DNA of 29,308 nucleotides from a virus, in IMG/VR virus record IMGVR_UViG_3300048672_001380, positions 1 to 29,308 of that record; one strand, given 5' to 3'. Below the pieces are notes generated by a model that was given only the letters and a program-made list of their open reading frames with translations, was not told the DNA's origin and searched no databases. The translations under genes and the position numbers were made by a program. Below are positions 1 through 29,308 of this stretch, piece by piece. Position 1 is the first letter of the stretch; the number at the start of each line of letters is the position of its first letter.

Positions 1-1
1 G

Positions 2-94
2 GGTGGCCCTGATCCCCGCATGGCCCTGGTCCAGCAACTGCGCGCCCGGGCTGGCGCCGGCCCGTCGGCCCAAGCCGCTAATCAGCAAGCCTAA
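2..94 (+). CDS. C-terminal end of an upstream gene (possibly small terminase or another packaging gene)
   Basis: An open frame enters from the window edge and ends at TAA 92-94. It encodes about 30 residues rich in Ala, Gly and Gln, ending in NQQA. The stop shares its last base with the terminase ATG (TAATG), the tight join used between genes throughout this block. That overlap is the main reason to think it is real. In phages of this layout the gene before terL is often the small terminase subunit, but nothing in this tail is diagnostic, so that identity is inference from position only. Confidence 0.5.
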   Translation, partial: GGPDPRMALVQQLRARAGAGPSAQAANQQA

Positions 95-1548
95 TGACCG
101 AGCCCGTCATCCATTGGGAGCCGATGGCGGGGCCCCAAACTGCCCTCATCCAGTGCCCCGTCTTCGAAGTCTTCTACGGAGGTGCTCGTGGGGGTGGCAA
201 AACTGAAGGGTCAATCGGGGAGTGGCTTCAGCACTCCGATGAATGGGGAGCCGGGGCCAACGGCGTCTTTTTCCGCCGGGAACAGCAACAGCTCGACGAA
301 GTCATTGCTCGTTCTCGAGCTATCTTCGAACCTCTCGGAGCCAAGTTCAACAGCCAAAAATCCACCTGGGTCATGCCAGGTGGTGGGCGACTCAAATTCC
401 GTTACCTCGATCGAGACAGCGATGCCGAGGCTTACCAAGGTCACTCCTACACCCGCATCTATATCGAAGAAGCCACCAATTTCCCTTCTTTCGCCCCGAT
501 TAAGAAGCTCTTCGGTGCCTTGCGCTCTGCTTCGGGGGTCCCCTGTGGCATCCGCCTCACCGGCAATCCGGGAGGCCCCGGCCACGCCTGGGTCTACGAC
601 CGCTATATCAAGCCTGCTCCGCAAGGCTACGTCGTCCTGACCGACACGATCGAAGTTCCCGGTTTCCCCGTCATGACAAAGGAACGGGTTTTCATCCCTT
701 CCCGTTTGTCCGATAACCTCCTCATCATGAGGAACAACCCCGAGTATGTGGCCAACCTAGCCACTTCCGGTTCCGCCGCCCTCGTTCGGGCCTGGCTCCT
801 TGGCGACTGGACCACTCCCGTCGGAGCCTATTTCACCCAATTCTCCAGGGCCCGTCATGTCCTTCCTGCCCGCTTTGCTGCGCTTATCCCTAAGTCTGCT
901 CTTCGTTTTGGTTCTTTTGACTGGGGCTATGCTGCTCCTTTTTCTATGGGCTGGTGGGCAGTGTCTGATGGCACTTGGGGACTTCCGCGAGGCGCTTTGG
1001 TCCTCTACCGGGAGTGGTACGGCTCCACAGGGAAGCCCAATGAAGGACTCCGACTCGACGCCGGGCCCGTAGCGCAAGGAATTTTCAACCGTACAGGGGA
1101 CGAACGTCTTGCTTACATTGCAGCTGACCCTTCTACTTTCAAACGGGACGGCGGCCCCTCAATCATGGAAACTTTCGCTATCAACCGGGTTCTTCTCAAG
1201 CGGGCCGACAACGCGCGCCTGTCCGGGTGGAATAAAGTCCGTGAGCACCTCAACGGCCACCTCGGCCCCGACACCCCTCCTGGCTACCTCCCACCCCTTC
1301 TCTACATCCTCGATTGCTGCGAAGATACAATCCGCACCCTCGAATCCGTCCCCGCCGATACCGAAAAACCAGATGACGTCGACACCCGAGCAGAAGATCA
1401 CGCCGCTGACATGGTCCGTTATGGAGTGATGAGTCGGCCCTGGATCGTTGACAATCTACCCCCGGTGGCTGTATCATCCGGGCAGACAATGGACGAGGTT
1501 TGGGAGCGGCACGATGCCGCTGAACGTCTACTCGACCACCAATTCTGA
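94..1548 (+). CDS. terL: Terminase large subunit (DNA-packaging ATPase/nuclease)
   Basis: This is the motor that cuts concatemeric phage DNA and pumps it through the portal into the prohead. The 484-residue length is normal for the family. The ATPase half has a clear Walker A (GARGGGKT, residues 30-37), a Walker B-like IYIEEA with the catalytic acid (122-127), and a TGNPG coupling-type motif (156-160). The nuclease half shows the acidic residues expected of an RNase H-like fold: D276 in GSFDWGY, D345 in IAADP, and D435 or D439 in EDHAADM. The start codon shares a base with the preceding stop (TAATG). The portal gene follows after 5 bases, the usual packaging-module order. The family assignment is firm; the packaging mode (headful, cos or terminal repeat) cannot be read from this. 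Confidence 0.96.
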   Translation: MTEPVIHWEPMAGPQTALIQCPVFEVFYGGARGGGKTEGSIGEWLQHSDEWGAGANGVFFRREQQQLDEVIARSRAIFEPLGAKFNSQKSTWVMPGGGRLKFRYLDRDSDAEAYQGHSYTRIYIEEATNFPSFAPIKKLFGALRSASGVPCGIRLTGNPGGPGHAWVYDRYIKPAPQGYVVLTDTIEVPGFPVMTKERVFIPSRLSDNLLIMRNNPEYVANLATSGSAALVRAWLLGDWTTPVGAYFTQFSRARHVLPARFAALIPKSALRFGSFDWGYAAPFSMGWWAVSDGTWGLPRGALVLYREWYGSTGKPNEGLRLDAGPVAQGIFNRTGDERLAYIAADPSTFKRDGGPSIMETFAINRVLLKRADNARLSGWNKVREHLNGHLGPDTPPGYLPPLLYILDCCEDTIRTLESVPADTEKPDDVDTRAEDHAADMVRYGVMSRPWIVDNLPPVAVSSGQTMDEVWERHDAAERLLDHQF

Positions 1549-1553
1549 CCATC

Positions 1554-3713
1554 ATGACACCAATCTCTGCTGACCCCCTCGAGTCTGCTGGCCAGGACCT
1601 CGCCCTTCCCCCGGAGGAACCGAAGGAGGACCCGCAGGATATCGCCAAGCGTTGGCTGGCCTCCATCGCTGGGGCGCAGAAGGCCCTCGAAACCTTCTAC
1701 AAGCGCGGCGATCGCATCACCAAGCGCTACAAGTCCAACAAGGACTCGCGAGGGGCCGACACGCGGGATTCCACAGGGACCAAGTTCAACTTGTTCTGGT
1801 CCAACGTGCAAACCCTGGGTCCGGCCACCTATTCCCGCCGGCCGAAAGTCGAGGTCTCCCGCCGCTTCCGCGACCAGGACCCCATCGCCCGCCTTGCCGC
1901 GAGCATCCTCCAACGCGCGCTGCAGTATGAAGTCGACAGTGGCTTCAACTTCCACAACACGGTGAAGGCCTGTGTTCTCGATCGCCTCCTTCCCGGTATG
2001 GGAACGGCCTGGGTGCGATACGAACCCGCCTTCAAAACTGAGCCGCAGGAGGTTCCCACCCCTGACGGACTCGCCACAACGCAAGAAGATGTGGAGGTTG
2101 TTGCAGATGAAAAAACTCCCGTCGATTACGTCTTCTGGAAGGACTTTCTCGTCTCCCCCGCGCGAAGCTGGGCCGACGTCCGCTGGGCTGCCCGTCGGGT
2201 GATGTTCTCGAAGGAGGCCCTTCAAGCCCGATTTGCCAAAACTGTCGAGAAGTTCGGCGGTAAGATCAGCGAAGTCGTCTGCAACTACGACCCGAATAAG
2301 GTAGGTCTGGACGCCGGGGACCGTTACTCCGGTTCCAACTCTTCCGGCGCGTCCGATATCGAAGATCCTTCCCTCAAACGAGCCTTGGTCTGGGAAATCT
2401 GGGATAAGGAAAGCAAGCAACTCATCTGGGTCTGCGTGGGTTACCAATTCCCCCTCGATATCGCCGACGACCCGGCCAATCTGGATGGTTTCTTCCCCTG
2501 CCCAGAGCCCCTGTTTGCCACTCAGACCAACGACTCTCTCGAGCCGACGGCCGATTTCGTCATTTACGCGGACCAGCTCCGCGCTCTCGACGACGTCTCC
2601 AACCGGATTGACCTGCTCACCTCGGCCCTCCGCGTGATCGGGGTCTATGACGCCTCGCAGGCGTCTCTCCAGTCCCTCTTACAAAGCGGTATGGAAAACC
2701 GCATGGTTCCTGTGAACCAGTGGGCAGCTTTTGCCGAAAAAGGCGGACTAAAAGGGGTGATGGACTTTCTCCCCCTTGAACAGGTATTCAATGTCCTCAA
2801 AGGGCTGTACCAAGCCCGAGAAGAACTCAAACAGAACATCTACGAGATCACCGGGATGGCTGATATCGTCCGGGGAGCCTCCGTAGCCTCGGAAACCCTC
2901 GGCGCGCAGCAGATCAAAGCCAAGTTTGCTAACCTTCGTCTGTCCTCCCGGCAGCAACAAGTCGCCGAGTTCGTCACGCAAATCCTCCGGCTCAAGGCTG
3001 ACCTGATGTGCGAGTTGTACTCCCCGGAGACCATTCTCCGCATCGCCTCGGCCGACCAACTCCTCGAGGCCCAGCAACACCCCGACCGGGTCCAGGCCGC
3101 CATCGCCCTCCTCAAGGACGAGAAGACCCGCAAGTACCGCATAGACGTCGCAGCTGATTCCATGATCGAGCTGGACGAAGTGGACGAACGAGAGCGCCGG
3201 AACGAGTTCATGTCGAACGTGTCGAACTTCTTCCTTGCGATGAAGAACGTCACTGCGATTGGCCCGGAGATGGTCCCTATCGCCCTCGAGATGCTCAAAT
3301 TCGTCGTCCGGGGCTTCGCCGTCGGGCGAGGGTTGGAAGCCGCCATCGAAGACGCTTCCGACGCCGTGGTGCAGCGGAGCAAAAATCCGCCTCCCCCGCC
3401 ACCTACTCCGGACGAGATCAAAATGTACATCGCCCAGATGGGGGAACAGGCCGAGACCTTCCGCCTGCGGCTCAAGGAAGACGCAGCCACCGATCGGGAA
3501 GAACTCAAGGCCTCCGTCCAGCTCACCATCGCGGGACTGGAGCAACAAATCCAAGCCGTTATGCAGCAGCAGGCCATGCTCGACCAGGCCTCCGACGCAG
3601 ACGACCAGCAGGACTTCTCTGCCCTGCAACCACAGCCCCTTCCCGTTCCCGGGCAGCAGCCACCCCCGCAACCCGGGCCTCCACAAGGCCCCCCTCAAGG
3701 AGCTCCTCAGTGA
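1554..3713 (+). CDS. Portal protein (P22 gp1-like)
   Basis: This 719-residue protein is best read as the dodecameric portal at the packaging vertex, through which terminase loads DNA and the tail later ejects it. Support is position directly after terL, length typical of P22-type portals, and a characteristic start: basic helical residues (KRGDRITKRYKS) leading to FNLFWSNVQTLGPATYSRRPK, then ILQRAL. The middle contains YADQLRALDDVSNRIDLL and an EITGMADIVRGAS segment, the latter typical of podovirus portals. The C-terminus becomes a charged, Gln-rich coiled-coil-like stretch and then a Pro/Gln tail (about residues 640-719), like the barrel extension of long portals. The Shine-Dalgarno site is weak, so translation probably depends on coupling to terL. 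The stop overlaps the GTG start of the next gene. Confidence 0.9.
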   Translation: MTPISADPLESAGQDLALPPEEPKEDPQDIAKRWLASIAGAQKALETFYKRGDRITKRYKSNKDSRGADTRDSTGTKFNLFWSNVQTLGPATYSRRPKVEVSRRFRDQDPIARLAASILQRALQYEVDSGFNFHNTVKACVLDRLLPGMGTAWVRYEPAFKTEPQEVPTPDGLATTQEDVEVVADEKTPVDYVFWKDFLVSPARSWADVRWAARRVMFSKEALQARFAKTVEKFGGKISEVVCNYDPNKVGLDAGDRYSGSNSSGASDIEDPSLKRALVWEIWDKESKQLIWVCVGYQFPLDIADDPANLDGFFPCPEPLFATQTNDSLEPTADFVIYADQLRALDDVSNRIDLLTSALRVIGVYDASQASLQSLLQSGMENRMVPVNQWAAFAEKGGLKGVMDFLPLEQVFNVLKGLYQAREELKQNIYEITGMADIVRGASVASETLGAQQIKAKFANLRLSSRQQQVAEFVTQILRLKADLMCELYSPETILRIASADQLLEAQQHPDRVQAAIALLKDEKTRKYRIDVAADSMIELDEVDERERRNEFMSNVSNFFLAMKNVTAIGPEMVPIALEMLKFVVRGFAVGRGLEAAIEDASDAVVQRSKNPPPPPPTPDEIKMYIAQMGEQAETFRLRLKEDAATDREELKASVQLTIAGLEQQIQAVMQQQAMLDQASDADDQQDFSALQPQPLPVPGQQPPPQPGPPQGPPQGAPQ

Positions 3714-4327
3714 AAATCCTTCCCGTCCTCCTCGCCCTGGCTTTTTCCGCTGCTGCCCAGGCCGCCCCGCTGGAGCCTATCTGCTACCAGCAACCCGCCG
3801 GCACCGGCACCTTCGCAGTCAAAGTCACCGTCCCCGGCTACCACGGTTTGTACTGGTTCTGTCCGAAGGAAGCGCTCGCCTGGCCCCTGACCGTTCGCGT
3901 AGTCTGGCGAGATGATTACGCTTTCCAACTTCCCGAAGTCCCTACCACGGCATCCCTCCTCGACACGGTCAAGGCCGCGTGGAAGGCCAATGTCCAGGTG
4001 GATTGCCGGGAAGCCGACAAAGACCCGGCCAACGAGTTCTTCAACATCTGCAACGCGGTGAAGGCGGCCGCGCAAGCTGATCCCGCTCGTCCGCCTGTCC
4101 GTTCCTGGTTTGTTCAGCCCTACGGCGCCCTCCCCGATCGGGCCATGTTCAGCAGTGAAGATGGGCTCATCGCCCCTACTTTGACCTGGAAGGAACTCAA
4201 GCCCCGTGCCTTGGTCGGTGCCAAGTGCGCCTGCGACGCCGTGCTGATCATGCGCAACTCCACGGCCATGTGCCCGATCGACCCGGCTGTGAACGCCTTC
4301 GCCCCCTGCGTGCAGGAGAAGCCATGA
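3710..4327 (+). CDS. Exported cysteine-rich protein of unknown function inside the head operon
   Basis: I do not recognise a family. The 205-residue product starts with GTG, which overlaps the portal stop (GTGA), and ends overlapping the next ATG (ATGA), so it sits inside the coupled head operon. It begins with a textbook Sec signal peptide: MK, a hydrophobic core (ILPVLLALAFSAAA), then AQA before AP, giving predicted cleavage after residue 18. The mature part has eight cysteines (in ICY, FCP, DCR, ICN, KCACD, MCP and PCV), an even number that would suit disulfides in the periplasm. It has no other membrane segment and no catalytic motif I can identify. Virion proteins are assembled in the cytoplasm, so an exported protein between portal and scaffold is out of place. 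A role in superinfection exclusion, envelope modification or lysis is possible but unsupported. Confidence 0.85.
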   Translation: MKILPVLLALAFSAAAQAAPLEPICYQQPAGTGTFAVKVTVPGYHGLYWFCPKEALAWPLTVRVVWRDDYAFQLPEVPTTASLLDTVKAAWKANVQVDCREADKDPANEFFNICNAVKAAAQADPARPPVRSWFVQPYGALPDRAMFSSEDGLIAPTLTWKELKPRALVGAKCACDAVLIMRNSTAMCPIDPAVNAFAPCVQEKP

Positions 4328-4659
4328 CCAGACGCTCTTATGTGATGGTGAACGGCAAGCTGTACGAAAAAACCGGGGATAATTCCGCTATTATCGACGG
4401 GGAAAACTGGTACTGCATCTCCGGTCACTGGGCACCTGCTGGCGCCTCCTTCATGTCAGCTCCCATGATCATGGGAGATATCCAGCCCTATACCTCTACC
4501 CTTACCGGGGAGACCATTTCTTCGCGCAGCCAGCATCGAACCCACCTTCGAGACCACGGCTGCATTGAAGTCGGGAACGAGCGTCTCGCTCCTCCCAAAC
4601 CAACCTGGACGGCCTCCAACGGTCTGCGCCAGGAATTGATCGCTCGACTCAACGGCTGA
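4324..4659 (+). CDS. Small conserved phage protein (DIQPY type), head-module associated
   Basis: The start is the ATG at 4324, which overlaps the previous stop as ATGA and gives 111 residues. The frame is open further upstream, but that would run through the previous gene. The protein starts with a short beta-rich stretch (YVMVNGKLYEK) and contains the string MGDIQPYTSTLTGETISSRS followed by QHRTHLRDHGCIEVGNE. I recognise this pattern from small proteins encoded between portal and coat genes in many podo- and siphoviruses. Their biochemical role is, to my knowledge, not established. The segment resembles the processed region of small zinc-ribbon-like phage proteins, but only two cysteines are present, so no metal site is claimed. 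Confidence 0.85.
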   Translation: MTRRSYVMVNGKLYEKTGDNSAIIDGENWYCISGHWAPAGASFMSAPMIMGDIQPYTSTLTGETISSRSQHRTHLRDHGCIEVGNERLAPPKPTWTASNGLRQELIARLNG

Positions 4660-4666
4660 GGATATC

Positions 4667-5683
4667 ATGGACGAAACACTGGACACCCCGATCGACGACA
4701 CCCCTGCAGACCCTCCTGCGAGTCTCCGAGATTCCCTTTCAGCAGCTTACGACGAGCACGCCGAGGACGCTCCGGAGACTCCGGCCGCCGCGCCAGCTTC
4801 GGACAAGCCCACCACCTCTCCGACTACTGCCGAAGAAGACGTCGTCGACCCGGCCGAATTCCAGCCCGAGCGGCCCATTCCCGAGCGGCTCAAAGCCAAA
4901 TTCGGAGACAAGTGGGCCACGCTCGATCCGGCCATCCGATCGGAGTTTCACGAATACGAGACCTCGATCGGTCGGCTGGCCTCCAAATACGGCCAAGACG
5001 CCAAGCAGTGGAATCAGGTCCAGCAGACCTTTGCCCCCTATCGCGAAATGGTGACGAAGGAAGGTGGCGACTTCTTCACTGCTACCCGAAATCTGCTCGA
5101 AACCGCTCGCCTCCTCCGCGTCGGTTCCCCAGAGCAGAAACGTGGGATCATCCAGACCATGATCTCGACGTTCGGGGTCGATCTGCGCGCCGGAGTGGCT
5201 GGAGAAACCCCCGATCAGCCTGGTTCCACCGTCCCCGGAGATTACGCCAACCTGTCTCCCGCCCTTCTCGACCGCATCGCCCGGATCGAGCAGAACTGGT
5301 TGACAAAGGATGCACAAGAACATGAAAATCTGCGCACGCGGGTCGATAATGACCTCAACACGTTCCTCGCCGACACAGCGAACGTCTACACTCAGGAACC
5401 TGGTTTCCTCGAGACAATGGCGCAGCTGATCCAAGTGGGCAGGGCGGAGGGGTTGGAAGACGCGTACAAACAAGCCGCCTGGCTGCACGATGGTCCTCGA
5501 GCTGTAGAGATGGCGAAAGCCAACCAGATCAGGACTGCCAATCGGGCTGCGCAGGCGAAGAGAGCGAGAACTGCCGCTGTGTCCGTCAACGGAAATGCCC
5601 CAGGCAACGTCCGACTCGATGCAGGCAAAATGTCGCTTCGTGACACACTTTCCGCCGCCTACGACGGCGACCTCGATTCCTGA
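4667..5683 (+). CDS. Capsid scaffolding protein (candidate)
   Basis: The 338-residue product lies immediately before the coat gene, where the scaffold is normally encoded. It has the expected make-up: a long acidic, Pro/Ala/Thr-rich disordered N-terminus (about 1-85), then a charged helical middle (IPERLKAKFGDKWATLDP, HEYETSIGRLASKYG), and a basic, Ala/Arg-rich end. Scaffolds direct coat assembly into a prohead and then leave. Unusually, the motif SLRDSLSAAYD (residues 19-29) recurs almost unchanged as SLRDTLSAAYD (323-333) at the extreme C-terminus. Both are short amphipathic-looking elements and could be coat- or portal-binding sites. The start ATG at 4667 follows the previous gene by 7 bases. 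Function is inferred from position and composition, not from a catalytic motif. Confidence 0.8.
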   Translation: MDETLDTPIDDTPADPPASLRDSLSAAYDEHAEDAPETPAAAPASDKPTTSPTTAEEDVVDPAEFQPERPIPERLKAKFGDKWATLDPAIRSEFHEYETSIGRLASKYGQDAKQWNQVQQTFAPYREMVTKEGGDFFTATRNLLETARLLRVGSPEQKRGIIQTMISTFGVDLRAGVAGETPDQPGSTVPGDYANLSPALLDRIARIEQNWLTKDAQEHENLRTRVDNDLNTFLADTANVYTQEPGFLETMAQLIQVGRAEGLEDAYKQAAWLHDGPRAVEMAKANQIRTANRAAQAKRARTAAVSVNGNAPGNVRLDAGKMSLRDTLSAAYDGDLDS

Positions 5684-5695
5684 CCAGGAGCTACT

Positions 5696-6667
5696 ATGCC
5701 ATCTCCCAACCTGGGTGAAATCGTCACGACGACCCTGCGGAACCGCAGCGGCGACTTGCGCGACAACACCTCCAAGAACAACGCGATCCTCAACCGCCTG
5801 CAACAGCGTGGCCGGATCAAGCCCGTCGACGGCGGTCGAACCATCGTCGAGGAAATGGATTACAACGAGAACTCCACTTTCATGTGGTACTCGGGGTACG
5901 ACCAGCTCAACGTGGCGCCGTCCGACGTGATTACTGCCGTGGAGTTCAACTACGCTCAAGCGGCCGTCGCTGTCTCCCTGTCTGGCCTGGAAGAACTCCA
6001 GAACTCGGGCAAGGAACAGGTGATCGACCTGCTCGAGGCCCGGATCGAGAACGCCATGCGCACGATGAGCAACAACATCAGCCTGGGCGCCTACTCCGAC
6101 GGCACCGGCTACGGCGGACGCCAGATTGGTGGCCTGCAGCTGCTGATCGCGGACAACCCCGTCACCGGCACGGTGGGCGGCATCAACCGCGCCAACTGGG
6201 TGTTCTTCCGCAACCAGAAGTTCTCCGGCGTGACGGATGGTGGCGGCGCCGTGACGGCCGTCAACATCCAGTCATACATGAACCAGCTCTGGCTCCGCTG
6301 CGTCCGTGGCGCGGACAAGCCGGATCTGATCCTGGCCGACAACAACTACTTCAACCTGTACTGGCAGTCCCTCCAGGCCATCCAGCGCATCACGAGCGAC
6401 GGCCAGGGCCAAGCCGGCTTCTCGTCGCTGAAGTATATGAGCGCCGATGTGGTGTTCGACGGCGGTATCGGTGGCGGCTGCCCGGCCAACCACATGTACT
6501 TCCTGAACTCCGACTTCATCAAGTTCCGGCCGCACCGCCGTCGCAACATGGTCCCCATCGGCGCCGAGCGCATGGCGGTGAACCAGGACGCGATGGTGAA
6601 GCTGGTCGGTTTCGCCGGCAACCTGACCCTGAGCAACGCGTTGCTCCAGGGCGTCCTGATCCCCTGA
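5696..6667 (+). CDS. Major capsid (coat) protein
   Basis: This 323-residue product is the coat protein forming the icosahedral shell. It follows the scaffold gene and has a strong ribosome-binding site (AGGAG about 5 bases before the ATG), in keeping with high expression. Recognisable features include an N-terminal segment leading to NAILNRLQQRG and GGRTIVEEMDY, a spine-helix-like stretch LSGLEELQNSGKEQVIDLLE, IENAMRTMSNNISLGAYSDG, and the C-terminal PIGAERMAVNQDAMVKLVGF typical of HK97-fold coat proteins of podovirus-like phages. DNA in this gene is high in GC with strongly biased third positions, again suiting high expression. Whether the N-terminus is cleaved cannot be told from the sequence. 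Confidence 0.92.
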   Translation: MPSPNLGEIVTTTLRNRSGDLRDNTSKNNAILNRLQQRGRIKPVDGGRTIVEEMDYNENSTFMWYSGYDQLNVAPSDVITAVEFNYAQAAVAVSLSGLEELQNSGKEQVIDLLEARIENAMRTMSNNISLGAYSDGTGYGGRQIGGLQLLIADNPVTGTVGGINRANWVFFRNQKFSGVTDGGGAVTAVNIQSYMNQLWLRCVRGADKPDLILADNNYFNLYWQSLQAIQRITSDGQGQAGFSSLKYMSADVVFDGGIGGGCPANHMYFLNSDFIKFRPHRRRNMVPIGAERMAVNQDAMVKLVGFAGNLTLSNALLQGVLIP

Positions 6668-6678
6668 GGAGGCCAACC

Positions 6679-7443
6679 ATGTTCTACACCAACGAAAACA
6701 TCCTGGGCGTGCCCCAGATGACCGTCCAGCTGACGCTGGCGGACTGGCGCAAGTTCCTCGGCCAAGACGGCTCGAGCAACCAGACCTCCTTCCTGCCCTA
6801 CCCGGGCGCGATGGTCCGGGCGACTGACCCCGTCTGGGGCGAGTGCTGGTTTCAGCTGGCCTACGGCCTGGCCAGTCTGCAGATCGGTGAAGCAGTTACC
6901 TTCGGCGCGGCTTACGCCGTGACTCGGCCGGTGGCCGCGACCAAGGGCGTGATCGGTATCTCCATGAGCGCCAACACCGACCCGACGGCGCTTTCCTGGT
7001 ACTGCGTGCAAGGTCAAGTGCCGGTGCGGCTGCTCGCTGCTGCGGCCAATTTGCCCCTGTATACCAGTGCCACGGCTGGTTCCTTGACCACGACCGTCGT
7101 CGCCACGCAGGGCGTGACCGGCGCGTTCGCCTTGACCGCCCTGGCGGCCACCATCGGCACCAAGTCGGTGGGTACGGTCAACGGCTCGCCGATTCTGGCA
7201 GTTCCCAACCTGGACGGTCTCTACGTCGGCGCAGGTGTCACCGGCACCGGCATCCCCGGCGGCACGACCATCTCCGCCCTCGGCGTGGGTGGCCAGATGC
7301 TGGGCAGCCAGGGTCCGATGGCCGGCACGGTGCAGCTGAGCGCCAACTGCACGGCCACTGGCCAGGTCACTGGCACCTTTGCCCACGGCGCGGCTTTCGC
7401 CACCGGCACCCTGCAGTTCCCCATCGCAGTCGGCGCGGTCTAA
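6679..7443 (+). CDS. Capsid-associated protein, possible head decoration protein
   Basis: This 254-residue protein is encoded 11 bases after the coat gene behind a strong GAGGAG site. It has no enzymatic motif. The first 120 residues (MFYTNENILGVPQMTV, GAMVRATDPVWGECWFQLAYG, FGAAYAVTRPVAATKGVIGI) resemble small beta-rich proteins encoded next to coat genes. The second half is almost all Gly, Thr, Ala and Val and contains GLYVGAGVTGTGIPGGTTI followed by GTVQLSANCTATG. That pattern is often seen in beta-sandwich modules of phage surface proteins. Placement plus composition suggests a shell decoration or stabilising protein; a minor structural role is equally possible. The gene ends just before an intrinsic terminator. 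Confidence 0.75.
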   Translation: MFYTNENILGVPQMTVQLTLADWRKFLGQDGSSNQTSFLPYPGAMVRATDPVWGECWFQLAYGLASLQIGEAVTFGAAYAVTRPVAATKGVIGISMSANTDPTALSWYCVQGQVPVRLLAAAANLPLYTSATAGSLTTTVVATQGVTGAFALTALAATIGTKSVGTVNGSPILAVPNLDGLYVGAGVTGTGIPGGTTISALGVGGQMLGSQGPMAGTVQLSANCTATGQVTGTFAHGAAFATGTLQFPIAVGAV

Positions 7444-7461
7444 GCGCCCCTGCCCACTCCA

Positions 7462-7493
7462 GGGGAGAGTCCGAAAGGGCCCTCCCCTTTTTT
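7462..7493 (+). terminator. Intrinsic terminator after the coat gene cluster
   Basis: An 11-position stem (GGGGAGAGTCC pairing with GGGCCCTCCCC, one A-C mismatch and one G-T wobble) is closed by a GAAA tetraloop of the stable GNRA type and followed directly by six T residues (7488-7493). It lies 18 bases after the stop of the decoration candidate and just before the ribosome-binding site of the next gene. Readthrough must occur unless a promoter hides downstream, so it probably reduces rather than stops transcription. Confidence 0.9.
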
Positions 7494-7506
7494 CTAGGAG
7501 AATCTC

Positions 7507-8127
7507 GTGTCCGACAATGTCACCTTCACCGACTTCGATTTCGAAGCCGACCGCATGCACGAAATGGCCGCAGGGCAAGGGCACAAGCTCGATGCCCAAC
7601 TCCACGTGCAGTTCTACAAACACGCGGAGCTGGACTCGTTTCAGACCCAAGCACAGGGCCGCAAGATCTTCAACGAGCACGTTTACATCCGTATCCTGGC
7701 CCCGGCGAACCGCCTCAATGTGATCGAGCGCCGCGCCACCGACGAAGACCGTGCGCGTTTCCGTAACCAATTCGTGGCCTTCGTGCGAGGCGGGGAGCAA
7801 CTCGCTACCGGCACCCCCTTGACCGAACTGCCCACCATCTCGGCGGCGCAGGTGTTGGAGTTGAAGGCGCTGAAGGTCGATACGATCGAACAACTCGCCG
7901 GCATGGCCGACACGACCGCGCAACTGTTGGGCACCGGCGGGGTTGAGTTGAAGGCCCGGGCCACCCGCTATCTCGATCGCGCGGCCAATGCGGAAGAACT
8001 GTCCGCCGAAGTCCGCGAACTGAAAGTGCAGTTGGCTAAATTGCTCGCCACGCAGAAGGCCGCTGCCTTGGCTAACCCCGCCCCGACGGTAACGGTGACC
8101 ACTGACACCCCCGAGAAGAAGGCTTAA
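7507..8127 (+). CDS. Hypothetical protein between coat and connector genes
   Basis: This 206-residue protein uses a GTG start placed 6 bases after CTAGGAG, which follows directly on the terminator's T-run. The N-terminal half (FTDFDFEADRMHEMAAGQGHKLDAQ through HVYIRILAPANRLNVIERRAT) looks globular and beta-rich. Residues about 100-165 (PTISAAQVLELKALKVDTIEQLAGM, then LGTGGVELKARATRYL) look like a helix-hairpin-helix or SAP-like unit. A Leu/Glu heptad helix (AEELSAEVRELKVQLAKLLA) follows and the end is a Pro/Thr tail. Proteins with this pattern are common beside coat genes in podoviruses, but I know of no proven function. A virion or DNA-associated role is inference. Confidence 0.8.
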   Translation: MSDNVTFTDFDFEADRMHEMAAGQGHKLDAQLHVQFYKHAELDSFQTQAQGRKIFNEHVYIRILAPANRLNVIERRATDEDRARFRNQFVAFVRGGEQLATGTPLTELPTISAAQVLELKALKVDTIEQLAGMADTTAQLLGTGGVELKARATRYLDRAANAEELSAEVRELKVQLAKLLATQKAAALANPAPTVTVTTDTPEKKA

Positions 8128-8130
8128 GCC

Positions 8131-8877
8131 ATGCCTACAATCACCCTCAGCACAACCAATCTGCGGACGGCCAAGCAGTTGATGAACTGCGTGTTGGGGG
8201 AGATTGGGCTTCCTTTAACCAACTCAGTCGTGAGCACGGATCAAACGGTTATACAGCTCCTGTACCTCATGAATGCCCTGGGAGAGAATCTGGCCAAATT
8301 TCCCTTGTGGGCAGATTTGCGCTCGGAGTTCCTGATCACCACGACCACGGCAGACGCGTACGATCTGCCAGTGGACTGGAATGTCCCTCTCAATGGCACG
8401 TCTTGGGACAGGACAGGGCGCTGGCCTCTTCTCGGCCCGAAGACCCCGACCGAGTGGCAATACCTCAAATCCGGGTTTGGCGTGGCGGCCCCACAGTATC
8501 GCTATCGCTACTACAACCGCCAGTTCAACCTTTTCCCCGCCCCGATCGAGGGCCTGACCCTGGTCCAGGAATATTTGTCCTCGAGCTGGGTACTCGGCCT
8601 GGACCCTTCCGGGCTCACCGCCAGCGTGGGTAAGCCCCGTATTACCCTCGATACGGATTACATCCTCCTCGACGAGCGCATGTTTATCGAAGGAGCAAAA
8701 CTCGCCTTCCTCGAAGCGAAGGGGCTGGACTCGTCCAAAGCCTTCCGCAACTTCACCGACATGATGGAAGCCGCTTGGGCCGATTCCAACGGCGCCCCAG
8801 TGCTGAGTATGGCCCCCATCCCAGCCAACATCTTCATCACGGAGTGGAACGCTCCTGATACGGGGTACGGCACATGA
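8131..8877 (+). CDS. Head-to-tail connector / tail adaptor protein (candidate)
   Basis: The 248-residue product is encoded between the coat cluster and the gp10-like gene, the position of the P22 gp4-type adaptor that docks beneath the portal. The first 70 residues are helical (NLRTAKQLMNCVLGEIGLPL, IQLLYLMNALGENLAKFPLWADL). They are followed by YDLPVDWNVPLNGTSWDR and NRQFNLFPAPIEGLTLVQEY, a pattern I associate with podovirus tail-tube/adaptor proteins that read sequence-to-structure as 'FxLFPAP..G'. A late helical stretch (MFIEGAKLAFLEAKGLD) fits the same family. Its stop overlaps the next start as ATGA. The assignment rests on pattern and order; no structure comparison could be run. Confidence 0.72.
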   Translation: MPTITLSTTNLRTAKQLMNCVLGEIGLPLTNSVVSTDQTVIQLLYLMNALGENLAKFPLWADLRSEFLITTTTADAYDLPVDWNVPLNGTSWDRTGRWPLLGPKTPTEWQYLKSGFGVAAPQYRYRYYNRQFNLFPAPIEGLTLVQEYLSSSWVLGLDPSGLTASVGKPRITLDTDYILLDERMFIEGAKLAFLEAKGLDSSKAFRNFTDMMEAAWADSNGAPVLSMAPIPANIFITEWNAPDTGYGT

Positions 8878-10427
8878 GCCTACTGACCAAGCGCAAGCCC
8901 GGACCAAAGGCCAATACGGCCCCGGTTGTTACGACCCAAACTTTGCCGGCTCCGGTACGCGGGCTGAATTTCAAAGACTCCTTGGCCGAGATGCAGCCGG
9001 GAGATGCCCTGCAACTCGACAACATCTTGTGTCGAGCGGGGTATGTGGAGGTGCGGAAAGGCTGGGCAGCTACCGCGACAGGCTTTGCCGCTGCGGTCGA
9101 GACCATCATGCCATATACTTCCATTACCGGCACAAGCCAGCGCTTCGCTGCCGCCGGTGCGGGGATCTACGACGCGACTGCCTCAGGGGCCATCGGGGCT
9201 GCTGTGGTGGCAGGCCTGACGTCGGCCTATTGGAATCATACCCAGGTCTCTAACGTGGCCGGGAACTACCTCATCTGTCTCAATGGTGTGGACAATGCCA
9301 GGATTTACGATGGCGCGGTTTGGGCAGCGTTGGGTGTGGCAGGGGTCCCGATCAACACCTTGACCCAATGTGCTGTCTGGAAGCGCCGCCTCTGGTTCGT
9401 CGAGAAGAACAAGATGCAAGCGTGGTATCTCGCCACGGACGCGATCGCGGGGGCTGCTACCGCCTTCCCCATGAACGGCATTTTCAAACGAGGCGGGAAG
9501 CTTCTCTCCATCCTCAACTGGACCATCGACGGCGGGAGCGGTTCGGATGACTATCTTCTTTTCGTCACCTCGATGGGGGAAGTTGCAGTCTACAAAGGCA
9601 CGGACCCGTCAGCGGCGGCCACTTTTGCCCTGGTCGGTGTGTACTACGTTGGGGCGCCCGTGGGAGAGCGCTACTGGGCCCAGTATGGCGGCGACGTTCT
9701 AATGCTCACAGCGGAAGGGTTGATTCCTTTCTCCAAGTACCTGCAATCGCAAACGGTGGATCGGTCAACGTTCCTGTCCGACTCGATCCAACAGCTGGTC
9801 TCGGCCGATATCTCCTTGTACGGGGCCACACAAGGATGGGAGGTTCATGTTTTCTTCGATGATAACTTCCTGATCATTCAAGTTCCTGCCGGGGCCATTG
9901 GCGCCCGCTACCAGTACGTCATGTCCACGATTACAGGGGCTTGGTCCAAGTTCCTTGTGTCCCCGGCAATTACTTGGTGTGTACAAGGAGCTTCTCTTTA
10001 CCACGGCCAATCGACGCAGGTTGCCAATGCCTGGACAGGGTACTTGGATGGTACACAAGCCATCCAGTATAACATTCTTCCCGCTTTTTCCGACTTCGGC
10101 TCCCCAACTGTTCAAAAGCTCTTTACTCTTGGCCGAGTCACCATTCAGTCGGATTTGGTGCCGGCTGTGTCTTCTCTGATGCTGGTGGATTACAACCAGG
10201 AGTACATGTTGCCGTCCGGAGCGGCTCCAGCAGCTATCGGGGCCTTGTGGGATTCCGCTGTGTGGGATTCAGCTGCCTGGGGGGCCACTTCTACCGTTTA
10301 TCGAAATTGGCTGTCCCTCAACGCTCTCGGCTATGTTGGTGCAGTAGCCCTGCAAGGTTATTCCGCGTCAGCTATTCTCCGCATCATCGCCTTGGACTAT
10401 TCGTACCAGACAGGTGGGCTGCTGTAG
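8874..10427 (+). CDS. P22 gp10-like tail hub / packaged-DNA stabilisation protein
   Basis: The 517-residue protein matches the pattern of gp10-type proteins, which close the head after packaging and form the hub beneath the portal. Typical elements are PVRGLNFKDSLAEMQPGDAL followed by QLDNILCRAGYVEVRKGW near the N-terminus, repeated beta-propeller-like blades (WNHTQVSNVAGNYLICLNGVDN, CAVWKRRLWFVEKNK, DYLLFVTSMGEVAVYKG, WAQYGGDVLMLTAEGLIPFS), and a beta-sandwich-like end with two WDSA repeats (WDSAVWDSAAWG). The start overlaps the connector's stop (ATGA). The stop is four bases before a strong sigma70 promoter, so this gene closes the first transcription segment of the block. Confidence 0.82.
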   Translation: MSLLTKRKPGPKANTAPVVTTQTLPAPVRGLNFKDSLAEMQPGDALQLDNILCRAGYVEVRKGWAATATGFAAAVETIMPYTSITGTSQRFAAAGAGIYDATASGAIGAAVVAGLTSAYWNHTQVSNVAGNYLICLNGVDNARIYDGAVWAALGVAGVPINTLTQCAVWKRRLWFVEKNKMQAWYLATDAIAGAATAFPMNGIFKRGGKLLSILNWTIDGGSGSDDYLLFVTSMGEVAVYKGTDPSAAATFALVGVYYVGAPVGERYWAQYGGDVLMLTAEGLIPFSKYLQSQTVDRSTFLSDSIQQLVSADISLYGATQGWEVHVFFDDNFLIIQVPAGAIGARYQYVMSTITGAWSKFLVSPAITWCVQGASLYHGQSTQVANAWTGYLDGTQAIQYNILPAFSDFGSPTVQKLFTLGRVTIQSDLVPAVSSLMLVDYNQEYMLPSGAAPAAIGALWDSAVWDSAAWGATSTVYRNWLSLNALGYVGAVALQGYSASAILRIIALDYSYQTGGLL

Positions 10428-10430
10428 GTC

Positions 10431-10459
10431 TTGACGGGGGGCCACCCGGCCCGTACAAT
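10431..10459 (+). promoter_or_regulatory. Sigma70-type promoter upstream of the cupin gene
   Basis: TTGACG at 10431-10436 is separated by exactly 17 bases from TACAAT at 10454-10459. Each hexamer is one mismatch from consensus (TTGACA, TATAAT), and the spacing is ideal. It lies in the longest non-coding gap of the plus-strand block (10428-10511). Transcription would begin near 10466, giving a leader of about 45 bases before the cupin ATG. Confidence 0.8.
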
Positions 10460-10511
10460 GCCCCCGTTCGCCTCTCCTCGCATGGAAGGCCCTTTTCACA
10501 AGGACACCTCC

Positions 10512-10847
10512 ATGCAACAACTTCCCCTCGAGAACAACCCCGCCGAACAAGGGCTGGATATCGAACACTTGTTCGGTGACCGGCACTATGTCAAAGTGGC
10601 ATACTTGCAAGCTGGCCAAGAGATTGGCAAGCATCGGCATCCGACTGCTCACGTCTCGGTGTTGCTGAAAGGCGAAGTCATCCTTCGCACTGTGGGTTAT
10701 GAGCGGAGAATCCAAGGTCCCTATGCTGTGAATGTGCCGGCTAGGGATGCCCACTCCATCATCACCTTGACTCCCTGCGAATGGCTCTGCATCCATGAGA
10801 TCGAGCAGGGGCAACGTGAACTCCCGATCATGGAGCATTTGGATTGA
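10512..10847 (+). CDS. Cupin-fold metalloprotein (small single-domain cupin)
   Basis: A 111-residue protein with one cupin barrel. Motif 1 reads G35-x5-H41-x-H43-x3-H47-x6-G54, where His replaces the usual Glu. Motif 2 reads G-x5-6-P with H81 at the fourth ligand position. The four histidines (41, 43, 47, 81) would make a complete metal site. I chose the ATG at 10512 because AAGGAC lies 6 bases upstream; in-frame starts further up would overlap the promoter and add a low-complexity leader. The stop overlaps the TTG start of the hydroxylase-like gene, so the two are co-translated and probably act together. The substrate is unknown. Small cupins can be dioxygenases, isomerases or binding proteins; the sequence does not decide. 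Confidence 0.88.
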   Translation: MQQLPLENNPAEQGLDIEHLFGDRHYVKVAYLQAGQEIGKHRHPTAHVSVLLKGEVILRTVGYERRIQGPYAVNVPARDAHSIITLTPCEWLCIHEIEQGQRELPIMEHLD

Positions 10848-11395
10848 ACCTGCCGCCGATCCATCTGCTACAGCGCGATCTCTCGCACACCAGCGAGATT
10901 GGGGATGCTTTAGCTTCCCATCCCGAGTTGTGGAATCAGCATACGCTGCGCACGGCTTCGCCAAAGTCTCCTCATCGGGAAGTGGATGATATTTGGGTAA
11001 GGTACTCCCTAACCTACCCTGTCGATCCGACAAAGCCCTATTACCCGGAATGGTATCCCGCTTGTGATGTTCTCCCTGTCAGGAAGCTGGCTCGAGACCT
11101 TATGGCTGCGGTAGATGGGGAGTTTCTTGGCAGCGTCCTGATCACGCGAGTGCCGCCGAGAAAGCAGGTTTACCCGCACCGAGATACTGACTGGCACGCT
11201 GGTTTTTACGACAAATACGCTCTCCAGCTCAAAGGCAACCTGCAACAAGCCTTTTGTTATGAAGGTGTGAATTTCAAGTCCGAGACCGGCGATCTGTACT
11301 GGTTTCGTAACGACCTAGACCACTGGGTTATCAACAATTCGGACGAAGAGCGAATTACCCTCATCGTTTGTATCAAGCCAGGAAAGGGGTATTAA
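10844..11395 (+). CDS. 2-oxoglutarate/Fe(II)-dependent aspartyl/asparaginyl hydroxylase-like enzyme
   Basis: A 183-residue product resembling the aspartyl/asparaginyl beta-hydroxylase family, which uses 2-oxoglutarate, O2 and Fe(II) to hydroxylate side chains. The iron triad is visible as H112-R-D114 (VYPHRDTDWHAG) and H160 (DHWVINNS). R170, in DEERITLIVCI, is in place to bind the 2-oxoglutarate carboxylate. A GDLYWFRNDLDHW core strand precedes the distal His, as in the family. Initiation is at TTG (10844), overlapping the cupin stop, so coupling to the cupin is likely; no independent Shine-Dalgarno site is seen. All catalytic residues are present, so it is probably active. The target could be a virion protein, a host protein or a free amino acid. 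Neighbouring ejection and fibre genes are tempting but unproven substrates. Confidence 0.85.
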   Translation: MNLPPIHLLQRDLSHTSEIGDALASHPELWNQHTLRTASPKSPHREVDDIWVRYSLTYPVDPTKPYYPEWYPACDVLPVRKLARDLMAAVDGEFLGSVLITRVPPRKQVYPHRDTDWHAGFYDKYALQLKGNLQQAFCYEGVNFKSETGDLYWFRNDLDHWVINNSDEERITLIVCIKPGKGY

Positions 11396-11396
11396 C

Positions 11397-12791
11397 ATGC
11401 CGTTCGGATGGGTAGCTGGAGGCGCATTGCTTGGTGGAGTGCTGGGAGGCGGTCGGCCTGACACGCCGGATTACACCGGGGCTGCTCTGGCCCAGGGCAA
11501 GATTGATCACGACACTGCGCTGGAAATGGCGCAGCTCAACCGGCTGGACGAGACCACGCCGTTGGGCTCGGTCAAGTACAAGCGAATCGTGGACAAGGAT
11601 GCTCCCGGCGGAGTTCGCTACGAGCGGGACACAACCCTCTCCCCCGAGCAACAAAAGCTGTACAACCTAGACACCGGGAACAAGACCACTTCCCTGAACA
11701 TCGCTGACTCCCTGGGCAAAACCCTAGGCGACTCGGTGAAGGACAAATTCACTCTGGACAAGTACGGCAAATCGACCAAGGTCGGCAAAGGCCCGAAGTT
11801 CCAGACCATCCAGGGCAAAGGTCCTCAGATGAAGGACTTGGGCACCGGGCCCAATATGAAGGACTTTCAGTCCGGCCCTGAGCTAGCGATGACCGGACAA
11901 GGGCCTAACCCCCTCGACGTGAACGGGCCGCAGGCAAAAAACCTGGGCACGGCGAAGAACTACGCCGGCGGGGCGGAGGCCGTGGGCCAAGCTCTGTTTA
12001 AGCGACAAATGGCCCTAATGCAGCCGCAGATGCAGCAAGACGTCGCTGCAATGGACACGCAACTGCGAAACCAAGGCCTGCAGCCAGGGACGGAGGCCTA
12101 CAACCGTTCGATGCAGCAGCTGAAGCAAAACCAGGCGCAACAGGTGAATGACCTGGCCGGGCGCTCGGTGGAAATGCAGGGGGGCGAGCAGTCTCGTCTG
12201 GCCGGGCTGGATTTGAACCTGGATTCGCAGCGATTTGGCCAGCAAAATACGGTCACGCAATCGCAGCTGGACAAGATCAAGCAGGCGCTCACTCAACGCC
12301 TATCGGTCAATCAGGCTAACAATCAGGCCAACCAGCAAGAATACCAGAACAGCACATCTGCCCTGGAGCATAACAACGCAAACGCGCAGCAAGAGTTCCA
12401 AAACCGCGCCACTGGGCTGAACCAGAACAATCAGAACACCCAGCAAGAGTTCATGAATTACAAGGACTTGCTGGGCTTTAACAATTCGACGGCGCAGCAA
12501 GGTTACACGAACGAAACTAATGCGGCTGGTTTCAACAACCAGACCCGAGGCCAGGATATCCAAGAGGGCCTGCTTGAGCGGCAGCAACCGCTGCAAGAGT
12601 ATAATGCTTTCCGCACAGGGAATGCCCCGACCATGCCTCAGTTCCAAGGCTATTCCCCGCAGACCATCAAAGCGCCGGACACCTATGGCGCGGTGAAGGA
12701 CACCTACGCGGCTCAAGTGGGCAATGCGAACGCGCGGCAGGCTGGTTACCAGTCTTTGATCAATCTCGGCGCCAGCTACTTCGGGGGGTGA
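11397..12791 (+). CDS. Internal virion / DNA-ejection protein candidate with two repeat arrays
   Basis: This 464-residue protein is first of three consecutive large genes in the place occupied by ejection proteins in P22-like phages. Those proteins leave the capsid with the DNA and form a conduit through the envelope. It begins with a Gly-rich hydrophobic stretch (FGWVAGGALLGGVLGGG). Residues 132-185 are six units of 8-10 residues each beginning Gly-Pro. A central helical Gln/Met/Leu segment (about 195-305) contains the QPQMQQDVAAMDTQLRNQGL and GTEAYNRSMQQL patterns common in such proteins. Residues 308-397 are five exact 18-residue units starting Asn-Asn. The gene starts two bases after the hydroxylase stop behind GGAAAGGGG. 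The ejection role is inferred from order and composition. Confidence 0.75.
   Translation: MPFGWVAGGALLGGVLGGGRPDTPDYTGAALAQGKIDHDTALEMAQLNRLDETTPLGSVKYKRIVDKDAPGGVRYERDTTLSPEQQKLYNLDTGNKTTSLNIADSLGKTLGDSVKDKFTLDKYGKSTKVGKGPKFQTIQGKGPQMKDLGTGPNMKDFQSGPELAMTGQGPNPLDVNGPQAKNLGTAKNYAGGAEAVGQALFKRQMALMQPQMQQDVAAMDTQLRNQGLQPGTEAYNRSMQQLKQNQAQQVNDLAGRSVEMQGGEQSRLAGLDLNLDSQRFGQQNTVTQSQLDKIKQALTQRLSVNQANNQANQQEYQNSTSALEHNNANAQQEFQNRATGLNQNNQNTQQEFMNYKDLLGFNNSTAQQGYTNETNAAGFNNQTRGQDIQEGLLERQQPLQEYNAFRTGNAPTMPQFQGYSPQTIKAPDTYGAVKDTYAAQVGNANARQAGYQSLINLGASYFGG
11790..11951 (+). repeat. Array of six Gly-Pro units in the ejection-type protein
   Basis: Residues 132-185 split into GPKFQTIQGK, GPQMKDLGT, GPNMKDFQS, GPELAMTGQ, GPNPLDVN and GPQAKNLGT. 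Units 2 and 3 share the MKD core, and unit 6 resembles unit 2. DNA copies have diverged, so the array is old and held by protein function. Confidence 0.8.
12318..12587 (+). repeat. Five tandem 54-bp units encoding an 18-residue Asn/Gln-rich repeat
   Basis: Units start at 12318, 12372, 12426, 12480 and 12534, always 54 bases apart with no slip. Each begins Asn-Asn, has a Gln-Gln or Gly-Gln pair near position 6-7, and most have an aromatic or Ile at position 9. Examples are NNANAQQEFQNRATGLNQ and NNQNTQQEFMNYKDLLGF. Eighteen residues equals five helical turns. The last unit is the most diverged. Confidence 0.88.
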
Positions 12792-12792
12792 G

Positions 12793-14202
12793 ATGAATTA
12801 TCAAAACTTCTCGGCACCGGTTCCTGGAGTGCCTGAGTTTGGCCAGGAAATGGCCAGTCTAAACGTGGAGCAAAAAATGCTTCTGGAGTCGCTCATGGCG
12901 AAGCGGGCACAGGCGAGACAAGGAGCGGCGCCGCTAGAAGCTGGCGGGCACACTGTACTCAATCTGGCCCCGCTCGGAGCCGCTCTGGGGGCGCGTCGGG
13001 ACAAAGAAGAACTGGAAACGACTCGGAAAAAACAAGCTGATGTGACCGGTCGGTATCAGACCGAACTGCTGGCCCAGATGCGCCGGATGCGGCAGAATTT
13101 ATCGGGGAGCGAACAGGAATTGCCTGGTCCAACGGAATCGGGTGCTCCGCTGACAGGGATGACCAAGCCCAACCAGCGAGGGTATGAGGAGTACTTGTCC
13201 TCCCCCTTTCCTGAAGTTCGGGCGGCAGCGGAGGCTGAGCAAAAGCGTTATCAAAGTCGGGCGGACGAACTGGCCAAGCGTTCCACGGTGGGCTCGGTGC
13301 AAGCGGCTGGGGACGACTTGGGCAAGTACCAAGCGAAGCCCGAGTACAAAGAAGTCAACGGCGCCGTGATGGACCTGAGTGGGGAAGCCCCGCCGTCCGT
13401 GGCCCCGGGCATGGGGGTGACACAGATTACTTCTCCTGGCGGCGTCTTGGCTAATCAATATCCTGGGGGCAAACAGGACACAGTAGACAAAGGCATCAAA
13501 ATTCAGATGCCAGGCCAAGATTTGGTAGCTGAGCGGATCAAAATGCTTCCTGAAGACAAGAAGGAAGCCGAAGGTGCTGCCAACCTGATCCAGACCTCGC
13601 AGCAGGCTATCGCGGCTCTGCGAGAAGGGGCAGTGGCTGGGGGCGGAGCGAATTACAAGAACATCGCGAAGAATCTGGTCACTGGGCTCACTGGTATTCC
13701 GTTTCCCGAGAATACTCCCACGGCCGTGCTGGCAAAAAGCTTGGCCAAAGCTACGTTGGAAGATATGGGTGGACGTCTTGGCGCCGGCGTGTCCAATGCC
13801 GATCGGGAGTACATGGCAGACGCTAACGGTGCACTGAGCACGGACCCTCATGCGCTGGAACGCATCTTGGCCATCCGGATGGGGGGAGCCGAACGCCTCG
13901 TGCGTACTCACAATGATCAAGTGGAAACTCTATCCACCTTGCCCAACAACCCATATGGAGCCGAAGCAACGAAAAAGTTGTTCCAGATCAAGCCACCTGG
14001 CCTGAACTATTCCCCCGCCACGCCGGAGGCTGCTGCTGCCTTCGAATCCAACATGACTCGACGCGCGTACAACGACGTGTTAGGGGAAACCAAAGGGATG
14101 AAATACGGCGGACCAACGGCTCCAAACGAAAACCCCGAAGAGCGGGCTCGCAAGCGTATGCAGGAACTCGGCTTGCCCTACACCCCGCCCGGAGGCCGCT
14201 AA
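12793..14202 (+). CDS. Second ejection-type internal virion protein candidate
   Basis: A 469-residue, mostly helical protein starting one base after the previous stop and ending TAATG into the next gene. Early parts contain SLNVEQKMLLESLMAKRAQAR and a charged coiled-coil-like region (ARRDKEELETTRKKQADVTGRY). The later segment ANLIQTSQQAIAALREGAV leads to AKSLAKATLEDMGGRLGAGVS and NADREYMADANGALSTDP. I recognise this last pattern from large structural or DNA-transfer proteins of podoviruses. No transglycosylase or protease motif was found. Its place among three consecutive large helical genes before the fibre supports a role in the ejected conduit, but this is inference. Confidence 0.75.
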   Translation: MNYQNFSAPVPGVPEFGQEMASLNVEQKMLLESLMAKRAQARQGAAPLEAGGHTVLNLAPLGAALGARRDKEELETTRKKQADVTGRYQTELLAQMRRMRQNLSGSEQELPGPTESGAPLTGMTKPNQRGYEEYLSSPFPEVRAAAEAEQKRYQSRADELAKRSTVGSVQAAGDDLGKYQAKPEYKEVNGAVMDLSGEAPPSVAPGMGVTQITSPGGVLANQYPGGKQDTVDKGIKIQMPGQDLVAERIKMLPEDKKEAEGAANLIQTSQQAIAALREGAVAGGGANYKNIAKNLVTGLTGIPFPENTPTAVLAKSLAKATLEDMGGRLGAGVSNADREYMADANGALSTDPHALERILAIRMGGAERLVRTHNDQVETLSTLPNNPYGAEATKKLFQIKPPGLNYSPATPEAAAAFESNMTRRAYNDVLGETKGMKYGGPTAPNENPEERARKRMQELGLPYTPPGGR

Positions 14203-16196
14203 TGGCTACGCCTGAAGATCTCCGCCGCATCCAAGATGCGATTCTCTCGACGGACCCTCAAGATGTCGAAACAGTCGAGTTGCTCAAGGATCAATACACA
14301 CGTGCACGTTCGAGCCTTGCATCTGCTCAACCGCGTGCGCTTGCGCCGGCAGGAGCAGCAGGCGCGCCAGTTGGAGGAGGAGGAGGAAACGCCTCCGACC
14401 TCCCTAACCCGCGAACTGCAGCGGCTGTACTCGCGACTGCGCCGGCTAAGGGAATAGCCGGGATGGCCGATCTGGCCGGGGCTGGTTGGGATGTAGCGAA
14501 GAGGTTGGGGCATGTGGATTCGCCGTCGTTTCCCCGACTGACCCCGCAGGTTGATCGTTTGACGGACGAGCTGGCCGGGAAGCCGGTGGAGAACGGGGTA
14601 GGGAGGGCCGCATTTGAGGGTGCGGTAATGGCCCCATTATCGGGGGCCAAATCTATGGGGGAGCTGATCCCCCAAGCCGTATCTGGCGCAGCGGCTGGGG
14701 GTGCCTCCAAGGCTACTGCCGACGCCGGCGGGAATGGCTATGCCCAGCTTGCTGCCGCACTTCTGGCGGGACATGCAGCGGGAAGTCTGGCGACCAATCG
14801 CGGGCTGAGCTTGAAAGAACTGACAGCAAAGGGAAAACTGCGCCGGGCGACTGAAGGATTGTCGGAGGATGATTTTCGAGCGGCCCTGGGGGCCCAGGCG
14901 ACAGCAAAAGGCGAAGGGACGTCCTTGCTGCCGAGCCAAGCCATGCCGGGGGCAGCCCCTGGGCTGGAAGAACTCCAGGGGGCATTACTCCGTAGCCGGG
15001 CTTCAGGGGCAGATAAATTCCGCACGGATGTGGCGAAACAGCCAAAAGACGTGCAGATGCTGGTGGAGAAGCTACGTTTGGCTGGCGGACAGACTCCGCG
15101 TTCTCCTGATCAAATCGCTGATGCGGTGCAGCAGTTTGCCGAGGCTGAAGCAGCGAAAGGGCCAAAGGCCATCAACGAAGCGACCAAGCCTCTGTATAAC
15201 GACCCCTTGGGCAAAGCCTGGACAATCAAGCCAGACGTGGTTGATCGGGTGGGGCTGGGCTTTGACCAAGCTATTCACGAGAACCGGGCAAATCCTGCGG
15301 TAACCGGGGCGTTAACTCAGGCTCGTCAGATTATTGTCGATGCGATGAGCATGGGACGGCCCACCCCGAAAATCGTGGCGGATGCTGTGCAGTCGGTGAA
15401 GACGCTTCTTCCGGCCTATTCGGAATATCCTCAAGCTGCCAATCATGTACGCGGGGTTGTTTCGAATTTGGTCAAGCCGCTCGAAGACATGGTGGCAAAA
15501 CAGTCGCCAGGATTGGGGCAAGCTCCGAAAATGCAGGCGGAACTGCGAGGGGTATTGCCTTCGTCGTTTGACGCGACGCTGCGACAGGCTTCGACTACCT
15601 CGGGTACGGAAGGGGCTATTGCTGCAATTCAGAAACGACCGGAGGTCCTTCGCCAGCTCGCAGACACCAATCCGCAACTGGCTCAGGAAATTATCCAAAT
15701 GCAACTGGATCAGGCAATTGCCAAAGCAACTGCAGTGAATAGTCGGACAGGGGTATCACCAGGGAATGAGGGCATTGCGCTGAAGAAAAGTCTCACAGAA
15801 GGGGACTCGGGCAAGGCTTTCAATGCTTCCCTTGATCTCCTCTTCCCCGGGCGCCCTGATGCAGCGACAGGCTTTCGCCGCGTCCTCGATGTTGTGGCGA
15901 ATGCAAGCAAACCGCGCGTCGCTGGCGGAAGCGGATCTGGCTGGAATCCGTCCGCAGCTGAGGAAGGAGTACGTCTGACCGGCGGTTCTCTCGGTCAACA
16001 GGTTGGCGTCATGTCCCGCCTTACAGGTGGCTTCTTCACAAACATCCGCGACAACGCTACAATCGCGGTGCTGAGCAAGCCTGACGCAATCGAGCGATTG
16101 GCCGCGATTTCCAAGATGCCGCAGCCGGCGCTTACCTTACCAGCCGTCATGGCGGCTTTGCCCACTCTTTTTGAGGAGCCGAAAAATGGCCCGTGA
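14202..16196 (+). CDS. Third ejection-type internal virion protein candidate
   Basis: The largest of the trio, 664 residues. A short helical N-terminus (PEDLRRIQDAILSTDPQDVE) is followed by an Ala/Gly-rich region of about residues 45-200. This holds several weakly hydrophobic stretches (TAAAVLATAPAKGIAGMADL, AQLAAALLAGHAAGSLA) that could associate with membrane. The rest is helical and Gln/Ala-rich. Composition and place fit proteins that pass the tail with the DNA and insert in the envelope. No enzymatic motif is visible: I looked for a lysozyme/transglycosylase Glu context and found none convincing. Start and stop both overlap neighbours (TAATG upstream; the fibre ATG at 16186 lies inside this gene's last 11 bases). 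Confidence 0.74.
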   Translation: MATPEDLRRIQDAILSTDPQDVETVELLKDQYTRARSSLASAQPRALAPAGAAGAPVGGGGGNASDLPNPRTAAAVLATAPAKGIAGMADLAGAGWDVAKRLGHVDSPSFPRLTPQVDRLTDELAGKPVENGVGRAAFEGAVMAPLSGAKSMGELIPQAVSGAAAGGASKATADAGGNGYAQLAAALLAGHAAGSLATNRGLSLKELTAKGKLRRATEGLSEDDFRAALGAQATAKGEGTSLLPSQAMPGAAPGLEELQGALLRSRASGADKFRTDVAKQPKDVQMLVEKLRLAGGQTPRSPDQIADAVQQFAEAEAAKGPKAINEATKPLYNDPLGKAWTIKPDVVDRVGLGFDQAIHENRANPAVTGALTQARQIIVDAMSMGRPTPKIVADAVQSVKTLLPAYSEYPQAANHVRGVVSNLVKPLEDMVAKQSPGLGQAPKMQAELRGVLPSSFDATLRQASTTSGTEGAIAAIQKRPEVLRQLADTNPQLAQEIIQMQLDQAIAKATAVNSRTGVSPGNEGIALKKSLTEGDSGKAFNASLDLLFPGRPDAATGFRRVLDVVANASKPRVAGGSGSGWNPSAAEEGVRLTGGSLGQQVGVMSRLTGGFFTNIRDNATIAVLSKPDAIERLAAISKMPQPALTLPAVMAALPTLFEEPKNGP

Positions 16197-17394
16197 CGGT
16201 TCAGGGGTTTATACCCTCCCCGCAGGAAATCCAGTTGTTTCTCTCACTACAATTACGGCAACTTGGGCGAACGACACCCTGACCGATGTGGCGAATGAGT
16301 TAACAAATTCGATTGACAAGGCAGGGCGAACAGTTCCAACAGCCAACTTGCCGATGGGAGGATTTCGTCATACGGGAGCCGCTGATGGTCTCGCCGCTGG
16401 GCAGTATTTGGCTTATGCTCAAACCAGTGCGGCCAGTTTAGCCGGCGGATTGCGATTGAACTCAGGAGCAGCCGCTACACCGTCTTACACTTTTACTTCT
16501 AGTCCTGATATGGGTATGTATCGGGCTGCGGCTAACATTTTAGCTTGGGCGACAGCTGGGGTAGAGCGGCTACAATTAGGCGCTACGGGAGAATTATACC
16601 GGAATATTTCAACAGGAGCTACAGCCATTGTTGGGGGAAGTTCAGCTGTCCCCGCCTGGCAAAGTCACGGAACGAGTACAACAGGTTCCGGCCATCTTAT
16701 GGGGGCGTGGGCAGCTTCGACCGCTGCCCCTGTAGTGTACCTCGCCAAGTCGCGCAATGCCACTATTGGCTCCCATACTATTGTTCAGAACGGCGACCCG
16801 CTTGGGCGCATTACGGCAAACGGTTCGGATGGCACGGCGTTTGTTGATGCGGCTCGAATTGATTTCATAGTAGACGCGGTTCCAGCAGCTGGAGACGTAA
16901 ATGCCGCCATTCGGCTAATAACCAAAGCTCCTGGCGTTTCCCAATCAACCAAGTTAACCGTGACCTCCGATGGCCGACTGTATGGCAGTGCATTGCATAA
17001 CAGTGCAGGTTCGATTGCGGGGGCGACGGAGCAGCACATCGCTTCGGGTACTTACACTCCCGTGGCGAGTGGGTTGACCAACCTTACTTCAGTAACCCCG
17101 GCACTAGCCGCTTGGATTCGTGTTGGCAATGTAGTCACTGTGGCAGGTTCCTTCACTTGCGATCCTGTTGCAGCTTCCACCGATACCCTGTTCAACTTGA
17201 CCCTTCCAATCGCGACGACGATTGGCGCAGCGGGCGCTGCCGGCGGTACGATGGCGAAAAGCAAAGCCGGGATACTCAGCCAAGCTGGTTCGATTTACCC
17301 TGTCGGCGGGGGGAATTTGGGCTTCTTTTTCTTCAGCAATGCAGATGTAGCCGCGCAGGGCTGGACCTATACCTATTCCTACGAGGTAGCTTAA
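16186..17394 (+). CDS. Tail fibre / host-recognition protein
   Basis: I start this at ATG 16186, behind GAGGAG, overlapping the previous stop by 11 bases; it gives 402 residues. The N-terminus (MARDGSGVYTLPAGNPVVSL, then NDTLTDVANELTNSIDKAGR and LPMGGFRHTGAADGLAAGQY) is a pattern widely shared by fibre proteins and probably anchors the fibre to the virion. The rest is Ser/Thr/Ala/Gly-rich beta structure with repeated stretches such as TPSYTFTSSPDMGMYRAAAN, typical of trimeric fibre shafts, and ends in an aromatic-rich tip (FFFFSNADVAAQGWTYTYSY). Counted GC is 28 of 60 at 16561-16620, clearly below most of the block, suggesting exchange of the receptor-binding part. Confidence 0.85.
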   Translation: MARDGSGVYTLPAGNPVVSLTTITATWANDTLTDVANELTNSIDKAGRTVPTANLPMGGFRHTGAADGLAAGQYLAYAQTSAASLAGGLRLNSGAAATPSYTFTSSPDMGMYRAAANILAWATAGVERLQLGATGELYRNISTGATAIVGGSSAVPAWQSHGTSTTGSGHLMGAWAASTAAPVVYLAKSRNATIGSHTIVQNGDPLGRITANGSDGTAFVDAARIDFIVDAVPAAGDVNAAIRLITKAPGVSQSTKLTVTSDGRLYGSALHNSAGSIAGATEQHIASGTYTPVASGLTNLTSVTPALAAWIRVGNVVTVAGSFTCDPVAASTDTLFNLTLPIATTIGAAGAAGGTMAKSKAGILSQAGSIYPVGGGNLGFFFFSNADVAAQGWTYTYSYEVA

Positions 17395-17395
17395 C

Positions 17396-17683
17396 ATGGC
17401 TCTACAACCAGATCGGAGAGTAACCGGCATGATCGAAAGGCACGTTCAAACCATTTTGGTCAGCTTAGTGACCATGGCCGTGGGGTACCTTGTCTCGGAC
17501 CAGATCAGTTCGGGAAAGGTAGCGGCGGCCACCAACACGCAGATGGAGTTCTTGACCCGCCAAGTAGTGGAGTTGAGGGCGGATATCAAATCCCTTCAAA
17601 TCACCTACGTGCGGGCGGAGCAATTCAACGACCACGAAGTCCGGCTGCGGCAGCTGGAAAACGGACGCAACAAGGAGAAGTGA
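17396..17683 (+). CDS. Small single-span membrane protein, holin candidate
   Basis: Up to 95 residues. A short basic leader (MALQPDRRVTG) precedes a second in-frame Met at residue 12 (17429), then MIERHVQTILVSLVTMAVGY, whose hydrophobic stretch continues into LVSD, giving one membrane span. The remainder is a charged coiled-coil (TRQVVELRADIKSLQITYVR through VRLRQLENGRNKEK). Size, topology and place between fibre genes suit a holin or other lysis accessory, but no endolysin is beside it. Both starts have plausible ribosome sites: GAGG 9 bases before 17396, and GGAGAG 8 bases before 17429. The coordinates given use the longer form. Alternatives are a membrane-anchored virion protein or a spanin-like part. 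Confidence 0.7.
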   Translation: MALQPDRRVTGMIERHVQTILVSLVTMAVGYLVSDQISSGKVAAATNTQMEFLTRQVVELRADIKSLQITYVRAEQFNDHEVRLRQLENGRNKEK

Positions 17684-17684
17684 C

Positions 17685-18146
17685 ATGACTGTTCCTGTTC
17701 AATATATTTTGAAGGATATGGGAGCCTATTGGTCGGCGGATTCGGCCGGGCCTTACGGCTGCAATGGCGCTGGAGTGATGCAGCCCATGTGGGATGCGGG
17801 GAATCTGCGCTCTGGGGAGTTGCCCCAAGTAAATCGCATGGCCGGGGGTGCGATCTGTGGGTATGGTACCCCGATTACGGCGACGGGAACTTTTGTCGTC
17901 GCTCCGGCGGGGAAGTTGATCTACGGCTTCTTGGTCGTCACGGGGACAGCGACAGGGACGCTGACCGTGTATGACGATGTGTCGGCTGTCGCAGCCAACA
18001 TGATGCTCAATGCGGCCAGTGTGGCTGCGAACAACACTTGGATTCCGATCGGAGCCCCAGGGATGGGCTTGTTGTTCACTCGGGGAATCACCGCAGTAGT
18101 CGCAGTTGCTTTCACCGGCATCTTGATTCCTGTTTATCAGGCCTAA
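17685..18146 (+). CDS. Small virion-type protein between holin candidate and tailspike
   Basis: A 153-residue protein with a strong AAGGAG site, starting one base after the previous stop. It is Ala/Gly/Val/Thr-rich and looks all-beta: GGAICGYGTPITATGTFVVA, then GKLIYGFLVVTGTATGTLTVYDD and IPIGAPGMGLLFTRGITAVV. Two hydrophobic strands near the end could look like membrane spans but fit beta strands better. It has no catalytic motif. Placed directly before the tailspike gene (3 bases), it may be an adaptor, head or tip protein for the spike. I do not recognise a named family. Confidence 0.75.
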   Translation: MTVPVQYILKDMGAYWSADSAGPYGCNGAGVMQPMWDAGNLRSGELPQVNRMAGGAICGYGTPITATGTFVVAPAGKLIYGFLVVTGTATGTLTVYDDVSAVAANMMLNAASVAANNTWIPIGAPGMGLLFTRGITAVVAVAFTGILIPVYQA

Positions 18147-18149
18147 GTC

Positions 18150-19697
18150 ATGGCTGCTTACTACATCGACCAAACCCTCCCTGGAGGTACCGTTCTTCCG
18201 AATGGAGGTACGACGTCGCAGACCATTCCGGCTCTCAACGATGGCGATACGATCGGGTTTCCGAAAGGTAAAAGGTTTCTTGACCCGGTCATTGGAACGC
18301 TGAATGCCGGTACCCTCGATCTCAATACCAAGACTGTCGTGGCGTATTGTTACGACCCGGCGACCGGACTCGAGTGGACCGGCCAGTTCGACCCGTATCA
18401 AAGGTATCTCTCGGGGCAAGGTTGGCCCTCGGAGGCAGAGATTCTGGCGAATTATGCCATTATTGATAAGGGAGTTAATTATGACTCCCCGGGCAATGAT
18501 ACTCCGCTGAACAATCGTTCGGTAGTTAAGGGGGTAGGAAAGGGCTCGGTCGTTCGGGGGTTGTGCGTGCAAGGGGCATGGTATGCCGGTATTGAGTCAA
18601 CCAACATTACGAACGGGGACTACCTGATCGACAAATGTATCGTGCGCAAGATCGGCACGAGTTCCATCACGGTCAGTGGGGTAAGCACCTGGGGAGTGGG
18701 GATCAGGCACAACTTCGCCAGTGCGGGCAAAATGCGGGTTTACCGGACGTTTATCGAGGGGGTGGCAGAGGACGATATTTGGGGAGCACAGACCCTGGGT
18801 ACGCAAGACCCGGAAGTTTGGCGCGTTTGGGCCCGGAAGACTGTTGCTTATGGCACGGCGCACATTGACAACATTCAGTTCCAAAACCCGAACAATTACC
18901 ACATCTGGGAATGCATTCTTGACCATCGAATTCCGGAAGGATTGGATTCCAACGGAAACTCGCGAGTCGGGAATGATATCATCCTGGCCGGGTCCGGCAC
19001 GTCGACTGGTGGGGTGATCGAAGATTGCGTTGTTGTCACAAACAGTGAGGCGACGAACCTGGGTACCTCTACAGGCGGGTGCATGCAGCGGTGCGTGTAT
19101 GTGTTCATCTCGAACCGATCGACTGTGGCCAAGAATGGCATTGACGATGGTGGGATTGGCTTTGTCAATCCCGGCTCCGGACACCTGTTCCAGAACAACC
19201 TGTTTATCATGGCGACCGGGCGCCAAACAGGGGGCAACGGGTTCATGTTCGGGGAGACGGATTGGCTGGCCGGGACTACCTTGCGAAACAATACGTTCGT
19301 GGGAAGCCGGAATGTGACCAAGAATGCTTGCTTTGACACTCGGACCACGACCACCGGGGTGGCTCAGAATAACCTGTTTGTCGACTTCGAGAACGCGATT
19401 GTGAACACAACAAATCCGCTCGCCACAGAGACGAATAACGCGTTTGTTAACTGCACGCGGAAGCGGAGCACGTCGAAGTCTGGGGGCACGGACGCTGGGG
19501 TAAATGTGACCAGTTTTGCCACAACGGCAGCGGCTGCAGGCTTGGGGCCGGATTATCGGCTGATCTCGGCAGCGAGTTCTCTCGTCGGGGCAGGGACGCC
19601 TCTGTTGAATGCCCTCGACTGTGACCGAAAGACCTGGTGGAATCCGCCGACGATCGGGGCTTTTGAAGCCATGCGAGATCGAGTGGCAAGAGGTTAG
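18150..19697 (+). CDS. Right-handed beta-helix tailspike, possible depolymerase
   Basis: The 515-residue protein reads as a parallel beta-helix: successive short coils with Asn/Gly turns (IESTNITNGDYLIDKCIVRK, IDNIQFQNPNNYHIWECIL, GGVIEDCVVVTNSEATNL, GHLFQNNLFIMATGRQ, TTLRNNTFVGSRNVTK, GVAQNNLFVDFENAIVN). It ends with a motif seen at the C-terminus of many beta-helix proteins: GAGTPLLNALDCDRKTWWNP followed by PTIGAFEAM. Such spikes bind and often cleave surface polysaccharide. The active site would be one or two acidic residues on the helix face and cannot be named here. The helix starts almost at residue 1 (AAYYIDQTLPGGT), so there is no obvious virion-anchor domain. The stop is part of the palindrome at 19695-19722. 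Confidence 0.85.
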   Translation: MAAYYIDQTLPGGTVLPNGGTTSQTIPALNDGDTIGFPKGKRFLDPVIGTLNAGTLDLNTKTVVAYCYDPATGLEWTGQFDPYQRYLSGQGWPSEAEILANYAIIDKGVNYDSPGNDTPLNNRSVVKGVGKGSVVRGLCVQGAWYAGIESTNITNGDYLIDKCIVRKIGTSSITVSGVSTWGVGIRHNFASAGKMRVYRTFIEGVAEDDIWGAQTLGTQDPEVWRVWARKTVAYGTAHIDNIQFQNPNNYHIWECILDHRIPEGLDSNGNSRVGNDIILAGSGTSTGGVIEDCVVVTNSEATNLGTSTGGCMQRCVYVFISNRSTVAKNGIDDGGIGFVNPGSGHLFQNNLFIMATGRQTGGNGFMFGETDWLAGTTLRNNTFVGSRNVTKNACFDTRTTTTGVAQNNLFVDFENAIVNTTNPLATETNNAFVNCTRKRSTSKSGGTDAGVNVTSFATTAAAAGLGPDYRLISAASSLVGAGTPLLNALDCDRKTWWNPPTIGAFEAMRDRVARG

Positions 19698-19722
19698 AAA
19701 GGGCCCTCCGGGGCCCTTTCTA
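19695..19722. terminator. Bidirectional terminator palindrome shared by convergent genes
   Basis: A perfect 12-base-pair inverted repeat (TAGAAAGGGCCC and GGGCCCTTTCTA) encloses a TCCG loop. The first three bases are the TAG stop of the tailspike, and the last three, read on the minus strand, are the TAG stop of the helicase-like gene. Each strand has TTTC within the 3' arm rather than a long T-run, so termination may be moderate. Confidence 0.85.
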
Positions 19723-20916
19723 CTTGTACCCAGGGGTTAAGTAGATGGTGTTACCGACTTGCTCCTGGAGGATAATTTTCGACCGGATGAGGCCAGCGAG
19801 GATATCCTCGTAGTTCCGCATTCCGGGGAAGTGTTTATGAATATGCCGGAAGGCTTCTGCCCACTCCACCCGGCCAGAGGTCCGAATGTACTGTACGAAT
19901 CGCTCGGCGTGCATGGATTCGTCGGATCGTCCAATCTTGGCAAAGACCTGAGCCATTTCGGGTTCGAGATCAGAAACCATTTGATTGGCTGTGGCGAGAT
20001 GCTCGTCTGTGATCCAGAGACTAGACCCGCGGGAAGCGGCGATGACCATGGCCAGTTTATGGATGTGGGTTTGTTTTCGGGCGAGGTAGCCTCCAAAACG
20101 GTCGTCGTTAAGGGCAGGGGGTGGATTGTCGTTGTGTCGCTCGTACCACTCGGTTCCCCAGGCATAGGCCTCTGGAGTGAGTTTGTACTCCCCCGTTAGG
20201 GCAGCAATCTGGATGAGGTCATCGACGAGAAGCTTTTCCTGGTGGTGAAGGTCGGCGGGAACTACTTTGATCGGGTAGGCTACCCGCCGGGCTTTTTTAT
20301 CCGTGTAGACGAAGACGCAGCGGGAAGTGAACCCGCCCCCGATCATGTATTCGGGAAAGGAGCCTGCAATCCAGGACGGCGTGGTGCAGGCAATCATGTT
20401 GATCCAGGGGTTCTCGACCGAGTCGTTTCCGCTGGTTTTGGTTTCTTTTTTGAGCGCCCCCTGCTTCCCGTCCCAAAGGGTGACGTAGAGGTCTACCATC
20501 TCCCGATCTTGGGGGTTCATCAAGTTGCCGAATTCGGACGACTCTAGGGTCATGGCAGACATAACGTTCCACTGACCGGGGGGATACTCGAAGGCTTCAG
20601 CTGCAGCGGCGAAGGACACAACGAGGGAAGGCCAAGTCACAATGTCCGGGCCAAACTTAATCCCGGGGACTTGCTTGAGCAAGTTCATGGCCACGCCAGC
20701 GGTTGTGGACTTGGCGACCACGCCTGGGGGAGCCACGAATACGATATACATATTCGCGTACCAGCGGAAATAGGCTTGATCAATCCAGACCTTTCGGCGA
20801 AGGGCTCCGGCAATGGCGGAAGCTGCGGACCAGAACCGCATGTGGGCAGGAGCCTCTGTGTGGGAGGAGTAGGATAAGTAAGCGGCAAGCCAGTCTTCAT
20901 GATGGCGCCGGGTCAT
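19720..20916 (-). CDS. DUF3987-like replicative helicase/primase-type ATPase
   Basis: 398 residues from the ATG at 20916, preceded by GGAG 6 bases upstream. A GTG at 20997 would add 27 unpromising residues and lacks a ribosome site. The N-terminus (MTRRHHEDWLAAYLSYSSHT, then MRFWSAASAIAGALRRKVWI) and the following NMYIVFVAPPGVVAKSTTAG match the layout of DUF3987-type phage proteins, which combine a RecA-like ATPase with a helical tail and sit in replication modules. The P-loop is degenerate: PPGVVAKS (residues 63-70) keeps Lys-Ser but has Pro and Ala where the two Gly are expected. MTLESSEFGNLM matches the Walker B region of the family. A winged-helix-like C-terminus ends ILAGLIRSKIILQEQVGNTI. 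Last gene of the minus block, after the polymerase. Confidence 0.75.
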   Translation of the reverse strand: MTRRHHEDWLAAYLSYSSHTEAPAHMRFWSAASAIAGALRRKVWIDQAYFRWYANMYIVFVAPPGVVAKSTTAGVAMNLLKQVPGIKFGPDIVTWPSLVVSFAAAAEAFEYPPGQWNVMSAMTLESSEFGNLMNPQDREMVDLYVTLWDGKQGALKKETKTSGNDSVENPWINMIACTTPSWIAGSFPEYMIGGGFTSRCVFVYTDKKARRVAYPIKVVPADLHHQEKLLVDDLIQIAALTGEYKLTPEAYAWGTEWYERHNDNPPPALNDDRFGGYLARKQTHIHKLAMVIAASRGSSLWITDEHLATANQMVSDLEPEMAQVFAKIGRSDESMHAERFVQYIRTSGRVEWAEAFRHIHKHFPGMRNYEDILAGLIRSKIILQEQVGNTIYLTPGYK

Positions 20917-21016
20917 GGGGTCTCCGGCTTCCTGAGGAGGGGCTCGCCCGGTCGAATGGGGGTGTCTCGATTGAACGATAGAAGGGGTTGTCCGCACTCA
21001 CGATGGAGGTAGGTAA

Positions 21017-23515
21017 TCATTCACATTCTCCCCAGTTCGTGGTGGAGGTCTTCATCCCTGCGGGGACAATCACTTGTTCATACCGGCAGGGGATGATGAT
21101 TTTGGAAGCCAGGTCGAGGATTTCTCGCTTGGTTGGCTCGAACATGTGGGAGACGATTTGGCCGACAAGGGAATCGTGGACTTGGAGGAGGAGTTCGGCC
21201 AGCGGAATGTTCTGGTCGATGCCAAGCAAAATGGTATTGATCCATCGACCCACAGTAGATTGCGGAATCCAGGCCAGGGCTTCATTGATAATCTTCCTCG
21301 AAACTCGGTCCCAAATCCACAGGCGTTGCCCGAACGGATTCTCGATCCAGCCGCGATTGGCGACCTGATTTTTGATATCTTCCTGGTAGGCCCGAATTTC
21401 CGGGCACATGCCGAAGTACCAGGTTTGCATCTTCGAAATGTCGTGGACGGGAAGGCCAATGCGCTCGGCGAGGCCAGGAGCTTCCCCGCCGTAGTTTGTG
21501 CCGTGGCACAGGGCTTTCATTCGCTTGTAGGACTTGTGATGCTTGGTGATTGTCGGGTCCCGATAGAACTCTTTCGCGATTTCTACGTAGGGCTTGACCC
21601 CGGCCGCGAAGTAGGCCTGCATGGCCCGGCAGCCAGACTCCCCGGTGACAATGCGAAGGTCTGCAGAGTCCCCGTCCAAATCGAAACCTGTTCGCCCGTG
21701 ATCGAATAGAAACAACTTGCGAATGTTGGGGAGGAGAAGGAGGGCATCGAGGTCGTCTTCATCACCACTTGGCACGTTCTGCAGATTGCCTCCTGAGCCA
21801 AAGGCGTTCTCGGAGCTGGCGAGTCGATAGGTCTTAGTGCCAGCGACATTATATGAGCATCGTAGGCGGCCGTCAACGTCTCGAGACATTTGCACGAAAG
21901 TGGAGTTGAACACCCGGCCTGAACGCAATGCTTGTATGCGTGCCACCAGGGGCCGAAGGACGGGCTCTCGCGATGCAATCGTGAGCAAAGCATCATCGTC
22001 ACATGTTGGATTACCTCGCTTTCCGTTGGGGAGCCGTTTGTAGATGGGCGTCTGGTGGAGGGTGTCATAGAAGAACTCCGTCATCTGCTTCGGCGAGGAC
22101 GTATTGAGGGGCTGGCCGACGATGGTGTCAATTTCGGTCTGGATGCGGTTACAGGCCACCATGAGTTCGGCGCCCATCTTGGCTCGAGAGACGTCGTCGG
22201 ACCGCACACCCCGGAGCATCATCCGAACGATTGCGGGCTGAACGTCGTGTTGGAATTTGACCACGGAAGGGAGCTTGGGCCAGTCTGGAGTCATCGCTGC
22301 GATGGCGGATTCTTCCTCCTCGCGAATTTCGAAGGTGCGGACGCAGTCCTCGCAGTTGTAATACCAGAACTCCTCCTCCGGGATGGACGGGTCCCAGAGC
22401 TTGCCGTCCTCTTTCCAGTAGACGTGGTTGTCGCAGTAGAGAGAAGACAGATAGTCCAGCCCTTTTGGAGAGATGGAGAACATCGCATGGTGAGCCACCA
22501 TTGTGTCCCAGCCCAAATTCGGCTGGATGAAGTGCCAGCGGTGTTCGTACTGGTGGTCGTAGGCCCCATTCTGCCAGGTGATGGAGGCCATCGGGTGGGT
22601 CAGGATGGCGTTCCAGAGGAAGATGAGCTGGGTTTCTTCCTCGTGGGACCAGTACCCCTCGTGCCGCTCGACGCACATCCAGGGGATGCAAATGGCGTCC
22701 CGCCGAGACCAGGCGATGCCGATACAAGCGGTGTGGCCGGCTCGGGTTTCAATGTCGGCGGCGAGTGGGATCGGCCGGGCGGCTCCCCGCAGGCGGCGGA
22801 GAAGGTCTTCGAGGATGACGCGGGCTTGCTGGTAATTGGGGCGGATAATGAACCTATGATCGGGGGGTGTAACTATCCCGCCCCTCGCCAGTTCCCTTTT
22901 CACCCGACGGAAGTCGTTGACCAGGGCGCCCCGGAGAGGCCATTCACGAAGGATAGCGTCCGGTGGGTTGACTGGAATGACTTTGAACTTGAATCCGTCA
23001 ACCTCGCCTTGGAGGATGCTGCTACGCCACTTACGGATTCCCCATTTGCCTGTAAAGCTCCACAGCGCAACATCGCCCATCGCTATTACAACTGTCGGGC
23101 GACAGGCAAGCACCTCCTGGCGCAGCAGCGCAATCCCAAATGCAAGCTGGGGGAGCACCCATCGGCCGTTGATCTCCTTGTGTGCGAGCGTCCGTCCTTT
23201 GACGGTCTGCGCCATCCATTGGAGAACCCCCTTCGGCACCTTCGGGTCGAACGACTCCGGCGGGGTCTCGCGGGCTACGTTGGTCGAGAACGCCATCTCG
23301 TAGAACAAGCCCGCTTCTTTCAAGGTCTCGCTCAAAAGCCAGAGTGCTGTTGAGGTTATCGGTAATCGCTGCTCCGACGCTTTGGCCGAGGGAGCTTCCC
23401 CCACGATCATCAGTTGGCTCTGGCTCGGTCCAGCCGGGACGAAGGAGTTGCGCGGCGCGGGGGGCAAGCTGGGCTGCGGCGATGGGGACGTACCGGCCGA
23501 GACGGGCGTAGGCAT
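21017..23515 (-). CDS. Family A DNA polymerase fused to an N-terminal uracil-DNA-glycosylase-like domain
   Basis: An 832-residue replicative polymerase. Residues about 33-210 look like family 4/5 uracil-DNA glycosylase: GEAPS (39-43), N79 in the FSTNV strand, VVIAMGDVAL (142-151). At the usual His-Pro-Ser motif the sequence reads VNPPDAIL (182-189), with Asn for His. Residues 250-400 are a 3'-5' exonuclease with all acidic motifs: D254 and E256 (ADIETR), N316 and D320 (QNGAYD), Y386-x3-D390. The polymerase has motif A with D614 (DGDSADLR), motif B with K667 and Y675G (MKALCHGTNYG), and motif C with H780-D781 (LLLQVHDS). His671 takes the position often Phe or Tyr in motif B. AGGAG 8 bases before the ATG supports the start, which lies inside the overlapping upstream ORF. 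Confidence 0.93.
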   Translation of the reverse strand: MPTPVSAGTSPSPQPSLPPAPRNSFVPAGPSQSQLMIVGEAPSAKASEQRLPITSTALWLLSETLKEAGLFYEMAFSTNVARETPPESFDPKVPKGVLQWMAQTVKGRTLAHKEINGRWVLPQLAFGIALLRQEVLACRPTVVIAMGDVALWSFTGKWGIRKWRSSILQGEVDGFKFKVIPVNPPDAILREWPLRGALVNDFRRVKRELARGGIVTPPDHRFIIRPNYQQARVILEDLLRRLRGAARPIPLAADIETRAGHTACIGIAWSRRDAICIPWMCVERHEGYWSHEEETQLIFLWNAILTHPMASITWQNGAYDHQYEHRWHFIQPNLGWDTMVAHHAMFSISPKGLDYLSSLYCDNHVYWKEDGKLWDPSIPEEEFWYYNCEDCVRTFEIREEEESAIAAMTPDWPKLPSVVKFQHDVQPAIVRMMLRGVRSDDVSRAKMGAELMVACNRIQTEIDTIVGQPLNTSSPKQMTEFFYDTLHQTPIYKRLPNGKRGNPTCDDDALLTIASREPVLRPLVARIQALRSGRVFNSTFVQMSRDVDGRLRCSYNVAGTKTYRLASSENAFGSGGNLQNVPSGDEDDLDALLLLPNIRKLFLFDHGRTGFDLDGDSADLRIVTGESGCRAMQAYFAAGVKPYVEIAKEFYRDPTITKHHKSYKRMKALCHGTNYGGEAPGLAERIGLPVHDISKMQTWYFGMCPEIRAYQEDIKNQVANRGWIENPFGQRLWIWDRVSRKIINEALAWIPQSTVGRWINTILLGIDQNIPLAELLLQVHDSLVGQIVSHMFEPTKREILDLASKIIIPCRYEQVIVPAGMKTSTTNWGECE

Positions 23516-23609
23516 CGAGAATCTCCTGTTTGCTTGCTGTTTTGATGAAGAGGGTTAAAGGCCCGTCGATGAAGACGAGGTCGCCGTGGAGGGCTCGATA
23601 GTCGGTCAT
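23031..23609 (-). CDS. Small coupled ORF overlapping the polymerase N-terminus (uncertain)
   Basis: An ORF of up to 192 residues starts with ATG sharing bases with the stop of the methyltransferase gene (ATGA), the join used elsewhere in this operon. The first 31 codons fall in sequence not covered by another gene and read like protein (MTDYRALHGDLVFIDGPLTL, then FIKTASKQEILDAYARLGRY). From 23515 down it shares DNA with the polymerase in another frame for 485 bases. The early part (to about residue 72) looks plausible as protein and the rest looks like a shadow of the polymerase (many Arg, Asp, Gly and Cys). Either a small gene really overlaps, or a decayed or frameshifted gene leaves its start here. 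The start is better supported than the end. Confidence 0.4.
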   Translation of the reverse strand: MTDYRALHGDLVFIDGPLTLFIKTASKQEILDAYARLGRYVPIAAAQLAPRAAQLLRPGWTEPEPTDDRGGSSLGQSVGAAITDNLNSTLAFERDLERSGLVLRDGVLDQRSPRDPAGVVRPEGAEGGSPMDGADRQRTDARTQGDQRPMGAPPACIWDCAAAPGGACLSPDSCNSDGRCCAVELYRQMGNP

Positions 23610-24973
23610 AGGAGAGCCGCCTGTGTCGTGTCAAGGCCGGCGAGGCGTTGCAGGCACAGGCCGTAGTACGTGGGGTTCTTTTCTACTACGACGGCTTGGC
23701 AAAGCAAGCCATGGGCCGCGGGAAGGAGGGTGCCGGAGCCCCCGAAGGTGTCGAGGACGAGGTCTCCGGCCTTGACCGAGCGGCGGAGGAGATCCTCGTA
23801 CAGTGCGACGGGCTTTTGGGCGCCGTGGCTCATCTGCTCATCCGCCCCCGTGATGATGACGTCGGAAGCGATGTAATTGACCGTCTTGCCGCCTTTGATC
23901 GCGTACAAGCACCATTCGGACTGGCGGCGGGGGCCTTTGTCCGGGAGGGGCACCCGGCCGCTGTTCTGCTTGTAGTTCGTGAACGGGGTGCGGAAGACGT
24001 ACCAGCCGGCGGCACGCATCATGTCACCCAGCTCGTGGAAGTTCCCAATATCGCAGAAGACGTAGGCATGAGCCTGTGGTTTTGCGACAGCGTAGGACAG
24101 GGGGCACCACTCTCGCATGAGCTTTTGCCAGGCTTCATAGGAGTCATCGTAGTCGTGATCAATGCCCTCGAGCCGGCCGGCGCCGTCCCCGAAGTCCTGG
24201 GCGCCCATGCCATAAGGCGGGTCGGTCAGAATGACGTCGAACTTCTCCCGCCACTCGGGCTGGGCCATCCAGTCGGTGCAAGGGGCGTGGAACACCTTAT
24301 GCACCCCGGCCGTGTGGGTCGAGCCGACCGCGATCGCCAGCGCTCGGTTCCGGTCGGCATCCTCGATCTTCTTGAGAGCTTTGAAGGCCGACTTCAGGTC
24401 CGGGGCCTTGGCCACCTCCGGCTTGTCCATATGCCGGGAGATGAGGATTTCTTTCCGCACTTCCTCATGGGTGGCGTTATTGGACTTTTCCCCGTGGATT
24501 TCGATCGAAGTGTCGGCGACGGTATGAGCCATCGAGGGGATGACGGGGCCGTCGGCCTTGGCCACAGCCTGGGCTTGACGAAGGGAGTGCAGACGGGCCG
24601 TAGCGGCGGCGTGCTCCTGCCAGGTCAGGTCCTTCCGCCGGAAGTTCTCGTCGAGTTCGATTTCTTCCAGGGCAAGGGGGTCGTCGGTGGAAACAGGGAT
24701 GATGGGGATGTGACCGGGCGGGACGGCCTCCCCGGCGTAGGTAAAGGTTTTGCCAAGGGGGTAGAGGTGTTTGGTGATGGCCTGGTAACGGCGCTCGCCG
24801 GACACGAGAGTAAGGCCGTCCTGGCGGACCTGGATAGCATGGAACAGTCCGTGCCGGTGGATGGAGGAAGCCAGCTCGATCAACTCGGCTTCACCGAAAT
24901 CCTTCCGCTGTCGATCGGGAAGGATGAGAAGGGAGGTGGTGGGTATGGTGGCCGGGACGGGGGTTATAGGCAT
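23606..24973 (-). CDS. ParB-like nuclease/NTPase domain fused to a beta-class DNA methyltransferase
   Basis: 455 residues with GGAG 7 bases before the ATG. Residues about 1-120 are a ParB/Sulfiredoxin-like domain (LLILPDRQRKDFGEAELIEL, HGLFHAIQVR, and the signature VSGERRYQAI at 57-66; DENFRRKDLTWQEHA). A helical linker leads to a DNA amino-methyltransferase: DVILTDPPYGMG carries motif IV DPPY (251-254) and VLDTFGGSGTLLPAA carries the S-adenosylmethionine motif I (FGGSG, 410-414). With motif IV before motif I, it is of the beta arrangement, so N6-adenine or N4-cytosine methylation is expected. It probably protects phage DNA from host restriction or marks it. Target sequence is not readable. 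No partner restriction enzyme is in the window. Confidence 0.92.
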   Translation of the reverse strand: MPITPVPATIPTTSLLILPDRQRKDFGEAELIELASSIHRHGLFHAIQVRQDGLTLVSGERRYQAITKHLYPLGKTFTYAGEAVPPGHIPIIPVSTDDPLALEEIELDENFRRKDLTWQEHAAATARLHSLRQAQAVAKADGPVIPSMAHTVADTSIEIHGEKSNNATHEEVRKEILISRHMDKPEVAKAPDLKSAFKALKKIEDADRNRALAIAVGSTHTAGVHKVFHAPCTDWMAQPEWREKFDVILTDPPYGMGAQDFGDGAGRLEGIDHDYDDSYEAWQKLMREWCPLSYAVAKPQAHAYVFCDIGNFHELGDMMRAAGWYVFRTPFTNYKQNSGRVPLPDKGPRRQSEWCLYAIKGGKTVNYIASDVIITGADEQMSHGAQKPVALYEDLLRRSVKAGDLVLDTFGGSGTLLPAAHGLLCQAVVVEKNPTYYGLCLQRLAGLDTTQAALL

Positions 24974-25107
24974 TGGGTCTCTCCGGGGAAATGGCGAGAA
25001 ATGCCCCGGGACGGGGGTTGTCGCCGGGGCATGAGGGGTAGGTAGGGGTAGGGATCAACTACGGGATATGACGCACCCCGATAACGAATCCATTACCCCC
25101 GGCCGAA
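24974..25107 (-). promoter_or_regulatory. Non-coding gap with stem-loop and G-run tract
   Basis: This 134-base gap is the largest in the minus block. It holds a perfect 9-bp stem (ATGCCCCGG at 25001-25009 and CCGGGGCAT at 25024-25032, 14-base loop), followed on the minus strand by a weak T-rich stretch (TTCTCGCCAT). Next to it, at 25035-25053 on the plus strand, four G-runs are separated by TA (GGGG, GG, GGGG, GGG). No promoter of good match was found. An attenuator, weak terminator or replication-related element is possible. Confidence 0.5.
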
Positions 25108-25560
25108 TCACGCGGCTGCGACGGCGGTGATCCGCGCCTGCAGCTTGTCTTGGTAGACCTCGTGCTTAACCGTGCCCTTGAACGGGCGGGCGACAAACAT
25201 GTCGAAGGCGAAGGGGGCTCCGGGCTTGTTCAGACCCATCGCTTCCCGGGCACGGCCCAGGGCCACGTTCATGCCTTTGCCGAAGTCAAGGCCGCCTTCC
25301 GGGGTCAGGTCGAGCATCATCTCGTAGCGGAGGACGTTTTTCGGCCGGCCGGTCACGCCTGCAACAGCAGGGTCATCGGTTTCCGCGATGAGGGTGCACT
25401 TCAGACCGCCCTTGGACGGGTCATCGCGCTTGGTCCACGCGGTGATCTCGGATTTGGTGACGGTGAAGGGCCACTCGCCGACAGGAACGGGCGTGGACTC
25501 GGTGGAGTTCGACTCCGTGAAGGTCATTTGGGCGAATGTCTGGGGATCGAAGATACTCAT
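25108..25560 (-). CDS. SSB-like phage replication protein (DUF669 type, candidate)
   Basis: I start at ATG 25560, which overlaps the HNH gene stop as ATGA; a TTG 15 bases upstream is weaker. The 150 residues begin MSIFDPQTFAQMTF and contain PVPVGEWPFTVTKSEITAW, LKCTLIAETDDPAVA, YEMMLDLTPEGGLDFGKGMN and LGRAREAMGL. This is the typical outline of DUF669-like proteins encoded with RecA/Sak4-like ATPases and polymerases in phages, thought to be single-stranded-DNA-binding or recombination partners. The 'LDFGKG.N..LGR.REA.G' string is the strongest match. It lies beside an AAA-type ATPase, with the HNH gene inserted between them. Binding activity is inferred, not shown. Confidence 0.72.
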   Translation of the reverse strand: MSIFDPQTFAQMTFTESNSTESTPVPVGEWPFTVTKSEITAWTKRDDPSKGGLKCTLIAETDDPAVAGVTGRPKNVLRYEMMLDLTPEGGLDFGKGMNVALGRAREAMGLNKPGAPFAFDMFVARPFKGTVKHEVYQDKLQARITAVAAA

Positions 25561-25976
25561 GATATGTGTTTCCAAGTAGTGCGGTTAAGTATGTCGTAGA
25601 TGTAGCCTCGGCCTACTTTATACAGTCGGGCCAATTCGCTACAAGGGAGTTTAGAAGTTCGGATTTCCCTCACATCCTGTTCAGTTAACTTATGGTTTGG
25701 GGAAGTTTCTCCTTGTCCATAATGTTTACGGCCTCGACTTATCATATCTTGAATGTTTTCTGCTTGAGTTCCCAAAATCAAATGTTCTGGGTTAATGCAA
25801 GCTCGATTATCACACTTGTGGCGGACAACTAAGCCTCGCATAGCAAGCAATTTTGTCCCGGTAGCGGTACGATAAGCTTCTCGATGTGCCCGCATTCCAT
25901 TCTTTTCTAGACCGTAGCCGTCTCGATCTAGTTTACCTGAATGCAGGATACAGTCACCTAAATACATTTTGTCCAT
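25557..25976 (-). CDS. HNH homing-type endonuclease
   Basis: A 139-residue free-standing HNH endonuclease. The nuclease core is LVVRHKCDNRACINPEHLIL, with H53, N62 and H65 as HNH residues and C55 and C60 in a loop. It is preceded by the usual substrate-facing strand (YGLEKNGMRAHREAYRTATG) and followed by TQAENIQDMISRGRKHYGQG. The C-terminal third (KLTEQDVREIRTSKLPCSEL, then YKVGRGYIYDILNRTTWKHI) is a helix-turn-helix DNA-binding element common in phage HNH proteins. DNA is strikingly AT-rich: 20 of 60 GC at 25741-25800 against 39 of 60 at 26221-26280 in the next gene. It lies between SSB-like and ATPase genes. It is probably mobile. A second start at codon 4 is possible. Confidence 0.92.
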   Translation of the reverse strand: MDKMYLGDCILHSGKLDRDGYGLEKNGMRAHREAYRTATGTKLLAMRGLVVRHKCDNRACINPEHLILGTQAENIQDMISRGRKHYGQGETSPNHKLTEQDVREIRTSKLPCSELARLYKVGRGYIYDILNRTTWKHIS

Positions 25977-25984
25977 ATTTAGGC

Positions 25985-26013
25985 ACTATGCTCAGATTGT
26001 CAGGTCTTGTCAA
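25985..26013 (-). promoter_or_regulatory. Promoter-like sequence in front of the HNH gene
   Basis: On the minus strand, TTGACA (26013-26008), a perfect -35, is followed by a 17-base spacer and CATAGT (25990-25985), matching 4 of 6 bases of TATAAT. The -35 lies in the last codons of the upstream ATPase. Transcription would start near 25978, almost at the ATG at 25976, giving a leaderless or nearly leaderless message. Confidence 0.5.
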
Positions 26014-26869
26014 CCGGGGCGGCTGGCGCCATGGCCTCGGCCCTCGCCGCCCATTTCTTGTAGACGATGGAGAAGTCTGGGGGCATCCCGTCGGCCCAAG
26101 CGAGGTTGCGGGCCTTCGTATCTACATTGGCTGCGGCCGTATTCCAAGACCACTTTACCCCGTCCCGGGCGGTGAGGATGACGTCTCCGAACATGGGCGG
26201 GATGAGCGGAGGAAGGGCCCGGCCGATCGTGGCCACGGTGATCTTGGTGCCGCCCAGCACCGGGTCGATTTCCTTCTCGATGTGGGCGAGGAGGACAAAC
26301 CAGCATTTGCAGTGGTCGCAGATCAGGCGGAGGAAGCCCTCGAGCTGGCCTTGCGCGATGCCGTAATCGCCGGGGTTACGGATAGGCTTGCCCCCGACGG
26401 TAAGGGACATGGCGGCGCGGGAGAGGCCGGTCAGGCCGTCCACCACGATCGCTCGGTCCGGACCCCAGGTGGATACATCGCCGAATTTCTTTCCCGTCCG
26501 GTCGTCGGGGAAGTCGAAGAAGGATTCGTTGACCTTGATGAACAGATTGTGGGTGTGCCGGTTGAGATCGACCATCTTGCCCAGGGACTCGTAGGACAGG
26601 GTGTTGACCTTGAGGGCGGACTCGGCCAGTTCCTTAAATGAGGCCTTCGGCGGGTCGATTTTGTGCCAGTGCAGGTTGTCGGGGATGGCGAGACCACGAT
26701 CGGTCCAGTAGCCGAGGAGGGACTCGATGCCCTGTTCGATACCGAGGTAGAAGACCTCGATACCGGTCTCGACGAGGGTACCGATGGAGTGGGTTTTGCC
26801 AGTGCCTGCTGGTCCCATGAGGAGAACGTTCGGGCCGGGAAGGGGGGAGATGGAAGGGTTGAAGGTCAT
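26000..26869 (-). CDS. RecA/Sak4-like AAA ATPase (recombination or replication)
   Basis: 289 residues from ATG 26869, whose A is shared with the preceding MazG stop (TGATG). An upstream extension is open but would run through the MazG gene. Walker A GPAGTGKT is at residues 19-26 and a Walker B-like AIVVDG at 140-145. Later GQLEGFLRLICDHCKCWFVL and LAHIEKE fit the RecA-like fold of AAA_24/Sak4-type phage proteins, which act in single-strand annealing or recombination with an SSB partner. The next phage gene, beyond an HNH insertion, is the SSB-like one, a pairing common for this family. Which activity it has here is inference. Confidence 0.82.
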   Translation of the reverse strand: MTFNPSISPLPGPNVLLMGPAGTGKTHSIGTLVETGIEVFYLGIEQGIESLLGYWTDRGLAIPDNLHWHKIDPPKASFKELAESALKVNTLSYESLGKMVDLNRHTHNLFIKVNESFFDFPDDRTGKKFGDVSTWGPDRAIVVDGLTGLSRAAMSLTVGGKPIRNPGDYGIAQGQLEGFLRLICDHCKCWFVLLAHIEKEIDPVLGGTKITVATIGRALPPLIPPMFGDVILTARDGVKWSWNTAAANVDTKARNLAWADGMPPDFSIVYKKWAARAEAMAPAAPVDKT

Positions 26870-27384
26870 CAGTACCCCTTCCCATGCTTGTACGGCCGGG
26901 CGAGATTGGCCTTCATCTTCGCCGTGTAGGCCGGGCCAAGGCGCAGACCGTACTTCCCCGCGAGGTGGAAGATACGGACCAGGGCATCTGCGATTTCGAC
27001 TTCCCTGTTCTGGAAACCCGGGCAATCGGGGTCGGCCAGCTTTTTGCGGTCGCCCTCCACCGCCTCGGCCAATTCACTCGTGACGAGCATACAGTCGCCG
27101 TCGAAGTTGTCCCGGTCGAAGCCCTGGACATGGGTGAACCAGGAATGGCAGAAGTCCACCGCCTGGGCGACAGCGGCTTCGAAGGTAGAGGCCTGGACGG
27201 ATAGACCCAGGGTGTGACGCTCGACGAGTTGCTGGTGCCGAGCGGCCTTGGTCGCGGCTTGTTCTTCCTCCGTCGCCGGCCGGGCGATTTCGCCTTGTTC
27301 CGCCTTAAGTGTGCGTGCCCGCAGGGCGTTGTTCATCTCGAGCAGATCGCGGTTCGCGCGCTCGAGATCAGCTTTGGTTACCAT
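26869..27384 (-). CDS. MazG-like nucleoside triphosphate pyrophosphohydrolase
   Basis: 171 residues. The C-terminal half has the MazG-type metal motif ExxE-(22)-ExxD: E104-L-A-E107 in LVTSELAEAVEGD, and E130-I-A-D133 in NREVEIADALVRIFHLAGKY. It ends KMKANLARPYKHGKGY, a pattern I know from small phage MazG proteins. Such enzymes hydrolyse (d)NTPs to monophosphates and pyrophosphate, cleaning the pool or lowering alarmone levels. The N-terminal 60 residues are a charged coiled-coil-like extension (KADLERANRDLLEMNNALRA). Start and stop overlap neighbours (17 bases upstream, 1 base downstream). Substrate preference is not readable. Confidence 0.85.
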   Translation of the reverse strand: MVTKADLERANRDLLEMNNALRARTLKAEQGEIARPATEEEQAATKAARHQQLVERHTLGLSVQASTFEAAVAQAVDFCHSWFTHVQGFDRDNFDGDCMLVTSELAEAVEGDRKKLADPDCPGFQNREVEIADALVRIFHLAGKYGLRLGPAYTAKMKANLARPYKHGKGY

Positions 27385-27691
27385 AGGTTATCCAGTTTTG
27401 ATAGCGGAGGTTAAACTCGTAGGCCAGAACTTCCGCTGGGAGTTCTGCGAGGGCGCGGTTCGACCGCCAGGGGAGAATAAAAGAGCCTCCGATCGGGTCG
27501 AGAAATGGGTGGCGGAAACATCCGGACCGAACGGGAAGCCACTCGACCCCGTCCTGCATTACGCGGCCCCAGACTTCTCCGCAAGTTGGGCAGAGGTAGG
27601 CGAGGGAATGGGATGAGCGAGTCAGGTCATCCCATCCGGGAGGGATGGGGACGGAGGCGAGTAGGCGGGTGCCGAGGAAGTAGAGGGTCAT
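27368..27691 (-). CDS. Small protein with a CPTCG motif, function unknown
   Basis: 107 residues. It carries one zinc-ribbon half-site (YLCPTCGEVWGRVM) and only one other Cys (SGCFRHPF), so a complete four-Cys site is not formed within one chain unless His residues help. The remainder contains a hydrophobic, aromatic stretch (DPIGGSFILPWRSNRALAEL). The first Met overlaps the upstream gene's stop as ATGA, and the end overlaps MazG by 17 bases, so it belongs to the coupled early operon. Unrecognised. Confidence 0.72.
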   Translation of the reverse strand: MTLYFLGTRLLASVPIPPGWDDLTRSSHSLAYLCPTCGEVWGRVMQDGVEWLPVRSGCFRHPFLDPIGGSFILPWRSNRALAELPAEVLAYEFNLRYQNWITYGNQS

Positions 27692-27996
27692 GGCTTCGCT
27701 CCCGGCACTGCCTGCACAGTCGTTACAGCCGGGGCACTATGGGCGTCGTGGGCGGCGGCCAGTTCGACCATCGCCTCAAGGCCGCGCTTGAGGGCCGCAT
27801 CGCAGTTCTCGCGAGCCTCGCGCGCTCGAATGCATTCAGGACACCCGGCTCCGCGCTGCCCTGTCTTGTCCCAATGCCCGCTATGGCTTTGGTATGTAGC
27901 GCGATGCGCGATGCCATACGCTTCTTCGTAGGCGGCGCCGCGAACTTTTAGGCGCTCGATCTCGCGCAGCGCCTCGGCTAGTGTGGGTGTGGTCAT
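27688..27996 (-). CDS. Small helical protein with a CPEC motif, function unknown
   Basis: 102 residues. A helix (LAEALREIERLKVRGAAYEE) precedes a His- and Cys-containing centre (AHRATYQSHSGHWDKTGQRG, then AGCPECIRARE) and a second helix (ENCDAALKRGLEAMVELAAA). The paired Cys and nearby His could bind zinc. The end is Ala/Val/Pro-rich. It overlaps the next gene by 4 bases (ATGA). No family recognised; a small DNA- or protein-binding role would be a guess. Confidence 0.7.
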   Translation of the reverse strand: MTTPTLAEALREIERLKVRGAAYEEAYGIAHRATYQSHSGHWDKTGQRGAGCPECIRAREARENCDAALKRGLEAMVELAAAHDAHSAPAVTTVQAVPGAKP

Positions 27997-28003
27997 GGTG
28001 GTC

Positions 28004-28456
28004 CTACTCCATCCAACTAACGCAATCGGGTGTCTCGCACTTGCCGTGCACGTGGCCGTTGTAGGCCGACTGCGACAGGTGCAACTTGCCTTTGCAGATT
28101 GGACACTCGACGGTGCCGCGCCGGTCCTGCGCAGGCTTCGGCTTCACGCGCCACTGCGACGCAACCTTGATCGCCGCGAAGTGGCGCTCCATCATGGCGT
28201 CATTTTCGGCGCGGTCTTTTTGAACAGCCTCGTCGGTCGGTTCTTCGTAGAACGGGCAACGCTCTTTCGGTTGGGCGCCGGGAAATGGCTTGGTGAGCGC
28301 CGGAACCTCGCCGGCCTTCAAGTACGTCCCGCCGCGCGCCGACTTGTGGATTACCTGAATGCACGGCCTGCCGGGGTGAAACTGCTCGTACTTAACGCCT
28401 CGCTTGCACAGTTTGTTCTGAGCGCCGTTGAAGTGGATGCAGGTGCCTGGGCTCAT
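28004..28456 (-). CDS. Cysteine-rich small phage protein with C-terminal zinc ribbon
   Basis: 150 residues, with AGGAGAG and GGAC shortly before the ATG. The start (CIHFNGAQNKLCKRGVKYEQ, then GRPCIQVI) is a recurrent pattern of small phage proteins of unknown role. The end is a zinc-ribbon-like CPICKGKLHLSQSAYNGHVH followed by GKCETPDC, with C-x2-C and a second C-x4-C pair that could hold zinc. The middle is charged and helical (EEPTDEAVQKDRAENDAMME). Gene context suggests an early accessory protein. Confidence 0.75.
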   Translation of the reverse strand: MSPGTCIHFNGAQNKLCKRGVKYEQFHPGRPCIQVIHKSARGGTYLKAGEVPALTKPFPGAQPKERCPFYEEPTDEAVQKDRAENDAMMERHFAAIKVASQWRVKPKPAQDRRGTVECPICKGKLHLSQSAYNGHVHGKCETPDCVSWME

Positions 28457-28459
28457 GTC

Positions 28460-28705
28460 CTACTCTCCTGCCTGGATGCCGTGGAAGTCTCGCTTGTGGT
28501 CAGCGAGGCCGGTGGGCTTGAGCTTCCTTTCGCACAGCGAGCACTTGACCTTCGGCTTGAACGGCTTTTCCTTGGGTAGCGTCGGGAGCCATGTGCGCTT
28601 GCAGTCGTGGCAGCAGCGTGGAATGCCATCGGACTTACCACGCAGGTACACGCCGCAGCCTTGGCACAGCGTTCCGTCGAGCATCATTTCGGCGATCTCA
28701 CCCAT
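28460..28705 (-). CDS. Small zinc-binding protein with C2H2-like finger
   Basis: 81 residues. The first half holds CQGCGVYLRGKSDGIPRCCH followed by DC, a four-Cys site (CxxC...CHxC). The second half reads CSLCERKLKPTGLADH, then HG, a C-x2-C-x11-H-x4-H pattern like a C2H2 finger. The N-terminus MGEIAEMMLDGTLC is a shape I recognise from small conserved phage proteins. Two possible metal sites in 81 residues suggest nucleic-acid or protein binding. The first Met overlaps the previous gene's end by 8 bases. Confidence 0.75.
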   Translation of the reverse strand: MGEIAEMMLDGTLCQGCGVYLRGKSDGIPRCCHDCKRTWLPTLPKEKPFKPKVKCSLCERKLKPTGLADHKRDFHGIQAGE

Positions 28706-29267
28706 GATTCCGCCCCGCCCGCTCTGCCGCTACTGCTGCGCGCGCCATGTCGAGTAATGCTTCTTCACACTCAACGACAGGCGTGAAATCGTCTTGGCTC
28801 ATCGTGCCAACACTCCACGCATCCCACACGCGCGTGCAGAAGTACGCGGTATTGCCAAGCGAAGTCGCAATGGCATCACGCACGGCGGCCAGGCTCGGCA
28901 CCTCCCCATCGCTCGGAGCGGCGGGTGGTGGGGTGCGCTTTGAGTAGAGGTCGTGCACCGCTTTGGCGATTGATTGGATGGCGCCGATGCGAATTCGATG
29001 CTCATTCCCGATGCGGGTCGCCGTTTCGACCGACAACAACCATTCGGGCGCGTTGGGCTCATTCTCATGCGCAAACGCCGTGCTCGGCACCTCCCCCGCA
29101 GCCTGTGCGGCGCCCGGTGCGGCAGGAGAAGCTTCCAGAGCGGCGATGGCGGCGCGAAGGTCAGAGCCAAGCACGCTGCACCAAGTCATGTGGTCAGGGC
29201 CATCGTCCATCGTTGGCAAGGATTCGCGCAGGCGCTTTATCAGCGCCAGTTCGTTGGGTGTGGGCAT
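28698..29267 (-). CDS. Hypothetical early protein, Ea22-like composition
   Basis: 189 residues, with GAGGAC about 6 bases before the ATG. It starts with helices (ELALIKRLRESLPTMDD, GSDLRAAIAALEASP), passes through an Ala/Pro linker, and continues helically (NEHRIRIGAIQSIAKAVHDL, SLAAVRDAIATSLGNTAYFC, EALLDMARAAVAAERAG). The modular Ala-rich make-up resembles Ea22-type or other patchwork phage early proteins, but I cannot assign it. First whole gene of the minus operon in the window. Confidence 0.7.
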   Translation of the reverse strand: MPTPNELALIKRLRESLPTMDDGPDHMTWCSVLGSDLRAAIAALEASPAAPGAAQAAGEVPSTAFAHENEPNAPEWLLSVETATRIGNEHRIRIGAIQSIAKAVHDLYSKRTPPPAAPSDGEVPSLAAVRDAIATSLGNTAYFCTRVWDAWSVGTMSQDDFTPVVECEEALLDMARAAVAAERAGRNHG

Positions 29268-29308
29268 GGTGTCCTCGGTGCGGTGGGGTTAGGCGCTCAG
29301 GCCCTGTC

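Follow-up and report, generated by a model that had tools for sequence, protein, structure and literature searches.

A cupin gene and a directly adjoining gene for a 2-oxoglutarate/Fe(II) hydroxylase, found on an IMG/VR virus fragment of 29,308 bases (the whole stretch analysed, hereafter the window), lie immediately before the first ejection-protein gene, and from this place, which is conserved in related phages, we infer that the pair is a morphogenesis module. The enzyme in this slot and the N-terminus of the next protein are linked. This pattern is suggestive of a chemical tailoring of the DNA-injection machinery by the phages, and we tentatively favour the reading that the pair acts in virion assembly on the N-terminus of the adjacent ejection protein (11397–12791), with a putative substrate, site and chemistry deduced from sequence comparison. 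Ejection proteins form the channel that carries the DNA of short-tailed phages across the cell envelope, and the small genes directly before them (13 in T7, 14 in P22) have so far been given vague assembly roles. We found no paper on the cupin and hydroxylase or on the slot in our partial coverage of the literature.

The gene pair within the virion block

The window has its virion genes on the + strand, and from about 19.7 kb replication genes occupy the - strand. The virion block comprises terminase, portal, capsid, adaptor, a stabilisation-type protein and, from 11397, three ejection-type proteins. Cupin and hydroxylase occupy the interval 10427–11397, and the ejection-protein gene starts 2 nt past the hydroxylase stop. 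The original prediction had placed the pair inside the virion block, which is borne out by gene order and by the profile matches of the neighbours.

8131–8877, + strand: SU10-type adaptor/tail protein, 248 aa (profile matches, comparison with the nearest relative, L128)
8874–10427, + strand: tail protein of the stabilisation/head-closure type, 517 aa, bordering the slot upstream (PHROG, relatives)
10431–10459, + strand: sigma70-like promoter candidate TTGACG-17-TACAAT, 10/12 matches, within the 84 nt that follow the stabilisation gene
10500–10504, + strand: Shine-Dalgarno AAGGA of the cupin (sequence)
10512–10847, + strand: cupin, 111 aa, with a four-His metal site (H41/H43/H47/H81) and C93 (sequence, Pfam, AlphaFold2)
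10832–10835, + strand: GGAG, likely ribosome site of the hydroxylase within the end of the cupin gene (sequence)
10844–11395, + strand: 2-oxoglutarate/Fe(II) hydroxylase of the Asp_Arg_Hydrox fold, 183 aa, TTG start (Pfam, AlphaFold2, conserved residues)
11397–12791, + strand: first ejection/internal virion protein, 464 aa, the proposed substrate (phrog_6121, virion structural protein)
11397–11453, + strand: N-terminal segment MPFGWVAGGALLGGVLGGG of the first ejection protein, of a type seen after cupin or P-loop slots
12793–14202, + strand: second ejection-type protein, 469 aa (gene order; 38% identity to L128)
14202–16196, + strand: third ejection-type protein, 664 aa (gene order; 59% identity to L128)

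Position, gene order and phrog_6121 are the grounds for the label 'first ejection protein', because homology between its family and P22 gp7 was not detectable. The PHROG name 'amidase' (phrog_5107) of the stabilisation-type protein (8874–10427) looks like a misannotation.

The promoter candidate is plausible because it is located in the 84-nt gap of a tightly packed block, but it is weak and only mildly unusual statistically: shuffled sequence is expected to contain 1.5 sites with at least 9/12 matches per 3.5 kb, about 1% of random 88-nt windows contain a site with at least 10/12, and the + strand of the window (29.3 kb) has five of the latter. The 'near-consensus sigma70 promoter' described earlier thus exists as a 10/12 site and is not near-consensus in a statistically strong sense.

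The cupin starts at ATG 10512, with a good ribosome binding site upstream, while the mechanically called ORF begins at 10431. Counted from this ATG, the candidate ligands H41, H43, H47 and H81 are exactly as predicted, and they are invariant, together with C93, in 21 relatives. The protein scores 27.5 bits against Pfam Cupin_2 (PF07883, cut-off 27.2), and its AlphaFold2 model (pLDDT 86.8) has cupin folds as best PDB matches, so that score, beta-barrel and metal histidines all place it in this family. With small metal cupins such as TM1459 (PDB 1VJ2) it shares the fold and the metal-site histidines; in contrast to them it has an invariant HxHxxxH...H with C93 and a nearly invariant H95, and in nearly all loci examined it occurs in phages, either as a slot gene or as a domain of a fusion protein. 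The PHROG name 'tail fiber adhesin' (phrog_24280, phrog_12032) looks like a misannotation and was rejected for this protein, which is a single cupin domain of 111 aa to which the PHROG match is confined.

The hydroxylase start (TTG 10844) overlaps the cupin TGA (10845–10847), and the description of the two genes as directly coupled is therefore correct. The H112-x-D114 ... H160 ... R170 pattern that had been read from the sequence is present, with H112, D114 and H160 invariant and R170 more than 90% conserved in 39 relatives. The protein reaches 27.4 bits against Pfam Asp_Arg_Hydrox (PF05118, cut-off 22.6), and its AlphaFold2 model (pLDDT 94.0, pTM 0.90), the PDB matches and the residue conservation agree on a double-stranded beta-helix (DSBH) with H-x-D...H iron ligands and an arginine for 2-oxoglutarate. 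L-proline cis-4-hydroxylase is the best solved relative by sequence profile (1.6e-9) and nearest in a fold search with the model (2.8e-9), in which other 2-oxoglutarate hydroxylases and AspH also match. Enzymes close to the window hydroxylase act on free proline. L-proline cis-4-hydroxylase (PDB 4P7W) and proline 3-hydroxylase (1E5R) have the H-x-D, H, R pattern in common with the phage protein in the aligned part, at 17% identity. The N-terminal signature SPHREVDDIWVRY of the phage hydroxylase falls outside this stretch, and the phage protein is without the C-terminal part of the proline hydroxylases. Membership in the L-proline hydroxylases was rejected since the C-terminal domain of these enzymes of about 280 aa is absent from the 183-aa protein. 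With AspH the phage hydroxylase shares a score above the PF05118 cut-off and fold matches (5APA, 6YYU); it differs in having no TPR domain and in having the full H-x-D triad, whereas human AspH is known to lack the Asp iron ligand. Cyano-, pelagi- and roseophages have been reported to carry phage 2-oxoglutarate oxygenases or 'aspartyl hydroxylases' among their auxiliary metabolic genes (PMC3037559, PMC7029224, PMC11288001); compared by description only, these belong to the same broad enzyme class as the window hydroxylase, and the reports do not place them in an exclusive enzyme slot linked to an ejection protein.

The slot and its occupants in other phages

In relatives the slot follows P22 gp10 (Hc3)-type proteins and a short needle-like gene, and the enzymes are succeeded by a gp7-type protein and two large proteins; the borders are the Hc3-type phrog_578 upstream and the gp7-type 'DNA ejection' phrog_598 downstream. 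The nearest relative, L128, which is 70%, 63%, 38% and 59% identical to the window in the four genes around the slot, has a single GNAT (PF00583, 7.5e-6) exactly in place of cupin and hydroxylase. An acetyltransferase is annotated in the same slot of BUCT555, pCB2047-C, Mx8, ctMlz233, RHph_I3_18 and ppBjS10J-1. Among cultured phages, Myxococcus Mx8 and Sulfitobacter pCB2047-C have only the GNAT, and Pseudomonas phage PfAn1 has a GNAT together with the hydroxylase. The identity of the slot is settled because the nearest relatives hold a GNAT in place of the pair between homologous flanking genes. GNAT profiles miss diverged GNATs, and since simple ORF rules were used to call genes on metagenomic contigs, individual starts may be wrong.

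T7 gene 13 and P22 gene 14 have the same place as the pair, after tail/head-closure and needle genes and directly before the first ejection protein (gp14 in T7, gp7 in P22). Cupin and hydroxylase are folds unrelated to gp13 and gp14, and no window protein matched PF11090 (gp13) or PF11039 (gp14) in Pfam; the pair was accordingly rejected as a member of either family, with which it shares the working place and no sequence homology. A profile of the slot GNATs of the window's relatives gave a weak match to P22 gp14 over 104 columns (hhalign P = 5e-4, probability 32%). P22 gp14 did not match the first slot GNAT profile, and T7 gp13 matched none of the slot GNAT profiles.

Searches of the virus collection returned 55 viral loci with the hydroxylase as query and 80 with a hydroxylase alignment, while only one contig matched among 84,980 bacterial and archaeal genomes. 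This sole cellular match (L124), a 4.4-kb contig from a Terriglobales MAG, has a phage virion gene order and is probably a phage contig. Over 34 hydroxylase lineages, defined at 70% identity, the partner is a cupin in 15, a P-loop protein in 10 and a GNAT in six, and none was recognised in three, one of which lies at a contig end. The cupin lineages consist of one fusion, seven with the cupin upstream and seven with the cupin downstream. The P-loop partner is upstream in its 10 lineages and carries a sulfotransferase-type PRSxT motif (Pfam sulfotransferase below cut-off; phrog_10855 at 3.7e-44 for one), and the GNAT is downstream in its six (PF00583 at 4e-8 and 4e-11 for two). Two partners together occur in none of the 34 lineages; were the 15, 10 and 6 labels placed at random on them, the chance of such disjointness would be 4e-8. 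Whole-record searches found no cupin in records with a GNAT or P-loop partner and no hydroxylase in cupin-only records. In the hydroxylase tree the GNAT-partnered enzymes form one clade (100/98), while the cupin and P-loop partners interleave and must therefore have replaced each other more than once.

A scan of the same collection with the window's own cupin as query found no relative, whereas one other cupin returned 383 viral loci; these scans used single cupins as queries. Among the 82 loci examined (the best 80 of the 383 plus two others), 31 have an adjoining hydroxylase and 51 have the cupin alone, and the gene after the cupin, mostly that of a small ejection protein, follows at a median gap of 2 nt. 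The cupin is therefore a slot occupant independently of the hydroxylase, which is an addition. This bears on the original prediction, which had joined the two genes in one pathway and had named gene order in related phages as a check. As an obligate pair the two fail this check: they are found separately, with the cupin alone in those 51 loci, a P-loop protein or GNAT in its stead in 16 lineages, and neither gene in L128. What stands is one functional unit, as cupin and hydroxylase are fused in 33 contigs and adjoining or fused in 15 of the 34 lineages. The term 'cargo module' is likewise unsuitable because the slot is a conserved position of podovirus morphogenesis.

Several loci depart from the common arrangement. 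The fused cupin-hydroxylase, a single polypeptide in one lineage of 33 contigs (L096:9650–10534 and related), lies past the ejection genes and ahead of the tail fibre rather than before the first ejection gene, and the protein after it starts MSTF. Two loci (L077, L079) have a second cupin further downstream. In one cupin lineage and one P-loop lineage an extra gene separates the hydroxylase from the ejection protein (L069:10459–11223, L100:4097–4867); its product, of family c39, has about 255 aa and no match in PHROG. One of the records, PQ492659.1 of Limnohabitans phage DC33 (L003), is assigned to Inoviridae despite a 39-kb genome with a terminase-like gene.

Slot enzyme and N-terminus of the next protein

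Met-Pro begins the first ejection protein after 25 of 27 cupin slots, all 33 slots with cupin and hydroxylase, all nine P-loop slots and both hydroxylase-only slots, and after none of 21 GNAT slots, where the start is mostly MVAAA. With ctkAd229 (MSW) included, this amounts to 69/72 against 0/21 (Fisher p 5e-18), compared with a baseline of 9/102 among neighbouring annotated genes. The exceptions to Met-Pro are MAW (L197/L198) and the MSW of ctkAd229. The counts omit the fused lineage, whose cassette is not beside the ejection gene, and the misframed L114; L178 was corrected to a GTG start, and L069 and L100 were corrected for the inserted gene. A fresh scan with one GNAT as query, run after the prediction had been written down, gave Met-Pro after 0/46 non-redundant GNAT slots, with 37 of the 46 next proteins beginning Met-Val (typically MVAAAV), and Met-Pro after 2/2 P-loop slots, one of them on a contig already in the earlier set. 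The 0/46 is only weakly below the 9% baseline (p 0.06), and the strong part of the co-variation is that Met-Pro almost always follows cupin and P-loop slots.

Both types of N-terminus occur within one ejection-protein family (135 sequences linked by homology beyond residue 25). A tree of this family from which the first 25 residues had been removed shows 12 changes of slot class, at least 5 of them on supported branches. Of five independent pairs with branch support, 4.9 have an N-terminus that tracks the slot class, and none goes in the opposite direction (p 0.06 for the five pairs; p 0.03 for six, with the window's family included). Met-Pro also follows cupin slots in downstream protein families without detectable relationship. 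Slot class and the N-terminus of the next protein thus co-vary in the manner expected of an N-terminal tailoring enzyme. The window's ejection protein starts MPFGWVAGGALLGG, while its GNAT-slot relatives start MSFI, MGKQ, MGKP, MQMG or MSSA; its MPFGW fits the rule for cupin and P-loop slots, and sequence comparison found no segment of the MPFGWVAGGALLGGVLGGG type in these relatives. T7 gp14 and P22 gp7 start MCW and MLY, respectively, as opposed to the Met-Pro of the window. The amino-acid composition of ejection proteins with and without a hydroxylase showed essentially no difference (H and V at p of about 0.02, uncorrected over 20 tests, with some rows misframed or not ejection proteins).

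Proposed function and alternative explanations

Methionine aminopeptidase removes Met before Val, Ala, Gly or Pro. Exposed N-terminal Val, Ala and Gly are typical substrates of N-terminal acetyltransferases, while N-terminal Pro is a poor one. The pairing of GNATs with MVAAA and of cupins or P-loop proteins with MPW therefore makes sense, and functionally the most economical explanation is that the N-terminus of the ejection protein is what slot enzymes bind or act upon. For the window we propose that cupin and hydroxylase would work at the time of morphogenesis, in a conserved accessory slot. Host methionine aminopeptidase would expose an N-terminal Pro on the ejection protein, the Fe(II)/2-oxoglutarate enzyme would hydroxylate this Pro or a residue nearby, with PFGWVAGGALLGG as candidate peptide substrate, and the metal cupin would catalyse, or help with, a second reaction in that segment. 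The counterpart of the cupin in other phages would be a GNAT acting on MVAAA-type N-termini or, for those of MPW type, a sulfotransferase-like P-loop protein. Among the targets considered in the original prediction, the neighbouring ejection protein is the one best supported by the comparative data, so that this part was roughly right.

This tailoring account leaves unexplained why the hydroxylase is present with both N-terminus types. Pro is not a universal modification site because the GNAT-paired hydroxylases face MVAAA N-termini, and the fused lineage, away from the first ejection gene, also speaks against the proposal. Doubtful as a joint claim is the extension to short-tailed phages at large, by which a dedicated, exchangeable slot would tailor the N-terminus of the first injected protein, with a GNAT for Met-Val/Ala/Gly, a cupin or P-loop protein for Met-Pro-Trp/Phe and a hydroxylase added in many lineages, and with gp13 and gp14 as its known members. 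If true, the role of genes of the T7 13/P22 14 type would be testable by examining whether the injected protein carries acetyl, hydroxyl or sulfo groups, genes named 'auxiliary metabolic' or 'tail fibre adhesin' would be reassigned, and this would be an unusual case of phage-coded oxygenases finishing virion proteins.

Binding alone would equally give the co-variation, and the slot proteins could be assembly chaperones that bind and shield a hydrophobic, Gly/Ala-rich ejection N-terminus until procapsid entry, with catalysis secondary or lost. T7 gp13 (Pfam 'probable scaffold protein Gp13') and P22 gp14 (named 'head morphogenesis' and 'virion stability factor') occupy the slot, and several slot GNATs (L128, Mx8 p53) look degenerate at the CoA motif. 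We regard this as unlikely, given that the metal and 2-oxoglutarate residues, needless for a pure chaperone, are invariant or nearly so across very diverged hydroxylases and cupins.

Quite unlikely, in our view, is a role in auxiliary metabolism, in which the hydroxylase would act on free proline or another amino acid and the cupin on a metabolite, the place in the virion block being incidental. The nearest solved relatives of the hydroxylase use free amino acids, and aspartyl hydroxylase and GNAT are both named among auxiliary metabolic genes in the phage genome literature, a listing that fits such a role (PMC11288001). A related cupin/P-loop swap in the early region of the siphophages Elanor and PaMx28, far from virion genes, points the same way. 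Against it stand the constant location immediately upstream of the ejection gene, even where the ejection proteins are not homologous, the exclusive partners, the co-variation with the N-terminus of the next protein and the near absence of cellular relatives with the hydroxylase signature.

The main alternative to N-terminal tailoring is hitchhiking, in which a single recombination unit would carry the slot gene along with the beginning of its downstream neighbour, enzyme and N-terminus being functionally unconnected. Because the genes are 2 nt apart, one breakpoint about 20 codons into the next gene could move both, and the comparison of the window with L128 looks so. We rate it as less probable again, since Met-Pro after cupin slots recurs in downstream families that are not detectably related, and since cupins and P-loop proteins, unrelated yet repeatedly swapping, go with the same type of N-terminus. 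Least probable is a different virion or host protein as target (tail fibre, head-closure protein, host surface or defence protein), for which the fused cupin-hydroxylase between ejection genes and tail fibre and the equally close stabilisation-protein and needle-like genes upstream could be cited, but the signal in the N-terminus downstream favours the ejection protein.

The siphophage swap, seen in an unrelated phage family, is the same as that in the podovirus slot: at equivalent places after homologous genes, near the primase-polymerase, one of the two phages has a cupin, annotated 'short tail fiber adhesin', and the other a P-loop protein (Elanor and PaMx28; L136:4504–4869, L135:4495–5037). 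No hydroxylase was found near either gene. The window's ejection protein (11397–12791) also contains GP-rich (residues ~128–180) and N/Q-rich (~295–400) repeat blocks that are missing in its GNAT-slot relatives, a hint, from one case only, that these repeats might serve as enzyme substrate.
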